Shown here: one piece after another, positions 1 to 64,000 of the stretch
How the letters are laid out: each line of letters begins with the position of its first letter
Numbering within the stretch: the stretch's first letter is position 1
Position numbers and translations under genes: made by a program
The notes under the pieces: generated by a model
Database searches by the model: none
Told to the model about the DNA's origin: nothing
Seen by the model: only the letters and a program-made list of their open reading frames with translations
NCBI GenBank assembly: GCA_025934735.1
Contig: JAICWP010000008.1
Coordinates: 1-64,000 of the forward strand
Reading direction: 5' to 3'
Origin: Terriglobales bacterium
GTDB taxonomy: Bacteria; Acidobacteriota; Terriglobia; Terriglobales; Acidobacteriaceae
DNA: 64,000 bases

Positions 1-372
1 GCTCAGCATCAATGTCTCGCAGACGTGTTGCCTACGCTGTATCCCATCAGTCGTCCCAAATGGGGCAAAAATTCCTCTGTTCGAATAAGAGTTGTCTTGC
101 GATGTGAAGTCGCTGGGCCTAGCCAAACGGGCGCCTGCTGGACGCTGGATAGGCTGTAACTGTTTCCACTTGTAAACTGCTTCGCAGGAGCGACAGCCTA
201 CCGCCCCACTACCACGTCCCGCCGTGTCTCCGACGGACAGCCGCCAGACCCACGCTCCTCTGTCGCGCAAGCGACCAGCCGCCCTGCTTCCATCCCGCTA
301 TTCCCTCATGCCCCGCTTGATGGGTTGCCCGAATCACCGGATTCAAGCCTTAGCGTGTACCACGTAAAACTC
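1..372. other. gene-free stretch at the window edge
   Basis: No convincing reading frame, RNA gene or repeat is seen here. The bases are C-rich with short runs of stop codons in all frames. It lies downstream of the leftward cargo genes of the mobile element. Confidence 0.5.
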
Positions 373-690
373 TTACAGGTCGGCATCACTGCTCATGGTT
401 CCAGAAGCGCCAGCGTCGTCTGACGACAGTCCACCCGCGAATCGTGCGATAGCGTCACGGCATCGTTGGCTCGCATCATCCACAGATGTGAAGGCTTGAG
501 CCTGAGGCAACGGTGTCTGTGGCTCGATTTTGCCCTCGCGTCGGTTCTTCCGATGGAGCGCGACGTGGCAGCGATTTGAGCACGCCGTCCTCTGGCGACC
601 CTTCAACGGCGTCCCGCAGATTGGACAGAGTCGCGGTCGCGGTTTCTGCGCCCGTGACGCAAACTTCAGTGCTTCCTCGAATGTCGGCAT
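373..690 (-). CDS. small zinc-ribbon protein of the mobile element
   Basis: The product is 105 residues. Residues about 22-40 hold CPICGTPL, then CSNRC, a C-x2-C ... C-x3-C pattern that should bind one zinc. It is followed by a basic stretch (HRKNRR) that could contact nucleic acid. The C-terminal half is Ser/Ala/Asp-rich and probably disordered. It is the last gene of the leftward cargo run, downstream of the Spo11-like gene. The start has a GGAGG-like site about 7 bases upstream. No function is known to me; a DNA- or RNA-binding accessory protein is an inference. Confidence 0.6.
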   Translation of the reverse strand: MPTFEEALKFASRAQKPRPRLCPICGTPLKGRQRTACSNRCHVALHRKNRREGKIEPQTPLPQAQAFTSVDDASQRCRDAIARFAGGLSSDDAGASGTMSSDADL

Positions 691-829
691 GTCTCCTCCC
701 TGCCATTCTCTCCCCTTGGGGTGTCTGGGTGCCCGATTTCGCGGTTACGAGGCTTCAGCCCGTGCAGCGCAGCGCCGTCACGCCCAGACTATTTCTGGTC
801 TTGACCGAAAATAGTGCTACGAAAGTTCG

Positions 830-1747
830 TCACACCGACTCCGACTCAGCAGCCAGCCGTGCTTTGATTTCGGCGCGGTCAGCTTCGGTCATCTCCTTGC
901 TCAACTCCCAGCCGTCCCTGTCATCTATGATTGCCTCGTCGTTGACCGCGAGTTCCACGCGCTCAATGAGCACCTCGGCGGGCAGACCATCGACCTCAGC
1001 CGCCGCGTTCCCATATTGTGCGACAAAGGCGTCCCTTTTTGCTTTGAACCCAGACCCACCCTTCTCATCCTCCTCAACGTCGAGCGGCAGGATTCCGTAC
1101 TTCCCGATGTCCTCAGGGAGGATTCCGAGGCGTGGCGCGAACTCAACAAAATGATGCTTCGCAGGATTGCCGAGAAGGTCGAACATCCTGAACAGTCGTT
1201 CCCTCGCGTCCCTCTCTATCTCATGCCCGTGCGGGTCGTGGTCACCGAGGTAGAAGATCGTGATGTTCTTGTGAACGTCCATCAAGTCTTTCGCGGTCTG
1301 GTGAATCGCGGTGAAACTGTTGAATCCGTGCAGCGGGCGCAGAACGATTTGATACTCACGACAGATGCCTTCGAGGATGGAGACAATCGCCATCTTCTCG
1401 ACCCACAATTCGACGTAACTGGATTGCAATTCCCAGAGGTTACGTCTATAGAACAGCGGTGCTATTTCCGCGAAGTCACCGATGTCCCTGTAGCTCACTG
1501 TCTGAAGTGGCTCTCTCCCCCCATCAATCACTTTGCCTAACAAATCCTTCGGGATGTCACCGTCCCAACGTGCGTCTGTCAACTTGGCGACGAGGCTGCG
1601 GTAGCTCGCTGGACTGTTCTCGATGATGCCGCGAGAAATCAATTCGTAGTAAAGCCTGCGGATGGTCAACGGGTATTTCGATGCGGTGAGGATGTCGCAT
1701 GTCCTCTCTATAATCTCCACCGTCTTAGCTGCTTTGCCTCGGCCCAT
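830..1747 (-). CDS. free-standing Spo11/topoisomerase VI-A-like protein (Mini-A type)
   Basis: The product is 305 residues from the ATG at 1747, chosen because AAAGGGGAAC lies just upstream; a longer frame begins at 1795. Residues 28-34 (TIRRLYY) match the catalytic-tyrosine helix of the winged-helix 5Y-CAP domain of topo VI-A/Spo11, with Y33 or Y34 as nucleophile. A Toprim domain follows: the acidic Glu is E117 in ELWVEK, and the DxD pair is D169 and D171 in LGDHDPHG. All residues needed for metal-dependent DNA cleavage appear present. No topo VI-B ATPase gene is next to it, and no Wadjet JetABC genes are seen, so it fits the lone Mini-A class described from mobile elements. The true activity is unknown. 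Confidence 0.75.
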   Translation of the reverse strand: MGRGKAAKTVEIIERTCDILTASKYPLTIRRLYYELISRGIIENSPASYRSLVAKLTDARWDGDIPKDLLGKVIDGGREPLQTVSYRDIGDFAEIAPLFYRRNLWELQSSYVELWVEKMAIVSILEGICREYQIVLRPLHGFNSFTAIHQTAKDLMDVHKNITIFYLGDHDPHGHEIERDARERLFRMFDLLGNPAKHHFVEFAPRLGILPEDIGKYGILPLDVEEDEKGGSGFKAKRDAFVAQYGNAAAEVDGLPAEVLIERVELAVNDEAIIDDRDGWELSKEMTEADRAEIKARLAAESESV

Positions 1748-1791
1748 GTGTTCCCCTTTCGCTACAGCGTCCCGTGTCGCTCCGCAGAACC

Positions 1792-2655
1792 TCACATGTG
1801 CTCACCCATTTTCTTTTCCGTGACGCATTCCATCCACTGGTAGAACGTCGTCCACATAGAACAGGTCGAGTCGTCTTGCCGAACGATGCCCAGACCGATA
1901 TGGTCGCCGTGGGAGGTGAGTAATGCGAGCGGTGTACGCTCCCAGCGGAATAGCAAAGTATTTCCGAAGTAGTCGCTCGTTCTCCTCGTGACATCAAAGA
2001 GGTAATTTCGCAGGCCGATTGTCACTATCCAGCAGACACGCGGGTTGTCATGCTCATCACTCGTAATTCCTTGATGGGGGGAGATTGTCACAGGGACATA
2101 ATCCCGACAGAACATCTCAACCGCCATCTCGAAGTCCGAGGCGAGGTCGCAGTCTGGGGCTGTGCCTATGATGTAGTGCTGAAAGATACAGACCGCCGCG
2201 ACGAACTGAGCTTCGTCACTGGCCCGCTTCTTCGCTGCTTCCTTGGACTCACGTTCGAGCCGCCGCAATTCCTTCGCAGTCAATTTCTGTGGACCGAGAG
2301 TCGTTCCGACAGGCGTCATTCCGACAGGTGTCACTAGCGCGGTGGCCTCAAGCGGAACGACTGCAGGCGTAACGACGGACGACACCTCCAAATGGTCGGG
2401 CGTGAATGCGATAGCGGGCTCCTCATTCCGAGGCTCTTTCACTGTCGAGACAAGCAAATCTTTCCGCTTCAATCCGAGCAGGCGGGCGAGGTCACCCAGG
2501 GCGTTATCATTCCATCGCCTGTCGCTCGGGGTGGACGGCGTAACAAAGGTCAAGGTCTTATCGCCGTCGTCCCGCTTCCAGACGCGGTGACGTTTCTGTC
2601 GGGCCAACTCGAATCCCTGCCGCCGCAGGACGTTATCAATTGCTTGGGTCGCCAT
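1792..2655 (-). CDS. unknown mobile-element protein with HicA-like N-terminal domain
   Basis: The product is 287 residues from the ATG at 2655, which has GAGGTG upstream; the open frame extends to 2742 without a better start. The first 65 residues (DNVLRRQGFEL, then KRHRVWKR with H23, then STPSDRRW) resemble the small dsRBD-like fold of HicA mRNA interferases, including a histidine in the usual place. A Pro/Thr-rich linker with the short repeat VTPVG/MTPVG follows, then a Lys/Glu helix and an unrecognised C-terminal domain of about 120 residues. It ends 44 bases before the Spo11-like gene, so both are probably translated from one message. No HicB antitoxin gene is recognisable beside it. Toxin function is not established. 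Confidence 0.6.
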   Translation of the reverse strand: MATQAIDNVLRRQGFELARQKRHRVWKRDDGDKTLTFVTPSTPSDRRWNDNALGDLARLLGLKRKDLLVSTVKEPRNEEPAIAFTPDHLEVSSVVTPAVVPLEATALVTPVGMTPVGTTLGPQKLTAKELRRLERESKEAAKKRASDEAQFVAAVCIFQHYIIGTAPDCDLASDFEMAVEMFCRDYVPVTISPHQGITSDEHDNPRVCWIVTIGLRNYLFDVTRRTSDYFGNTLLFRWERTPLALLTSHGDHIGLGIVRQDDSTCSMWTTFYQWMECVTEKKMGEHM

Positions 2656-2665
2656 CAGTGTCACC

Positions 2666-2980
2666 TCATGCCCGTGCTGGCTCGTTAGCGTAAATCTTGG
2701 TGCCAGACGGGAACGTGATGCAGCTTGCCATTTCGTCAGCACTCATGGTGCCGCTCTGGTGCAATGCCTCGGCCACACTAGCGAAGATTTTGTCGTAGTT
2801 TGACTCGCTGATGATTGCGTCCACGTCGAGCTTCATGGTCCGCACCATGCCCGTGAGCTCCTTCCATTTGTTGTCCACGATGAGCATCCAGCGTTCGCCC
2901 ATAATCATGTGGACATGAAACCGCGACTGTGCCCGTTCGTCCTGTCTGGTCTGGATAATTTTCATCGTACTTGTTGCCAT
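2666..2980 (-). CDS. hypothetical protein of the mobile element (104 aa)
   Basis: Starts at the ATG at 2980, behind TAGGAGGAACATC, a textbook ribosome site; the open frame runs on to 3106 without one. The protein is a soluble mixed alpha/beta chain with no cysteine pair, membrane segment or motif I recognise. It ends 10 bases before the HicA-like gene, whose ribosome site overlaps its end, so the two are translationally close. Function unknown. Confidence 0.6.
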   Translation of the reverse strand: MATSTMKIIQTRQDERAQSRFHVHMIMGERWMLIVDNKWKELTGMVRTMKLDVDAIISESNYDKIFASVAEALHQSGTMSADEMASCITFPSGTKIYANEPARA

Positions 2981-3047
2981 GATGTTCCTCCTATGTCGGC
3001 CCGCCGCTCTCTCTCTTTGTGTGTCGTGTGCTTTCGCACGAAGTGCG

Positions 3048-3440
3048 TTATTCTTCAAGCGGAACGACGCTCTGCCTCGGATACGCCTCGGGTCCGAATT
3101 CGGCAACCCGCTCCCGATAGAACTCCGTTCGTGATGCCCACGCCTCGGTCAATGCGGCCTGCAATTCACTGTCGCTCGGCTCACCGAGAATCTCGATGGC
3201 GGGGTAGGCGGTAAGCCTGTCCTCGACGATGGAGAGAATCTCGAAGTAAGGCCCGTGTGCTTGGGCTTCGTCGAGAAGATTCTCAATTTCCTCCTGGTGG
3301 TCCTGCGATACCCGCTCGACTTCGCCGTTCTTGTCGAGGAAGAAGATATGATTCTTGCCTTCCTCTGCTGATTCGACCAACTGCTTCAGCCGTCCAAATC
3401 CAATCGGCTGATTGAGTGCCGCTCCTGTTCCCGTATTCAT
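3048..3440 (-). CDS. hypothetical acidic protein of the mobile element (130 aa)
   Basis: Starts at the ATG at 3440 behind GAGAGGAACATT; the upstream open frame to 3497 lacks a ribosome site. The chain is acidic and Glu-rich, mostly helical in appearance, with no signal peptide or membrane segment. It uses the same GGAACAT leader as the next gene. No family recognised. Confidence 0.58.
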   Translation of the reverse strand: MNTGTGAALNQPIGFGRLKQLVESAEEGKNHIFFLDKNGEVERVSQDHQEEIENLLDEAQAHGPYFEILSIVEDRLTAYPAIEILGEPSDSELQAALTEAWASRTEFYRERVAEFGPEAYPRQSVVPLEE

Positions 3441-3493
3441 AATGTTCCTCTCTTTTCTGCGGCAAGCCGGCACCGCTCCGAAATTGACACGTT

Positions 3494-3724
3494 TCACTTC
3501 ACTTCACGCTGGGATTGCGTTTGGCCTATCGGCCCGCATCGCCCCAGGGTTGGGGACGCACCGTGGAAGGCTGCAAGACACAGCCAACTCGGTTGTCGGG
3601 GCGCTCGGAACTGCTGAACGCCCGCTGCTTGATGCGATTGATTGACTCGCAGTGCCAGGAATTTTGCCGTAAGTGTACTTGAAGGTGGTGAACTACCCGA
3701 CTGCAGGTTTGGATTCGTTGCCAT
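3494..3724 (-). CDS. small hypothetical protein of the mobile element (76 aa)
   Basis: The ATG at 3724 has AAAGGGGGAATTC upstream, a strong ribosome site; the frame is open back to 3856. The product is rich in Ser, Gln and Pro, with no recognisable domain. It is first in the run that continues with the 130-residue protein 53 bases downstream. It could be a real small gene or chance coding; the ribosome site favours a gene. Confidence 0.45.
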   Translation of the reverse strand: MATNPNLQSGSSPPSSTLTAKFLALRVNQSHQAAGVQQFRAPRQPSWLCLAAFHGASPTLGRCGPIGQTQSQREVK

Positions 3725-4304
3725 GAATTCCCCCTTTTTGCCCATTTTCTGGGCCACATCTGGCTTGGTTGCCGAACCACCGTGGACTAGTGAGTCCCGT
3801 TTTGTCTCGGTTGGTAGGTCTGACGCTTGGTCAGACCGTTCTTGATGTAACTTCACACTACCAAATCCGCACGCACGGCGCTATGGCCTAAAGGTCACAT
3901 GAGCGGTGTTACTACTTATCGAGGAGTGCGAACTTTGAATCGTTCTCCTCGATTGTGAAAAGTTGTTTCTCCATGTTTCCTCATCTGCGGCAGTCGATGC
4001 CGCGCCATTTCACAATCGTGAATTTGGGCCGCCGCTCCTGAATTAGTAATTGCTCGAACGCTTCACTCACTGGGGAATTTCGTTGTGCGTTTCCGCCGCG
4101 TCTCGGTCAGCAGTCTTGCCTTGCGACGAAGTCGTGACCGAAAACATCCGCGACCAACTTCAACCACTTGTGACGACGGAATGAGAATGAAGCTCCGCTG
4201 TTGCCGCCGAGATCGCCTGCTGTCACAGGCAGTTTAAGCATATGAGGAGCCCGAGTGGGAGCCGACTCGTCCTTTTATAAATCCCGACTCCCGCCTTGTT
4301 TGCC
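3725..4304. other. 580-base intergenic region of the element
   Basis: No supported gene lies here. It separates the excisionase-like gene from the rest of the leftward cargo run. It contains the 11-base inverted repeat listed separately, and CGGTCA/TGACCG at about 4105-4140. It may hold the promoter of the cargo operon or integrase/excisionase arm sites; this is inference. Confidence 0.4.
3950..4018. repeat. 11-base perfect inverted repeat with 47-base spacer
   Basis: CGATTGTGAAA at 3950-3960 is exactly complementary to TTTCACAATCG at 4008-4018. The spacing is long for a terminator. Paired sites of this kind can be operator half-sites or recombinase arm sites. The position, in a gene-free part of an integrative element upstream of the cargo genes, suits either role. 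Confidence 0.45.
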
Positions 4305-4508
4305 TCACGCCTGCTCTTGTTGGCGAAGCCACGACTCGATAGTGCTTGCCCGATACCTGTAGACTTTGCCCAACTTGATGGCAGGAATCTTGCCCGCCCG
4401 TGACTGACGAACAACAAACAGTCGGGAGACGCCGAGCAGAGTGGCGACTTCTTCAGGAGTTAGAAGTTGCTGGGGGTGTTGCTGGATTGGGGGGCGATTG
4501 TCATTCAT
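4305..4508 (-). CDS. excisionase-like MerR/AlpA-type HTH protein
   Basis: The product is 67 residues. LLTPEEVATLLGVSR forms a winged helix-turn-helix of the excisionase family (DNA-binding domain, excisionase type), followed by IPAIKLGKVYRYR, the usual wing, and a C-terminal WLRQQ helix. Start ATG at 4508 follows AAGGAAAGGGCG. It diverges from the integrase gene across about 395 bases. Known members bend attachment-site DNA and steer the integrase toward excision, or regulate int; that role is inferred here from family and position. Confidence 0.75.
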   Translation of the reverse strand: MNDNRPPIQQHPQQLLTPEEVATLLGVSRLFVVRQSRAGKIPAIKLGKVYRYRASTIESWLRQQEQA

Positions 4509-4903
4509 TCACGCCCTTTCCTTGGGCTGTCATTCATCGAGTGCCAGCTTCCGTTACGCCGCAGCATCTTTCTCAGGTGCGTGCTGCTTTGTGTCCCTCG
4601 GTGACTCCCAATAACTACATTATATAAATTTCAGGCGAAAGGTGCAATGACAAAAAGTGTCAAACACTGCTCCAGTCAAGGGTTTCAGCGTTTCTTAGTA
4701 CCACAAAGTTCTTGACCTGCCAATGAACCTCTGGCATTCTTGGACTGCATCAAGAGCAGGCCGGACACGCTCCGACCTCTCCAACCGAGACCAAGACGGG
4801 ACACGCAGTCAGTCCACGGTGGACGGGCACTAGCCCAGATGCGGCGGCGACGAGGGCCGCAAACGGAAAATCCTCTACAACCTGACACAAGGGGAGAGGC
4901 GAC
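4509..4903. other. divergent intergenic region between xis-like gene and integrase
   Basis: No supported gene. This 395-base gap should hold the promoters of both divergent genes. An AT-rich patch near 4608-4640 (ACTACATTATATAAATTT) is the most promoter-like sequence. The last bases, AAGGGGAGAGGCGAC, are the ribosome site of the integrase gene. Confidence 0.4.
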
Positions 4904-6127
4904 ATGTCCCAGCAAGGGGAACTCAAACAGATTAACGGTTCGTGGCTCGTCCGTTATTACGACGGGAAGACACGGAAGATGAAGAAACTCGGGAGGGTCA
5001 CAGACTACCCGACGAAGGACGACATCTATTCGGTCTTTCAAGAGTTCATGAGCGGAGTGAACAAGCCGAATTTCCATCCGACCGTCGGGACGCTGCTTCG
5101 CGACTTCGTCCTGAATGCGTACTTCCCCAGCCTGGATGGCTCGCTGCGTGGCTCGACATTGCGAGGATACAAAGCTATCTGGCGAAATCATCTCGAACCT
5201 CGGCTCGGTCATCACCGCGTCAGGGACATCCGCGTCTTTGATTGTCAGAAAGCGATGGAGTCAATCATCACGGCGAACCCTGAGTTGAAGCAAGCGACGT
5301 TGTCCCGTATCAAATCTTTCATGCGTGAAATCTTTGGTCAGGCGATCCGCCTTGGCCTGCGTGATGGCGATGTCAATCCGGCATCGGGTATCAAAATTCG
5401 TTGTGCGAACAAGAAGGGCAAGACGTTCGCGTATTCGCTCGACGACATCAAGGCTCTCCTCGCTGCTTTAACCGAACCGAGTCGAGTGCTGATGGCCGTC
5501 GCAGCGTACTCGGGTTTACGCCGTGGCGAGATTGTTGGCCTGAAGTGGGGAGATTATGACGGCAAGGTCATCCACGTCCGCCGCAACATCTGCTTTGGTC
5601 AGAAGGGCGAAATGAGCGTGGAGCTTCCAAAGACTGAAGCATCTGAGGCTCCAGTTCCCGTTATCGCTCCCTTGCGGAACATCCTCGATGGGCGGAAGAG
5701 TAGGGCTGAAGTCACCGATGGCTGCTGGATATTCCAAGCGGGATTCACGCGCAAGAAAGACCATCCTCAGTCTTTGCTCGATGCTGCGAAGTTGACGCCG
5801 TTGTCGCCAGCGAACGTCCTTCGTGATGTCGTCTTCCCAGCTCTGAAGAAGGCAGAGATTGAGTGGCTGGGCTATCACGCCTTCCGTCGTGGTCTGGCAA
5901 CGAACCTTCGTGCTCTCGGAGTCGATGACCTGACGATTAGCGAAATTCTGCGGCACAGTGATGTCTCTGTCACCCGCCACAACTACATCAAGCGGGTCTC
6001 TGAGAAGAGTGTCGAGGCGATGGACAGGCTTGAGGCGGAACTCTGCAAGCCCGTGCAGTCTGTTCGCATAATCGGCGGAACCAAGGGTCGAAAAGCTGAT
6101 GATGTTCTTCCCGTCAGCAGTGCCTGA
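4904..6127 (+). CDS. tyrosine-family site-specific integrase
   Basis: The product is 407 residues, normal for phage or genomic-island integrases. It has an N-terminal arm-binding region (about 1-60), a SAM-like core-binding domain (about 60-160) and a C-terminal catalytic domain. Catalytic residues are visible: R206 in SGLRRGEI, H325 and R328 in YHAFRRG, H351 in ILRHSDV, and the nucleophile Y361 in RHNYIK. ATG at 4904 is preceded by GGGGAGAGGCGAC. It catalyses insertion and excision of the element, most likely at the adjacent tRNA-Thr gene. All catalytic residues are intact. Confidence 0.93.
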   Translation: MSQQGELKQINGSWLVRYYDGKTRKMKKLGRVTDYPTKDDIYSVFQEFMSGVNKPNFHPTVGTLLRDFVLNAYFPSLDGSLRGSTLRGYKAIWRNHLEPRLGHHRVRDIRVFDCQKAMESIITANPELKQATLSRIKSFMREIFGQAIRLGLRDGDVNPASGIKIRCANKKGKTFAYSLDDIKALLAALTEPSRVLMAVAAYSGLRRGEIVGLKWGDYDGKVIHVRRNICFGQKGEMSVELPKTEASEAPVPVIAPLRNILDGRKSRAEVTDGCWIFQAGFTRKKDHPQSLLDAAKLTPLSPANVLRDVVFPALKKAEIEWLGYHAFRRGLATNLRALGVDDLTISEILRHSDVSVTRHNYIKRVSEKSVEAMDRLEAELCKPVQSVRIIGGTKGRKADDVLPVSSA

Positions 6128-6237
6128 GTGATATTCTCAAGATGGCTGACGGCACAGAGCGGCGGGAGCCGTTGACGTGCCGATAGCCCTCGGAAATGGG
6201 ATCCAGATAGGCAACAAAATCCCCGTAAGTCATTGAG

Positions 6238-6313
6238 GCCGAGATAGCTCAGTTGGTAGAGCAGCTGATTCGTAATCAGCAGGTCGCCGGTTCAAGTCCG
6301 GCTCTCGGCTCCA
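6238..6313 (+). tRNA. tRNA-Thr (anticodon CGT)
   Basis: A 76-base cloverleaf can be folded by eye. The acceptor stem is GCCGAGA/TCTCGGC with discriminator T and encoded CCA. The D arm is GCTC/GAGC, the anticodon stem GCTGA/TCAGC with loop TTCGTAA giving anticodon CGT (reads ACG, threonine), and the T arm GCCGG TTCAAGT CCGGC. It is the likely target gene of the element to its left. Confidence 0.95.
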
Positions 6314-6360
6314 GTCCTGCCCATTTGCTGTCCCCACCCTCCTGCAAATAATCTAGTCTC

Positions 6361-9066
6361 TCAGCGCACGACCGGAAGCACCTGATGGGGCACATTCCAG
6401 CCGTCTACTTCAACCGTAGGCGCGGCCGCACCGGCATCGCTGGTGCGATAGGTGGCGGTGATTTGCCGAGATTCGCCGGGCAGAAGCTCAAAGTAGTTGT
6501 CCTGCCACAGCACGGGAAGGATTTCGGTGTCGCTGGGTGCTTCCGCGCTCACGCGCTGGCTGACGGTGCGGTTCACCTTCAGGCGAATACCGAAGGCGAG
6601 CGAGCGCTGAGCATTGTGCAGAGTCACTGTCGTTGAACTCTCCGCTCCCTGGACCAGCGTGCGTGCGCTTACCTGCAGGTCCACCTGAGGCAGGCGATCG
6701 AGGGCGGTGTAATCGGCGAAGGTGTTGGTGGGCGCCCAGGTGGAAATGTCGTACTGTCCGGTGGTGTCTTCTTGCTCGCGCCCCCAGTCAATTGTCTCCG
6801 GCTTGGTGGAAAGCCAGTAGAAGTTTCTGCTCTTCACCTCGCCCGCCGACTCCAGGGTCAGACTGACAAAATAAGTGGTGGTCAGGCCGGAAATTTCGGG
6901 CAGCGTGAGGACGCGCGTGCTGCTGTCAGGAGCGACATCGAGATCCGTCTGTCGCGAAAACTTCTCGGTCATGTCGAGGTTATAAACCTTGGCTGTTACC
7001 CGCAGGCGGGGGAAGCCCTGATAGTAGGAATTGACCACCGCGATGGAGCGGTCATCGTAGGAATACTGCACGTGCAGGGGCTCGCAAGCCTCCTTCACCC
7101 CGAAGTAGGAGCCGCCGGGGCGCAGATACCAGTCGTACATGTGCCAGATCATGCTGGGCCAGGCATTGTTCAGCATCCACTGGATAATGCCGGTGGAGGT
7201 GTACTTGTTGCGGCCATAGGCTTCCATCATGGCGCGGTGCGCTTCGTAGGCCTGCATCTGGGCCTTGCGGGCGTACTCCTCCACCGAGTGCGACGGCCCG
7301 TAGCGATGGTTGAGGGCGTCGGTGAACACGTTGAGGGTGCGCGACATGCCGCCGGCGTGGTAATCCCAGACGGAGTCAATGGGCCACAGGTGGTCGGCGG
7401 GCAACATGCGACGCAGGCTCTCGATGGGCGGAATGGCGGGCCCGGGGCTGGTTTCGGTGTTGAAGCCGAAAGCGCCGCCGTGGCGGTGGTCCAGGTACCA
7501 GAATGACGGCGCCACATATTCGTAGGGTCCGGTCATCTTCACGCCCGTAGGGCCGACGGTGGTGGTCCTGCCCCCGGCCGAGGCGATGGCCGGGTTGGGC
7601 CAGTCAGATTCTTCGAGGATGTGGAGATACATCTTTTCCATCTTCGGCGGCGGCGCGAAATCGCTGCCGTAGAGCCAGACGAACACGGAAGGATGACGCT
7701 CCAGACGGCGCACCTGGTCGCGCAGGGATTCGGCTGCGATGTGCTCGTCTTCGGTGTCCCATTTCGGCCAGTTTTCCCACTGGTCGCAGCAGCACCAGCC
7801 CGGCATCATGAGAATGCCCATCTCATCGGCCAGGTCGAAGAAGTGCTCGTCCTCCAGCTTGCCTTCCATGCGCACCGCGTTGAAATGAAGGTCGCGAACG
7901 TATTCCAGCTGTTCGCGCTGCTTTTCAGGAGTGGAACGCAGAAGCAGGTCAAAGCTGTAGCCGGCGCCCCGGATCAGGATGTTCTTGCCATTGATCTGAA
8001 ACAGGCGGTGGCCCTGCTGGTCGAGTTTGGATGTCACCTCGCGAATGCCAAAACGAGTGTGGCTGGAGTCGGAAACCTGGCCGTCAACTTCCGCTTGCAG
8101 GTCGAGAGCGTAGAGACTCTGCGGACCTACCGGCGCGGGCCACCACAGCCGCGGGCTAGATAGTTTCAGCTGAGGAAAAGCTTGCGGAGTGAAGTGGACG
8201 ACCTGAGTTTCTTTAGCGGCGAGCCGCACCGGCTGCTCGAACTGGATATTGTCAACTGTGCCTTTGAGAACGCCGGCGATGGGATGGTCGGCGGCGTTGG
8301 TCAGTTCTGCTCTCACGGTCAGCAAGGCTTGGTCGTTCGCCGGAGAGTTGAGCTTGCTGATGACCGCGGGATATCGCAGCCGCAGCGGTCCGGTGGCTAT
8401 GATGTGCACATCCCGCCAGATGCCCATTTCCTTATCCGGCGGCATCGGCGCCCAATCCACCAGCGTGATGGAGAGATCGCGGGGCTGGGGCGGAAACACT
8501 TCGACCGCCAGCGAATTGGGTTGGCCGGGCCGCGCCGCGGCGGTCACATTGAACTCGAACAGGCGCCACATGCCGGCGAGTTTGTCAGACGAGGCGACCT
8601 GCACCCCGTTCAGCCACACATTGGCGCGGTAATTGATGCCGTCAAACGCGAGCCACAGGGTCTTGCCGCTGAACTCCGCCGGAAGCGTGAACTCGGTGCG
8701 ATACCACCAGGCATGCCGGAAGGGACTGCCAGGAGGCATCATGAGGTTTGAAAAATCCTCGAACAGCGGATAAGTTGTGCCCGGAATTGAGCGCAGGTTC
8801 ATGCCGGTGTAGGGATCGGGGTAAACCTGGTCATTGACGAGAGCGCTGAGAACCGTGGTAGGGACCGTGGCCGGGTACCAGTCGCGCGTGGTGTATCCGG
8901 GGAGGGAAATCGCCGCTCCGCCATCGCGCACGTCGGCCGAGGAAGCGATGAACCAGTTCTGCCGCAGGGTGACGTTGGGCGAAGCGCTGCCGTCGCTGGG
9001 AGCAGCAAAGGCCGCAAGTGCCACCGCGGAGATGACCGTCAAGCAGACGAGCAGCGATCTAAGCAA
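6361..9066 (-). CDS. secreted GH2 exo-beta-D-glucosaminidase
   Basis: The product is about 901 residues with an N-terminal signal peptide (hydrophobic residues 4-22). The TTG at 9066 is chosen because GCAGGAGAGAACCAT precedes it; the frame extends to another TTG at 9090. The order is sugar-binding jelly roll, Ig-like domain, TIM barrel and C-terminal domains, as in glycoside hydrolase family 2. The motif WLYGSDFAP puts Asp469 where most GH2 enzymes have Asn-Glu, as in the exo-beta-D-glucosaminidase (CsxA) subfamily, and GFNTETSPG supplies the nucleophile Glu538. It should remove GlcN from the non-reducing end of chitosan oligomers outside the cytoplasm. The kinase and deaminase upstream fit this use. 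Confidence 0.85.
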   Translation of the reverse strand: MLRSLLVCLTVISAVALAAFAAPSDGSASPNVTLRQNWFIASSADVRDGGAAISLPGYTTRDWYPATVPTTVLSALVNDQVYPDPYTGMNLRSIPGTTYPLFEDFSNLMMPPGSPFRHAWWYRTEFTLPAEFSGKTLWLAFDGINYRANVWLNGVQVASSDKLAGMWRLFEFNVTAAARPGQPNSLAVEVFPPQPRDLSITLVDWAPMPPDKEMGIWRDVHIIATGPLRLRYPAVISKLNSPANDQALLTVRAELTNAADHPIAGVLKGTVDNIQFEQPVRLAAKETQVVHFTPQAFPQLKLSSPRLWWPAPVGPQSLYALDLQAEVDGQVSDSSHTRFGIREVTSKLDQQGHRLFQINGKNILIRGAGYSFDLLLRSTPEKQREQLEYVRDLHFNAVRMEGKLEDEHFFDLADEMGILMMPGWCCCDQWENWPKWDTEDEHIAAESLRDQVRRLERHPSVFVWLYGSDFAPPPKMEKMYLHILEESDWPNPAIASAGGRTTTVGPTGVKMTGPYEYVAPSFWYLDHRHGGAFGFNTETSPGPAIPPIESLRRMLPADHLWPIDSVWDYHAGGMSRTLNVFTDALNHRYGPSHSVEEYARKAQMQAYEAHRAMMEAYGRNKYTSTGIIQWMLNNAWPSMIWHMYDWYLRPGGSYFGVKEACEPLHVQYSYDDRSIAVVNSYYQGFPRLRVTAKVYNLDMTEKFSRQTDLDVAPDSSTRVLTLPEISGLTTTYFVSLTLESAGEVKSRNFYWLSTKPETIDWGREQEDTTGQYDISTWAPTNTFADYTALDRLPQVDLQVSARTLVQGAESSTTVTLHNAQRSLAFGIRLKVNRTVSQRVSAEAPSDTEILPVLWQDNYFELLPGESRQITATYRTSDAGAAAPTVEVDGWNVPHQVLPVVR

Positions 9067-9174
9067 ATGGTTCTCTCCTGCAACTGACAATGATGAGCCG
9101 GCTGAGGCCGGCGGGGATGCTGAACGGTTATTCGCGCGCGCTCTCGATGAGGTGATGGTTGCCAGACTCGCACC

Positions 9175-10308
9175 TCAAGCAGAAATGCTTTCAGATTTCA
9201 CCGCCGGCCCGCTCCCCGGTTCGAGCAAGCGGCTGATGCCCGGAGCTAGAGCGAGCCCCAAATCCGAGGCGAAGGCCAGCAGATTTTCCAACTCGGCGTG
9301 GGGATGAATGGTGTGAGCAGAGGTTACGGTGTAGCTGGCCAGAACCACCGCGAGATCGAGCGCGCTGGTTAGGGGCCGCTCCTCCCGGGACAGCGAAGGT
9401 GCGTGGCGGATGAAGGGCAGGCCGGCAACCATTGCCGCGATGATGCCCCCCAGCAGGGCATCGCCCGCGCCCGCGGTGGAGGCGACCTGTACCTTGGGGG
9501 CGGGACAAAAGTCCCATGCGCCTTGGCTGAACGCAAAAGCGCCGAGGCTGCCCGCCGTGATCACACACCGAAGATTGGGATAACTACCCTTGAGAGTTTT
9601 CTCGCAGGCCTGGAGAAAAGACATTGGATCGGCGGGCTCAAACGCTCGGCCGGCGAGCACGGCGGCTTCCCCTTCATTAAGGCTAACCAGGTCCAGATTG
9701 GCAAACATGCCGAGTTCCGCGGCCGGCGCCACCTCCGCGGCGGTGAAGGAAGCCGCACGAAACGCTCGGTGCTGGGTCGCCATCTTGAGAAAGTGCGCCC
9801 GCGTGGCCAGGGAAACCTCGGGCGCGGCCAGCGCGATGGCTGGTTCCGCGAACAAGTCCTCCCGTTTGTCCAGGTCGTCGCCGCGCAACTGGGCAGCGGC
9901 GGAGTTGCTGGTTGTGAGATTGCCGCCCATGCCGTCAGGGTATTGGAAACAAACACTGAACAGGGTGGGCGCTCCGGGAACAAATTCGACGTGATGCGTA
10001 TCCATGCCGGCGGCGGCCATTTCCCGAATCATTTGCCGGCCGGGCGCGTCATCGCCCACCTTGCCAATGGGAATCACGCGGAAGCTGCCGCCGGGAGCGG
10101 CGCCCAGCAGCACGGCCACATAATGGCTGATGATGTGCAGCTTGCAGTAATCGCGGATATCAAGCAGTTTGCCCAAGCGGCTCTCATCACGGCCCAACGT
10201 GTGGTTGCCGTCTAGGGCAAAGAAGATGCCACTGCCAATTCCGCCAATGCCGATCATGCGGCGATAGCCACTGGCTGCATCCACGCGGAGCTGGAGTTTC
10301 TGTTTCAA
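9175..10308 (-). CDS. PfkB-family sugar kinase, possible glucosamine kinase
   Basis: The product is 377 residues of the ribokinase/PfkB fold. IGKVGDDAPG (81-90) matches the N-terminal family signature, and STAGAGDALLGG holds the catalytic base D283 and the anion hole of the second signature. The start is TTG at 10308 behind GGGAGTTATT. It overlaps the stop of the deaminase gene upstream (TTGA), which implies translational coupling. Between a NagB-like deaminase and an exo-glucosaminidase it may phosphorylate glucosamine, but the substrate is inferred only. The N-terminal 50 residues include an unusual segment (GNHTLGRDESRL), suggesting a distinct subfamily. Confidence 0.8.
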   Translation of the reverse strand: MKQKLQLRVDAASGYRRMIGIGGIGSGIFFALDGNHTLGRDESRLGKLLDIRDYCKLHIISHYVAVLLGAAPGGSFRVIPIGKVGDDAPGRQMIREMAAAGMDTHHVEFVPGAPTLFSVCFQYPDGMGGNLTTSNSAAAQLRGDDLDKREDLFAEPAIALAAPEVSLATRAHFLKMATQHRAFRAASFTAAEVAPAAELGMFANLDLVSLNEGEAAVLAGRAFEPADPMSFLQACEKTLKGSYPNLRCVITAGSLGAFAFSQGAWDFCPAPKVQVASTAGAGDALLGGIIAAMVAGLPFIRHAPSLSREERPLTSALDLAVVLASYTVTSAHTIHPHAELENLLAFASDLGLALAPGISRLLEPGSGPAVKSESISA

Positions 10309-11192
10309 AATAACTCCCAGTCCGGGTTTTCGCTGATAGGATGGCGAGCCGTCTCTTCGGTGGCAGTGATGAGGGCGTCAGGATGACGTTGCAAAAGCGT
10401 CATGGGATACTCTGGCGTGGGCTCGCTGAACAGCGCCACGCGCAGGGCGGTCTGCTTCCAAGCCCCAGTATCGCTATACACGCGCACTTTTCTGGCGGAG
10501 AGGCATTCGCGAACCCCCAAGGTGATGGACATGGGGGGCACGAACTGATACGCGGTGCCGAAGGTTCGCTGCGCCAAAGCTATAATCGTGTCAGGATTGT
10601 TTTCCTGGATACGGATGGTGGAGTTGGCGACGTCTTCCACTGTGACCGAGCTATAAATATTGCGGCGCGCCTGGTTATAGGCGACGTGGCCATCCTGGCC
10701 CCAGCCGCCCACGGTGATGTCAATGGGCGCCTGGGCGATCGCCTCCGCAACTTTATCCATGGTGGCCGGAGTGAGCCAGAACCGTTGCGCTTTCGGAACG
10801 GCAAGCTCAGGCTGGATACCCCCGTAAAAGTGCCTTTCCATGTAAGTGCGAAAATTGTAGGGGTGGTTTCGCGGCAGAAGCCGCCCCTGCCAATCCAGGC
10901 ACTCGTCCATGTGAAATACGAAGAGGCTGGCCAGCGAAACGCCGCGCGCATTCACCAGTTCGGTGTAAGGCTTGTACCAGCACGTGGGCCCGCAGGGGAT
11001 GATGGCCCGGGTGGCACGCCCGCCGCGGTTGTTTTCCTCGATCACTTCCACCAGTTCGCGCCCCATCAGGTCGCCCATTTCGCGGGAGTCGCGGACAATC
11101 CGCAGGCGCACTTTCAGTCCATGATGCTGGAGCAGTTCGCGCCCCGGAACACTGCACCACTGGTATAGTTGCTTGCGGTCTATGGCCGGCAT
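10305..11192 (-). CDS. NagB-like glucosamine-6-phosphate deaminase family protein
   Basis: The product is 295 residues, close to the usual 240-290 of NagB. FVFHMDEC gives D96 (E. coli D72 equivalent) and GGWGQDGHVAYNQ gives D167 and H169 (D141, H143 equivalents). The next acidic residue, E148 of E. coli NagB, is Q174 here. The family converts glucosamine-6-phosphate to fructose-6-phosphate and ammonia in the cytoplasm; the Glu to Gln change leaves the exact reaction uncertain. It is first of a three-gene leftward run with the kinase and the GH2 enzyme. ATG at 11192. Confidence 0.8.
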   Translation of the reverse strand: MPAIDRKQLYQWCSVPGRELLQHHGLKVRLRIVRDSREMGDLMGRELVEVIEENNRGGRATRAIIPCGPTCWYKPYTELVNARGVSLASLFVFHMDECLDWQGRLLPRNHPYNFRTYMERHFYGGIQPELAVPKAQRFWLTPATMDKVAEAIAQAPIDITVGGWGQDGHVAYNQARRNIYSSVTVEDVANSTIRIQENNPDTIIALAQRTFGTAYQFVPPMSITLGVRECLSARKVRVYSDTGAWKQTALRVALFSEPTPEYPMTLLQRHPDALITATEETARHPISENPDWELF

Positions 11193-11377
11193 GGGGGTCG
11201 TTCAAAGCTTTTACTTCCGGATTATACGGCAGAGCCATAAGCACAGCTTCCTTAGCTGCGCCAGGCGCGGCCAGGTACACTGGCGCACCACCTAATAGTT
11301 GCGCTGGCGGATTTTTAGGACATGATCGAAATCAAGGTTCTTCTTTGAGGAGTCTTACTGCTGAACCAGGAGCCAGG

Positions 11378-12493
11378 ATGAGGGCTACAAACCGAATTTT
11401 TCCGTCCAGTATTTTGCTTTTAGGCTTAGTGGTGATGGCTTGGCAAGTTTCCCATGCGGCGCGCCGGGCACCGCTGGTTGCCAGCGTAAAGGAGATGACC
11501 TCGGAGCAGGTGCTGAGCGGCTTCGCGGCTATCCACCCCATTGATGTTCATGCCCACATTTTCAAGAGTGATCCTGCGTTTCAGGCGATGCTCGACAAAC
11601 TCCACCTCAAGCTGCTGAATATCCTGGTGATGGATGATACGCAGCCCTATCGCAAGCAGCTCGCCGTACAGGTGGATGTGGCGCTGGAACTCGTCCGATC
11701 CAGCCACGGACATATCGCCTGGTGCACCACCTTCGATCCCTACAAGTTCGATAGCCCGTCGTTCGACGCGGACGCCGTCCGCCAATTGAATAAGAACTTC
11801 GGCGAGGGCGCCGTGGCGGTAAAAATCTGGAAAAACATCGGCATGGAACTGAAGCACAATGGCAAGTTTGTGTTTGCCGACAATCCGAAGTTCGAGCCCA
11901 TCTACAAGGATATTGCGCAGCACGGTAAAACTTTGATGGCGCATCAGGCCGAGCCGGATGTGGCCTGGGGCCCGCCCGATCCTGCCGACCCGTCCTGGTC
12001 TTATTACCAGGAGAACCCGCAGTGGTTTCTATATAAAAAGCCGGGCTTTCCGTCCAAGCAGGAGATTTTGCAGGCCCGCGACCACGTGCTGGCCAGGAAT
12101 CCAAAGCTGCGCATGGTGGCGGTTCATTTGGGGAGCATGGAGAAAGATTTCGGCAACATCGCCAGGCATTTTGACCAGTATCCAAATTTGGCGGTTGATA
12201 CCGCCGGGCGAATGGAATACCTGATGCTCGCTCCTCGCGATGAAGTGCGCGCGTTTCTGATCAAGTACCAGGACCGCGTACTCTACGGCACCGATTTGGA
12301 TGTTCTGCCCGACGCCAAGATCCCGGAAACTCTGAACGACTGGAAATCCACCTATGCGCGAGACTGGAAATTTCTGGCCACGGACCAGACAGTGGAATAC
12401 AACGGCAAAGAAATTCACGGGCTGAACCTCCCGCAGCCGGTGTTGCAGAAAATTTTCCGCACCAACGCGCAACACTGGATTCCGGGGCTGTAA
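11378..12493 (+). CDS. secreted amidohydrolase (Amidohydro_2-type TIM barrel)
   Basis: The product is 371 residues from the ATG at 11378 behind CAGGAGCCAGG; the frame is open from 11345 (TTG). Residues 7-28 form a signal peptide or anchor. DVHAH (H58, H60) is the metal-binding pair at the end of strand 1. MAHQAEPD, AVHLGSM and LYGTDLDV supply the later His, His and Asp expected in this superfamily. The substrate is not evident. It is convergent with the DUF4380-like gene and separated from it by 8 bases. Confidence 0.75.
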   Translation: MRATNRIFPSSILLLGLVVMAWQVSHAARRAPLVASVKEMTSEQVLSGFAAIHPIDVHAHIFKSDPAFQAMLDKLHLKLLNILVMDDTQPYRKQLAVQVDVALELVRSSHGHIAWCTTFDPYKFDSPSFDADAVRQLNKNFGEGAVAVKIWKNIGMELKHNGKFVFADNPKFEPIYKDIAQHGKTLMAHQAEPDVAWGPPDPADPSWSYYQENPQWFLYKKPGFPSKQEILQARDHVLARNPKLRMVAVHLGSMEKDFGNIARHFDQYPNLAVDTAGRMEYLMLAPRDEVRAFLIKYQDRVLYGTDLDVLPDAKIPETLNDWKSTYARDWKFLATDQTVEYNGKEIHGLNLPQPVLQKIFRTNAQHWIPGL

Positions 12494-12501
12494 TCCGCCG
12501 A

Positions 12502-13437
12502 CTACTCGGTTTGGTTCACGATGGGCAGCACGGCCCGCTCAATCCAGTCTTCGTCCTGGCCGGCGGGAACATCCTTGTACAGCCACCAGTTCTCGGTGTG
12601 CTCCGCGGTTTCGCCGGGCTTTAAGGTGCGAAGAGGTCCCAGAGTTTCCAGTTCCAGGAAGCCGGGCTCGGTGTAGGTTTCGAAGTTGCAGCCAAAATCG
12701 GGATAGGCTTTGCCAGGATCCACCACGGCCTGCTTCACGAACAGGTGCCCATTGCGGAAATAGGCGGCCCAGCCAGAAGGATTGTAGAGACCGAGCATCT
12801 GCTCTCGGAAGCTGGCATCCGGCGCCAATTCTGTTGTCAGTTGTACGTATTTGGTGCCGAACTTCCAACGCGAGTCCGCCAGATCGGTATAAGACCAGAG
12901 CGCTATTACGCTCTCCGGCAGAAGGTGTTGCTTGCTCATGGGCTGTCGCGGAGCCAGGGGCAGGATGGCGCGCCCGCCGCCTTCCATCACGGTTAGAGCC
13001 CAGGGAGCCATCTCGGTTGAGGCATCGCTCCTATTTGTGATCCTGTGGACGACGGTGACATGTGCGCCCGCGGGCGCCAGTCGCACCTCCATTTCCTTCT
13101 GCAGGCCCGTCCCGGGAGGCGCGTTTTCCACCGGCGCCGTCAACTTTAACCCTTCCGCCAGGCGAGTGACCTGGACGGGGAAGTTGTCCGGATAGTACGT
13201 GCGTTCCACTTCCGGCGACACCCACAGCCGGTGCCCAGCGTAGCTGTGGTACTGGCCGTCAGCGGTTAGGCTGCACTGCTCTGCAAATTCGTGCAGCTGA
13301 TTTTCGCCGCCTTGCAGCCCGTAGTAAAGAATGCGCGGACCGACGCGGGTGAGCACCCGGAGTTCGGAGGCGCCATTGCTGATGCGCACCACTTCGCCCC
13401 AGCCGCGATGTTGGACAGTGTTTATTTGGGTGGTCAT
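12502..13437 (-). CDS. DUF4380-like protein (galactose-mutarotase-type fold)
   Basis: The product is 311 residues from the ATG at 13437; the frame opens at a GTG at 13473 but neither start has a good ribosome site. The segments VLTRVGPRILYY and GHRLWVSPE, and the beta-rich character with WALTVMEGGGRAI, resemble the DUF4380 family, which is related to aldose epimerases. No signal peptide is clear, so it is probably cytoplasmic. The substrate is unknown. Confidence 0.65.
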   Translation of the reverse strand: MTTQINTVQHRGWGEVVRISNGASELRVLTRVGPRILYYGLQGGENQLHEFAEQCSLTADGQYHSYAGHRLWVSPEVERTYYPDNFPVQVTRLAEGLKLTAPVENAPPGTGLQKEMEVRLAPAGAHVTVVHRITNRSDASTEMAPWALTVMEGGGRAILPLAPRQPMSKQHLLPESVIALWSYTDLADSRWKFGTKYVQLTTELAPDASFREQMLGLYNPSGWAAYFRNGHLFVKQAVVDPGKAYPDFGCNFETYTEPGFLELETLGPLRTLKPGETAEHTENWWLYKDVPAGQDEDWIERAVLPIVNQTE

Positions 13438-13546
13438 TTCTGGCCAGAGTTGATAGTAGTACCACAAAAACACAAGCGGGGTGCGGAGGCGCGAAGCTCA
13501 GCTAGTCTAGAGGATTGATCTTGCGGCAGTAATCTCTACCGAGCCG

Positions 13547-14002
13547 CTAGGGGCCGGATCGCTCGGGTTGGGCGGCGGCATCGGTCGGGAGGAACATGAC
13601 AAAATCGCAACCGCTGGTGCGACACATCAGGATGCCCCGGCGGACCAACTTAACCGGATTTGAGCCAGGGAACTTGATGTGAAACTTTGCGCTGGTGAGC
13701 TGCGGGGCTACCGATTTCAGAGAACTATCCCCGTTGATGTAAGCTACCTCATCCACTTTTCCGGGCGAGAAGGCAATCGCAAAAGTTGCGCTGCCTGACA
13801 AGCGAGAGCTGGAACTTATCTTTGTTTCGCGCACCCGGCTCAACTCCTCTTCCGGCGACATTACGCAACATCGCCACTCCTTGTCGGGATTCTTGCCGGT
13901 AAGATGCTCATAGTGGTGGCGAATTTCGTCCTGATTTCCGCGGGCTGCTGACAGCGCCAGGCGATAGGTGTGCTCTGCCTCTTGCTTCGGCCTGACGTTC
14001 AT
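13547..14002 (-). CDS. C-terminal part of the frameshifted gene
   Basis: This frame continues the last TPR (EAEHTYRLALSAARGN, then EIRHHYEHLTG) and adds a domain of about 110 residues that is beta-rich and ends near DFVMFLPTDAAAQPERSGP. The ATG at 14002 has no ribosome site, so it is not an independent gene; it is the tail of the DUF3857-TPR protein after a one-base shift near 13990. Confidence 0.65.
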   Translation of the reverse strand: MNVRPKQEAEHTYRLALSAARGNQDEIRHHYEHLTGKNPDKEWRCCVMSPEEELSRVRETKISSSSRLSGSATFAIAFSPGKVDEVAYINGDSSLKSVAPQLTSAKFHIKFPGSNPVKLVRRGILMCRTSGCDFVMFLPTDAAAQPERSGP

Positions 14003-14921
14003 AGACCTGTGCCAGGTGATCTCCGATGACCGCGCTTTGCGACAGGTCCCAGGCAGCACGCAAGTAGGATTCGGCTTTGCCTAAGTCAGCGTGACGAAAA
14101 TACACCCAGCCCAGCGTGTCCCAATAAGCGACCAGTTGCCTGACGATCTTGAGGGATTCTGTGCTGGACGCCCCGAACAGTAGCGACTGTGCCTCGGTTT
14201 GCTCCACTGCCTTTTCTGCGTAAGCCAGCGCCTTGTCGAGGTCCACATTCGCATCCGCGAGTTCGTAGGCAATGTTGTTCAGGTTTTCGGGCTTGGAGGA
14301 CTGCGCCACTTTCTCCAGCAACGGGACCGCCATATCGGATTGGCCGTTTTTTAAGTATGCGTATCCCAAGCTGGTTTGCAGCGCTTCGCTGTCGGTCGAC
14401 AGCTTCGCGGCGCTTTCTAGAACGCTGATGGCCTCCGAATATTTTTTTGCATTCGTTAACAGCGCGCCCAGCCCGATGGCGGCATCCCGGTTCGTGGGTT
14501 CCACTTTTAGAAGCCTGCGCCACTGCTCCATGGCTTCATCGTTGCGATGCAGCTGCATGAGCGCCTGCGCTAGCGCCTCATAAGGGATGGGATTGTTCGG
14601 GTGTGCCTGTTCTTCTTTGCGAAACTCGCTGATGCCGTCCTCGGCCCGATTCTGCATCATGTAAACGACGCCCAGGCTGGAGTGCGCGTTCGGAAGGCTG
14701 GGGTCTAGTTCGAGGACGTGGCGAAAGGCCTCCGCAGCAGCGATGAGGTCCCGTTTGTCCATTGCATCGACGCCCTCCTGGAACAGGCGCTTGACCTCCG
14801 GGCTGGCTACTGCGGTTTCCGCGGAGATCTCATCTCTTCCGTTCAGCGCAATCCAGGTATCCTCGTCATCGGCCACCGACTTGCCGAACTTGCGATAGGC
14901 GTCCCATTCGGTTAGGGGCAC
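13908..14921 (-). CDS. middle part: TPR repeats of the frameshifted gene
   Basis: About 337 residues in a frame beginning at a GTG at 14921. Residues 55-320 are TPR motifs (for example LDPSLPNAHSSLGVVYM and STDSEALQTSLGYAYLK). The GTG is unlikely to be a true start: no ribosome site is present and coding homology extends upstream in this frame to about 14940. The last 25 residues, after QVYERQAEA, are low-complexity and out of frame with the rest of the gene. Confidence 0.7.
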   Translation of the reverse strand: MPLTEWDAYRKFGKSVADDEDTWIALNGRDEISAETAVASPEVKRLFQEGVDAMDKRDLIAAAEAFRHVLELDPSLPNAHSSLGVVYMMQNRAEDGISEFRKEEQAHPNNPIPYEALAQALMQLHRNDEAMEQWRRLLKVEPTNRDAAIGLGALLTNAKKYSEAISVLESAAKLSTDSEALQTSLGYAYLKNGQSDMAVPLLEKVAQSSKPENLNNIAYELADANVDLDKALAYAEKAVEQTEAQSLLFGASSTESLKIVRQLVAYWDTLGWVYFRHADLGKAESYLRAAWDLSQSAVIGDHLAQVYERQAEARGRAHLSPGAVSSPRKSGRNSPPL

Positions 14922-14932
14922 TTTGTACTTTT

Positions 14933-16726
14933 TTAAAACCAGAGCCGTTCTGCCGTGAGCACTCCGTCCTTTAGCGAGTAGGTTGAGTGATACTCGGCGA
15001 AGTCGTCGGCCAGGTCCACGCTCTTGGGCAACTTGGGCTCATAGCCGCTGGGCAGTTCCACCCGCGCCCGGTGCACAATTTCCCCGGGGGCTCCCAGAAT
15101 CACCGGTTCTGTGGGTTTCTTCTCTTTGTCCGGTCGCGCTTCGATGCCAAATGGGGGCATGGGTGGCGTAATCAGCCGGTCTTTCCAGTCGCTATATTCT
15201 TTGCGCGTGTAATCGTAGGCGAATTGGAAAGGCTTGGTGGTGTCCTCGGGCACAGATGCGGTAACCGCGCTAACCTCTCCGCCGAATCCTGACGAGTAGG
15301 AAATCCGCTGCACCAGATTCTTCCATTGCGCCTCCGGCACCTGCCGGAAAGCAAGGCGGTAAATGAGTTCCAGGTCGCCGCGTGAGGTGCGCTGGATATG
15401 GCCAGTCAGAGTGCCATTAGCAGATAACTTGGCCTCGACTGCAAATACAATGTTGGTGGGGAAAGGCGGATTGGCGGGAGTAGTCGCCAGCGATGCCGGC
15501 TTACCAAAAGGGATCAGCAGTGCTTGCTTATCTCGCAAAGCGGCAATCAGCATCCCGAACGGCGCCACTTCCGTGGTCGTGTCCAGCCATTGCAGTGTGT
15601 TGCCTCGCGCGACGGCCGTAATAACGTGGTCGAACTGCGCCGGTGACGGCACCTCCGGATCGAGCTTGCGCGAGACGTTGATGAGTGCGGGATAGGCCTC
15701 GTACCCGGCAGCTTTCAGCAATGCTTGCAACAAGGTGTGCTTGTCTTTGCAATCGCCGTATTCGTTGCCCAGGGCCTCCTCAGCTGTGTGCGGCTGGTAA
15801 CGGCCAATTCCAAACGAGAGGGAAATGTAGTGGAACTGGGTGGCGACGTAGTGATAGAGGGCCTGAATCTTGTCGTCATCAGTGGTCAGCCCATTTGTCA
15901 ACTCCTCGGCCTTCGCGCGGACGGCGGGCGTGACTGTCGCCTGCGGAGCTTGCAACTGGCTGTACCACTGTCCTACTTCCTCCCAGCTGTGAAACGTGGT
16001 CACTTGCACCGAGGGGTTGGGCAATTCTGTTTTGTTCGCCTGCTCACTGTCGTCTTCTACCTGCAGATTCGCGGTCTTCCAGCTATAGATTCGCGTCGTT
16101 TCCGTGTCCCTAATATCCGGCTTTAGATCGGGACTGCTGACCTTCACATACTTGTCGCGTGGCACGCTGATCTGCAGTTCTTCGTCCTTCGCGATCACAT
16201 TCTTGGGGAACATGTACTCAAACCAGAACTGCCCCGCGACTTCCGGCTCCAAGGTACGGTAGCGCAGCAGATACTCCAGTTCATCGCCCGCTCCCAATCC
16301 TTTTACCGCCACATGTTTTTCGTGGATGTCGCTGTACATGGGGGCGACGCGGGTAACATCTGCGGGCATGTCCTGGATGTTGTAAACCGGGGTGTTGATG
16401 ACTGTGCCATCAGGCTTGCGCACGCGCACGTAGTCAATGTCCAGACTTTGGTTGCTGGTGGTGTAAGCGAAAGAAAGAACCGCCAGGGCTTGCACTCCGG
16501 CCTCCGACTGCACGCGAACGCGTTCGCTGACCTCGTGCGTTCCTGTGCCATCGCCCTCAAAAGTGAGGCGGTGGACGAGTTGGTCAACGAGAACGGCCTG
16601 TTGCGCAGCTTCGGTCTTGGCCGGCTCCTGGCCGCTGGTAGGGGTAGAGGGCTTTGACTGCGCGGCAGCGGCAAACAGCAGAGACGCAACCAGCACCAGA
16701 ATGTGCAAGCGGAAACGTATACACAT
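14933..16726 (-). CDS. N-terminal part: DUF3857 and transglutaminase-like domains, secreted
   Basis: About 597 residues from the ATG at 16726 (signal peptide RLHILVLVASLLFAAAA); the frame is open to a GTG at 16771 and no ribosome site decides. Residues about 50-240 are DUF3857-like. About 260-370 is a transglutaminase-type papain fold with the likely triad Cys in EYGDCKDK, His in QFDHVITAV and Asp in QWLDTT. The last codons (ERLWF, stop) come from a frameshift; the natural protein continues into the TPR frame. It acts outside the cytoplasm. Confidence 0.75.
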   Translation of the reverse strand: MCIRFRLHILVLVASLLFAAAAQSKPSTPTSGQEPAKTEAAQQAVLVDQLVHRLTFEGDGTGTHEVSERVRVQSEAGVQALAVLSFAYTTSNQSLDIDYVRVRKPDGTVINTPVYNIQDMPADVTRVAPMYSDIHEKHVAVKGLGAGDELEYLLRYRTLEPEVAGQFWFEYMFPKNVIAKDEELQISVPRDKYVKVSSPDLKPDIRDTETTRIYSWKTANLQVEDDSEQANKTELPNPSVQVTTFHSWEEVGQWYSQLQAPQATVTPAVRAKAEELTNGLTTDDDKIQALYHYVATQFHYISLSFGIGRYQPHTAEEALGNEYGDCKDKHTLLQALLKAAGYEAYPALINVSRKLDPEVPSPAQFDHVITAVARGNTLQWLDTTTEVAPFGMLIAALRDKQALLIPFGKPASLATTPANPPFPTNIVFAVEAKLSANGTLTGHIQRTSRGDLELIYRLAFRQVPEAQWKNLVQRISYSSGFGGEVSAVTASVPEDTTKPFQFAYDYTRKEYSDWKDRLITPPMPPFGIEARPDKEKKPTEPVILGAPGEIVHRARVELPSGYEPKLPKSVDLADDFAEYHSTYSLKDGVLTAERLWF

Positions 16727-16920
16727 AGCCGGAACACCATCGGAACCTGAGCAGCGCGCCAAACATAGCACGAAAATTGGTGCGAAACGAGCAGAATTTG
16801 TCTTTGTTTCGAATCCGGGAATTCGTGTCGAACTCCTTGCTAGTCAGGGGCTTTGTCCTGCAAGCTTTTGCATTCCTGCCCGCGAAGGCTTAGGATTTTG
16901 CGTTCATTTTGTTGAGGGAG

Positions 16921-19900
16921 ATGGCCTTGCGGATCACCACCACTATTCTGCTTATTGTGTTTGTAAGCACGCTCAGCGCCGCGCAAAACCAGCAAGCGAA
17001 CCAAGCCACGGAACCGGGCGCCAAAAAATCGCGGCGAACCCGCCAGGAGAAGCAGGCGGAAACCCCGGGCGTTGCGACTGCCGCCAAGGCCCAGCAAGCT
17101 GAGGGCGAAGGCAAGGGGCCGTGGAAAGCTCTGCAGTACCGGCTGGTGGGGCCATTCCGCGGCGGCCGCGTGGTGGCCGTTTCCGGCGTGGTGGGCGAGC
17201 CCAACACCTACTATTTCGGGGCGGTCGCCGGCGGTGTGTGGAAGACGACAGACGGCGGGCTGAACTGGACGCCGCTGACCGACAAGGAAAAAGATATGTC
17301 GCCCTCCATCGGCGCCATTGCCGTCGCGGAATCTGATCCCAATGTCATCTATGCCGGCACCGGCGAGGCCTGCATCCGGGGCAATATTGTTGGTGGCAAC
17401 GGAGTTTACAAGTCCATCGATGCCGGTAAGACCTGGAAGTCGGTCGGCTTGCCCGATACTCATGCCATCGGGCGCCTGATTGTTGATCCGAAGAATCCCG
17501 ACCGGGTGTTTGTGGCAGCGCTCGGCCATCCCTTCGCCGACAATGAGGAGCGCGGCATTTTCCGCACGCTCGATGGCGGCAAGACATGGGAGAAGGTGCT
17601 CTACAAGGATGCCAAGACCGGCGGCATTGACGTGGCCTTTGCTCCCGGGAATCCCAACCTGCTCTTCGCCGCCTTATGGCAGGCGCGGCGCACGCCCTGG
17701 AGCCTGGATTCAGGCGGTCCGGGCAGCGGCCTTTACCGTTCCAGCGACGGCGGCAACACCTGGAAAGAGATGACCGGCCACGGCCTGCCTGACGGGCCTT
17801 TGGGCCGAATTGGCGTCACGGTTTCCGGCGCCAATCCCAACCGGGTGTGGGCCATCATTGAAGCCAAGAAGGGCGGCATCTACCGTTCCGATGATGGCGG
17901 CGACACCTGGCATCTGATGACCGACGACCACCGCTTCCGCCAGCGCGCCTGGTACTACTCGCACATCTTTGCCGATCCCAAAGCCGAAGACACGGTTTAC
18001 ATCCTCAACACGGGCGTTTACCGCTCGCAGGATGGTGGCAAGACCTTTGCCCGCGTTCCCGCGCCCCACGGCGACAACCACGGCCTGTGGATTGATCCCA
18101 GCAATCCCGATCGCCTCATCAATGGCAACGACGGCGGCGCCACCATTTCCGTGGATGGCGGCAAAAGTTGGAGCACCCAATACAACCAGCCCACGGCGCA
18201 GTTCTATCACGTCACCACCGATAACCGGTTCCCCTACTACATGTACGGCGCGCAGCAGGACAACAGCACTGTGGGAATTGCCAGCGCCAGCCCGGACGGC
18301 GCCATTGACCGGCCTGACTGGTACGACGTAGGCGGCGGCGAAAGCGGCTACATCGCTCCCGATCCCACCGACCCGCAGATCGTGTATGCGGGCTCCTATG
18401 GCGGAGAGATTGGCCGCTACGACCACCGCACCGGCGAAGAGCAGGCCATGAATCCCTGGCCGGTGAATCCCATCGGCTGGGGTGCGGCCGACCTGAAACA
18501 TCGCTTTCAGTGGACGGAGCCCATCGTGTTTTCGCCGCACGATCCGCACACCATGTATTTCGCCGGCGAAGTGCTGTTCAAGACCACCAACGGGGGCATG
18601 AGTTGGAGCATCATCAGTCCCGACCTGACGCGCAATGACAAGAGCAAGCAGCAGTCCTCCGGCGGGCCCATCACCAAGGACAACACCGGAGTCGAGGTGT
18701 ACGACACCATCTTTTCGGTGGTGGAGTCTCCAGTGCAGAAGGACCTGATCTGGGCGGGCAGCGACGATGGCCTGGTTCACCTGACCCGGGATGGCGGACA
18801 GCACTGGGAGAACGTCACGCCCAAAGCCATGCCGGATTGGGGCACGGTGAGCATGATTGAAGCTTCGCCGCGGGACGCCGGAACCGCCTACATGGCGGTG
18901 GAGCGGCATAAGATGGACGACTTCGCACCCTATATTTTCAGGACCACCAACTTCGGCAAGAGCTGGACCATGCTGGTAAACGGCATTCCCGCCGGCGATT
19001 ACGTGCATGCAGTGCGGGTGGACCCGCGCCGTCCTAACCTGCTCTTTTCCGGCACCGAGCAGGGTATGTACGTCTCCTTTGATGACGGCGGCAAATGGGA
19101 AGCCCTGCAGTTGAACTTGCCGCCCGCGCCGGTGAACGACCTGGTGCTCAAGAACAACGACCTGGTGGTCGCCACGCATGGCCGCAGTTTCTGGGTTCTG
19201 GACGACATCACGCCCCTGGAGCAGTACAGCGATGCCATCGCGCAGCAGGACGTTCAACTGTTCACGCCGGCGCCCGCCAGCCACACCATCTTCCGCCAGC
19301 CGTTTTTCCCGATGAGTAATGTAGGCAAGAACCCGCCGAGCGGGGCGGTGATTGATTACTGGCTGAAGACCGCGATCAAGGAGGAGAAGAAACCAGAAAG
19401 CGAAGAGCAGCAGGGAACCACCGAAAAACCCACGCCCAAGATCACGCTGGAAATTCTGGATGCCTCGGGCAAGGTCATACGCAAATTTCCGCCCAAGGAA
19501 GAAGAGCAGCAGGGCCCGGATGAGCCGTATAGCCGGGAGCACAAGCCGGCCAAGCTCACCACCGATGCCGGCTTAAACCGGTTTGTGTGGGACCTGGGCT
19601 ACGAAGGCGCTACCAAAGTGGCGCACGCCCCACTGTGGGGCGGCAGCACGCGCGGCCCGGAGGCGGTGCCCGGCCAATACCAGGTTCGGCTCACGGTCCT
19701 GGGCAAGAGCTACACCGCGCCGATCGAGATCAAGCCTGACCCACGACTAAAAGTGACTCAGACTGACCTGCAGAAACAGTTTGACCTGCTGATGAAGATT
19801 CGCGACAAGCTGAGCGCAACCGACCAAACCATCAACCAGATCCGCGACCTGCGCAATCAGATCAACGACATCAACAAGCGCCTGAAGGATGACCCGCGCG

Positions 19901-20238
19901 AAAAGACCATCGCCGATGCTGGCAAAGCGCTGGACAAGAAGATGACCGTGGTCGAGGAGGCGCTTATCCAGACCAAGGCGAAGAGCAGCCAGGACGTGCT
20001 CAATTTCCCCATTCGCCTCAACAACCAGTTGTCCGCGCTGGGCGGCGTGGTGGGCAGTGCTGCCTCCGCTCCCACCCAGCAGTCGTATGAAGTGTTCGAC
20101 ATGCTCGGCCGGCAGGTTGACGAACAACTGGCAAGCTGGAACAACATTGTGGCCAATGATGTGAAGGGGTACGACGATCTGGTGCGACAGCAGAACGTGC
20201 CCGCACTGATTTTGCTAAAGCCTCAAAAAGGCGAGTAG
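16921..20238 (+). CDS. large secreted VPS10/BNR-repeat propeller protein
   Basis: About 1,105 residues from the ATG at 16921; a TTG at 16909 is also possible because GAGGGAG touches the ATG. A signal peptide (residues 3-22) is followed by a Lys/Gln-rich linker. At least ten Asp-box repeats of the form S/T-x-D-x-G-x-T/S-W span about 100-760 (TTDGGLNW, SIDAGKTW, TLDGGKTW, SSDGGNTW, SDDGGDTW, SVDGGKSW, TTNGGMSW). This is the beta-propeller of sortilin/VPS10 and sialidase-like proteins. About 800-1100 has a beta domain and a helical C-terminus. No catalytic residues are evident; a role in extracellular binding is inferred. Confidence 0.8.
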   Translation: MALRITTTILLIVFVSTLSAAQNQQANQATEPGAKKSRRTRQEKQAETPGVATAAKAQQAEGEGKGPWKALQYRLVGPFRGGRVVAVSGVVGEPNTYYFGAVAGGVWKTTDGGLNWTPLTDKEKDMSPSIGAIAVAESDPNVIYAGTGEACIRGNIVGGNGVYKSIDAGKTWKSVGLPDTHAIGRLIVDPKNPDRVFVAALGHPFADNEERGIFRTLDGGKTWEKVLYKDAKTGGIDVAFAPGNPNLLFAALWQARRTPWSLDSGGPGSGLYRSSDGGNTWKEMTGHGLPDGPLGRIGVTVSGANPNRVWAIIEAKKGGIYRSDDGGDTWHLMTDDHRFRQRAWYYSHIFADPKAEDTVYILNTGVYRSQDGGKTFARVPAPHGDNHGLWIDPSNPDRLINGNDGGATISVDGGKSWSTQYNQPTAQFYHVTTDNRFPYYMYGAQQDNSTVGIASASPDGAIDRPDWYDVGGGESGYIAPDPTDPQIVYAGSYGGEIGRYDHRTGEEQAMNPWPVNPIGWGAADLKHRFQWTEPIVFSPHDPHTMYFAGEVLFKTTNGGMSWSIISPDLTRNDKSKQQSSGGPITKDNTGVEVYDTIFSVVESPVQKDLIWAGSDDGLVHLTRDGGQHWENVTPKAMPDWGTVSMIEASPRDAGTAYMAVERHKMDDFAPYIFRTTNFGKSWTMLVNGIPAGDYVHAVRVDPRRPNLLFSGTEQGMYVSFDDGGKWEALQLNLPPAPVNDLVLKNNDLVVATHGRSFWVLDDITPLEQYSDAIAQQDVQLFTPAPASHTIFRQPFFPMSNVGKNPPSGAVIDYWLKTAIKEEKKPESEEQQGTTEKPTPKITLEILDASGKVIRKFPPKEEEQQGPDEPYSREHKPAKLTTDAGLNRFVWDLGYEGATKVAHAPLWGGSTRGPEAVPGQYQVRLTVLGKSYTAPIEIKPDPRLKVTQTDLQKQFDLLMKIRDKLSATDQTINQIRDLRNQINDINKRLKDDPREKTIADAGKALDKKMTVVEEALIQTKAKSSQDVLNFPIRLNNQLSALGGVVGSAASAPTQQSYEVFDMLGRQVDEQLASWNNIVANDVKGYDDLVRQQNVPALILLKPQKGE

Positions 20239-20329
20239 CGGGTGGTTGGTAGTGCGTGCTTTTGAGCGCAGCTTTGCTGCGTCGCAATTGTCGCTTAGAG
20301 GTGTGTTGCCATCCTAAGGTATGTGTATT

Positions 20330-20390
20330 GTCATCCTGAGCTGCAGCGACTCAGCGCAACGAGTGGACCTGTTTTTGATTCGCTGCGCGG
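20330..20390. repeat. dispersed intergenic repeat, TCATCCTGAG type
   Basis: TGTCATCCTGAGCTG, then GCGACTCAGCGCAACG and GTGGACCTG, resembles the stretch at 27008-27070 and more loosely 21816-21850. Repeats starting GTCATCCTGAGC and ending GGACCTG are scattered between genes in many Acidobacteria genomes. It lies between the convergent ends of the VPS10-like gene and the amidohydrolase gene. Confidence 0.5.
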
Positions 20391-20454
20391 CCCGTCAAAG
20401 TACGGGTGATCGCCAAAGACAATCGCGAAGACGGACGGCCAACACCAACTACCA

Positions 20455-21768
20455 CTACTGAATCCCGTACTTCTTCTTGTAAAACTCGTAAAGCCTGGTC
20501 TGGTGATTAGAAAGATCCACTACCTTGCCGTCAATCAATTCAGTCACCACGTGCGTCTTCACGCGGAACGGCGTTCCGTCAAGAACAATCAGGTTAGCGT
20601 CCTTGCCTTCATCAATGCTGCCCAGGCGATTGTCCACTCCAAAGAAGCGAGCCGGGTTGAGGGTGAGGGCCTGCAGCGCCGCATCTTCCGGTAGACCGTA
20701 GGAGATGGCGTACTCCACCTCGAAAGGCAGATTGCGCACCTCGTTGTCGGCTGAAGTCTGTATGGCGATGGGCACTCCTGCCTGGTCCAGCCGCGCGGCA
20801 TTATCCAAACGCACGTCCACCGACTCCATGCGCCCGGGCTCTTCCAGGATGGGACCTATGATCACGGGAATTTTGCGTGCCCCGAGTTGGCCGGCGATGC
20901 GCCAGGCGGCGGCCGCATCCGCCAGAATTAGGCGGAAGTGAAATTCATCGGCCAGGCGCAGCGCGCTCTCGATGTCGCTGACGCGGTCGGCGTGGGCCAC
21001 CACCGGAATTTTGCCTTCCAGCGCCGCTACCATGGCGTCCATCTTCAGGTCGCGCGCCGGAGCCGCCGAGGGTTTCTCGTCTTTGCCGCCGCTCTGCTTT
21101 TGCGCGTAGGCGTCCTGCACCTCTTTATAGTGTTGCGCTTTCAGAAACTCCTGCCGCAGCATGGCCACTTCGCCCATGCGAGTTTCGGGAGCGCGGTTCT
21201 TCTCCCCGTAAGTGATCTTGCTCTGCTCGCCCAGGCTGATGTGAAGAGCGGCCGGCGACTTCACCACCATCCCCTCCACGGTATCGCCGTCGAGTTGAAT
21301 CACGGCGCTCTGGCCGCCAATCAGGTTGCCGTCCGCGGGAGTGGAGAGGGAATTGGTGATGCCCGCGGCCCGGCTGACCAGTATGTTTTCGCTGCCCGGG
21401 TTCAGCGCGTCCAGCACGCGCAATTGCTCCTGCAGGGGATCCGTGTACTCCGTGGAATCCACGGTGATCTGCAGGGCGGGAATTTCCACCGTGCCCAGCT
21501 TGTCCCCGGCATCAAACAGCCCCGGCATCACCACCTTGCCGCGCGCGTCAATCACCTGCGCGCCGCGGGGCACGTTTACATCCCGGCCCACCGCCGCGAT
21601 TTTGCCGTTCTCCACCAGCACGGTGCCATTCTCGATCACGCCGTGGCTGATGGTGAGCACGCGCCCGCCAGTAATCGCAATTGTGTTCTGCGCGAACGCC
21701 GGCAAGGCGGCAAAAAGGAAAGCGGCTGCTATGGCAGTTACGGCGGTGCAGCATCTGTTCGGCATCAT
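20455..21768 (-). CDS. secreted amidohydrolase paralogue without the HxH metal pair
   Basis: The product is 437 residues with a signal peptide (8-27). ATG at 21768 follows GGAGATC. The N-terminal composite domain and barrel match imidazolonepropionase-like amidohydrolases (ITGGRVLTISHGVIENGTV, later GSIDEGKDANLIVLDGTP). The strand-1 motif normally PGLxDxHxHLG is PGLFDAGDKLG, so both histidines are replaced (G88, K90). The late-barrel HTDNP of its neighbour is TSADNE here. One barrel histidine remains (VVAHADR). It is probably a non-enzymatic or altered partner of the intact paralogue 256 bases upstream. Confidence 0.8.
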   Translation of the reverse strand: MMPNRCCTAVTAIAAAFLFAALPAFAQNTIAITGGRVLTISHGVIENGTVLVENGKIAAVGRDVNVPRGAQVIDARGKVVMPGLFDAGDKLGTVEIPALQITVDSTEYTDPLQEQLRVLDALNPGSENILVSRAAGITNSLSTPADGNLIGGQSAVIQLDGDTVEGMVVKSPAALHISLGEQSKITYGEKNRAPETRMGEVAMLRQEFLKAQHYKEVQDAYAQKQSGGKDEKPSAAPARDLKMDAMVAALEGKIPVVAHADRVSDIESALRLADEFHFRLILADAAAAWRIAGQLGARKIPVIIGPILEEPGRMESVDVRLDNAARLDQAGVPIAIQTSADNEVRNLPFEVEYAISYGLPEDAALQALTLNPARFFGVDNRLGSIDEGKDANLIVLDGTPFRVKTHVVTELIDGKVVDLSNHQTRLYEFYKKKYGIQ

Positions 21769-21815
21769 GATCTCCTGCAGAATCTCGCTCCCACTCCGAG
21801 CCTCTCTCGCTATGC

Positions 21816-21850
21816 GTCATGCTGAGGGGCTTTAGCCTTGAAGCATCTCG
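21816..21850. repeat. intergenic repeat with palindromic GGGGCTTTAGCC core
   Basis: GTCATGCTGAGG, then GGCTTTAGCC and TTGAAGCATCTCGCG. The first twelve bases resemble the TCATCCTGAG repeats at 20330 and 27008, and the centre is a short palindrome. It lies between the two amidohydrolase genes. Confidence 0.4.
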
Positions 21851-22023
21851 CGCGTACTCCCGAGCGGTTACACGCTGCACGCGAGATCCATCGGGCCTAA
21901 AGGCCGCTCAGGAGGACTCCGGAGTTTCTGCCTTTGTCGACCAATGGCAACTTTCCAACCCCCTTCGAAACTGGAAAGTTGAGAATCGAAACTCTGAATC
22001 TTAAAACTTTGAAACCCTTGCTC

Positions 22024-23358
22024 CTACGGCACCAGTGTGGCTGGCCGTCCTTTCCACGGCAGAAATCCGTCTTTGCGCGTGTACACCGGCTTGCCGTCAA
22101 TGAAGACCTCGTCGGCCTTGGAGGTCAGCTCCAGCGGATTGCCTGTCCAGATGGTCAAATCGGCATCCTTGCCTATATCAATCGAACCCACCCGGTCATC
22201 GATCCCCAGAATTTTCGCTGGGTTGATGGTCACCGTCTGCAGCGCAGCCTCATCGGGCATGCCGTAGTGGTTAACGATCGAGGCTTGCTCGATGTAATCG
22301 CGTTCCTCGATCACCGGATTATCGGTGTGCAGGCTGACGAGAACGCCTTGCTTCCACAGAATGTAAGCATTCTGCGGGATAGCGTCCCAGCCCTCCACCT
22401 TGAAGCCCCAGGAGTCGGCGAAGGTCACGACGCCGATATGGCGGCGCGCGATTTCAGGCGCAATCATGTAGGCATCGAGCGCGTGGTGCAGGGCGGCAAT
22501 GTGAAAATGGAACTCGTCCGCAATGCGAAACAGCGCGTCGAAGTGGTTCACCTGGTAGGAGTGGATGTTGAGCCGCACCTTGCCCGCCAGCACGTCGGCC
22601 AGCGCTTCCAGTTGCAGGTCGCGCTCAGGGGGCGCGCCCTTTTTGCCGCCATCTTCCCAGGCCTTCCACTTGGCCGCGTAATTCTGCGCGTCGTAAAGCC
22701 GCTGGCGCACAATGGCCGCCTCGCCCATCAGCGTGGAGGGTGGCTTATCCTTGCTTCCGTAGACCCGCTTCGGATTCTCGCCCCAGGCCCACTTCATGCT
22801 CGCCGGCGCGCCAGCAAATTTGATTTCGTCCAGCGTCTGCCCGCCGTTCAGTTTCACGATGGTGGCCCAGCCGCCAATATTGTTGCCGCTGCCGGGCAGC
22901 ACCTGCACCACGGTCACGCCGCCGGAAACCCCGCGCGCTATCTCCGGATCATCGGTGTTGATGGAGTCTTCCGAACGCACCTGCGCCTCGATGTCGCCGG
23001 TCATCTCGTTGCCGTCAGAGTTAGGTTTCACCTCTGGCAAGGCGTACACGCCGAGATGCGAGTGCGGGTCCACCAGTCCTGGCAGCACGTATTCGCCATT
23101 AGCGGTGATGATCTCGGCATTGGCGGGCACGCTAACGCGGGCCCCCACCTCGGCAATCTTTCCGTTCTCGATGACAACGGTGCCATTGGGAATGGTGCCG
23201 TGTGTCATGGTCAGAATGGTTGCGCCCCTGATCACGATGGGACGGCTGGCCGCGGACTCGTTCTGCGCCGCCGAAGCATCCGTGGCGCAAGCCGAATTGG
23301 TGCTTGCCAGGCAGGCACACCACAACAGGAGAATTGTAAAGAACCGCATGCTTTTCAC
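22024..23358 (-). CDS. secreted imidazolonepropionase-like amidohydrolase, intact site
   Basis: The product is 444 residues from the GTG at 23358 behind GGGGAGCGATCC; an ATG three codons later is possible. A signal peptide covers residues 5-24. The metal motif PGLVDPHSHLG is intact (H99, H101), with later barrel residues in NIHSYQ, ALHHA and SLHTDNP. It is homologous over its length to the gene downstream at 20455-21768, which has lost these residues. It should hydrolyse a small amide or cyclic imide outside the cytoplasm; the substrate is not predictable. Confidence 0.83.
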   Translation of the reverse strand: MKSMRFFTILLLWCACLASTNSACATDASAAQNESAASRPIVIRGATILTMTHGTIPNGTVVIENGKIAEVGARVSVPANAEIITANGEYVLPGLVDPHSHLGVYALPEVKPNSDGNEMTGDIEAQVRSEDSINTDDPEIARGVSGGVTVVQVLPGSGNNIGGWATIVKLNGGQTLDEIKFAGAPASMKWAWGENPKRVYGSKDKPPSTLMGEAAIVRQRLYDAQNYAAKWKAWEDGGKKGAPPERDLQLEALADVLAGKVRLNIHSYQVNHFDALFRIADEFHFHIAALHHALDAYMIAPEIARRHIGVVTFADSWGFKVEGWDAIPQNAYILWKQGVLVSLHTDNPVIEERDYIEQASIVNHYGMPDEAALQTVTINPAKILGIDDRVGSIDIGKDADLTIWTGNPLELTSKADEVFIDGKPVYTRKDGFLPWKGRPATLVP

Positions 23359-23491
23359 GGATCGCTCCCCAGAAGGCCGCAAATTATACCAAACGCATCG
23401 CGGCGCGACATTTAATTCGGCGGAATACTTGCGGCCTCCGCTTGCTTCCGGCGGCGGGAACGGATAATTTCTTCAGTTCTGTATTGCTGCC

Positions 23492-25744
23492 ATGAACCAG
23501 CCTATGCATCCGCGTCTGTACGTTTTGCTGATCGCGATTCTCGGCGTTCTATCCACCTCTGCTGTTGCTGCCAGCAATCGTGTTCCCGGGAGTCTTCTCG
23601 ACGACATGCAGCAGTTCGTGAAAACTCCGGCGGTCCCCGGCTACGAGCAGCCGTTGTCACAGGCCATCGCCCAAGAGCTCGCGGCCTATTCACCGAAGGT
23701 GGACAGCCTGGGCGACGTGGTCGTCACCCTTGGCAGCGGTTCGCCCAACCGCCTGCTAGTGGCGCCGATGGATGAGCCCGGCTACGTGGTGAGCGAGATC
23801 ACCGCGCAGGGCTACTTGCGCCTGCAGCGCCTGCCGCAGTTCGGTTCCCTGCCGTTGTTCAATGAGCTTTATTCTGCCCAACCAGTGCAGATTCATACCG
23901 CTCAGGGCAAGTGGATGGACGGCGTGATTGCCGGCCCGTCCGTTCATTTGCAGCCTGGCCGTTCGCATGCTCCCGATCTCGACGATATAGAAAACATGTA
24001 TGTGGATATCGGCGCGGCAACGGCAGCGCAAGCGCGCAACGCGGGAGCGGACGTGCTGAGCCCGCTGGCTATTGACCGCACCCTGTACCAGATGGGCTTC
24101 GGCCAATGGACCGCGCCGGCTATTGGCGACCGCTTTGGCGCAGCCGCCCTGGTCGAAGTGCTGCGCTCGCTGGACGCGCAGAAACTGCACGGGCGCCTCA
24201 CCGTGGCGTTCGTGACCCAGCAATGGACGGGCGCGCGAGGCATGCAGCGCCTGCTGGATGAAGTCAAGCCTTTAGAACTGATTTACGTTGGCCGCCTGAC
24301 CCGCGGGCCGGCGCCACCGGGGCCGCCCGGCATGGGCAAGGAGATGCCCGAGCCCAGCAAAAAGCCGGGTAGCGGCGTGCTCATTGCGGAAACGGCGGAG
24401 AAGCAGGAATCGCCGCTTGCGTCAGAGCTCACGCAATTAGCCCATCAGCACAGAATCCCGCTGGCCAGCGATTATTCCGCGCCGCTTTTGCCACGCAGTT
24501 ATCTGCCGCAGCCACCGTTGCCTGCACGCTGGGTGCACCTGGGCGTAGCCAGCGCGTGGGCTTCAACTCCGGGCGAAATACTCGATGCACACGACCTTGG
24601 CCAACTGGTCGCATTGTTGGAAACTTACCTCCAAGGTGAAGCCAGCCCAGCCAACATTGCTCCCGCTTCGCCGCTGTCAGAGCCTGCGCTGCCTTCTCGT
24701 CCTGCGGCTGCGCCTTCTCCAGAAACGATTCTCACCGCCTTGGTAGAAACCTACGGGGTAAGCGACCACGAAACGCGCGTGCGCGAAGCTATTGCGGGCC
24801 TGCTGCCCGCCTGGGCCAAAACGCAGACCGATGATCACGGCGACCTCATCCTGCATTGGCCGGGCCAAGGGCCGCGCATCGTGGTAGTCGCGCACCAGGA
24901 TGAAATCGGCTACGAAGTTCATTCCATCCTGCCCGACGGCCGCCTTGAACTCGAAGACAAGGGAGGCGGCTTGCCGCCATTCTTTCTGGGCCATGCTGCC
25001 TTCGTGCACACGGCCACCGGTATTCGTCCCGGCGTGCTGGAACTGCCGGATGGATGGGAGCAGCCCAATTTCCACTGGCCGCCGGAATCGCGTAATGCGA
25101 CCTACCGCATGGATGTGGGTACTGCCAACCCGCAGCAGGTGGCGGAACTGGGCATCAAGATCGGAGATTTTGTCACTGTTCCCAAGAAATACCGGCGCCT
25201 GCTGGGCACGCGCGCCAACGCCCGCAGCTTTGATGATCGCGTCGGTTGCACCGCGCTAATTTCGGCAGCTTGGGCGCTGGGGCCGCGCCTTAACCGCGAC
25301 GTGACCTTTGTCTGGTCCACGGGCGAAGAACTGGGCCTGGTGGGCGCCGCCGCTGTTGCCAAGAACATGGCCGCGGAAGGCCGCGCTCCCGACTACGTGT
25401 TCGCGGTGGATACCTTTGTCAGCTCCGACTCCCCGCTGGAGTCCACCCGCTTCGCCGATGCCAAGGTGGGCGAGGGCTTCGTCGTGCGTGCGGTGGACAA
25501 TTCCAACGTCGTGCCTCGCAACCTGGTGGAAAGGCTTGTGGCCATGGCGCGCGCCCAGGGCATCGCCGCGCAGTACGGGGTGACCGGCGGCGGCAACGAC
25601 GGCGCAGCCTTCCTGCGCTACGGTTCAACCGACATAGCTATGGGCTGGCCCTTGCGCTACTCCCATTCTCCCGGCGAGGTGGTGGACACGCGTGATGTGG
25701 ACTCCCTCTCGCGCATCGTGGCGGCGGTGGCCCGGAGTTGGTAA
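23492..25744 (+). CDS. secreted double-domain M42-type aminopeptidase, first domain degenerate
   Basis: The product is 750 residues with a signal peptide (8-27); a second ATG at 23504 is possible. The C-terminal M42 domain (about 410-750) has all expected metal and catalytic residues: H468 and D470 in AHQDEIG, D581/D582 in SFDDRVG, E612/E613 in STGEELGL, D640 in AVDTF and H724 in YSHSPGE. The N-terminal half (about 33-385) has the same order of segments, but APMDEPG has lost the His, and TQQWTGARG has lost the Glu pair. A Pro/Ser linker joins them. It probably trims peptides outside the cell using only the second domain. Confidence 0.85.
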   Translation: MNQPMHPRLYVLLIAILGVLSTSAVAASNRVPGSLLDDMQQFVKTPAVPGYEQPLSQAIAQELAAYSPKVDSLGDVVVTLGSGSPNRLLVAPMDEPGYVVSEITAQGYLRLQRLPQFGSLPLFNELYSAQPVQIHTAQGKWMDGVIAGPSVHLQPGRSHAPDLDDIENMYVDIGAATAAQARNAGADVLSPLAIDRTLYQMGFGQWTAPAIGDRFGAAALVEVLRSLDAQKLHGRLTVAFVTQQWTGARGMQRLLDEVKPLELIYVGRLTRGPAPPGPPGMGKEMPEPSKKPGSGVLIAETAEKQESPLASELTQLAHQHRIPLASDYSAPLLPRSYLPQPPLPARWVHLGVASAWASTPGEILDAHDLGQLVALLETYLQGEASPANIAPASPLSEPALPSRPAAAPSPETILTALVETYGVSDHETRVREAIAGLLPAWAKTQTDDHGDLILHWPGQGPRIVVVAHQDEIGYEVHSILPDGRLELEDKGGGLPPFFLGHAAFVHTATGIRPGVLELPDGWEQPNFHWPPESRNATYRMDVGTANPQQVAELGIKIGDFVTVPKKYRRLLGTRANARSFDDRVGCTALISAAWALGPRLNRDVTFVWSTGEELGLVGAAAVAKNMAAEGRAPDYVFAVDTFVSSDSPLESTRFADAKVGEGFVVRAVDNSNVVPRNLVERLVAMARAQGIAAQYGVTGGGNDGAAFLRYGSTDIAMGWPLRYSHSPGEVVDTRDVDSLSRIVAAVARSW

Positions 25745-25813
25745 CCTGCGAGCTCCTGTCGCTCACCTGCTTCGTAAATCCCCGCGGCTGGTGGTAGGCT
25801 AATCGTTTCTCTT

Positions 25814-26896
25814 ATGGCCAACTTTGCAATTGGTGTGGATCTTGGCGGAACCAACCTGCGCATTGCGGCGGTGGACGAAACTGGCCGCCTGATCGAAAAA
25901 GTAACCACGGGCACGCGCGTGGCCCTGGGCCGCGACCAGGTCATCAATGATATGTGCGACGCCATCCGTGCCCTGGGCGCCAAGTTCAGCGGTTCCTATA
26001 CCATGCTGGGCGTCGGCATCGGCGTGCCCGGCATCATTGACATGGAAACCGGGCTGCTGCGCGAGTCTCCCAACCTGCCCGGCTGGGAGGAGTACCCGGT
26101 GCATGACGAAATTGAGCGGCGGCTGGGAGCAACCGTCATCCTGGAGAACGACGCCAATGCCGCTGCCTTGGGCGAAAAGTGGCTGGGCGCGGCGCGCGAC
26201 GTGGACGACATGTGCATCCTCACGCTGGGCACTGGCGTGGGCGGCGGCCTGGTGCTGCGCGGGCGCATTTGGCACGGCATGAACGGCATGGCCGGTGAAT
26301 TCGGCCATATGACGGTTGATCCCGACGGGCCGCGCTGCAATTGCGGTAACTTGGGCTGCATCGAGCAGTTTGCCTCGGCCACTGCCGTAATGCGCATGGC
26401 GCGCGAAGCCATTGCCGCTGGACATGCTCCGAACCTGGCGCGCGTGGCGGGTCAGGACCCGGAGTTCAGCGCTAAGATCGTTTACAACCTGGCTATTCAG
26501 GGCGACCAACCGGCGCGCGACATTTTTTGCCGCGTCGGGATCGCGTTGGGAATTGCGGTCGGCGACCTGGTGAATGCGCTGAACCTCCCCATGTATGTGA
26601 TTGGGGGCGGCGTAGCCAGCGCCTGGGAAGCCTTCGCCCCTTACATGTTCGAGGAACTGCAGAGGCGCTCCATGGTGTATGCCGCCACGGCACCTACGCC
26701 CCAGGCGCGCCAGCCCAGCATGGGCGTGCCCGCATTTCCCACTAAGGAGAAGGGAACCGGAGCCGCCGCTGAAGTGCAGCCTCGGGCGGCCGGGCGGAAG
26801 ACGGTCGTGACCCGCGCCTTGTTGGGGAGCGATGCCGGCCTCTACGGAGCAGCACGGCTGCCCATGCTGCCTCATGATCCAGCGTGGGATTCGTAA
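25814..26896 (+). CDS. ROK-family sugar kinase, glucokinase-like
   Basis: The product is 360 residues. FAIGVDLGGTNLR is the ATP phosphate-binding motif, ENDANAAALGE carries the catalytic Asp, and CNCGNLGCIEQ is the zinc motif of ROK kinases. It should phosphorylate glucose or a related hexose in the cytoplasm. Near the C-terminus about 45 extra residues, rich in Pro, Ala and Lys, interrupt the last conserved block between RRSMVYAAT and RALLGSDAGLYGAA. Cytoplasmic, with no signal peptide. ATG at 25814 has only a weak ribosome site. Confidence 0.85.
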   Translation: MANFAIGVDLGGTNLRIAAVDETGRLIEKVTTGTRVALGRDQVINDMCDAIRALGAKFSGSYTMLGVGIGVPGIIDMETGLLRESPNLPGWEEYPVHDEIERRLGATVILENDANAAALGEKWLGAARDVDDMCILTLGTGVGGGLVLRGRIWHGMNGMAGEFGHMTVDPDGPRCNCGNLGCIEQFASATAVMRMAREAIAAGHAPNLARVAGQDPEFSAKIVYNLAIQGDQPARDIFCRVGIALGIAVGDLVNALNLPMYVIGGGVASAWEAFAPYMFEELQRRSMVYAATAPTPQARQPSMGVPAFPTKEKGTGAAAEVQPRAAGRKTVVTRALLGSDAGLYGAARLPMLPHDPAWDS

Positions 26897-27007
26897 AACC
26901 CTTCTTAGAAAACCAGCCGGTTGGCTCTCGGCTATGGCCGTGCCTAGGGCAGAACTCGGATTTCGGAAGGGTGCAGCTTTAGCTGCGCCGCACCGCTTCC
27001 CTTAGTT

Positions 27008-27070
27008 GTCGTCCTGAGCTGCGCGACCGAGCAACGCGAAGGGAGCGCACCGAATGGACCTGATTTTTCT
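27008..27070. repeat. dispersed intergenic repeat, TCGTCCTGAG type
   Basis: TGTCGTCCTGAGCTG, then GCAACGCGAAGGGAGCG and ATGGACCTGATTTTTCTTCGC. It aligns with the copy at 20330-20390, with an insert in the middle. It lies just past the end of the hisC gene, between convergent genes. Confidence 0.5.
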
Positions 27071-27086
27071 TCGCATGTTCCAACGG

Positions 27087-28232
27087 CTATCTTGGTACCT
27101 GGTACTCGCCGCTCGGCACTTCCATAATTTTGCGAAACGCGCTAACAAAAAGCTCATTCTGCTCGGGGGTGCCGATGGTCACTCGAATCGCGTTGGGCGC
27201 ACCCCAGGGGGCGAGCGGGCGGATGATCACGCCTTCTTCCTGCAAGCGCCTGGCCACCGGGGCGGCTTCTTCTCCTATATCCACATACATGAAATTCGCC
27301 CAAGTCGGCGGCATGCTGTAGCCCATCTCCGCCATCGCACGCGTCAGATAGGTAGCGCCGGCAGCATTGTTGTCCAGCGCACGGCGCACGTGAGCTTCAT
27401 CTTCAAGCGCGGCCAGCGCGCCGGCCTGCGCCACGGATGATACTGAAAACGTGGTGCGCACCCGGCCCAGATATCCCATCAGTTCCGCGGTACCGAAACC
27501 ATAGCCCACGCGCAGTCCCGCCAGCCCATGCGCCTTGGAGAAGGTGCGCAGTACCACCAGGTTCTGGCGCCCGGCACGCATGTACTGCAGCGCGTGCGAA
27601 TAAACTACCCCGCGCGTGCCGGCAAAATAGGTGGCAAAATCGGAATAGGCCTCGTCCAGCGCGACAATTACGTTTTCGGGCACGCGATCGAGAAAGCGGT
27701 CGAGTTCGGCCGCATCGAAAATCGTGCCCGTGGGATTATTGGGATTGGCCAGATAAATAAGCCGGGTGTTTTTATCAATCGCGGCGGCAATGGCGTCCAG
27801 GTCGTAGCTGTTATCCCGCATGGGCACTTCGAGGAGTGCCCCGCCACTGGCTTTGGTTGCAATGGGATAAATAATGAATGACAGCCGGCTGGTGATGGCG
27901 TTCAGCCCCGGACGCAGCAGGATACGCGCCAAGTCGTTGATCAGTTCGGTGGAGCCGGCGGTCACCAGCACCTGCTCAGCTTTTACGTGGAATCGCTCAG
28001 CCAGCTTGAGCCGCAGGTCCACCGTATCGTTATCGGGATAGTAGTTGGCCTGCTCCGCGGCCGCGCGAATCGCCTCCACCGCCCGCGGCGAGGGGCCGAA
28101 GGGATTCTCGTTGGACGCCATCTTGATGCAGCGCACGCCACTCTCCTGTTCAGCCTGGCGGACCGGCTTGCCCGGCGTGTATCCCGCCAGGGTGCGTACA
28201 TATTCTGGCACCAGCTTGGTGAATTCGGCCAT
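27087..28232 (-). CDS. hisC: histidinol-phosphate aminotransferase
   Basis: The product is 381 residues of the class II (fold type I) PLP aminotransferases. MASNENPFGPSP near the N-terminus, ANPNNPTGT, ALDEAYSDF and the PLP-binding lysine K233 in FSKAHGLAGLRVGY are the HisC signatures. It transfers the amino group of glutamate to imidazole-acetol phosphate in histidine synthesis. No other his gene is nearby, so related aromatic aminotransferase activity cannot be excluded. ATG at 28232; the ribosome site is weak. Confidence 0.9.
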   Translation of the reverse strand: MAEFTKLVPEYVRTLAGYTPGKPVRQAEQESGVRCIKMASNENPFGPSPRAVEAIRAAAEQANYYPDNDTVDLRLKLAERFHVKAEQVLVTAGSTELINDLARILLRPGLNAITSRLSFIIYPIATKASGGALLEVPMRDNSYDLDAIAAAIDKNTRLIYLANPNNPTGTIFDAAELDRFLDRVPENVIVALDEAYSDFATYFAGTRGVVYSHALQYMRAGRQNLVVLRTFSKAHGLAGLRVGYGFGTAELMGYLGRVRTTFSVSSVAQAGALAALEDEAHVRRALDNNAAGATYLTRAMAEMGYSMPPTWANFMYVDIGEEAAPVARRLQEEGVIIRPLAPWGAPNAIRVTIGTPEQNELFVSAFRKIMEVPSGEYQVPR

Positions 28233-28388
28233 GCAGCAACTTACCTATGATGGCGAAAACCTGGCCCGAGTTACAGGACCGGAAGTGTTGGGCTGTTCGG
28301 TGCGCATGGAGACCGCCCTGGCATGATGCACGGGCCGGTTGTCAGGGCCTAGCAGCGTTTCCAAAGCCACGGCGCATCACAAACCAGG

Positions 28389-28610
28389 ATGGCCAAACCC
28401 ACCAATCCCGACATTAACCCCTTTGGCGACCCGCCTACCCGGGCCCATCCCAATATCAATCCTTCCGGCCCGACCACAGGCACGGAGGGTTGGGGTCTGA
28501 AGCGGGGAGAACCGGAAAGTAACGAAGACCACTTGAATCCCAAGGCGGCCCGCGCCAAGAAACGCGTGAGGAAAAGCGTAGCCCCACGACGGCCAAAGAA
28601 GCGCGCCTAA
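28389..28610 (+). CDS. small basic disordered protein, hypothetical
   Basis: The product is 73 residues, rich in Pro, Asn, Lys and Arg, with the C-terminus AKKRVRKSVAPRRPKKRA. No fold or motif is recognised. It is convergent with the rluB gene, 8 bases away. The ATG at 28389 has a weak CAGG site immediately upstream. It could be a nucleic-acid-binding tail protein or chance coding. Confidence 0.4.
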   Translation: MAKPTNPDINPFGDPPTRAHPNINPSGPTTGTEGWGLKRGEPESNEDHLNPKAARAKKRVRKSVAPRRPKKRA

Positions 28611-28618
28611 GGGCGGGT

Positions 28619-29371
28619 TTAGTTGGACTTGGGGCGCGAATTGCCGGCTGAGGTCTGCAGTTGCCGGACTTCTTCCGGTTTCAGGCGCCGGTACTCGCCC
28701 GGCGGTACGTCGAGTTCCAGGGGCCCGTATCGCACCCGCTTGATTTTTTCGACGTGGTGGCCGATTTCCTCGAACATGCGTCGGATCTGCCGGTTGCGGC
28801 CTTCAATCAGAGTGACCTCATACCAGGGATTGGGAGCATCCCGCGTCAGGTGGATTTTGGCGGGCGCCGTCTTCACCCGAGGCTTGCCCGGTTCGCGCAG
28901 GACCACGCCGGAGCGCAGCTTGGCCAGGCCCTCGGCGCTGGGCTGGCCGCTCACCTTCACCAGGTAAGTCTTGGGGACGTGGGAGGCGGCCCGGGTCAAG
29001 GCATTGGCCAGTTCGCCGTCGTTGGTCAGCAGCAGCAGGCCTTCACTGGCATAGTCCAGGCGCCCCACGGGATAGACGCGAGTCTTCAAGTCCCGCAGCA
29101 GGTCCATGATAGTCGGCCGCCCTTCCGGGTCGGAGGCCGTAGTGACAAAGCCCTTAGGCTTGTTGAGCAGCAGGTAAACGTGGTGCTCCGCTCCGCGCAG
29201 CAGCTTTCCGCCCACCCGGATGTGATCGCGCTCCGGGTCTGCCTTGGTCCCCAATTCGGTCACCAACTGGCCGTTTACGGACACCTGTCCGCTGGAAATC
29301 AGCTGCTCAGCCTTCCTGCGGGAGGTGATTCCGGCGGCGGCGATGATCTTCTGCAGTCGTTCTTCGGGCAT
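28619..29371 (-). CDS. rluB: 23S rRNA pseudouridine synthase, RluB family
   Basis: The product is 250 residues. An S4 RNA-binding domain fills about 1-60 (LQKIIAAAGITSRRKAEQLI), followed by the RsuA/RluB/RluE/RluF catalytic domain with the catalytic D106 in VGRLDYASEGLLLLTNDG. The C-terminal conserved block EGRNRQIRRMF is present. It converts a uridine of 23S rRNA to pseudouridine; RluB is preferred over RsuA because of length and the adjacent scpAB genes, a common pairing. Confidence 0.88.
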   Translation of the reverse strand: MPEERLQKIIAAAGITSRRKAEQLISSGQVSVNGQLVTELGTKADPERDHIRVGGKLLRGAEHHVYLLLNKPKGFVTTASDPEGRPTIMDLLRDLKTRVYPVGRLDYASEGLLLLTNDGELANALTRAASHVPKTYLVKVSGQPSAEGLAKLRSGVVLREPGKPRVKTAPAKIHLTRDAPNPWYEVTLIEGRNRQIRRMFEEIGHHVEKIKRVRYGPLELDVPPGEYRRLKPEEVRQLQTSAGNSRPKSN

Positions 29372-29644
29372 TGATACTCAGATGAGCCAGTTCCACAAAA
29401 GACACGGAGAAAACATTTAGTTTAAACCAGAAGTAGAATTGACCAGGTACGCAGGATTTGTGGTCGCCAGAAAGCATCTGCTCAGCACAGGCATGCTACT
29501 GGAGGTCAGCTCACTTCGAAATGCCCGGGGCAGGTCCTGCCCTCAATGTGTCGCGGATTTAGCGCCGCAGAGCGGCCTCAGAATGTAGCCCCCGGTGTAA
29601 GCCGGGGTGTGAGACGGAAATGTGCTGAAAGCGCAAGAGTACAG

Positions 29645-30403
29645 CTAGTCCCCCGCGGCTTCCTCACGAACAACTTCTTCTTCGTTCTCGTTCTGCACCG
29701 CAGGAATTACTTCGACGTCAGGCGGTGACTCCATCTGCGCCGCTTCCGATTCCACCGGTGCAGCCTCGCTGTGGCCTTCAGGAACATCGGGCACGCCCGT
29801 GGCATCGGCTACACCGCCGGCCATATCCAGTTGCAGCGCCTCGCAGGCCAGCTTTTCAAATTCTTCCATGCTGGGCAGTTCGCCCACATCCTTCAGCCCA
29901 AAACGCAGCAGGAACTCCTTCGTAGTTTTGTAAAGAATGGGGCGGCCGATTACCGCTTTGCGTCCGGCGGTGGTGACCAGCTTGCGCTCCAGCAGGGTAG
30001 CGATGACGCCGCTGGAGTCCACGCCGCGTATTTCACTGATCTCGGGCACGGTGACCGGCTGCTTGTATGCGATCACGGCTAGTGTTTCCAGCGCCGGCAG
30101 CGAGAGCCGCACCGGCGGCTTCAGGCTTTTGGCAAACGCGCGCACTACGTCGTGATGCTCGGGCTTAGTGCCCATGCGGTAGCCGCCCGCCACCTGGCGT
30201 ATTTCCATGGCACGCTCGAAGGCGGAGTAGTCGTTCACTAATTCCTCGACCGCCGCCCGCACCCGGGCTTTGATTTCAGCGTCGGCGAGCGCCGCGCCTT
30301 CTTCAGAGATCACCGCCTCCTTCAGCAGGCTGGTGATGTGTTCCATGCTAACCGGTTCTTCCGCCGCGTAGATAATCGCTTCGATTTTTGGTTTGATACT
30401 CAT
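29645..30403 (-). CDS. scpB: segregation and condensation protein B
   Basis: The product is 252 residues. Two winged-helix domains cover about 1-190: KPKIEAIIYAAEEPVS at the start, LSLPALETLAVIAYKQPVT and EIRGVDSSGV in the second. The last 60 residues are acidic and disordered. ScpB dimers bind ScpA and SMC to form the chromosome condensation complex. It is downstream of scpA but separated by a 414-base repeat-filled gap rather than overlapping it. Confidence 0.92.
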   Translation of the reverse strand: MSIKPKIEAIIYAAEEPVSMEHITSLLKEAVISEEGAALADAEIKARVRAAVEELVNDYSAFERAMEIRQVAGGYRMGTKPEHHDVVRAFAKSLKPPVRLSLPALETLAVIAYKQPVTVPEISEIRGVDSSGVIATLLERKLVTTAGRKAVIGRPILYKTTKEFLLRFGLKDVGELPSMEEFEKLACEALQLDMAGGVADATGVPDVPEGHSEAAPVESEAAQMESPPDVEVIPAVQNENEEEVVREEAAGD

Positions 30404-30428
30404 AGTGAAATCAATTTTGCGCTGCGTG

Positions 30429-30500
30429 TTTCAGTCGTCCCTCCGGGACTCTGTCTTATAGCCGTCTCTATCCCGCCAGTAAACTGGCGGGCTACTATCA
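30429..30500. repeat. left arm of long imperfect inverted repeat
   Basis: It contains two small palindromes, GTCCCTCCGGGAC and CCCGCCAGTAAACTGGCGGG. The reverse complement of 30737-30811 has the same order of blocks (TTTCAG-CGTCCCTC-GGGACTC, TATCCC-CGCCA, TGGCGGGCTACT). The arms face each other about 240 bases apart. Confidence 0.7.
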
Positions 30501-30573
30501 TGGCGTCCTCCGGAACGCCTCAAAATAACTAGATTACTCACGCCCTTACTCACGCCCTCAGAGACTACTCCTC

Positions 30574-30702
30574 GCCCTCGGAGGTTACTCAGTTCCCGTG
30601 TCTGTATGCTTTCCATGCCCTCGGAGCTTACTCAGTCCCCGTGTCTGTATGCCTTCCGTGCCCTCGGAGCTTACTCACTCCCAGGATCTGTATGCTTTCC
30701 GT
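30574..30702. repeat. 43-base tandem repeat, three copies
   Basis: Copies at 30574-30616, 30617-30659 and 30660-30702 each begin GCCCTCGGAG and include TTACTCA, then TCTGTATGC and TTCC. Copies one and two differ at only a few positions; copy three diverges in its middle. Degenerate pieces precede copy one. It sits between the inverted arms. Confidence 0.8.
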
Positions 30703-30736
30703 GAGCGAGTCTGGCATTCTGGTCCCCAAGGGATTA

Positions 30737-30811
30737 CGTGAAAGTAGCCCGCCACTTCAGTGGCGGGGATAGCCACATTCCACATGCGAGTCCCAGAGGG
30801 ACGGCTGAAAA
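30737..30811. repeat. right arm of long imperfect inverted repeat
   Basis: It contains GCCCGCCACTTCAGTGGCGGG and TCCCAGAGGGAC, the counterparts of the palindromes in the left arm at 30429-30500, in inverted order. Together the arms resemble a MITE or a paired REP-type element. Confidence 0.7.
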
Positions 30812-30817
30812 ATAGAA

Positions 30818-31654
30818 CTACCGCCAGTCGTCGCGCACCTCGCTCTGCTCACCCAGCACATTGTCGAATTCCGTGTGCTTGCGCACCAGGATTTCGCCGA
30901 ACAGCGCTTCCTGCCGCAACTGGATGGCCTGCAAGCGCACCAGTTCCAGCATTGCCAGGAACATGCACACCAGGGCCTGCCGCGTTTCCAGGTTGCGCAA
31001 AAGCTGCTTCAGCCGGATCGGCTTCTCCTCCATCATCAGGCGGCGGCGCAGGTACTCGATCATCTGCGAAACCGTCACCGTTTCTTCGCTGACCTCCAGC
31101 ACCGGCCGCGTCTTGGCGCGCTGCAAAATCTGCTGGAATGTTTTCACCAGGTCAATGACGTCGGCGGTCAGCTCGGGCTCGGTACCTTCAGCATCAATGA
31201 ATTCGCGGATGGCGGGATTGCTGAGCACGGCGTCTTCAATCTGCTGTTTCTGCAGCAGCATCTGCGCGGCGGTCTTGAATTTTTCGTGCTCGAGCAGGCG
31301 GTTGACCAGTTCGGCGCGCGGGTCCTCCTGCGCATCCGTGGGCGCGTCCGGGTCGCGCGGCAGCAGCATCTTGGACTTGACATGGATGAGCACCGAGGCC
31401 ATGTAGATGAAATCTGCGGCCACATTCACATCCAACTGCCGCATGCGTTCTACATAACCGAGGTACTGCGCCGTGATCTTGGCGATAGGGATGTCGTAAA
31501 TGTCAATATCCTGCTTGCGGATCAGGTCCAGCAGCAGGTCGAGGGGACCGTCGTACACCTCGGCCACGGTGACGGCAAAGGGAAAGTCGCTTTCCTTCCG
31601 CGCCGGCTTGGGCGCTGGGATGTCGGCGGCGGCGGCAGTGTTCAGTTCGGTCAT
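30818..31654 (-). CDS. scpA: segregation and condensation protein A (kleisin)
   Basis: The product is 278 residues from the ATG at 31654; the frame is open further up to 31762 but that part matches a palindromic intergenic repeat, not protein. The N-terminal SMC-binding region (FAVTVAEVYDGPLDLLLDLIRKQDIDIYDI cut here as VYDGPLDLLLDLIRKQ) is typical, as is AADFIYMASVLIHVKSKMLL. The C-terminal winged helix (about 210-270) contacts SMC. It acts in chromosome segregation with ScpB, encoded downstream beyond a repeat island. Confidence 0.92.
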   Translation of the reverse strand: MTELNTAAAADIPAPKPARKESDFPFAVTVAEVYDGPLDLLLDLIRKQDIDIYDIPIAKITAQYLGYVERMRQLDVNVAADFIYMASVLIHVKSKMLLPRDPDAPTDAQEDPRAELVNRLLEHEKFKTAAQMLLQKQQIEDAVLSNPAIREFIDAEGTEPELTADVIDLVKTFQQILQRAKTRPVLEVSEETVTVSQMIEYLRRRLMMEEKPIRLKQLLRNLETRQALVCMFLAMLELVRLQAIQLRQEALFGEILVRKHTEFDNVLGEQSEVRDDWR

Positions 31655-31695
31655 AGCAAAAGTCTTCAGGAGTAGGGCTCGGCGGAACCGTCGAG

Positions 31696-31747
31696 CGGCT
31701 AAAGCCGTTTTTTTTATGTTGCTATCCGGCACGGCTGAAGCCGTGCC
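31696..31747. repeat. two intergenic palindromes upstream of scpA
   Basis: CGGCTAAAGCCG at 31696-31707 is followed by eight T's, and GGCACGGCTGAAGCCGTGCC at 31728-31747 is a perfect 9-base stem with a 2-base loop. They lie between trpS and scpA, both leftward. They could act as a processing or pausing hairpin, or be members of the palindromic repeat families seen elsewhere in the window. Confidence 0.55.
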
Positions 31748-31790
31748 CTGATACGAAAGCATTCACGGGGCGACAATCGCAACCACCGCG

Positions 31791-32849
31791 TCAACTAACT
31801 CCTGACTCCCGACTCCTGACTCCCGGTCTATCCACCGACATGTGCATGGCTTCGCGCACCTCGTCCATGGTGGAGCTGGCTATTTTGCGAGCTTTGCTGG
31901 ATCCTGTCTCCAGAATATCCCATGCCAGGCGAGGATTGTCCTCGTATTTTTTTCGCCGTTGCTGCATTGGAGTCAGCACACTAACCAGTGCATCCGCCAC
32001 CCAACTTTTACATTCAATGCAGCCAATTCCGGCGGTTTTGCAGCCTTCCCACACCTTGGCGATGGTGGGCTGGTCACTGAAAATCTTGTGCAAATCTCCT
32101 ACCGGGCAGATGTCCGGATTGCCCGGGTCGGTGCGCCGGACGCGCGCCGGGTCGGTCACCATGGTCTTCAGCTTCTGCCGCACCACCGGATCGGGGTCGG
32201 TCAGCAAAATGGTGTTGCCGTAAGACTTGGACATTTTGCGCCCGTCGGTGCCGGGCAGCTTGGCGGCCGGAGTGAGCAAAGGCTGCGGCTCGGGAAAAAC
32301 GTAGGAGCGTTCGCCTTGGTAGAACATGTTAAAGCGGCGCGCGATTTCGCGGGTCAACTCCACATGCGGCACCTGGTCCTCGCCCACGGGCACGTAATCG
32401 CCCTTGTAGATGAGGATGTCAGCCGCCTGCAGCACCGGGTAACCGAGAAAGCCGTAGGTCCCAAGGTCTTTATCCTGAATGTTTTCCCGCTGTTCTTTGT
32501 AGGTGGGCACGCGTTCCAGCCAGCCCAGGGGGGTGATCATGGAGAACAGCAGGTGCAGTTCGGCATGCTGCGGCACGTGGGACTGTATAAACATGGTGCA
32601 GCGCTCCGGTTCGAGCCCCGCCGCCAGCCAATCCATCACCACCTGCAGGGAATTTTCCTTGATGGCGGAAGTGTCGGCGTAGTCGGTAGTCAGGGCGTGC
32701 CAGTCAGCCACGAAGAAAAAGCAATCGTACTTGTCCTGCATGCGCACCCAGTTATCGAGCGCGCCCACAAAGTTGCCCAGGTGCAGCTTGCCGGTGGAGC
32801 GCATGCCGCTAAGCACACGTTTTTTGCGGTTGTCGGAACGAACAGGCAT
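31791..32849 (-). CDS. trpS: tryptophanyl-tRNA synthetase
   Basis: The product is 352 residues, class I synthetase. The HIGH-type motif is HLGN (23-26) and KMSKS is at 204-208. ICPVGDLHKIF and CIECKSWVAD match the C-terminal part of bacterial TrpRS. It charges tRNA-Trp in the cytoplasm. Its ATG directly follows the stop of the upstream M50 protease gene, so the two are cotranscribed and probably translationally coupled. Confidence 0.95.
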   Translation of the reverse strand: MPVRSDNRKKRVLSGMRSTGKLHLGNFVGALDNWVRMQDKYDCFFFVADWHALTTDYADTSAIKENSLQVVMDWLAAGLEPERCTMFIQSHVPQHAELHLLFSMITPLGWLERVPTYKEQRENIQDKDLGTYGFLGYPVLQAADILIYKGDYVPVGEDQVPHVELTREIARRFNMFYQGERSYVFPEPQPLLTPAAKLPGTDGRKMSKSYGNTILLTDPDPVVRQKLKTMVTDPARVRRTDPGNPDICPVGDLHKIFSDQPTIAKVWEGCKTAGIGCIECKSWVADALVSVLTPMQQRRKKYEDNPRLAWDILETGSSKARKIASSTMDEVREAMHMSVDRPGVRSRESGVS

Positions 32850-33530
32850 TCACACTCTCATAAGCAGGGAATTGAAAATGCTGATGAACGGCGACATCAT
32901 CGCCATCAGCAGGTTGCCGCCCACCAGCAACAGCAGAATCAGGCCCACAATTCCAACCCGGTCATAAATGTCGCGCACGCGCTCAGAAAGCATGTGCCGC
33001 ACCACATGGCTGCCATCCAGCGGCGGCACTGGAATCAGGTTGAAAACCCCCAGCAAAACGTTAATGACCATGCCCTGATAGAGCAGCACCGAGATGGGCA
33101 CGAGCGCCGAATTGCTGATTCCGGGATAGCCCAGCATCGCCGCTTTTACAATGATGCTGGCCTGGGGTGAGCTTAGCGAAATCAGCATCAGGCAGATCAC
33201 CGCCAGCGTGGCCACCAGGAAATTGCTGATAGGCCCGGCGATAGAAGTGAAAATGTCGTCGCGGATCTCGTGCCCGAAGTTGCGCGGATCCACCGGCGTG
33301 GGCTTGGCCCAGCCAATCACCGGGAACCCGGTGAAAAGGCAAATGGCCGGCATGATGATGGTGCCCATGATGTCTATGTGGCGAATAGGGTTCAGCGACA
33401 CGCGTCCCAGCATTTTGGCGGTAGGATCGCCGCACCGCCACGCGGTGAAGGCGTGCGCCGACTCATGCACGCTGATGGCGAAAAGAAAAACGATGCCTTG
33501 GAAAACGTAGATAACGTGTTGAAGCGTCAT
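32850..33530 (-). CDS. site-2 protease-type membrane metallopeptidase (M50)
   Basis: The product is 226 residues with about six membrane segments. HESAH (22-26) is the zinc motif with H22, E23 and H26, and NLIPVPPLDGSHV near residue 185 holds the third ligand Asp. The short form without a PDZ domain belongs to the YwhC-like S2P subfamily. It should cleave substrates within the membrane; targets are unknown. It is first in the M50-trpS pair. Confidence 0.88.
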   Translation of the reverse strand: MTLQHVIYVFQGIVFLFAISVHESAHAFTAWRCGDPTAKMLGRVSLNPIRHIDIMGTIIMPAICLFTGFPVIGWAKPTPVDPRNFGHEIRDDIFTSIAGPISNFLVATLAVICLMLISLSSPQASIIVKAAMLGYPGISNSALVPISVLLYQGMVINVLLGVFNLIPVPPLDGSHVVRHMLSERVRDIYDRVGIVGLILLLLVGGNLLMAMMSPFISIFNSLLMRV

Positions 33531-33707
33531 GCCTTAGGTTCGATTGTACAGTTGCTGGTTGGCAGTTGTCAGTTGTCAGTAAGCAGGTTTCAAAGTTTCG
33601 CAGGTTTCAATCCAACTTTCAAGATTTCGCAGGCTTCGGAGTGGTGCAGTTTGAATCTTCCACGGTTTGCCCGTCGCTGTAGACTAAGCAGTGGAGGGCC
33701 AAGTCTA

Positions 33708-33947
33708 ATGATCCGCCAACAGATACGAGCGCCAAAAAATGGAGATCGCGTGGGGGCGACCGGCCAGAATGGCACTTTTGAGGTAATCGCGGTGACTACC
33801 TCACCCGTCAACATGGCAAAATTAAGCCTCCTCGGCAAACCTGATTTCACCATCGACGTGCCTTGGGGTGCCCTCATATTTCGCGACAAAGAGGATGCCA
33901 GCCAAGCGGCCGCCAGGATCGTGAAAGAGGCTACCGAAAAGGATTAG
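33708..33947 (+). CDS. conserved-looking small protein (79 aa)
   Basis: The product is 79 residues from the ATG at 33708, with GGAGGG nine bases upstream. PKNGDRVGATGQNGTFEV and DVPWGALIFRDKEDAS look like a compact beta-barrel similar to a small SH3-like domain. It is soluble, with no signal. The open frame continues upstream to 33270 only as antisense to the protease gene. Function unknown. Confidence 0.6.
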   Translation: MIRQQIRAPKNGDRVGATGQNGTFEVIAVTTSPVNMAKLSLLGKPDFTIDVPWGALIFRDKEDASQAAARIVKEATEKD

Positions 33948-34123
33948 GTGACATTTATTGGTTTATCATCCTTGCCTTCAAACAATGGCAATACAACGTA
34001 CCTAGGCAACGCCCTGTCAATCATCGCAGTGAACTGTTCCCACTGTTCTGCCGCTTTCATGAGTGGTTACTGACGCCAAGTGCTCTCAGAGCTTGAGATG
34101 CTACATGACCTTGAAACTTTCCT

Positions 34124-34933
34124 TTACGTTCTCTCCGCCCGCCTTGCCTCTTCTGGCGCTATGTCCTTAACTTTAACGGTCTTGGCGGGAATGCCTGCCA
34201 CGATATGAAAGGGCTCAACCGGCTTGGAAGCCACCCCCATGGAGCCCACCATCGCGTGCTCTCCCACGCGCACCCCGCTGAGCACGGTGGCGTGATAGGT
34301 GACGCGCGCCCGCGGCCCAATTTCGGTGCGCATGTTGTTCACGATCATGCCGTCGTTCAGGTCATGGGCGTGGGAGTAAACGTTGGCGTAGTCGGAAATC
34401 GAGCTGCCTTCGTGGATAATGATTTCCCCACGGTCGTCGAGCAGTACGTATTTATGAATCACGCAGTTATCTTCCACCGTCAGGTTATAACCAAAGGAAA
34501 TCTCCACCCCGTGAAAGATTTTCACGTTTTTGCCGCAATGCTTGAATACATGTCGGGCAAGCATGGCGCGCACGCGAAATCCCAGCCAGTGGTTCAGCCC
34601 CGCGGGGGAGCGGTCGAACATCATCCAGAACCAGATCAGCGGCTTGCGCTCGCCGTAGCGCACCGGGTCGGCGTCGCCGTAGTACTCCGGTTCGAGCGTG
34701 GCGTTGCGCGGATCGAAGCTGTCAAAGAGCGCCTGCGTGGCCAGCGAGGCCCCGGTCGGGCGGGCATCATAGGCCTGGCCCAGGTAGAGCTCGCACAGGG
34801 TGTCACGCACCACGTTAGAGCGGTGCTCAGGATCGCGGTTCATGAACTCTTCGTCCAGGCGCTCAATCCAGGCTAGGTAAGCCTTTTCGGCCTCCGGAGT
34901 CGGGGTGAGGTTGCGGTATTCGAAGCGCGGCAT
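34124..34933 (-). CDS. hexapeptide-repeat (left-handed beta-helix) acyltransferase
   Basis: The product is 269 residues from the ATG at 34933 with GCGAGGACGACCGT upstream; the open frame runs on to 35071 without support. After a helical N-terminal domain (about 1-130), residues 130-255 show hexapeptide turns ([I/V]xxxx) with VTYHATVLSGVRVGEHAMVG and the end AGIPAKTVKV typical of acetyltransferases of the maltose/virginiamycin type. It probably O-acetylates a sugar or other small molecule. The acceptor is unknown. Confidence 0.8.
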   Translation of the reverse strand: MPRFEYRNLTPTPEAEKAYLAWIERLDEEFMNRDPEHRSNVVRDTLCELYLGQAYDARPTGASLATQALFDSFDPRNATLEPEYYGDADPVRYGERKPLIWFWMMFDRSPAGLNHWLGFRVRAMLARHVFKHCGKNVKIFHGVEISFGYNLTVEDNCVIHKYVLLDDRGEIIIHEGSSISDYANVYSHAHDLNDGMIVNNMRTEIGPRARVTYHATVLSGVRVGEHAMVGSMGVASKPVEPFHIVAGIPAKTVKVKDIAPEEARRAERT

Positions 34934-35162
34934 ACGGTCGTCCTCGCAGTGCTCAGGGGAAAAAGAAACGATATCACGCGGGATGCCGCTTCCCAATCGC
35001 GGGACGGGGCCGATGGGGAGCTTGAAATGGACGATAAACAGCTGTCCAATAACGCACACTCGTTTTCGCAATCGGACATCAGCTCAGAATCCGTGTCCGA
35101 AACTGCACATTAGTCCAGGCTTCGATCATCTCTTGTCACGGTAAAATCCAAGGTTTCCAATG

Positions 35163-36123
35163 ACATAGCCAATTTCCATCTCTGTCCTCGCTATGGACCT
35201 TTGGCCTGAGATTTGCAACTTACGCCCGCCGAGTACCAACGGCTTCCACAGAGGGGTGGGGGAGGTTCTCACATGGGGATGCTGCCGCGGAGGCGATCAG
35301 CTACAAAGTTTCTCCGGAATATTTCCAGGCCGCCGGCACGGCTCTGCTGTCGGGCCGGGGTTTTACATGGCACGATGATCAGAATTCTCCACGCGTAGCC
35401 ATTATCAACCAGGTATTCGCGCACAAGATTTTTGTGTCCCCAGCCCGGGCCCTCAGCGGCTACTTCAAGTTACGCGAAGGCGCGCGTATCCAGGTGGTGA
35501 GCATTGTCGAAGATGGCAAATACACGGCCAACCTGGCTGAGAACCCACAGCTCGCGGTGTTTCTCCCCATTCTGCAATCGCCCTCCAGCAGCACCTGGAT
35601 GGTCGTGCGGTCAAGCCGCAACCCGCAGCAACTGACGGCAGCCATCCGGGCTAAACTCCGCGACTTGGATGCGGGGCTTCCTGCGTTCATTCAAACCTGG
35701 AACAGCGAAATGAACGGAGCTATGTTTGCTCCGCGCATGGCCACTCTATCGCTTGGGGTGCTGGGCATGATGGGCGCCATGCTGTCCGTCATCGGCATCT
35801 TTGGCATGGCGGCTTACTCGGTGAGCAAGCGTAAGCGGGAGCTGGGGATTCGCATCGCTCTGGGCGCGCAGCGCAAGGAAGTATTGCAGGCAGCGCTGGG
35901 ACGCGCTGTCCGTTTGCTGGCGCTGGGTTCCGCAGCAGGATTGCTCATGGGAATTCTGGCCAGCCGGGTGCTGGCCTTCATCGTGTACCAGGGAACGCCG
36001 CGCGACCCCTTGGTACTGGTTGGGTGTGTTCTGGCTATGGCGCTGTTGGGGTTGGCGGCGACGTGGGTTCCGGCGCAACGCGCGCTGTCCATTGATCCTA
36101 TGGTGCTTCTGCGCGAGGAATGA
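35163..36123 (+). pseudogene. C-terminal remnant of a MacB/FtsX-type (ADOP-like) permease
   Basis: A frame open from 35163 encodes AISYKVSPEYFQAAGTALL, then RVAIINQVFAHKIF and RIQVVSIVEDGKYT. These are segments of the periplasmic domain of duplicated acidobacterial permeases. The last three membrane segments and the closing LSIDPMVLLREE of the FtsX domain follow. A full protein is about 800 residues; only about 300 remain and a stop at 35160 precedes them with no start. A GTG at 35434 could give 229 residues, but homology starts upstream, so it is a 5'-truncated remnant. No ABC ATPase gene is beside it. Confidence 0.75.
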
Positions 36124-36248
36124 GCTATCCATGCCTTCTAGTCAGCCGAAGTGCCGTTGTTAGCCACGCGAAAACTGGATTTCAAACACAGCTTCAGCAT
36201 CGGAAATCTGGGATGTCGTGCTACCATGCGTCACCACGCGGGGGAACA

Positions 36249-38822
36249 ATGGCGGGTGTCGGCACGTCGCTCGGTCCATATGAAATCGTTGGCGCCATCG
36301 GCGCCGGGGGAATGGGTGAGGTCTATCGGGCGCGCGATCCGCGCCTGGGCCGAGAAGTCGCCGTTAAAATTCTGCCCTCCCAGTTTTCCGCCGATTCCGA
36401 GCGCCTGCGCCGATTCGAGCAGGAAGCACGTGCCGCTGCCGCGCTCAATCATCCCAACATTCTTGCGATTTACGACCTCGGCACCCAGTCGAATGGCTCC
36501 CCTTACATCGTCAGCGAACTACTGGAAGGTGAAAGCCTGCGCGACCGCCTGCGCTCCGGTCCACTATCCCTGCGCAAAGTTACCGATTATGCCACGCAGA
36601 TCGCCCTCGGCTTGGCCGCCGCCCACGACAAAGGCATAGTCCATCGCGACCTGAAGCCGGAGAATCTGTTCATCACCAAAGATGGGCGGGCCAAGATTCT
36701 CGACTTCGGCTTGGCTAAGCTCACCGAGCACATCTCTGATTCCGAAACCGTCGTGCACAGCGACGGCACAACGCCGGGCATGGTCCTCGGCACCGCAGGC
36801 TACATGTCTCCCGAGCAGGTGCGCGGCATTTCAACCGACCATCGTTCTGATATTTTTACATTCGGCGCGATTCTCTACGAGATGCTCTCAGCCAAGCGCG
36901 CGTTCCGCGGCGATACCACCGCCGACACGATGAGCGCAATCCTCAAGGAAGATCCGCCGGAGTTGACGGAAACCAACCGCCAGGTGCCGCCCGCTCTCGA
37001 ACGCATCGTTCGCCACTGCCTGGAAAAGAACCCGGACGAGCGCTTCCAATCTATCCGCGATGTGGCGTTCGACTTAGGTGCGCTCTCCAGCCCATCTAGT
37101 TCGGGCATCTCTGCGGCGCCTCCCGTGAATATCAGTCCTCGGGGCAGACGCCGCGCTTGGTTTGCTACGGTAGGGACGCTGGGGCTGATGATGGCACTTG
37201 CCCTGGGCGTGGGCATAGGCGAACGATGGTCGCGCCCACAGCCCCCGCACTACCAGCAGCTCACTTTCCGGCGCGGCACAATCGAGGGGGCGCGCTTCGC
37301 GCCTGACGGCCACACCATTGTCTACTCCGCCGCTTGGGAAGGCGGTCCGCCAGAACTCTACAGTTCTCGCGACGACGGACAGGGCGAGCGTCCGCTCGGT
37401 ATCAAGGGCGCCAAACTCCTCTCGATTTCATCCACTGGGGAGATGGCGCTGCTTACAAAAATTCAACCGCCCCGCAACTGGATTGATACCGGCACCCTCG
37501 CACGAGCGCCGCTGGCGGGCGGCGCGCCTCGCGAACTGCTCGAAGGAGTGGATTCCGCCGACTGGTCGCCCGATGGAAAGGACTTGGCTGTCAGCCGCTT
37601 GGACCAAGCAAGCGCGCAGTGGAAGCTGGAGTATCCCATCGGTAAGTTGATCTACCAGTCGCCAAACTGGATTAGCCACATCCGGCTCTCGCCTCACGGA
37701 GATCGCATCGCATTCCTGGAACACACGCCGACCGGGGACGACCGCGGCCGGGTCGTAGTAGTGAATTTGGACGGGTCCAAGAAGGAACTGACCGAGGAAC
37801 TGGCCAGCGTACAGGGCGTGGCCTGGTCCCACGACGGAAGCGAGATCTGGTTCACTGCCAGCACCAATGGCAACAACCGCATGCTCTACGCCGTGACTCC
37901 TGCAGGCAGAGAACGGCTGGTGGATACCGTTCCCGGAAAGCTGCAATTGGAAGATATTGGCGCCGATAACCGGGTGCTCCTGCAGTTGCAGAGCGCCGGT
38001 CGCGCAATGGTCGGAGTGACGGCGGGACACTCGCGAGAGGTTCCGTTAGGCTGGCTGGACTATCCCTTCCCGCGAGACCTCACCCCGGACGGCAAAACCG
38101 TTTTGTTTGAGGAAGAGGGCGAAGGAGGAGGACCGCGCTACACGGTCTTCGTCCGCGGCACAGACGGTTCCCCGGCGGTGTCAATCGGAGAAGGCTATGC
38201 CGCCGCAATCTCTCCCGATGGCAAGTGGGCGGTAACCTTGTCGCCAGATGACGCGCGTCGTTTAACTATTGTGCCAGTCGGGGCGGGCGAGACCCGGAAT
38301 TTAACCCCATCGGATGTCTCATACGGGATAGGAAAATGGCTTCCCGATAACCGCCGCTACCTTGTTGCCGGCCAGCAGCGCAATCATCTTCAGCGTGCTT
38401 ATATCATTGATCGTGTCAGTGGGCAGGTGCAGCCATTGACGCCGGAAGGAACAGTCGGTGCGAATCCCTCGCTGGACGGACTCTGGCTGCCGGTACGCGA
38501 CAGTGATGGCCACAACTGGCTTTGGCCAATTGCTGGGGGAGAGAAGCGCCCGCTCAATGGAATTCTTTCCCAACAATTTGCCATCGGCTGGCGCGATAAC
38601 AAGACGCTGCTGTTGACATCGAATGAGCCGGAGGACCGCATCCCCCGCCGCGTCTACGCTCTTGATATCGTTACCGGCCGGCAGCAACTCTGGAAAGCTC
38701 TTGGGCCCTCCGACACGGCCGGAGTGAGAAGTATCGGACCAATCGCATTCGCAGGCGATAGCTATGTGTACGGTTACACGCGCCAGCTCTCGGACCTGTT
38801 CCTCACCACCGGTCTCCGGTAA
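36249..38822 (+). CDS. membrane Ser/Thr protein kinase with TolB-like propeller
   Basis: The product is 857 residues from the ATG at 36249 behind GGGGGAACA; the frame is open from 36120. The kinase domain (about 11-285) has the glycine loop GAGGMGEVY, K40, HRDLKPEN (D134), DFGLAK (D152) and GYMSPEQ. One membrane segment lies near 305-327. The extracytoplasmic part (about 340-857) is a PD40/TolB-like beta-propeller with repeats such as ADWSPDGKDLAVS and AISPDGKWAVT. This receptor-like PknB-type layout is common in Acidobacteria. The ligand and the targets are unknown. Confidence 0.9.
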   Translation: MAGVGTSLGPYEIVGAIGAGGMGEVYRARDPRLGREVAVKILPSQFSADSERLRRFEQEARAAAALNHPNILAIYDLGTQSNGSPYIVSELLEGESLRDRLRSGPLSLRKVTDYATQIALGLAAAHDKGIVHRDLKPENLFITKDGRAKILDFGLAKLTEHISDSETVVHSDGTTPGMVLGTAGYMSPEQVRGISTDHRSDIFTFGAILYEMLSAKRAFRGDTTADTMSAILKEDPPELTETNRQVPPALERIVRHCLEKNPDERFQSIRDVAFDLGALSSPSSSGISAAPPVNISPRGRRRAWFATVGTLGLMMALALGVGIGERWSRPQPPHYQQLTFRRGTIEGARFAPDGHTIVYSAAWEGGPPELYSSRDDGQGERPLGIKGAKLLSISSTGEMALLTKIQPPRNWIDTGTLARAPLAGGAPRELLEGVDSADWSPDGKDLAVSRLDQASAQWKLEYPIGKLIYQSPNWISHIRLSPHGDRIAFLEHTPTGDDRGRVVVVNLDGSKKELTEELASVQGVAWSHDGSEIWFTASTNGNNRMLYAVTPAGRERLVDTVPGKLQLEDIGADNRVLLQLQSAGRAMVGVTAGHSREVPLGWLDYPFPRDLTPDGKTVLFEEEGEGGGPRYTVFVRGTDGSPAVSIGEGYAAAISPDGKWAVTLSPDDARRLTIVPVGAGETRNLTPSDVSYGIGKWLPDNRRYLVAGQQRNHLQRAYIIDRVSGQVQPLTPEGTVGANPSLDGLWLPVRDSDGHNWLWPIAGGEKRPLNGILSQQFAIGWRDNKTLLLTSNEPEDRIPRRVYALDIVTGRQQLWKALGPSDTAGVRSIGPIAFAGDSYVYGYTRQLSDLFLTTGLR

Positions 38823-38967
38823 TGCGTCGCGGAAGCTTACCCGGCCATGGATGAGCGTCGCGCCATAAAGGCGCTGCTGCGCCCTTAGGAGCCGGGGGAG
38901 AAACGCTAGTTGTTTCCTGGGAGCTATCACGGCGGTATTCGTGAGAGGGCTGCCGGGTGTATCCCGT

Positions 38968-40464
38968 TTAGCGTAAGAGCGCAGGTTTCAGGGTCCAGGC
39001 CTGGAGGCCCGCCACCGACAGTAGATGCGCAGAGTGGAACCCCTTGGGGAAGATTGGCCAGTTCCAAACCGCAGGCGAGTCCTCGGCTACATACTTCATG
39101 GTGGCCAATCGCGCCATCGGCAAAGTAACCGTTGATGGCGGCGGATTGCCTGCAAGCAGCGTCCTGCCAACATCCGCCAGAGCGACCAGATAACTCTCCG
39201 GCGGAACCGCAACACTGCCCAGCCACACATCAGCCGGTATTTGGTGATTGCGGGCCAGGAAGTCTGCGACATCACCAACAGTGCGAGCGAACTGGTCCCA
39301 AGGGACGTCTACGGCATGCGCGATGTGTGGCGGATCCACGGCGGGCCCATATGGGTTTTCGCTGATCGTGAAAGCACCGGCTGTGTTCGTGCGCTCAGTG
39401 ATTTCCCTTTCTACATACGTGTTCAGGAGTTCAAGCACTTCACTGGCGGAAAGGGCGTAATCCCCATGCGTTTGGAATGACACCCCCGGTGTCACGGCCT
39501 CCGCTACGTCTTTCAGATCGCTGGTCGAAAACTCGCGGGCATGCGCCAGGTCGGGAAAGAGCTTTACCGTTCCCGAGCCGGTGATGAACCGCACCTCCGG
39601 GAAGCTCTTCATGTAGCGCACCAGGCCTTCGAAGTAGGCAAACGTTTGCTTCTGCTCCGCGGCAGACTTCAAGGGTGGCCGTTTCCACTGGCTGGGCGGC
39701 GGATTAGCCCCATCGGCAAAGTTGAGGTCCCAGAACCATTGGTGAATGAACTCACAAGGATGGAAGTAGAGGCTAATCAGCCCGCCGGAAGAGTCCGCGG
39801 ACATGCGAGCATAGATCTCCCGGAATTTGGCTTTCGATTGTTCCAGGTTGTCCCACTTGTCGTTTGGCCTTAGCTGCTCGCCCTCCTTGGTGTTGAAAAT
39901 GTTCAGCAGGCCTCCGTACCAGAATGGCTTGCCGTCGAGCCCAATTTGGGTACCTTCGTCGAGGTAGAGCTTCACCCCCCACTGCCGCAGCGCGGCATAC
40001 GGCTGTGGCGCCCACGAGCTGCCGGGCTGGCCGTAACAGCAGGGCGTTTTGCCGAAGATGCGGGCTACATCCTCGAATCCGCCTCGCTCGCGGCGGGTAA
40101 ATTCCTCGAGGCCGGTGTTCCAGTCCATGCCGGATTCGTATTCCGCGGGCGTCGGGTGCTGGCTGTGAGTGTTGGCGTGGTAACCGATATCGTGACGGCG
40201 CATCGCGGCGATAACGTCCGAGCGCCCGCGGCGTTCCAGCGTTCGCGCCTTCTCTCCCACAACTTTGAAGGTCGCCGGCACTCCCTCAGCCGTGAGGAAT
40301 TCTGCCAGGCGCTTGGCCGCATCATCACTGGGCGGGAGAATGTAGTCCTCGGTGTCGAACCAGAGGACCACGTAGACCGGATGTGACTGGGGCTGCGCTA
40401 GGGCGGCGGCACTGGCAGCGAATAAGAGGGCGAGGATAGCGGCAAGTCTCTTCCAAGCACACAT
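38968..40464 (-). CDS. secreted NodB-like polysaccharide deacetylase family protein
   Basis: The product is 498 residues with a signal peptide (6-23). VLWFDTEDYILPP (D37) and GYHANTHSQHP (H96, H100) are the metal-binding motifs of the NodB/CE4 fold, followed by a long C-terminal part (about 280-498) that I do not recognise. It may deacetylate a polysaccharide outside the cytoplasm, but the second half could give another role. Start ATG at 40464; the ribosome site is unclear. It is divergent from the APC permease gene. Confidence 0.7.
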   Translation of the reverse strand: MCAWKRLAAILALLFAASAAALAQPQSHPVYVVLWFDTEDYILPPSDDAAKRLAEFLTAEGVPATFKVVGEKARTLERRGRSDVIAAMRRHDIGYHANTHSQHPTPAEYESGMDWNTGLEEFTRRERGGFEDVARIFGKTPCCYGQPGSSWAPQPYAALRQWGVKLYLDEGTQIGLDGKPFWYGGLLNIFNTKEGEQLRPNDKWDNLEQSKAKFREIYARMSADSSGGLISLYFHPCEFIHQWFWDLNFADGANPPPSQWKRPPLKSAAEQKQTFAYFEGLVRYMKSFPEVRFITGSGTVKLFPDLAHAREFSTSDLKDVAEAVTPGVSFQTHGDYALSASEVLELLNTYVEREITERTNTAGAFTISENPYGPAVDPPHIAHAVDVPWDQFARTVGDVADFLARNHQIPADVWLGSVAVPPESYLVALADVGRTLLAGNPPPSTVTLPMARLATMKYVAEDSPAVWNWPIFPKGFHSAHLLSVAGLQAWTLKPALLR

Positions 40465-40579
40465 TGGTAGGGAACGAAGTTCCTGGAGGTGCGGTACTCA
40501 GGACCGCCGATTATATCGCCTGCAGCTTGTGCATGGCGCCTACCAGATTCTCCTGCCCTTCTGCTACTGTTAACGCCCC

Positions 40580-41929
40580 ATGACCCAACTGGCCCGCAAA
40601 TTGCGCGTGGTGGATTACTTCACGCTGGGTTGGGGCACCATGGTGGGAGTGGGCTGGCTGGTCGTGATGGACGACTGGCTGGGCCGCGGCGGTCCCCTGG
40701 GTGGAGTGCTGGGCTTCGCGATTGGCGGCGTCCTGCTGCTGCCCATCGGCTACATCTACGGGCAGCTGGTGGCCGCGATGCCCGATGCGGCCGGCGAAAT
40801 TGCCTACACCGCCAAAGTCTTTCCTCAGGCGGTCAGCTACGCCACCGGTTGGATGATGTTCCTGGCCTACTTCATCGTCTGCCCCTGGGAGGCGGTGGCG
40901 CTGGGCCGCATTGCTGCTTTTATTTTTCCCCGGCTGGACACATTCGAGATCTATCGCGTGGCTGGCAGGCCGGTGTACCTTCCGCACCTGGCGCTGGGAT
41001 TGGGCCTGACCGCGCTGCTCACGCTTCTGAACTACCGCGGCATTCGCCTGAGCGCCACCTTCCAGAACTGGACCACGTTCGCGGTGCTGGGCCTGTTCGT
41101 GATCTTTGTTTCCTTCGGCGCGGCGCACGGCTCGGCCCGCAACTTTCCACCGCTTTTCAGCCACACGCCGTTCATTTCCGTTCTGCTGGTGCTGCAGATC
41201 GTTCCCTATTTCATGACCGGCTTCGAATCGGTGGCCAAGAGCGCGGAAGAAGCCAGCCCGGAATTCCGCTCCGGCGGATTTTTTCGCGCTATTGTGTTGG
41301 CCATCGTGGTGGGAGTGCTGTTCTACACCATTGTAATTGCCGCCGTGGCCTGGGCCTCGGCCTGGCAGAAGCTGCCCGGCGGAGCATTTTCCACCGCGGT
41401 GGCCTTTGAGCGGGCGCTGCATGCGCGCTGGATCGTCAGCGTGATTCTGGGGGCGGCGCTGCTTTCCCTGCTCAAAGTCTTTAACGGAAATTTTGTGGCG
41501 TCCAGCCGTCTGCTGTTTGCGTTGGGCCGCCGCGGCATGGTGGAGCCCCGCCTGGGCCAGGTGCATCCCAGAAATCAGACGCCAGCAGTCGCGGTGGTAT
41601 GGGTGGGGATTGCGACCGCCGCCATCATGCTGGCCGGGGAAGCCATCCTGGTGCCTATTACGGAGGTCGGCTCCGTCGCCTCCGCGCTGGGCTGGATGGC
41701 CGCCTGCGCCTCCTACTACCGCATGCGCCCGTTGCCGCTGCGCCGCGCCGTGGCGGTGGTAGGCGTGCTGGTGGCCATCGGCATGGTGCTGATGAAAGCG
41801 CTGCCCTTCATCCCCGGCCACTTCAGCCTGTACGAATGGATTGCCCTTGCTGCCTGGGTGGCGCTCGGTTGCACGCTGCACCGCCGGACTGCAGAGGCCG
41901 CGCAAGCCGCCTCCAGCCTCGAGACGTAG
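40580..41929 (+). CDS. APC-superfamily amino acid permease
   Basis: The product is 449 residues with about twelve membrane segments. LRVVDYFTLGWGTMVGVGW at the start corresponds to the unwound substrate-binding helix 1 of APC transporters. GFESVAKSAEEASPEF matches the conserved segment of helix 6-7 loops. It should import an amino acid or related amine by ion coupling. Substrate not predictable. ATG at 40580 follows CGCCC with no strong ribosome site. Confidence 0.85.
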   Translation: MTQLARKLRVVDYFTLGWGTMVGVGWLVVMDDWLGRGGPLGGVLGFAIGGVLLLPIGYIYGQLVAAMPDAAGEIAYTAKVFPQAVSYATGWMMFLAYFIVCPWEAVALGRIAAFIFPRLDTFEIYRVAGRPVYLPHLALGLGLTALLTLLNYRGIRLSATFQNWTTFAVLGLFVIFVSFGAAHGSARNFPPLFSHTPFISVLLVLQIVPYFMTGFESVAKSAEEASPEFRSGGFFRAIVLAIVVGVLFYTIVIAAVAWASAWQKLPGGAFSTAVAFERALHARWIVSVILGAALLSLLKVFNGNFVASSRLLFALGRRGMVEPRLGQVHPRNQTPAVAVVWVGIATAAIMLAGEAILVPITEVGSVASALGWMAACASYYRMRPLPLRRAVAVVGVLVAIGMVLMKALPFIPGHFSLYEWIALAAWVALGCTLHRRTAEAAQAASSLET

Positions 41930-41974
41930 CAGTGGCGTGCTGCTCCTGTGATCTGATACAGAACCCGGGCCGGA

Positions 41975-42607
41975 TCAGGTGCCTAACTGCTTTAGCACCT
42001 TTTTCAACTCATCCGAGTTGACCTCTACGAGCTTGTGGTTCTCCACATCAATCTCGAAGAGGTAAAGAAACGGCTGCAGCCCTGCGGCGCCCTGAACTCG
42101 TTTCGTTGGCAATCCGGAGGCTGCGAATATGGTTCCCAATGCTCCGGTCAAGGCGTTCAGTGTCTCCACCGTTTTCGTGTCGAACTCCTCGTTGACTCCA
42201 ACCAGCATCCACCCATTCGCCAGTTGCAGCCCGCCCTTGAAGGTTCCCGTGCGGCCGCCCTGGACGGAGATCGCGTATTGCTGTTTGGTGTCTGGCAGCC
42301 AAATCAACTGAACCGCAATGGTCGAGCCTTCCTGAGCTGTCGCTTTATTGCTGCTCGTTCGCTCCCGATCGGGCCCGGCCTCCTGATCAGCACGGCGCGG
42401 CGCCGGTGCCGGTGTCACCGTCATGTTAGTCACCATCAGATAGGGCTTAGGCAAGAAATAGCGAAAACCTTCGATTTGATTGCTGCTTGGGTCGCCATGC
42501 ACACCGCCGGGAACGGGGTGGACCCGAAAATGTCCCCCTGTGCATCCGATACACAGAAATGCAATGGCCCCCAGGGAAAGTGCTTCAATATGCTGTATCC
42601 GAAGCAT
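41975..42607 (-). CDS. hypothetical lipoprotein (210 aa)
   Basis: The product is 210 residues. A very strong site (CCAAGGAGGAGAT) precedes the ATG at 42607. A signal peptide ends in FLCIGC with C22 as the likely lipidated cysteine. Residues about 65-90 are charged and disordered. The rest (LIWLPDTKQQYAISVQGGRTGT and YLFEIDVENHKLVEV) is beta-rich and not recognised. It is probably anchored in the membrane facing the periplasm. Confidence 0.65.
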   Translation of the reverse strand: MLRIQHIEALSLGAIAFLCIGCTGGHFRVHPVPGGVHGDPSSNQIEGFRYFLPKPYLMVTNMTVTPAPAPRRADQEAGPDRERTSSNKATAQEGSTIAVQLIWLPDTKQQYAISVQGGRTGTFKGGLQLANGWMLVGVNEEFDTKTVETLNALTGALGTIFAASGLPTKRVQGAAGLQPFLYLFEIDVENHKLVEVNSDELKKVLKQLGT

Positions 42608-42998
42608 ATCTCCTCCTTGGAAGAGGGGATGTCACCTGTTTTTAAATTTGGCGTTTGTGAAGGTGCCAGATTCAGGCGCTCTCCTCAAAATGAGAGGCAC
42701 AAGACGAACGCAAGTTGACCGGACCCAGGAACAGGATCCCAAGTGCTGCGATTTCTTCGTACGCCCCTCCTTGTCAGGAAGCCTCTGCTTCAGATTCTTA
42801 CGCTCAGCGAGGTGAATAGAGCACGGAAACGAAAAAATAAGGCTATTGTGTTCCCCTTTCGGGAAATAAGCGCTGACAGCACCTGCGTGGAGGGGGAGCC
42901 TTGCTCCGCCCATGGCCCGATGCGGTTCAGGGCACGTCTTCAGGCGCGCCGAACTGACTACTTGAGAAACCCGGCTTCAGCCGCTCTGCACCGCTATG
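42608..42998. other. 391-base gene-free stretch
   Basis: No supported gene, RNA or repeat was seen. It lies upstream of the lipoprotein gene and downstream of the long lepB-asmA gene run, so it may hold the terminator of that run and the promoter of the lipoprotein gene. An AT-rich patch near 42825-42850 (CGAAAAAATAAGGC) is the only compositional feature. Confidence 0.4.
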
Positions 42999-43577
42999 TC
43001 ATTTCTGTGTGACGGTCAGCTCGTGGTTGCCCACCACCGCGGTGTCAATTCGGTCAGGAAGCTGGAACCGGTTATCAATGCCCAAATTAGGATGCTTGGG
43101 CTTGATGTAGTGATTTACGAACATCTGCAGGGCGAAATCCGGTATCTGCACGCCGTCCAGAGCAACCGTGTCAATGTGCACATTGCCCACGCCTCCGGCG
43201 CCGCTGGCGTGCGCCGTCACCGCCACATCGTGCACACCGCTGAACATGCTGAGCAGGGGATTCATGCTGCGCTGCCCGGCGGTGAGCTGGTCAAAATCCA
43301 CGCGCGCCCAGGAATCAATGATGCCCGGCTCGCCGGAAAAGCGGACTGACTGTACGCCTTTGGGCAACTGCACCTGCCCGCTTGCGACATAAGCGTTGAT
43401 TTCCTGCTCGGTCATTACCGTGGTCAGCGGCTGGGGATTGCTGCGGGCGGCATTGCTCTGAATGCGGTCAAGTTTGCGCTGCAGGCTGGCGGCAGCTGGG
43501 TTGCTAGCCGCGGGACGCGCGGGCTGCGCCGCCAGAGCAAGCATGAAGCCCAACAATGCAAGAGCAGTCAATTTCAT
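42999..43577 (-). CDS. secreted protein coupled to the AsmA-like gene
   Basis: The product is 192 residues with a signal peptide (2-22). The rest has a helical first part and a beta-rich second part (FSGEPGIIDSWARVDFDQL and GNVHIDTVALDGVQIPDFAL), resembling a lipid- or membrane-facing single-domain protein. Its ATG overlaps the stop of the AsmA-like gene by ATGA. Shared beta pattern with AsmA proteins suggests a joint role at the outer membrane, but this is inference. Confidence 0.7.
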   Translation of the reverse strand: MKLTALALLGFMLALAAQPARPAASNPAAASLQRKLDRIQSNAARSNPQPLTTVMTEQEINAYVASGQVQLPKGVQSVRFSGEPGIIDSWARVDFDQLTAGQRSMNPLLSMFSGVHDVAVTAHASGAGGVGNVHIDTVALDGVQIPDFALQMFVNHYIKPKHPNLGIDNRFQLPDRIDTAVVGNHELTVTQK

Positions 43578-46105
43578 CGGCTCAGCGCGGCTTCAGTCTG
43601 CGGGTGTGGCACGGCGGTCACGCGAGGTGCGCCCAGCGTCCCCGTAATATCGAAAGAGTGGGAGCTGTCGCGCACCAGCTTGATATTCAATTTGCTGTCG
43701 AGCAGAGCTGTTCCGCTTACCTGATAGATGCCGTCCAGCGTCAGCAATTTGCCTGCTGCCACGGTGAACTCGCCATTTTTCAGCGCTAAGTGGCCGGTGA
43801 AGCGGCGGACCCGCAAGGGTTGTGCGTCGGAGCTGAGCGTAACGTGGCGCAGCATCCCATCGCGCAAGTCGAAATCAGTGGCCGACGCCAGCGATGCTCT
43901 CAGGTCAGCTTTGCTCCAGCCTTCAGCGCTCAGACGGTAATTCAGCGAAACCGTGCCGCTGGCCCAATCGTCACCCATGGCTTGGGCCAGTTGCGCCAAG
44001 GCGGCATGTTCCAGTGTGCCGCCGCCGCTATAGATCGGCTGGGGACCGGATAAGTCCATCTTCCATTCGCCGGTGTGCTTCCCGCCCAAAAGGCTGGCCC
44101 GCATCTGCGAAAGCTGTACTTTGGAACCATGGACCGCGAGGTGACTGGCGAAATGAGCCGCGGTGAGCCGTCCCACCACCACTCGATTGGCCGAAAGGCT
44201 GCCGGTGAGCGCCAGTTCGGCCAGCGGCTTCTCGCGATGGCCTCCCAGCAAGTGATACCAGGGACGGCTCAGGCGTGGATTTATTAGGGCGTCCAGCTCC
44301 GTGAGCACCAGCTGGTCGGCGTGCAAATCCACTTGCGTCAGGCAGGGCTCGCCGGCGGCACAATAGCGTGGCCGCTGCACTGAGCCTGTAAGGCGCATAT
44401 CGGTGCCCGGGAAACCTGCCGCCAGGTTCTGCACCTTGATGGTCTGGGGAGCCAGCACAAGGTCAGCGGAGGCGATCTGTAGCGGAGCTGCCACACCCTT
44501 AAGTTCTGCCGTAAGGTTGCGCAGGTGTGCCGTGCCGGTCACTGCGGGAGCCGGAAAGCCTGTCCAGGGCCCGGCCACTTGCAAGTCCAGCTTGGCTGTT
44601 CCTTTGCTCAGGTGCGGAGGCGCATGCAGCCCCAGCGTGCGCGCCACCTGCTCAAGTTTCGGCAGCTGGGCTTCGCCCTGCACATTCACCTCATATCCGC
44701 TGCGCGAAAGCCAGGCATAAAGCACGGCCGGCGCCCCCCCATCCAACTGCAGCCGGAAGGGTCCCAGGGCCAGCCGCAGTTCCGGAGCCAGGCTGAGAGT
44801 CTGCATTCTAGGGCGTTTGTGGGGAAGCGCCGAAGTCCCTGACCCTCCCACAATAGTGAAAGGGATGGTGCCCAGCTTCAGCTGATTGCCCGTCGCTTCT
44901 GACGAGAGCAGGAACTCGCTGGTTTGCCCATCTCCCGACCAGGCGCGCCGCCCGGCGGTTTGCGCGGATTGTATAACCGTGAAGCTGGCGTTCAGCACCC
45001 CGCCCGCGGTCAGGTCCTCCGGCAGATCGCGCTTGGCGTGCCGCGCCGTAGCCACCACCGCCTGCATAGGGACTTGTTGCGCCACCATTTTCATCTGGTA
45101 AGAACCGCCTGGGCTCAGCGGCGCCACAGCGTTGCCGTTTATCGTCAACAAGCCGTCACCTACCGGCGCCCGGCAGCTCACATCGGACCAGCTCTGATCA
45201 ATCGAACTGAAATGAGCATCACACCCGGCCTGCAGCCGGAGGAACCCGGGAGTGATGATGTCGTAGCGGCGAAAGTCCTGCACCCGCACATCGGCGCGCA
45301 CCGCCAGTGCCGCCGGCGTGCCGCTCAGTTGCGCGGAGAGGTCCAGGGCGCCGCGCCAGCCCCGGTCGCGCCCGTAAATGAGCTGCGTCAGCTGCCCCAG
45401 TTGGCCATTTTCCCAGTTCAGTCTCACCCGCAGCGGGGTATCGCGCAGAGAAGACGCGCGCTGAAACGAGCCTTCCAGTCGTAGCGTGCCGGTGTCGCTC
45501 AGATTGGCGTCAATGCGCACCGGGCGGGCGGCAATGCGGAAGTTCCACTTGTCTTGCGTTTCCTGCCACAAGGCGAAATCCGCGTCGGTGAGCGCGTACA
45601 CCTTCTTTTCCGCCCCACTCTTAAAATTGATGCGCCCGCTATTGGCCTCAATGTAGGGGAATCGGGGGCGCGCTTCCGGCTTGCTCTGCGCGGTGGGAGC
45701 CGAAGGCGTGCGCGCCGTGCGCTCCAGCAGCGCATAAATGTTCCAGCGACCGTCGCGGCGCACCAGGTTCAGGCTGGGATTCTGCAGGCTGAGGCGCGCG
45801 ATTTCCAGCCGCCCCCGCCACAAAGAACTCAGCCGCAGATAAGCGGTGACCTCATCGGCGCGCAGCATGGGCTCGGCGCTAAAGAAAGCATCATCCGCTA
45901 CCACCAGGCGCTGCAGGTCGAATCCCGGCTGTGGCAGCAGGCGGAGGTTGACTTGGCCAATGCTGACCTGCCGTCCCAGCGCCTGCCCGATGGACTGGTC
46001 AATGCGGGCATGGAACCGCCCCATGCTGATCAGCGGCGGTACCACCAGCGCCAGCAACACCAATGCCGCCATCCCGCCTACGAAATTGCGAGTGGTCCGG
46101 CTCAT
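43574..46105 (-). CDS. AsmA-family membrane-anchored protein
   Basis: The product is 843 residues with one N-terminal membrane segment (about 9-28). GRFHARIDQSIGQALGRQVSI followed by NVRLLPQPGF-like text (here NLRLLPQPGF) is the AsmA start. The rest is the long repetitive beta structure of AsmA/TamB-like bridge proteins with a C-terminal AsmA_2-type region. Such proteins influence phospholipid transport and outer-membrane assembly. It overlaps lepB1 upstream and the small secreted gene downstream by ATGA each, so all three are coupled. Confidence 0.82.
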   Translation of the reverse strand: MSRTTRNFVGGMAALVLLALVVPPLISMGRFHARIDQSIGQALGRQVSIGQVNLRLLPQPGFDLQRLVVADDAFFSAEPMLRADEVTAYLRLSSLWRGRLEIARLSLQNPSLNLVRRDGRWNIYALLERTARTPSAPTAQSKPEARPRFPYIEANSGRINFKSGAEKKVYALTDADFALWQETQDKWNFRIAARPVRIDANLSDTGTLRLEGSFQRASSLRDTPLRVRLNWENGQLGQLTQLIYGRDRGWRGALDLSAQLSGTPAALAVRADVRVQDFRRYDIITPGFLRLQAGCDAHFSSIDQSWSDVSCRAPVGDGLLTINGNAVAPLSPGGSYQMKMVAQQVPMQAVVATARHAKRDLPEDLTAGGVLNASFTVIQSAQTAGRRAWSGDGQTSEFLLSSEATGNQLKLGTIPFTIVGGSGTSALPHKRPRMQTLSLAPELRLALGPFRLQLDGGAPAVLYAWLSRSGYEVNVQGEAQLPKLEQVARTLGLHAPPHLSKGTAKLDLQVAGPWTGFPAPAVTGTAHLRNLTAELKGVAAPLQIASADLVLAPQTIKVQNLAAGFPGTDMRLTGSVQRPRYCAAGEPCLTQVDLHADQLVLTELDALINPRLSRPWYHLLGGHREKPLAELALTGSLSANRVVVGRLTAAHFASHLAVHGSKVQLSQMRASLLGGKHTGEWKMDLSGPQPIYSGGGTLEHAALAQLAQAMGDDWASGTVSLNYRLSAEGWSKADLRASLASATDFDLRDGMLRHVTLSSDAQPLRVRRFTGHLALKNGEFTVAAGKLLTLDGIYQVSGTALLDSKLNIKLVRDSSHSFDITGTLGAPRVTAVPHPQTEAALSR

Positions 46106-46893
46106 CGCACAATGTGGAACATGCGTCCCCAGCGCGTCTGGTCGAAGAAGTGGAAAATCACATGAAAGATGTATCCGACCCGGTCCGCTACGTCCCGTTT
46201 CAGGTACTGGTCCTGCGACTCCTGGAAGGACCAGTACATGAACAGCGGGCGCCCGATAACATTCTGCCGTGGAACGAAGCCCCAGTAGCGGCTGTCGTAG
46301 CTTACATCGCGGTTATCGCCCATCACGAAGTAGCGGTCCGCTGGAACCACCAGGTCCTGTTGTTCGAGGTGGGAACCCATGGTCAGCCGCCATTCCGGAG
46401 TGACATTGTTGTCGTCGGTGGCCTGAACCGCCGGGAAATTATCGCGGTAAGGATTATAGCTCCCGTTGCGCAGCACATAAGGTTCGTTCAGCGCCTTGCC
46501 GTTGCGGTACACCAGCCCGTCGCGCAGGTGGATGTGGTCTCCAGGCACGCCCATCACCCGCTTCACCAGGTATAACCCGGGCTCGGCCGGCGAAAGGAAA
46601 ACGGCAATGTCGCCGTCCTTGGGATCATGGTAGGGAAGAAGCGGACCCAGATAGCGGGAAGCAGGCGCGAAGCCGACGCGGTTGACAAAGACGTGGTCGC
46701 CCACCAGCAGGGTGTTCTCCATGGAGGGCGAGGGAATCTCGAAGGCCTGCACCGCAAAGGTGATGATGAACAGGCCTACCACCAGAACTCCGGCCAGTGA
46801 AGCCAGGAACTCGAGAGTGGTTTCTTTTCTCTTTTCTGCTGTGGGGGAAGGCGTTTTCGCCGCCGGGTTGGTTCGGGTGAGAGTGCTGGCCAT
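46102..46893 (-). CDS. lepB: type I signal peptidase, copy 1
   Basis: The product is 263 residues from the ATG at 46893 with GTAGGG just upstream; the frame is open to 46956. One membrane segment (about 31-50) is followed by the catalytic Ser57 in IPSPSMENTLL and Lys111 in VKRVMGVPGDH, and box E is MGDNRDVSYDSRYWG. It removes signal peptides from exported proteins on the periplasmic side. It is the same length as copy 2 and nearly colinear, and the leaders upstream (GGGTAAA...ATGGC) also match, so the two arose by tandem duplication. Confidence 0.93.
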   Translation of the reverse strand: MASTLTRTNPAAKTPSPTAEKRKETTLEFLASLAGVLVVGLFIITFAVQAFEIPSPSMENTLLVGDHVFVNRVGFAPASRYLGPLLPYHDPKDGDIAVFLSPAEPGLYLVKRVMGVPGDHIHLRDGLVYRNGKALNEPYVLRNGSYNPYRDNFPAVQATDDNNVTPEWRLTMGSHLEQQDLVVPADRYFVMGDNRDVSYDSRYWGFVPRQNVIGRPLFMYWSFQESQDQYLKRDVADRVGYIFHVIFHFFDQTRWGRMFHIVR

Positions 46894-46962
46894 CCCTACT
46901 AATTTACCCGTTCCTGCTGGATAGTAGCTAATCGGCTGAAGGACGGTTGCGGGCAAGCAGGC

Positions 46963-47754
46963 TCAGCGCACGATATGGAGCATGCGCGCCCAGCGGGTCT
47001 GATCGAAGAAGTGGAAAATCACGTGAAAGATGAAGCCGATGCGATCCGCGGCGCTGCGCTTCAGGTACTGGTTGGGCGATTCCTCGAACGACCAGTAGAT
47101 GAACAAAGGCCGCCCGATAATGTTTTGCCGCGGCACAAGGCCCCAGTAGCGGCTGTCGTAGCTCACGTCGCGGTTGTCCCCCATTACGAAGTAGCGGTCC
47201 TGCGGCACCACCAGATCCTCTCCCTGGATGTAGGAACTGAGGGTCAACCGCCATTCCGGGGTGACGCTGGTGGCATCGGTGGGAGGAATCGCGGGAAAGT
47301 TATCGCGGTAAGGGTTGTAGCTGCCGTTGCGGAGCACGTAAGGTTCGTTGAGCGCCTTGCCGTTGCGATAGACAATTCCGTCACGGAGGTGAATATGGTC
47401 GCCGGGGACACCCATCACCCGCTTCACCACGTACAAGCCCGGTTCCGCCGGCGAAAGGAATACCACAACGTCCTCATCCCGGGGATCGTGGTAGGGCAGC
47501 AGAGGGCCCAGATAGCGAGAAGCGGGTGAAAACCCGATGCGGTTAACGAACACGTGGTCGCCGATCAGCAGCGTGTCCTCCATGGAACTGGAGGGAATCT
47601 CGAAGGCCTGCACCACGAAGGTGATGATGAACAGGCCCACCACCAGGACCACCGCCAGCGAAGCCACAAACTCTATGGTGGTTTCTTTCTTCTTTTCCTG
47701 TTTTTTGGGCGGCTTTCTGGCCGCAGCTCTGGTCTTGGTGACAGTAGTCGCCAT
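46963..47754 (-). CDS. lepB: type I signal peptidase, copy 2
   Basis: The product is 263 residues from the ATG at 47754; the open frame includes three more codons. A membrane segment covers about 31-50. Catalytic Ser57 in IPSSSMEDTLL and Lys111 in VKRVMGVPGDH are present, with MGDNRDVSYDSRYWG. The cytoplasmic N-terminus is Lys-rich (KPPKKQEKKK). It is very similar to copy 1; most differences are in the N-terminal 25 residues and in NFPAIPPTDATSVTPE. Both copies look active. Confidence 0.93.
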   Translation of the reverse strand: MATTVTKTRAAARKPPKKQEKKKETTIEFVASLAVVLVVGLFIITFVVQAFEIPSSSMEDTLLIGDHVFVNRIGFSPASRYLGPLLPYHDPRDEDVVVFLSPAEPGLYVVKRVMGVPGDHIHLRDGIVYRNGKALNEPYVLRNGSYNPYRDNFPAIPPTDATSVTPEWRLTLSSYIQGEDLVVPQDRYFVMGDNRDVSYDSRYWGLVPRQNIIGRPLFIYWSFEESPNQYLKRSAADRIGFIFHVIFHFFDQTRWARMLHIVR

Positions 47755-47787
47755 CTTGATCACTTTACCCGCTCGGGCGGGATACTG

Positions 47788-48603
47788 CTAATTCACCAGC
47801 CGGAAGGTGCGCTTCCAGCGCGTGGCCTGAAAAACGTGTGTAAGGATGTAGGCGAAGTGCGTCAGGGTGTCGCCGGGACCGCCGGCGAACGCGTTATCCT
47901 CTTCCGGAGCGCGGATGGACCAGTAGATGAGCAGCGGCCGGCCCACAATATTGGCGCGCGGCACAAATCCCCAGAAGCGGCTGTCCAGGCTCTCATCCCG
48001 GTTGTCGCCCAGCACAAAGTATTGCCCCGGCGGCACCACCAGCTCGCCGTCGTGAACCAGGCTGCGCATCTGCAGCCACCAGCGCGCCTCCACCCCGGCG
48101 GCGACAAAATCGGTGTTCGGAAAATGGTAGTGGTAGGCGTCGTCCGCTGCCGAACGGTAGATCGCGTAGTTCTCTTTCAGCGGCGTGCCATTTACCCACA
48201 CCTGCTTGCCGTTCATGCGGATGTGGTCGCCCGGCACTCCGATCACCCGCTTCACAAAGTGCTGGTCCGGGTGCACGGGATAATGAAACACCACAATATC
48301 GCCACGCTCGATCCTGCTGTAGGGAAGAAGCCTTCCCCACATCCCACCCTGGGCGTAATCCACCTTATCCACTAGCAGGTAGTCGCCGATCAGCAGCGTG
48401 TTTTCCATGGACTCGGAGGGAATCTGGAAAGCCTGCACCAGGAAGGTGATGACGAAAATAGCAATCACCACCGTGGCCAGCAGGGACTGAATGGAAGCGG
48501 GCAAGCCGGTGCGCAGCGCCCGCCGCCGCTCCGGCACGAGTTCCAGGGGCTGCGGATCTGCCGCTGTCTCCGGTACCGCTTCCGCTAATGGCTGTTCACT
48601 CAC
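47788..48603 (-). CDS. lepB: type I signal peptidase, copy 3
   Basis: The product is 271 residues. A 35-residue cytoplasmic tail precedes a membrane segment (about 41-58). Catalytic Ser65 in IPSESMENTLL and Lys118 in VKRVIGVPGDH are present, and LGDNRDESLDSRFWG is box E. It is more distant from copies 1 and 2 than they are from each other. Its ATG overlaps the stop of the rnc gene (ATGA). The rnc-lepB neighbourhood is common in bacteria; having three lepB genes in a row is not. Confidence 0.94.
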   Translation of the reverse strand: MSEQPLAEAVPETAADPQPLELVPERRRALRTGLPASIQSLLATVVIAIFVITFLVQAFQIPSESMENTLLIGDYLLVDKVDYAQGGMWGRLLPYSRIERGDIVVFHYPVHPDQHFVKRVIGVPGDHIRMNGKQVWVNGTPLKENYAIYRSAADDAYHYHFPNTDFVAAGVEARWWLQMRSLVHDGELVVPPGQYFVLGDNRDESLDSRFWGFVPRANIVGRPLLIYWSIRAPEEDNAFAGGPGDTLTHFAYILTHVFQATRWKRTFRLVN

Positions 48604-49379
48604 TCGCTCTTCTCGGATCTTTTGCTCTTGCCCGCCGTCGCCGGCAGCGACGAAAGGTATTCCAGCGCCTGCCGCGCCGCATCCTGCTCGGCGCGCTTCT
48701 TGGTCGGCCCTGCCGCCTGGGCCACGAATTCCGGCTGGTGCTCGCCCCCACCCTTATGCAGACGCGCTTCCACGGTAAAGGTTTTCCTGTGTTCGGGACC
48801 TTCTTCCTTTACCAGCACATAGGAGGGCTGGGCGTGGCCAGTGGCATGGACAACTTCTTGCAAGGTGGATTTGTAGTCGGTGATGGGCACGGTGGTGCCC
48901 CCGGGAAGGTCGCGCAGTTCGGGAAGAAGAATGCGCTGCAGGATCAGCTCCCGCGCCTTCTCCAGCCCCCCGTCCAAGTACATGGCCGCCACTACTGCTT
49001 CCAACGCATTCACCAGCAGGGCGGCCTTGCTGCGCCCCCCGCTTTTCTCCTCGCCCCGGCCCAGCGCCAGGTACTTGCCCAAATCCAGCTCGCGGGCCAC
49101 CCGCACCAGGTGCCTCCCGCTTACCAGGTGGGCGCGCAGCTTGGAAAGCTGGCCTTCCTCAAATTGCGGAAAACGCCGGTATAGCTCCTCGCTGGTAACG
49201 AAGCCCAACACAGCGTCGCCCAGGAACTCCAGTTGCTCGTTATCTATGATTTTACCGCCGACGCTGGCTTCCTGTTCGCGCGCCCGGGAACTGTGGGTCA
49301 GCGCCCGGTGCAGCAGGTCCGGGCGCTGAAAATGGTGTCCCAGCACCGCTTCCAAAGCGGCTATGTTCCATTTCTCCAT
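48600..49379 (-). CDS. rnc: ribonuclease III
   Basis: The product is 259 residues. The catalytic signature NEQLEFLGDAVLG holds E51 and D55. LVNALEAVVAAMYLDGG supplies the second acidic cluster. A double-stranded RNA-binding domain covers about 175-245 (DYKSTLQEVVHATG, then KKRAEQDAARQALEYL). It cuts double-stranded RNA in rRNA and mRNA processing. It leads into the lepB genes by a 4-base overlap. The last 15 residues are Lys/Ser-rich. Confidence 0.95.
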   Translation of the reverse strand: MEKWNIAALEAVLGHHFQRPDLLHRALTHSSRAREQEASVGGKIIDNEQLEFLGDAVLGFVTSEELYRRFPQFEEGQLSKLRAHLVSGRHLVRVARELDLGKYLALGRGEEKSGGRSKAALLVNALEAVVAAMYLDGGLEKARELILQRILLPELRDLPGGTTVPITDYKSTLQEVVHATGHAQPSYVLVKEEGPEHRKTFTVEARLHKGGGEHQPEFVAQAAGPTKKRAEQDAARQALEYLSSLPATAGKSKRSEKSE

Positions 49380-49449
49380 GGCAGACTACCAGGCGCCAAC
49401 TGCGTGCCAGGCGCCCCGCCCCGCGGTAGCGCTGAACTACTCTTCCCCT

Positions 49450-50433
49450 CTACGGGTGCGGAGTTTCCGACTGGGGGGAAGTTGGTGCCGGTTTGGGCTG
49501 ATTGGCCGGCGCACTGCCCGGCGTGCCCGCCAGCTGCTTCAGCCGGTTCTGCTCCTGCCGCGAGAGTTGGCCCACCGCCGTGTTTTCCTGGGTCATGCTC
49601 ACGGCCTGGTTCGCGGTGGCCAGGGCTTCCGCATACTTGCTCTGCTTGTCCAGCGCTACCGCCAGCCGCAGATAATTGACCGGGTCCGGCTGGGCCTTGC
49701 CCGTGTCAATGGCCTTGCGCAGGTTCTGCTCGGCCCCGGCATAATCGTTTTTCTCCATGGCGATGTTGCCCAGAATGGCGTAGGCGGTGGCGCGCAGCCA
49801 GTCTTTGGCTCCCTGCACCTTGTCCGGCGGCGCATTCGGCGAAAATGGCAGGTCGGTATCAATGGTTTCCAGCGCGTGACTGGCCAGCTTGTTGGCCTCT
49901 GCCGTCTTCTCATTGAAGTCCAGGTCGGTGTTACGCGTGCGTTCGGAGAGCACCTCCGCCACCTCAATCAGCGCCTGCGGATCGTTCGGGTCAATGGCCA
50001 GAATCTTGCGCCCCATTTCCACCATCTTGTCGCCGTTGTTGGCGTTCTGGTAGCTGTTCATGGCCTGGCGATAAAGCAGGACGCGCAGCTCGCTGTCCGG
50101 GAACTTGGCCGCGAAATCGTCGGCCGCCTTCTCCTGCGCTTCCGGCGTAGTGGCTGCCGCTGCGGCCTGGAAAGCTTTGTACTCTTCCTGCGACTTGGCT
50201 TGTGGCGGGCGCTTCGGCGTCGCGGCTGCCTGTCCCTGGGCGCCGGCCGCTCCCGGCTGGCTCTGGCTTCCGGCGGCTCCTGCCTGGCCCTGCGCGCCCG
50301 CTGCTCCCGGGGACTGTGTGCCCTGTGCCGGCGGCTGCTGACCCTGCGTGTTGCCCGTCTGTTTGGTATTGGTCTGCGCCATGGCCCAGCTTGCGACCAG
50401 TAGCGTGGCTGCAAAGACGATGACTCGCTTCAT
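49450..50433 (-). CDS. secreted TPR-type protein with Gly/Ala/Gln-rich linker
   Basis: The product is 327 residues from the ATG at 50433 with AAGGAGAGAGC upstream. A signal peptide (2-20) is followed by a low-complexity collagen-like region (about 24-75, SPGAAGAQGQAGAAG-like repeats). TPR-like helices then cover about 85-300 (AEQNLRKAIDTGKAQP and KYAEALATANQAVSM). The end is Pro-rich. It is probably periplasmic and a scaffold for other proteins. It precedes rnc by 70 bases in the same direction. Confidence 0.72.
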   Translation of the reverse strand: MKRVIVFAATLLVASWAMAQTNTKQTGNTQGQQPPAQGTQSPGAAGAQGQAGAAGSQSQPGAAGAQGQAAATPKRPPQAKSQEEYKAFQAAAAATTPEAQEKAADDFAAKFPDSELRVLLYRQAMNSYQNANNGDKMVEMGRKILAIDPNDPQALIEVAEVLSERTRNTDLDFNEKTAEANKLASHALETIDTDLPFSPNAPPDKVQGAKDWLRATAYAILGNIAMEKNDYAGAEQNLRKAIDTGKAQPDPVNYLRLAVALDKQSKYAEALATANQAVSMTQENTAVGQLSRQEQNRLKQLAGTPGSAPANQPKPAPTSPQSETPHP

Positions 50434-50489
50434 GCTCTCTCCTTGCCTCATGGGCGAATTGCTCCCGCTTCTTTCTGCCTATTGCGAAC

Positions 50490-52025
50490 TTACTGCGCGT
50501 GCGCCGGCGGCGCGTACGGCTGCTTCAAGCCCTTCTCGGCGGCGTCTCTCGCCTGCGGATCCAGGTCCCCGCTGGTCAAAGCCGCGCGGTAGTGGTCCAG
50601 AGCCGCTTGCCGATTATCCTGCAAATCAAAGATTCTTCCGAGATAGATGTGCGACCAGGCCAGCACTCGCGGTTCCTTGCTGACCTCCACCGTGCGCGTG
50701 AAGTATTTGTTTGCCTGCGCCATGTCGCCCTTCATGGTAGCGGTGCGCGCCAGAATGAAATAGGCCCGTCCGGGATCGCCCTGCTGCTGGGTGAGTGACT
50801 GCTCGGCCAGCTGCTGCGCCCCGGCCAGATTGCCGCCCGCCAGATCCTTTTCCGCTTCGTCGAGCGGCGAAGGCTTGGGCGGCGCCAGGCGCACCACTTC
50901 CGGGTGCGCGCTCTTGGCGAACACCACGTTGCGCGCCACCTTCTTCTGGTGGTCCACGTCCATGTCGTAGAGCCAGTTGGGAAACGCGTCTTGCAGGCCG
51001 ACAGGCCCTTTTTCGAATTTGGGCAGCTGCTCGTAGAAATATTGGGTCAGAATATAGCCCTGCTGCATGGCCGCATCCACCGCCTGATCGCGCTGCGCTT
51101 CCACTTCCTTGCCCTTGCCCGGGATCATGCGTGCCTCGATGGCCTCAATCAGCGACTCCGTACACAGCAGGGTAGCGTCGCGCTTAAAAATTTCGTCCAT
51201 GGGAGCGGTTTGCACCAGTGGCAGCAGCGGTTCCAGGTGGCTCATGGCGGTCGGCCGCTTCATGGCCAAGGGATCAAGCACATAATGAAGGTAGGTGTGG
51301 CGGATCTGGTTGTATTGCAAGCTGCCGTGCGCGGGCGTGAGCACAATGTAGTATTCGCTGCCGTAGTTGCGCGCGTTCACCTGCCCCGGCGCTCCCAGCG
51401 GCGCCAGATAAATATTGAACTTGCGTCCCATGTAGCCGGCGATAGGCAGCCGAAGGTACAAGTCGGTGGACATCAGCAGCTTGGCGATGGGCTCGTGAAA
51501 CTGGGTGATCAGACCCTCGTACTGGCCCTGATGGCGCTGCCACAGGCTGTGCAGGTCGGCGGCCTTATAGAAGGAGGGCAGCAGGGGCACGATACCCAGC
51601 ACGTAGCCGGCATCGGGCGGCAGGTCAGCTTCCTTCATTTCTGGCTTGAAGTCGGGCGGCGGTCCCAGGGTTAGCGCCAGTGAGACGTACTGCGCCAGGT
51701 CGTGCGACTGGTCGCCCTGGCGGTGGTCGGCGTAGAACTGGCAAATCTGCCGGGTGGCCGCCTCTGCGTCCGGCGAGGCTTCGGTAGCCCGCGCCAGCTC
51801 GGAACGAATTTCGCGGCGCACCGGCTCGGATTGCGAAACTTCCTGGTCGTAGCCGCAGGTGTTCATGGCGGCCAGCACGGTAAACAGGGTTTCGCTGGTG
51901 TCCACCGTCGCCTTGGGGGTCATCTGGGAGGACGCTCTGGGTGCCAGGCATAGCTCGATCGCGCAGACCTGGACGAGCGCGCCCAGGAGCGCGACGCACC
52001 ACCAGCGCCGGAGCCTTAAATTCAG
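50490..52025 (-). CDS. secreted TPR-containing protein, probable CTG start
   Basis: The conventional reading begins at ATG 51923 (477 residues), but the same frame extends upstream with a signal-peptide-like segment (RRWWCVALLGALVQVCA). A strong GGGAGG at 52033-52038 lies seven bases from a CTG at 52025, so I choose 52025 (511 residues). The middle (about 190-280) has a metalloprotease-like feel (HTYLHYVLDPLA) but no clear HExxH. C-terminal TPRs cover about 390-500. It is the first gene of the run to rnc. Function unknown. Confidence 0.62.
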   Translation of the reverse strand: MNLRLRRWWCVALLGALVQVCAIELCLAPRASSQMTPKATVDTSETLFTVLAAMNTCGYDQEVSQSEPVRREIRSELARATEASPDAEAATRQICQFYADHRQGDQSHDLAQYVSLALTLGPPPDFKPEMKEADLPPDAGYVLGIVPLLPSFYKAADLHSLWQRHQGQYEGLITQFHEPIAKLLMSTDLYLRLPIAGYMGRKFNIYLAPLGAPGQVNARNYGSEYYIVLTPAHGSLQYNQIRHTYLHYVLDPLAMKRPTAMSHLEPLLPLVQTAPMDEIFKRDATLLCTESLIEAIEARMIPGKGKEVEAQRDQAVDAAMQQGYILTQYFYEQLPKFEKGPVGLQDAFPNWLYDMDVDHQKKVARNVVFAKSAHPEVVRLAPPKPSPLDEAEKDLAGGNLAGAQQLAEQSLTQQQGDPGRAYFILARTATMKGDMAQANKYFTRTVEVSKEPRVLAWSHIYLGRIFDLQDNRQAALDHYRAALTSGDLDPQARDAAEKGLKQPYAPPAHAQ

Positions 52026-52370
52026 GAAAATGCCTCCCGCAGACGGGTAAAAGCTAGGGGAACACTAGCCTAAGTTTACGGACTAAGCGGCAGGGGGTCA
52101 AACCGGGGGAGGGATAGGAGACAGAGCCGTTCGAAAGTGCCCACTGGGGGCGGGGAGGGGATTAAAACGTGCTGAGGGGATTCCTGGACGGTCATTAAGA
52201 AGGATTTAAGCGGGTCCCTGGAATCTTGCGGTTTGTCAAACCATTCCTGCTCAAACCTCTCGATACGCGACACTTTTATGGCGAACAAATAGCGAACATG
52301 CTAGAATCCCTTCGATTTCTTCGGGGCCGTTTCTCAGATCCGCATTCCAATTCAGTTGAGGAAACAACCC
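52026..52370. other. 345-base stretch upstream of the rnc operon-like run
   Basis: No supported gene. The divergent genes on each side imply promoters here. A 70-codon minus frame (52076-52288) lacks a ribosome site and looks like chance coding. The bases CACTTTTATGGCG near 52270 are the most AT-rich patch. Confidence 0.4.
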
Positions 52371-52907
52371 ATGAACACGCGTTTCACCATTCTCACCTGC
52401 ATAATGCTTTTGCTTGAGATTGCGTTATTGGCAAGAGCCCAAGTGGATATAGCGAAGCCCGCGCCCGAGCTAAAGAAACTCGACTACTTCGCTGGCACAT
52501 GGACCGCACGAGGCCGCATAAACCCGGGACCGATGGGCCCGGGCGGAAAATTCACAGGAACAAACCACGTCCAGTGGATGGATGGGGCATTCTTTCTGGT
52601 GACCCACTCCGAGTTCAATGGCGCCATGGGCAAAGGCACGGAAACGGCATACATGGGCTACGACAGCAACGCCAAGATGTACACCTACGACTCGTTCAAC
52701 TCCCTTGGCGAAGCGGACCACGCCAAAGGCACTGTGCACGGAGACACTTGGAGATGGCAGAGCGACACAAGGATCGGCCCACAAACCATAAAAGGACGAC
52801 TCACTATTAGGATGCTTTCGGCCACGACTTACAGGTTCAAGTTCGAAACGTCGACCGATGGCACCACCTGGAACACCGTACTGGAAGGCAGAGATACGAA
52901 GAAATAG
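52371..52907 (+). CDS. secreted DUF1579-like protein
   Basis: The product is 178 residues from the ATG at 52371, behind GAGGAAACAACCC. A signal peptide (about 5-23) precedes a lipocalin-like beta-barrel pattern with LKKLDYFAGTWTARGRINPG, then YMGYDSNAKMYTYDSF and TYRFKFETSTDGTTWN, as in the DUF1579/DUF1579-type small-ligand-binding family. It is periplasmic. Function unknown. Confidence 0.72.
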   Translation: MNTRFTILTCIMLLLEIALLARAQVDIAKPAPELKKLDYFAGTWTARGRINPGPMGPGGKFTGTNHVQWMDGAFFLVTHSEFNGAMGKGTETAYMGYDSNAKMYTYDSFNSLGEADHAKGTVHGDTWRWQSDTRIGPQTIKGRLTIRMLSATTYRFKFETSTDGTTWNTVLEGRDTKK

Positions 52908-53068
52908 ATCGCCACCGAGTGTCAAAGGCGGAGCGATAAGCTACTCGACCCAGTGTGGGCCGATCGCGGCACACTGCAACATATCTCGCTCGCCAATCGC
53001 ATCGTGAAAAGAACGCGAGAAGCGAGAAGAATTGGTTATCCGCGAAGAGTGTGGCGGGCTGCGCTCGT

Positions 53069-53461
53069 TCACGCAACTTCTTGCGCAACTGCCTCTCGTT
53101 TTGCTGGCAGAAGCGCTAACAGGACGCCTCCGATCACAAGGAATAGGATCACATCAGCAAAGTTCCTGTGGACTGCGTGAATCCAGCCTTCCACGGTTTG
53201 AATAGCCATTACCATGCCATGGGAGATATTCCACCAAGCTGCCAGAGCAATCATGGAGCGATGCTCAGATGGTCTCCTTGCAGCCACGAGTAGAAAGACC
53301 CCGATCGGAATAAAGAAGCTCAGAAACATCGGCTCGACCTCGTTCTTCCGCTCCAAAAGCCAACTGGAATGCCGCAGATCCATATATAGAAAATAAATTA
53401 GGGCCAGATTCAACAGCCCCACGATTACTAGGACGATCTGTGTTAGGCGTTCTCTTTTCAC
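53069..53461 (-). CDS. small multi-pass membrane protein (DUF6632-like)
   Basis: The product is 130 residues from the GTG at 53461, with GAGGTCAAT upstream; the frame is open to 53605 but that part lacks support. Four membrane segments are visible (for example TQIVLVIVGLLNLALIYFLY, then FLSFFIPIGVFLLVA). No catalytic motif is seen. It resembles small membrane proteins annotated as DUF6632, a tentative match. The next gene, 294 bases upstream, is another four-helix membrane protein. Confidence 0.6.
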   Translation of the reverse strand: MKRERLTQIVLVIVGLLNLALIYFLYMDLRHSSWLLERKNEVEPMFLSFFIPIGVFLLVAARRPSEHRSMIALAAWWNISHGMVMAIQTVEGWIHAVHRNFADVILFLVIGGVLLALLPAKREAVAQEVA

Positions 53462-53754
53462 ATTGACCTCATGTGAGCGAATTTTGTTGCGAGCCCAGCA
53501 GCCACTCACCAGAGGATTCACAAAGTAGCATAGAGGAAAGGAAGAACAAAATCTGCAAAGACGCTGCTGATCCATCGCGTGGAGATACTCAAACCAGACA
53601 GTCAACGTTCATGAACAGGCGATAACGCTCATCGACCCTGCCGTTCGCGGTCGGTACTGTGGCCTCCAAAGGCATGCATCGTTTGGTGCATTTTGAGCAA
53701 TCAAGTTAAGAAGAAGTGATCCCAGCTTCTGGTTGGCGGACGACCCGCTCCAAA

Positions 53755-54177
53755 CTAACTGCCGGCTCCAGCCGCTCTGCTGGCTTCAGCCGCTGACCAG
53801 GTCCACGCCTGCCAGATGATGACCGAGGTGGCCACAGTTTCGATGGTTGCGAAGAACAAGTACTCAGGAAAAGCGGGCGGCCTGCCCCATCCAGCCAGAG
53901 GCGGAACGAAGGTCAGGAAACCGTTGACGAGGGTCAAAATGACACCCGCGATGATATTCGCCAGCCGGTTCGCTCTGAACGGAAGCAGTCGGCACGCCAG
54001 AATCATGGCGATGGGTATTTCCATCAAGACTGCTGAACCCATCAGCGCCCATGGGGAGAGAGGCTCGAATGACTTCTGCGTGCCAGCAATAGCGAACAGG
54101 GCAACGACGTCCGCATACAGGTAGTTCAATAACGCGAAGATCCACAATAAGGACAACCGCTCCTTTGTGTCGTGCAT
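53755..54177 (-). CDS. small multi-pass membrane protein (DUF6326-like)
   Basis: The product is 140 residues. TAGGAGGTTGAC precedes the ATG at 54177, a very strong site. Four membrane segments are present, beginning LLWIFALLNYLYADVVALF and ending EYLFFATIETVATSVIIW. The Asp in NYLYADV and the LPFRANRLANI loop resemble the DUF6326 family. Function unknown. Confidence 0.65.
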   Translation of the reverse strand: MHDTKERLSLLWIFALLNYLYADVVALFAIAGTQKSFEPLSPWALMGSAVLMEIPIAMILACRLLPFRANRLANIIAGVILTLVNGFLTFVPPLAGWGRPPAFPEYLFFATIETVATSVIIWQAWTWSAAEASRAAGAGS

Positions 54178-54902
54178 GTCAACCTCCTACGGAACAGCAA
54201 TACAGGATATCGGTGGCTCCCCGCCGGGCCCGACTTCACTCAGATCAACCTGCATCTCCTGTGCTGGTTTGGAATCTTCGCCACGCCATTTTGGTTCGAC
54301 GCGTACCGATGCCGCAGGTTACACGATAATTGACGAGAACAGGTGTTAGCTGATGGCCTGCCTGGCGCTGTCCTCGTCAAACCGGGGTACTGTTGGCAAG
54401 GACCAAAAGTACGACACCTGGTTGGCCCATGTGCATCCCACCCGCATAAGCACTGGCTTAGGCGCATGCGATGTGCGCAATCGAGAGACGACAATGGCTA
54501 AAACGAATGCCACATCGCACCAACGCGCAGCGCTCGCTGCGCTCACACGCGGAGCCAGTAGGGTGCAATTCTTTGCGCAGTAGTACGCACGAGAGCCAAT
54601 GTTCCTTTGTTTTGTCCACACTGCAGTGACAGCACAATACCGTGTGGCTCAACGCAGGCTGCTGGCCGACGGCGCAGTCGACGCCGGCTGTGCAAAAAAC
54701 GCATTGAAACGCTTGACATTTGTCCATTTGGATGTAAATTCCGGTTTGCTTTGGGGCCAAACGGGCTCGTTTGGTCCTGCTCCGGAATTTTTCCACCGTT
54801 ACCAATACCTGGGCCATTAGCACGCAGTCCCGCATGCGGTGCTGCTTGACGCGTCCGGTATGCTTCCGACTTATCCGCGACGCACTTAAAGGAGTGAACG
54901 AC
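54178..54902. other. 725-base gene-poor stretch, lower GC than neighbours
   Basis: No convincing gene was found. Several short frames are present on both strands but none has a ribosome site. The base composition is more even than in the flanking genes. The last part contains the promoter-like sequence at 54713-54740 and the ribosome site of the 554-residue secreted gene. Confidence 0.45.
54713..54740 (+). promoter_or_regulatory. sigma-70-like promoter upstream of the secreted 554-aa gene
   Basis: TTGACA at 54713-54718, a 16-base spacer, and TAAATT at 54735-54740 (four of six to TATAAT). It lies about 160 bases before the start at 54903. The -35 is perfect and the -10 weak. Confidence 0.4.
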
Positions 54903-56567
54903 ATGTGCAAGCCAATTTGCCTGTCCACGGTTATCTTGCTTTTTTCACTCACTGCTCTCGGTCAGACCTCGACCTTTCGCCAGAAAACGATTTCGTGCGA
55001 TGACCCAAGTGGGATTTTCTGCACCGAGGCCTACGACTATGTGGGATATAACGGCGCCTACACTGGCCACGACGAACCCTCAGTTCTGTTTTACTCAAAC
55101 GCTTCAGGTTCCGGGAACACCATGGTTTACCTGATGCAATTGCCCAAGGATCCGCCGACTTTGCCCAAACAGGACGGTACGGGCGGAACATTCAACTTCC
55201 AGTTGCACCCGGCTTTCTGGGTGGGCATGGCTATGTGCGATGACCAGTCTGCGCCCAACCCCGGAGGTTCTTATATCGGCCCAAACATACCCTGCAGCCC
55301 GAATAGCGACGTCAATATTTTTGACGGCTCAGACCCGACCAAGGCCAATTACATCGGCAAACACCCAGGCGCTGGATTCATGGAAATGCAGTTCTATCCT
55401 CCGGGTTGGGTTAACGGCGCCGACCCGACCAGGTGGGCTTCGGCGTTGAATATTGACAGCTTGTCGGAGAACATGAACACGGGGCTGGGTAATAATGCCG
55501 CCTGCGGCGGACCTGTTGAGTACGTGAATTTTGCATTCATTACCAAGGATGGCGTTCCGACGGGCCCTCCCGGTCCGCTACTCCAGAACAACAGCACCTT
55601 TACGCCGAATGCGGACACACTCTTTTACAATCCGGGTGACGTGCTCCGCGTCACTCTGCAGGACACGGGGCACGGGCTGAAGATAACGATTGACGACCTG
55701 ACCAGCGGCGAGAGTGGCTTCATGGTCGCCAGCGCCGGCAATGGCTTCGCGGAAATCCTGTACGATCCCACAGGGCACAACTGCAATCCGAAAAGCCACA
55801 ACTTGCTCACCGATTTTCATCCCATGTACGCCAGTTCCAGCGAGCACACTCGAGTGCCATGGGCCGCGCATACCTATAACATTGCGTTTTCCGATGAAAT
55901 CGGCCACTTCGAATACTGCAGCACCGTCAGCGCGGAAGGAGGTTCTTGTACTTCGGGCTCTAGCGATGCCGCCGGCCTCGATGAGAACTTCTGTTTCGAT
56001 GCCGCCTACGCCTCAGAGTTCGGGCTGATTCCGATCGGGGGATGCCTGGATTCGGATGTTGAGTTTGACGGTGTCCCGTACCAGCTCGTCTGGCCGGGCA
56101 CCTCCACCAGCGCTTCCCAGGATTTGCGGCTCCATGCTCGGCCGGTTGTGTTCACCAGCCCACGTTTCACCGCTTCCGACGGTTCGCTGCAGAATTACAG
56201 CCGGGTGGCATTCGAGGCTAACCTGCCGCGCATTGAGTTCGCCACCAATCCTCCATGCCAGCGGCACATCTCCAATCCCGCCGACGCGAGTCCGGGGGCC
56301 GGCTGCGTCGATCCGCCCACTGGCGCAAACTTCTATCCCATTTTCAGCACTACCGGGGGAAGCAGCAAGTGTAGCTGGCAACTTGGTGGCGCGAGCATTC
56401 CCGGCACCACTAACGCCTTCGGCGGTACCTCGACTGCGGAATACGGTGGTCTGCTCGCCTCCGGTTATCCCGCAGCTAACGGACAGCCCACGTTCCGGTA
56501 CAACAACTTCCGCAATGTGCTCAACAGCAATCCTTGCGCTTCGTCAGGCACCCTTGCCGCTCAATGA
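54903..56567 (+). CDS. secreted protein of unknown function (554 aa)
   Basis: The product is 554 residues from the ATG at 54903 behind AAAGGAGTGAACGAC; the frame is open from a GTG at 54771. A signal peptide (about 3-20) is followed by a Gly/Asn/Ser-rich, cysteine-containing chain with at least a dozen Cys, which suggests disulfides. GAGFMEMQFYPPGW and QLHPAFWVGMAMCDDQS are striking conserved-looking segments, and LRVTLQDTGHGLKITIDDLTSG resembles a lectin-like beta-sandwich. I do not recognise a family. A rho-independent terminator follows 27 bases after the stop, so it is monocistronic. Confidence 0.75.
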   Translation: MCKPICLSTVILLFSLTALGQTSTFRQKTISCDDPSGIFCTEAYDYVGYNGAYTGHDEPSVLFYSNASGSGNTMVYLMQLPKDPPTLPKQDGTGGTFNFQLHPAFWVGMAMCDDQSAPNPGGSYIGPNIPCSPNSDVNIFDGSDPTKANYIGKHPGAGFMEMQFYPPGWVNGADPTRWASALNIDSLSENMNTGLGNNAACGGPVEYVNFAFITKDGVPTGPPGPLLQNNSTFTPNADTLFYNPGDVLRVTLQDTGHGLKITIDDLTSGESGFMVASAGNGFAEILYDPTGHNCNPKSHNLLTDFHPMYASSSEHTRVPWAAHTYNIAFSDEIGHFEYCSTVSAEGGSCTSGSSDAAGLDENFCFDAAYASEFGLIPIGGCLDSDVEFDGVPYQLVWPGTSTSASQDLRLHARPVVFTSPRFTASDGSLQNYSRVAFEANLPRIEFATNPPCQRHISNPADASPGAGCVDPPTGANFYPIFSTTGGSSKCSWQLGGASIPGTTNAFGGTSTAEYGGLLASGYPAANGQPTFRYNNFRNVLNSNPCASSGTLAAQ

Positions 56568-56593
56568 GCGGATCAGATGATTCGAACGTTCGA

Positions 56594-56619
56594 GGGCGGC
56601 ATAAAGCCGCCCTTTTTTT
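56594..56619 (+). terminator. rho-independent terminator
   Basis: GGGCGGC (56594-56600), loop ATAAA, GCCGCCC (56606-56612), then seven T's. A perfect 7-base GC stem just after the secreted 554-residue gene. Confidence 0.9.
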
Positions 56620-56942
56620 GCGCTGGATTGGCACTACGCGACACAAACGCGGTCCCATTCAAGTCATGTATTACCACCCGGCGAATCCGACAGATCCCGC
56701 CACAATTACTCTGGCCCGGGGGCCGATGACGAGGTTTGTACTGACATCACAGCGATCGGCGCTGATCAACCCCCGGCAGAATGGCCCGGTGTCGCTCTAT
56801 TCCTGAGTACCCGCCGGGATAACCAGCCCAACCAGCCGCGCATCCATCCTATAGTTAGCTGGTGACATCGCCTGCTGTCATGTGATATCAGACGGAGCCC
56901 AACCTGCTTTCCGTTTCGCCGCGCTCTTCCAAGGAGGTGGCT
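56620..56942. other. 323-base gene-free stretch
   Basis: No gene with a ribosome site. It separates the terminator from the next small gene and probably holds its promoter. Strings such as TACTGACATCACAG may be promoter elements, but no clear pair is visible. Confidence 0.4.
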
Positions 56943-57206
56943 ATGCAGGTTTCCAATCTTCGCGTCGAAAGTGCCGGGTTCCCTATAAGCGATTACCGCA
57001 TCCTCGGATCTGACCTTGAGTTCCGCACCCTTAATGCCAGCGGCCATTCCTATCCCGAGGGCCGCAGCGACTGGAGGCGGCTCTCCACCGACGAGATTGC
57101 GCTGCACTTCAGGTTGAATACCGTTGTCAGCCAATGGCTAACCGATAAGCTGACCAGGTCGCAACAGGACGAAGAAGGCCAGCACCCGTCAATTCGCGCG
57201 GCGTAG
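56943..57206 (+). CDS. small hypothetical protein (87 aa)
   Basis: The product is 87 residues from the ATG at 56943, with CAAGGAGGTGGCT upstream, an excellent site. It is soluble and charged, with no recognised motif (VSNLRVESAGFPISDYRI and DWRRLSTDEIALHFRL). An inverted repeat that could terminate it follows at 57264. Confidence 0.55.
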   Translation: MQVSNLRVESAGFPISDYRILGSDLEFRTLNASGHSYPEGRSDWRRLSTDEIALHFRLNTVVSQWLTDKLTRSQQDEEGQHPSIRAA

Positions 57207-57263
57207 GCCAGCAGCCGCCGAGGCAAAGCCGAGAAAGCCACCCCCCCCTGCGGCGGCGTTCCG

Positions 57264-57303
57264 AAGGTAACTTGCGATCGATTAGGCCCGAAGGTTACCT
57301 TTT
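57264..57303 (+). terminator. weak terminator-like inverted repeat
   Basis: AAGGTAAC at 57264-57271 pairs with GTTACCTT at 57294-57301, loop 22 bases, followed by TTT. The stem is short and the T run weak, so it may not function. Confidence 0.4.
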
Positions 57304-57317
57304 GCGCACCCCTGACC

Positions 57318-59840
57318 ATGGCTCGGCCTTCTCCACAAAAGGCGGCGTCGTTTCCTCTCAGAGATTTTCTCCTTATCTCCCTGTGGTGGGGATTGCTGAC
57401 CGGCCTGGGCGAGGGCTACCTGGCGCCCAGTTACGTCTGGCGCGACCTGATGCGAGCCGGTGTTGAGTTTGAGCCACTCTTGTTCGTGGCGGTGGCGCTC
57501 ATCGTAATCGCACGCCAGAGCTGCCGGACCCTGAGTTCTGAAGACGTGACCCTGGCCACGTTTATGTTTTCCGGGCTGGCCGTGTTCGCCTGCCTGAGCC
57601 GCTCCCAGTACGCTTCGGTCAAGATCATCCCTGCCGTGGACGCGATTACCGCGGCTTTGCTGTTTACGTTGTTGTCACTAAGGCGGGGCATCACGCTCGT
57701 GCGCTGGCAAAAGCGCACTCTGCCCGTCCTGCTGCTGCTGGCACTGGGGTGCATTGTCGGGTTTCCTATCCAGCGGCGCCTGCAGGAGAGGCGCGCCATC
57801 TCACAACTGCCCAGCATCTCTGCCGCTGCACCCAACGTGCTGGTGATCGTAGTGGACACGTTGCGTGCCGACCACCTTTCCACCTACGGGTACGCGCGGC
57901 CGACCAGCCCGCATCTGACCCAACTGGCCGCCCAGGGCACTCTGTTTGAAAATGCGATCGCGCCTTCCTCCTGGACTTTGCCGGTGCACGCGTCGTTGCT
58001 CACCGGACTCTATCCGCACGCGCACCACGCCGATAACGATAACGCACTGCTGGGCCGGAACTACCCTGTCTTGGGAGAAGAATTCACGGCGCGCGGCTAC
58101 CGTACGGCGGCATTCTCCGCCAACACCCTGCTATTTTCCCGCCGCCATGGGTTTGGCCGTGGCTTCGTTCATTTCGAAGATGCATTCCAATCGCCGGGCA
58201 GCAGCTTCGGGCGGACCTTCTATGGCAACCTCATCAAGAACCTGCTCTACCGCCTGCAGTTGAAGCCCGACCTATTCGGCCGGCGCAACGCCGCGGACAT
58301 TAACCAGCACGCCTTGCGCTGGATTGACGGCAGTCACCGCCCATTTTTTGTTGTCCTGAATTATCTGGACGTTCACGATCCTTATCGGCCGCCTGAGCCC
58401 TATCTGCATCGCTACACCGCAATGAAGGATCCCCGAAGCCGCGCTTCGGAGAGTTGGGAGTGGTTCGAGCACCTCACCCCGGAGCAGCGTCAAGGCGTAA
58501 TGGATGCCTATGACGGCGCCATCAATTACGCGGATGACCACATACAGGAACTAATGGACCAGTTGCGGCGGCGCGGCCTGGACCGCAATACCCTGGTGGT
58601 GATCACCTCCGATCACGGGGAGAGTTTTGGCGAGCATGGGCTCATGAACCACGGCAACGGCCTATACCGCGAGGTTATCCATGTGCCGCTCATTTTCTGG
58701 GCGCCCGGGAGAATTCCGGCGGGAAAGAGAATTGCCACGCCTGTAAGCCTCACGTCCGTGGCTGCTACCCTTCTGGAGGAGACCGGCGAAAGACAACACC
58801 CCCATTTCCCTCAAGGCTCTCTGTTCGGCTTCTGGAACGGACAGGGTTCTCCCTCTGCCCTGGCGGATCCGATCTCCGAACTGGCCCAACTAAACTGGAA
58901 CCCGAAGTACCCCGACTACTACGGGCCCATGCAATCCATCAGCACGGCACACTGGCACTATATTCAGGGCGGAAAATTCGGCGACCAGCTCTTTGCCTGC
59001 TGTGCCGATGAACCGGAAAAGCTGGACCTGGCGGGCACCGTAATCGGCCAGGAACTGAAGACGCGCTTTGACCGCGAGCTGGCATCCGCCACCAGCGATT
59101 ACGTCGCAGCCGCGGAAACGCGAGCCAGTTCAGGCAACACTTACCATCTGGAGTTTGTACCGGCGCAGCTGGCCCTTGCCGACTTCAATCACAACGGCAA
59201 CGTGGACATCATGGTGCGGGGCAGAGACCGCGGCCAGATCGCGTTGCTTCTGGGCGACGGCAAAGGCGGGTTTCAGCCGGCTTCCCACCCACGCCGCATT
59301 CTAAAAAGCTTTATGGCGCTGCGCCGTGCCGGACCTGAGCGCAGCCTCCCATCTCTCCTGAACACCTCAGCCGCGAACTCTCCTACTCTTGAGCTGGCCG
59401 GCACATCAGAGCTGAAAACTTCGTCCACCCGATTGCAGGCGGGCATAGCCGACGTAAACGGAGATGGCTTGGAGGACGTGGTGCTGGAGAACGTCCAAGG
59501 GCAGGAGTCCGCCTGGTTGAGGGCCAGTGCGGATGGCAAATTCTACTTCACTAAAGCGGGAGGTCAGCCAGCGAAACTGGAATTGAACCAAACGGTGAGC
59601 CTTGCACTCGGCGACATTGTTGGCAATGGATTGGAAGATTTAGCCTTTGCTGACGAGGCCCACAATAGCCTCGTGTTTCTCCTGGCGACCCACCCGGGAG
59701 TATTCACCAAAATGATTCTGCCGCTAAAGGACCAGCATCCTAGCACGATTGGGCTCGCCGACCTCAACCATAATGGCAAGGCCGATCTGGTGGTCCTGAG
59801 CCGAGCCGACAAGTCGGTCACCGTCATTCCCAGTTTGTGA
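57318..59840 (+). CDS. membrane sulfatase-superfamily hydrolase with FG-GAP-like repeats
   Basis: The product is 840 residues. Four membrane segments lie within about 16-150. A sulfatase/alkaline-phosphatase-superfamily domain covers about 172-560: metal ligand D180 in NVLVIVVDTLRADHLS, and SDHGESFGEHGLMNHG later. The usual formylglycine motif CxPxR is absent; SSWTLPVHASLLTG (T220) takes its place, so the enzyme is not a classical sulfatase. Four repeats of the VCBS/FG-GAP type follow (ADFNHNGNVDIMV, ADVNGDGLEDVVL, LADLNHNGKADLVVL). It probably acts outside the membrane on a lipid or polymer phosphate or sulfate ester. Confidence 0.78.
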   Translation: MARPSPQKAASFPLRDFLLISLWWGLLTGLGEGYLAPSYVWRDLMRAGVEFEPLLFVAVALIVIARQSCRTLSSEDVTLATFMFSGLAVFACLSRSQYASVKIIPAVDAITAALLFTLLSLRRGITLVRWQKRTLPVLLLLALGCIVGFPIQRRLQERRAISQLPSISAAAPNVLVIVVDTLRADHLSTYGYARPTSPHLTQLAAQGTLFENAIAPSSWTLPVHASLLTGLYPHAHHADNDNALLGRNYPVLGEEFTARGYRTAAFSANTLLFSRRHGFGRGFVHFEDAFQSPGSSFGRTFYGNLIKNLLYRLQLKPDLFGRRNAADINQHALRWIDGSHRPFFVVLNYLDVHDPYRPPEPYLHRYTAMKDPRSRASESWEWFEHLTPEQRQGVMDAYDGAINYADDHIQELMDQLRRRGLDRNTLVVITSDHGESFGEHGLMNHGNGLYREVIHVPLIFWAPGRIPAGKRIATPVSLTSVAATLLEETGERQHPHFPQGSLFGFWNGQGSPSALADPISELAQLNWNPKYPDYYGPMQSISTAHWHYIQGGKFGDQLFACCADEPEKLDLAGTVIGQELKTRFDRELASATSDYVAAAETRASSGNTYHLEFVPAQLALADFNHNGNVDIMVRGRDRGQIALLLGDGKGGFQPASHPRRILKSFMALRRAGPERSLPSLLNTSAANSPTLELAGTSELKTSSTRLQAGIADVNGDGLEDVVLENVQGQESAWLRASADGKFYFTKAGGQPAKLELNQTVSLALGDIVGNGLEDLAFADEAHNSLVFLLATHPGVFTKMILPLKDQHPSTIGLADLNHNGKADLVVLSRADKSVTVIPSL

Positions 59841-60072
59841 GGCCGCCGAGCGCTGTCAAGGCCCTGCGATTGGCCGCCTGCCGCAACTAACGTACCATCA
59901 AATTTTCGAAGGCACAAAATAGCCCTTCAATGTTTCATAGTGAAATGAAAGTACAGGTGACGGGCTACGAGCGCGGGGTAGATCTTGTGATCTGGTCAGC
60001 CTCACCCTAGTCTGCGCCACCGGCGGCAAGACCGGCATTGTTTCACTGGTTTATGCCGTGAAATAGCCGCGG

Positions 60073-60747
60073 CTAACCGCGCACGTTGATCTTGGAGAAA
60101 GTGAGCACGGCTCGGCCGGAGGTTGGTCGGCCCAGCTGTGTGGCCGGATGGAAAGTGGTGAAGATCAGGGTGCGATTCAGTTCTGGCAGAAGCTCCTGCG
60201 AGTTCTTGGGCCCGGAAAGAATGCGGTAATCCTCCACCCGGCCGTTGGCGTCCACATAAGCTTCCACCACCAGCGATTCGGCGTTGATGGAGCCCCCGCC
60301 CATGCCGGGCATTGCCGAAGACTGCAGCCGCGGCGGAGTGTAGAACATGAGCGGCACATCCTCGCTCGAAGCCTGCAACTGCGAGGGCAGGGCCAAGAAG
60401 CCGAGCAGCAGGCCGAATACCAGTACCGCCGCCGCAGCGCCGACGGAGGCGGGCACAATCACCGCATCCAGGGCGTTCTGCAGCCGCATGCGCACACCGG
60501 CAAGGTAAGGCCGGCGATCCGCCGCGGCCTCCTGGGAAATCGCCACCCGCAGACGCAAAGCCAGGTCAGCCGGAGCCTGCTTGCGCGCCAGCCCGCTCAA
60601 CAGGCGCTGTGAGTGCCGCAGCAGCGTGTAATCGCGGCTGCAGTTGTCGCAGCTGCCCAGGTGCTCGCTGACCGCATGCATCTGCCTCCCGGTCACCGCC
60701 CCATCCAGGTAGGGCGAGAACAACGCTTTGGCCTGGCTGCAGTTCAT
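60073..60747 (-). CDS. anti-sigma factor with zinc-binding domain and one membrane segment
   Basis: The product is 224 residues. The N-terminal H-x3-C-x2-C motif (H29, C33, C36) is that of zinc-binding anti-sigma (ZAS) domains. A membrane segment lies near 98-118 and the periplasmic part has a TonB-C-like block (VVEAYVDANGRVEDYRIL, then FTTFHPATQLGRP). It overlaps the ECF sigma gene upstream by ATGA, so it should bind and restrain that sigma factor until a signal across the membrane releases it. The signal is unknown. Confidence 0.85.
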   Translation of the reverse strand: MNCSQAKALFSPYLDGAVTGRQMHAVSEHLGSCDNCSRDYTLLRHSQRLLSGLARKQAPADLALRLRVAISQEAAADRRPYLAGVRMRLQNALDAVIVPASVGAAAAVLVFGLLLGFLALPSQLQASSEDVPLMFYTPPRLQSSAMPGMGGGSINAESLVVEAYVDANGRVEDYRILSGPKNSQELLPELNRTLIFTTFHPATQLGRPTSGRAVLTFSKINVRG

Positions 60748-61493
60748 GAATTCACCTCGAGCTGGCCGGCGGCGCCCAGCGTTCCGGTTGCTTTCGGCGG
60801 TTTGCGCGTTTCCGGCAGCAGCAGCCCCATTTCCGGGCCCGCCTGCCGGATGTATTCCGTCAGCCGCTGTTTCAGCGCCTCCCGCCCGCGCGTGAGCCGC
60901 GATTTCACCGTGCCCAGGTTGGTCTCGGTGATTTCCGCGATTTCGTCGTACGACATCTCCTCCAGGTCGCGCAGGATGAGGGTCGTGCGAAACGGCTCCG
61001 CAACATGGCGCAGCTCTTGTTCCACCCGCGCTCTCACTTCTTCATGCATTACATTGTCGAAGGGCGACTCGCGACGGTCCACCAGTTCCGCCCGCAGTTC
61101 CTGCCCCTCGTCGTTTCTTTCCGGTTCCTCCACCGAGGTTTCGCGCGCCTTGTGACGGAACCACCAGCGCCGGTGGTTGGAGGCCTCGTGCACCGCGATG
61201 CGATAGATCCAAGTCTTCAAACTGGATTGCCCATTAAAACTTTTCATGCCGCGAAACACCTTGAGGAACACTTCCTGCACGGTGTCAGCGGCGTCCGCTG
61301 GTTCGTTGACGATGTGGTACACCAAGCTGTAAATGGGCTGATGATATTGCCCAATCAACCACGCGTAGGCTTCTTCGGACCCGGCCTTCAGTTCCGCCAC
61401 AATGGCGGATTCTTCTGCCCGAATCCCAATCGCACTGGCCAGATCTCCCAAAGTTATGGCTCCCGCCCCAGCTTTACCGGCGACAACCCTCAT
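60744..61493 (-). CDS. ECF-type RNA polymerase sigma factor
   Basis: The product is 249 residues from the ATG at 61493 behind CCGGAGATCCTATA; the frame is open from a TTG at 61514. Region 2 (AYAWLIGQYHQPIYSLVYHI, then DTVQEVFLKVFRG) and region 4 (LRDLEEMSYDEIAEI, then GTVKSRLTRGRE) are clear. The middle linker has the charged stretch ETSVEEPERNDEGQEL. It directs transcription of an unknown regulon and is partner of the anti-sigma gene it overlaps. RpoE-like. Confidence 0.92.
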   Translation of the reverse strand: MRVVAGKAGAGAITLGDLASAIGIRAEESAIVAELKAGSEEAYAWLIGQYHQPIYSLVYHIVNEPADAADTVQEVFLKVFRGMKSFNGQSSLKTWIYRIAVHEASNHRRWWFRHKARETSVEEPERNDEGQELRAELVDRRESPFDNVMHEEVRARVEQELRHVAEPFRTTLILRDLEEMSYDEIAEITETNLGTVKSRLTRGREALKQRLTEYIRQAGPEMGLLLPETRKPPKATGTLGAAGQLEVNS

Positions 61494-61682
61494 TATAGGA
61501 TCTCCGGGGCGCAACTCCTAGGAGCTTAGACTGCTCCTATTTCCTCCTCGCCCTCCTTAGATATAGACCCCGGCGGACGGTCCAGGGTTCCCACTAAGAG
61601 TGCTGTAAATAGTTGTATTTAGAGGCTGGATTTACACCAAGGTAATGCCCATCGGATCTACGCCATGCTGACTGAAGGCAGG

Positions 61683-62390
61683 TTATTGGGGGTTGCTGGG
61701 CTGCTGCTGCGGGGTTGCGCTCTTCTGCGCCGCTTCCCCGCTCGCAGGCTTCTTGGCAGGATGCTTAACCACGCGCTTCTTGCGCGCCGGCTTTTTTGCC
61801 GGCTCGTTATCGTCCACCACCACCTTCTTGGGCGGGGCGGCTGCGGCGGCCGCCTGGGCGGCACGCACTTCATTGCGCAAACGCCCTAGCTCCGTTTCCT
61901 TGCTGCTGGCCAAAGTGGCCACGCGGTCGGCCAGATCGCGGCGGATGTGTTCCACTGAGTTCACGTCGTTGGCCAGCGCCTGGTAGTCGTCGCGCGGCCC
62001 GAAGGCGCCGGCCGACTCGGCCACCGAGCTGAGCACGTCATAGAGCGCATCCAGGTTGCGGTAAAGGGTGAAGCTGGAGGAGATATCGTCAGGATTGTTG
62101 CGGACGGCGGTGACCATGCCAGGCAGTGCGCTTTCCAGATTGCGCAGGATGGATTGCCGGTTGGCATCGGCCTGCTGCTTGGCCTCAGACGGAGCTTTCC
62201 ATTTATTGATGCGCAGCCGGCTAAGATCGGCGCTGGTGGACACGGCCGCGGATTCCAGTTGCGACATGAGGGCATTGACCTGGTTGGCCGTGGCATAGGG
62301 CACCGGCGCCGCGTTTTGGCCTCCCGCCTGCGCCGCCAGGGGCAAGCCGCTTAATACCAGCATCAGGAAAACAATGAAGTGGCGTTTCAT
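61683..62390 (-). CDS. secreted Ala/Lys-rich protein of unknown function
   Basis: The product is 235 residues from the ATG at 62390 with GAGGAAACCGAACC upstream. A signal peptide (about 3-20) is followed by a helical domain of about 130 residues (QVNALMSQLESAAVSTSADL and LYRNLDALYDVLSSVAES). The last 70 residues are Ala/Lys/Pro-rich (PAKKPARKKRVVKHPAKK) and could bind DNA, peptidoglycan or an acidic polymer. No family recognised. Confidence 0.7.
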   Translation of the reverse strand: MKRHFIVFLMLVLSGLPLAAQAGGQNAAPVPYATANQVNALMSQLESAAVSTSADLSRLRINKWKAPSEAKQQADANRQSILRNLESALPGMVTAVRNNPDDISSSFTLYRNLDALYDVLSSVAESAGAFGPRDDYQALANDVNSVEHIRRDLADRVATLASSKETELGRLRNEVRAAQAAAAAAPPKKVVVDDNEPAKKPARKKRVVKHPAKKPASGEAAQKSATPQQQPSNPQ

Positions 62391-62575
62391 GGTTCGGTTT
62401 CCTCGTGCCCGCTGGCGTTCGGCCTGGTTAGCCTGATCGCCGCCCGGCGCCTGCACATCCCCTCAGCATAAACGCTTTGCGGCTTTTTAGGGAAGGGATG
62501 CTGGAGGTTCCTGGCTCCCACAAGCGCCGCAGCAAGTTACAAGTGGGAGCTTGAGGCTAGAAGCTAACACCCTGG

Positions 62576-63820
62576 TTACTCGTAGCGTAGCGCCTCGATG
62601 GGGTCAAGATTGGCGGCACGAAGGGCGGGTATGATTCCGCTGACAATCCCGACGGCGCCCAGAATTGCGGTGGCGATCAGCAAAACGTTCCATGACACCG
62701 AGAGATGAATGTCGCCAGCGCTGGCATGTTTAGCCATGGCGCTATAAAAGGTCAGGGAGCCGATGGAGTACGCCGCCACATACGACAGAACCATGCCCAG
62801 CACGCCTCCGGCAGCCGTAATCAGCAGCGCCTCGCTCAGAAACTGGAGCAAAATGTCGCGCCGGCGCAGCCCCAGTGCCTTGGCCACGCCGATCTCGCGG
62901 GTGCGCTGTGACACCGCCACCAGCATAATGTTCATCAGCCCGATGCCGCCGATGCCCAGAGTAAGGGTGCCAATAAACCCCAGCAGTATCTTCAGCCCGG
63001 TGGTGATGATGACAAACTGATTCAGCTGCTTGCGCAAATCGAAGATAAACACCGCTCGCTCGTCCTTGGGGTCGTAGCCGTGGACCAGTGCCAGCGTCTC
63101 CCGCACCGACTTGACCACCGCTTCATCGGCCAGGCCGTTGTAGTCGAGCCAGATGCCGCCCAGGTATCGGTTATCCTGCAGCGCCCCCGTGGCGCTGTAA
63201 GGGATGTAAATGATGCGGTTGATGTCATCGTTTCCCTCCTGCATACGGATCTGCAGCACGCCGATCACCTCAAAACTGATCCCGGAAATGCGGATGGTGC
63301 GGCCGATGGCGGGCGTGCCGGAGAACAGCTTGTCTTTGATGTCGTGGCTAAGGACGGCCACACGGGCGTGACTCTGGTCTTCGCGCGGCGTGAAGAAGCG
63401 GCCATCGGCCAGTTTGAGCGCCCAGATTTGCTGGGCTCCCGGGTCAATGCCGGTGATGGGCACGTTGGCAACGCGAGCCTGATTCTGAACATTGAAATTT
63501 TTGTCCAGCTCGCGGGAGATGTGCAGGATGAGGGGCACGCTGCTGCGCAGGTCGTCAATGTCGTCGCTGGTAAGGCGAATCTGCCGTCCCGCCTTGCTCC
63601 CGCCCACCTGCAAAGACGTGCGGCCGGGGAAAATGCCCACCGCCTTGGAGCCGTAGCTGCGGAAGATGTTGTTGACGGCGACGCCAAACCCGTTGCCGTA
63701 GGCCAGCAATAGAACGACCGTGGCGATGCCCCAGGCCATGCCCAGGAGGGTGAGGAATGTGCGCCGCGGATTCCAGCGCAAGGCGTCGATGGCCTCGTTC
63801 AGGATTTCACGCTTCTTCAT
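62576..63820 (-). CDS. MacB-type ABC transporter permease
   Basis: The product is 414 residues. An N-terminal membrane segment (about 19-42), a MacB-like periplasmic domain (about 50-270) and three C-terminal FtsX-type segments follow. The conserved block ISQRTREIGVAKALG-like (here VSQRTREIGVAKALGLRRRDI) and the final ALRAANLDPIEALRYE are typical. It overlaps the upstream permease by ATGA. MacB-type transporters pump or release hydrophobic molecules or signal mechanically with an ABC ATPase; the ATPase gene is not in the window. Confidence 0.88.
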   Translation of the reverse strand: MKKREILNEAIDALRWNPRRTFLTLLGMAWGIATVVLLLAYGNGFGVAVNNIFRSYGSKAVGIFPGRTSLQVGGSKAGRQIRLTSDDIDDLRSSVPLILHISRELDKNFNVQNQARVANVPITGIDPGAQQIWALKLADGRFFTPREDQSHARVAVLSHDIKDKLFSGTPAIGRTIRISGISFEVIGVLQIRMQEGNDDINRIIYIPYSATGALQDNRYLGGIWLDYNGLADEAVVKSVRETLALVHGYDPKDERAVFIFDLRKQLNQFVIITTGLKILLGFIGTLTLGIGGIGLMNIMLVAVSQRTREIGVAKALGLRRRDILLQFLSEALLITAAGGVLGMVLSYVAAYSIGSLTFYSAMAKHASAGDIHLSVSWNVLLIATAILGAVGIVSGIIPALRAANLDPIEALRYE

Positions 63821-64000
63821 TCCTGCCTCAGCGCTTCCACCGGTTCCAGCATGGCGGCTTTGCGCGCTGGATAGAGTCCGGCGGCGGTACCCGCCACCGC
63901 CAGAGCGCCCACCGCGATTACCGCCGACCAGGCTACAATTTTCGGCGGATCAAATCCTTCCGGCGCCGGCAAACCGCGCAGCAAATGGGTAAACAGCGCC
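63817..64000 (-). CDS. MacB-type ABC permease, C-terminal part, cut by window edge
   Basis: Reading from the window edge, about 60 codons encode a membrane segment (AWSAVIAVGALAVAGTAAG) and the family closing block LYPARKAAMLEPVEALRQE before the TGA at 63817. The TGA overlaps the ATG of the next permease. It is a paralogue of the gene at 62576-63820; the start is beyond the window. Confidence 0.8.
   Translation of the reverse strand, partial: ALFTHLLRGLPAPEGFDPPKIVAWSAVIAVGALAVAGTAAGLYPARKAAMLEPVEALRQE

Follow-up and report, generated by a model that had tools for sequence, protein, structure and literature searches.

The 305-residue protein encoded on the minus strand at positions 830 to 1,747 of the window is, as judged from its sequence, a divergent new member of Mini-A, an already published family of lone proteins of the topoisomerase VI A subunit (topo VI-A)/Spo11 type, and it is carried by a tRNA-integrated element for which we located both ends. 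By the window we mean the whole stretch of DNA that was analysed, 64,000 nucleotides of a Terriglobales bacterium (assembly GCA_025934735.1, 4.94 Mb in 50 contigs), which starts at the first base of contig JAICWP010000008.1, here called C10. We propose, at about an even chance, that Mini-A is a stand-alone enzyme, probably a homodimer, which cleaves DNA for the replication or recombination of a satellite-like element once this has been excised. Beyond what is published on the family, we contribute the limits of the element and the finding that some of the relatives lie in a satellite-like setting among replication genes. The family was reportedly described by Takahashi et al. in 2020.

Profile and tblastn comparisons bear out the original prediction of a lone topo VI-A/Spo11-type protein, of the Mini-A type, on an integrative element. 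The best family match was PHROG_6247, 'DNA topoisomerase' (E 6.8e-41, residues 5-289); Pseudomonas phage NP1 matched the window protein by tblastn with E 2e-24 and 77% covered, and LC711082, annotated 'Topo Mini-A', with E 5e-19 and 86% covered, that annotation being found on two archaeal plasmid records among the tblastn matches. The NP1 protein is itself a Mini-A example in the figure legend of a review (PMC7614492). On the strength of these matches, which extend homology to Mini-A across most of the length of the protein, we assign it to the family. Of 50,697 phage and 72,556 plasmid records, 76 and 40 respectively gave a tblastn match at E ≤ 0.01, with all identities below 60%. The Pfam topo VI-A/Spo11 Toprim model stayed sub-threshold, at 15.6 bits (E 0.016) against a cut-off of 24.1; NCBIfam returned a single match at chance level and PADLOC none. 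A single-sequence scan of viral contigs gave 11 stretches and no relative, and a single-sequence PDB search gave one irrelevant match and none to Spo11. The codon-position GC of the gene (0.59/0.38/0.69) follows the coding pattern.

The absence of a topo VI-B partner, noted at first for the window, extends to the genome: PF09239 is neither fused nor adjacent to Mini-A and had no match in the whole 50-contig assembly (control search positive in 4 of 14 named genomes), and JetD (PF09983, JetD_C) had no match there either (control positive in 1 of 14). Membership of topo VI, which entails a GHKL ATPase B subunit, and of Wadjet/JetD, which entails the JetD_C domain, was rejected on these grounds. 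The window protein shares with the Mini-A family its size, the lack of a B subunit, the active-site set and the mobile-element setting, but differs in its long branch and in lacking a K..D..R motif that is near-universal in the sampled relatives. For a family whose function one review calls unknown (PMC8084294), and for whose archaeal members a passage in another source speaks of 'no characterization' of activity (PMC8185306), the satellite-like context gives a testable role.

The genes and sites of the element that lie in the window are listed here by position.

1..7 (no strand): presumed IS21-type junction; bases 1-3 finish the IS end, as judged from contig C46, and bases 4-7 are CAGC, the 4 bp also found across the IS on contig C2
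373..690 (-): 105-aa ORF, downstream of Mini-A; weak treble-clef/zinc-ribbon likeness (PF09889 E 7e-4, NCBIfam YacG-type E 1e-4, both sub-threshold)
830..1747 (-): gene for Mini-A, topo VI-A/Spo11-like, the 305 aa being encoded by 833-1747; from ORF list, PHROG, alignment and predicted fold; predicted winged-helix/CAP domain at about residues 5-88 with R30 and Y34, Toprim domain with E117, D169 and D171, plus E251
1792..2742 (-): 316-aa ORF, upstream of Mini-A; HicA-like N-terminal region at about residues 32-90 (phrog_2053, unknown function, E 4e-8; PADLOC 'HicA-like' E 0.002)
2666..3106 (-): 146-aa ORF, no significant family in Pfam, PHROG or NCBIfam
3048..3497 (-): 149-aa ORF, no significant family in Pfam, PHROG or NCBIfam
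4305..4508 (-): HTH_17 protein of AlpA/excisionase type, 67 aa (PF12728 E 7.4e-14; phrog_66 'excisionase and transcriptional regulator' E 2e-9)
4904..6127 (+): tyrosine integrase, 407 aa (PF00589 E 5e-12; phrog_1 E 1.7e-55)
6223..6232 (+): 10-bp motif CCGTAAGTCA near attR; second occurrence at C2:4183-4192 near attL, inverted relative to the element
6237..6275 (no strand): att core, 39 bp, tRNA-Thr 5' half through the anticodon; duplicated at G000:C2:4264-4302(-)
6238..6313 (+): intact tRNA-Thr (CGT) gene, right end of the element (attR), from the tRNA search

Because the 39-bp repeat is found both at tRNA-Thr and on C2, we take its two copies as the two ends of the element, the opposite end thus lying on C2; a tRNA search found no tRNA at the C2 copy (4264-4302). 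The pair of CCGTAAGTCA motifs may possibly be integrase arm sites. C2:1-2674 (L183) is an IS21-type element with an IstA-like protein (PF22483, with rve marginally sub-threshold) and IstB (PF01695 E 4e-62), and C10 would continue directly from its end under either placement of the junction: C46 and C10 both go on with CA, so the IS end could lie two bases later, in which case the CAGC match would be due to chance. The island measures 7,896 bp when both att cores are counted and the IS and one of the CAGC copies are left out. The IS insertion point lies between convergent genes and disrupts no recognised gene, although two doubtful frames (66 and 149 aa) span the site. We rejected C46 as a missing part of the element, since it consists of 141 bp of IS end followed by other sequence and more probably represents the surroundings of another copy of the IS. 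Beyond C46:1-141 a possible tRNA 3' end was seen by eye, perhaps another element boundary.

From left to right the element comprises 59- and 159-aa ORFs, the IS, a minus-strand block (in which the 105-aa ORF and Mini-A are followed by ORFs of 316, 146, 149 and, doubtfully, 120 aa and then by the HTH_17 gene) and the plus-strand integrase. Among its 12 main ORFs, IS genes included, Pfam (and PHROG for nine) recognised no primase, helicase or capsid gene; the lack of a recognised replication gene among these 12 counts against our main reading. The original prediction allowed that Mini-A and its small neighbours could form one functional set, and a survey of the neighbours gave that idea no foothold. 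By blastp at E ≤ 0.05 against the ORFs of the Mini-A loci gathered at that stage, the 316-, 146-, 149-, 120- and 105-aa ORFs and two far-end genes had no match outside their own genome, the integrase and the HTH_17 protein being the only neighbours with relatives there. The 316-aa protein occurs in 1 of 396 phylum genomes, its own (no relative at E ≤ 0.001 in the other 395), and the integrase has no near relative (E ≤ 1e-60) in those 395. An operon of co-functioning small genes was therefore rejected. Two sequence details were seen in passing: a 15-bp tandem repeat of 2.3 copies within the 316-aa ORF (window 2300-2333), and imperfect 19-bp inverted repeats that flank the HTH_17 gene (3770-3788 and 4811-4829) and are possible regulatory sites.

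To count conservation we drew on 178 loci with a Mini-A match, using 167 full-length relatives and dropping 11; the relatives are the best 80 each of 468 viral and 350 genome hits, to which five plasmid/phage loci and the hits in the phylum and relatives samples were added, and the alignment and tree have 168 rows, 157 of them different and several identical. The translation of the 305-aa ORF has T28-I-R-R-L-Y33-Y34, E117 and G168-D169-H-D171-P-H-G just where they had been placed originally. R30 and Y34 each occur in 165 of the 165 rows with a residue at that column (167 relatives), E117, D169, D171, P172 and G174 each in 167 of 167 relatives, and E251 and D253 each in 165 of 167. Of the tyrosine pair first put forward, Y34 stands and Y33 falls away: the Y33 column holds Y in 120 of 165 rows and otherwise mostly F, H or C, and because it varies we take Y34 to be the likely nucleophile of the two.

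Profile alignment by hhalign to archaeal topo VI-A (five topo VI-A rows in the first run, six of 10 in the second; probability 33%, P 5e-4, low diversity) matched T28-Y34, E117 and D169/D171 to the corresponding Tyr and Toprim motifs; when run globally, it also paired E251 with the Glu that occupies position 342 of the template. For the M. mazei enzyme one report describes a clasp of R102 and E342 that keeps Y106 off the Toprim triad (E202/D254/D256), and an E342Q mutant with an increased tendency to break DNA (PMC13040014). Mini-A and M. mazei topo VI have the R-x-x-x-Y spacing in common, and we infer that R30-E251 is the counterpart of the topo VI clasp. Mini-A would appear, then, to keep topo VI's cleavage-restraining clasp though it has no B subunit, which makes clasp release a direct biochemical question.

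A profile of 68 rows, searched against 177,635 PDB sequences, had topo VI-A 1d3y as its sole match at E ≤ 10 (E 0.0085), and in the Tyr-motif segment, worth 3 bits by itself, the R and YY align as expected. The AlphaFold monomer model (mean pLDDT 92.9) matched topo VI chains at ranks 1-8 of a Foldseek search of the PDB (E 4e-6 to 6e-3), followed by unrelated aminotransferases at 7e-3; these topo VI matches had a TM of 0.30-0.36 and a large rmsd, perhaps through a differing orientation of the two domains. VIA, in whose lists the absence of a family was given no weight, scored topo VI-A at Z 11.0 (152 residues, 4.2 Å), a small Toprim protein at Z 9.9, the C. glutamicum nuclease 8b7f at Z 9.8, JetD 7til at Z 9.7 and Spo11 at Z 9.1, with gyrase/topo IV nearly as high as the nuclease and the small Toprim protein. 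Because a small Toprim protein reaches Z 9.9, similarity of the Toprim fold does not discriminate. When the N-terminal 91 residues were modelled alone (pLDDT 83.7), the top VIA match was 1d3y residues 71-153 at Z 7.9 (below 8; 3.6 Å, 78 residues) with the runner-up at Z 6.3, and Foldseek gave no significant match (38 at E ≤ 10, with 1d3y at rank 10, E 5.2). A viral structure library yielded one match at E ≤ 0.001, without a name. The CAP-type fold on which the original prediction had staked itself has moderate support in the models; by alignment and predicted fold the topo VI-A Tyr would lie in a winged helix, accompanied by the Toprim acids and an R-E clasp, with moderate confidence for the winged-helix part and for E251. 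Mini-A resembles topo VI-A (1d3y, 9o0g) in its predicted winged-helix/CAP plus Toprim architecture and in the aligned Tyr, E/D/D and R/E clasp positions, but differs in that the window genome lacks a B subunit gene and the protein falls below the Pfam cut-off.

The Toprim fold that Mini-A has in common with JetD 7til and the C. glutamicum nuclease 8b7f, together with the statement that Wadjet and Gabija nucleases are topo VI homologues (PMC13040014), would suit a defence or exclusion nuclease, JetD- or Gabija-like, directed against incoming phage or plasmid DNA. We regard this as very unlikely: the resemblance to JetD (Wadjet/MksG) concerns the Toprim region, in which small Toprim proteins score equally and gyrase/topo IV nearly so, whereas the window genome has no JetD_C and the protein no PADLOC match, phages carry the Mini-A family themselves (the 76 records), and the locus neighbours lean to replication genes. 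Of the maintenance, replication or defence module first suggested for this gene, the defence part is not supported, PADLOC giving no match, and the context of the relatives favours replication or recombination.

In the mechanism that we propose, the integrase and the AlpA/Xis-type protein would first excise the element from tRNA-Thr, and Mini-A would act in the replication/recombination phase of this small satellite-like integrative element. The nucleophile would be Tyr34 of one subunit, which the R30-E251 clasp would hold back, and the Mg site at which it attacks DNA would be that of the other subunit (E117, D169, D171); the resulting nick or break would bear the protein at its 5' end and leave the 3'-OH free. 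Mouse SPO11 dimers are reported to cut DNA in vitro without partners and to remain on the 5' ends, with evidence of nick resealing in the same report (PMC11922746), and by homology Mini-A should do some of what SPO11 does. The two proteins share the Toprim match but differ in that the PDB searches found topo VI-A as the sole relative and no Spo11 by sequence, and in that Mini-A sits on a prokaryotic mobile element. Between break, nick and swivel the sequence does not decide. A true topoisomerase or swivelase, which would reseal what it cuts, relaxing or unlinking the element during replication and leaving no permanent break, seems unlikely to us, although it would accord with the topo VI-A kinship (Foldseek, PDB profile search), with the weak relaxation activity stated for Topo VIII relatives (PMC7614492), with the SPO11 nick-resealing evidence (PMC11922746) and with the primase/helicase and ligase genes that Mini-A adjoins in relatives. 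It is opposed by the lack of an ATPase subunit, PF09239 being absent from the genome. The strand-passage cycle of topo VI needs that subunit; relaxation by nicking does not.

The window copy is strongly diverged. At columns conserved in at least 90% of rows it is changed at 7 of 30, a number exceeded in two of the 167 relatives (8 and 11), the other 165 having at most 5. Three of the seven belong to a K-x-T-D-x-R motif past the Toprim domain, part of which topo VI-A also carries (profile alignment); the K occurs in 167, the D in 167 and the R in 163 of the 167 relatives, and the window copy, which has E225, E228 and G230 there, lacks the motif as defined from the rows gathered here, its R column aligning to window K237 in another alignment. 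A frameshift as the source of this loss was rejected, the motif being absent by eye from both other frames. The end branch of the window copy, 2.15 against a median of 0.4, is the fourth longest among the 168 rows and lies inside a 21-row clade (SH-aLRT 100) in which 15 of the 20 other rows are Planctomycetota or Acidobacteriota; the exact position within the clade is unsure because long branches meet there. A Mini-A identical to that of a Granulicella locus was found in a genome of the host's own family, so that the host probably belongs to the Acidobacteriaceae. The window copy may have become specialised, or it may be decaying.

That the gene is a decaying relic, its frame still open but dispensable to an element that integrates and persists without Mini-A, is possible if on balance doubtful. 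To the long branch, the changed columns and the lost motif this reading adds the IS21-type element inside the island, in-frame stops in two other copies of the phylum sample (L090 and L096, one of which has the same Mini-A as a Granulicella locus), and the 395 other phylum genomes with neither a relative of the 316-aa protein nor a near relative of the integrase. The open frame with its coding GC pattern, the confidence of the monomer model and the position of the IS between convergent genes, with no recognised gene broken, speak against it, as do the presumed catalytic and clasp residues; because these are intact, we favour retained activity in the window copy.

Mini-A is a sporadic gene, present in 13 of 396 genomes of the phylum sample and 2 of 41 of the relatives sample (own genome included in each), and its neighbourhood was analysed at 166 non-redundant loci over stretches of up to 10 kb per side, with gene clusters annotated via one representative each. 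Tyrosine integrases were found at 47 loci, SF2 helicases at 22, ParB/methylase genes at 20, a primase/replicative-helicase cluster (labelled 'PrimPol-D5' and spanning Prim-Pol, D5 and AAA_25/DnaB-type proteins) at 17, PriCT primases at 12, portal genes at 11, serine recombinases at 11, DNA ligases at 8, SSB-like genes at 8 and AAA_24 genes at 6. The sequence within 2 kb of Mini-A makes up 33% of that searched, which served as the expected share in binomial tests. Within this distance lay 16 of 17 primase/replicative-helicase cluster genes (p 2.5e-7), 8 of 8 DNA ligases (p 1.4e-4), 7 of 8 SSB-like genes (p 2.5e-3), 5 of 6 AAA_24 genes (p 0.017) and 29 of 51 tyrosine integrases (p 4e-4), p-values that are optimistic because the loci are related, the clusters being small as well. 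SF2 helicases showed no significant excess (9 of 22, p 0.29), nor were methylases (3 of 20) or PriCT primases (2 of 12) significantly near; serine recombinases stood at 4 of 12 (count only). Portal genes were also close (8 of 11, count only), so that nearness extends past replication genes. In five loci (L104, L109, L120, L138, L166) Mini-A overlaps a primase/helicase-cluster gene by 1-4 bp, and in phage JG054 its neighbours are a RecA-type ATPase on one side and, across one small gene, a ligase on the other. From this position beside primase, helicase, ligase and SSB genes we argue for a role in copying or recombining element DNA.

Some of these loci are satellite-like islands. Among 58 integrase loci an att search found seven whose limits are marked by direct repeats enclosing both the integrase and Mini-A, with spans of 7.2-13.8 kb, most of the 58 stretches being too short to tell; five islands lie at tRNA genes (L103, L112, L117, L123, L139), L042, a viral contig, is delimited by repeats without a tRNA, and L129, whose contig ends overlap by 99 bp, is probably circular. 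A primase or replicative helicase is found in four of the seven (L103, L117, L123, L129), a RepO/DnaD-like gene in L139, an HK97 major capsid gene in three (recognised by Pfam in L103 and L139, and in L123 by an HMM made from those two) and a prohead protease gene in L103. Terminase and portal genes were seen at 3 and 0 of the 58 integrase loci and at 10 and 11 of the other 108, over stretches of at most 10 kb per side. HTH_17/AlpA-like ORFs occur at 50 of the 166 Mini-A loci (HMM iterated, E 1e-3), a few long-ORF matches among which may be false; Pfam confirms the assignment in four of five tested loci, one of the four sub-threshold. L117 and L123 combine an integrase, a D5/DUF5906 primase (Pfam) and an HTH_17-like ORF (HMM), and L138 an HTH_17/AlpA gene (Pfam) with integrase and primase-cluster genes (HMM).

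The PICMI satellite model comprises an integrase, AlpA (PF05930/PF12728), a primase (DUF3987/DUF5906) and a fis gene (PMC10803314). The window element, small and tRNA-integrated, has the integrase (PF00589) and the AlpA-type gene (PF12728), and in this it resembles PICMI and capsid-forming PICI, as do some islands of relatives, which add a primase and, in three delimited cases, the HK97 capsid. It differs from them in having neither a recognised primase (12 main ORFs; the Prim-Pol domain PF09250 had no match genome-wide) nor an HK97 capsid gene of its own (12 ORFs scanned), and in having no known helper. The word 'topoisomerase' is absent from the text of the PICMI paper (PMC10803314), and the literature searched, whose scope did not take in the founding Mini-A description, showed no link between Mini-A and satellites. 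We advance only tentatively, and with considerable doubt, the broader reading that Mini-A is the signature enzyme of undescribed, widespread satellite-like islands (integrase, AlpA-type gene, primase or replicative helicase, Mini-A and sometimes an HK97 capsid gene), whose Spo11-type 5'-linked breaks would launch replication or recombination, the window element being a stripped form. If true, breaks on excised islands would be a prokaryotic counterpart of meiotic break formation, and the window element would have kept Mini-A as its sole recognised enzyme besides the integrase.

The island L103 lies in the cultured Edaphobacter aggregans DSM 19364 and thereby offers a tractable system. A nick with protein linked to its 5' end leaves a 3'-OH by chemistry, and once the integrase and the proteins for IS transposition are set aside, Mini-A is the one enzyme recognised among the 12 main ORFs scanned; both points would fit a replication initiator, in which the 3'-OH from Tyr34 cleavage primes copying of the excised element in place of the missing primase. 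The small Mini-A plasmids L002 and L003, in which the largest protein seen has no significant Pfam/PHROG family (that of L003 being cut at the stretch end), would fit it too. We nevertheless consider it extremely unlikely, given that four of the seven delimited elements already have a primase or replicative helicase and a fifth, L139, the RepO/DnaD-like gene, and that a search of window 1-4904 revealed no array of iterons; cleavage by Mini-A in the replication or recombination of the excised element remains our preferred reading.

Several further loci deserve mention. L003 is a 15-kb Paenibacillus durus plasmid with Mini-A and a Zot-like ATPase, and could be a small virus genome. At L090 and L173 (Granulicella) the stop-bearing Mini-A lies downstream of tRNA-Ser and an integrase; L090, the duplicate, matches the capsid HMM, and L173 has capsid- and protease-like ORFs by eye. 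In an Acidobacteriia bin (L116:11126-13942) a CHAT-domain TPR protein is encoded about 200 bp downstream of Mini-A, possibly as a cargo defence gene. Two assemblies hold two Mini-A loci each, a Firmicutes MAG (L123 and L150) and a Planctomycetaceae MAG (L104 and L109), which suggests that one host can carry several related elements.
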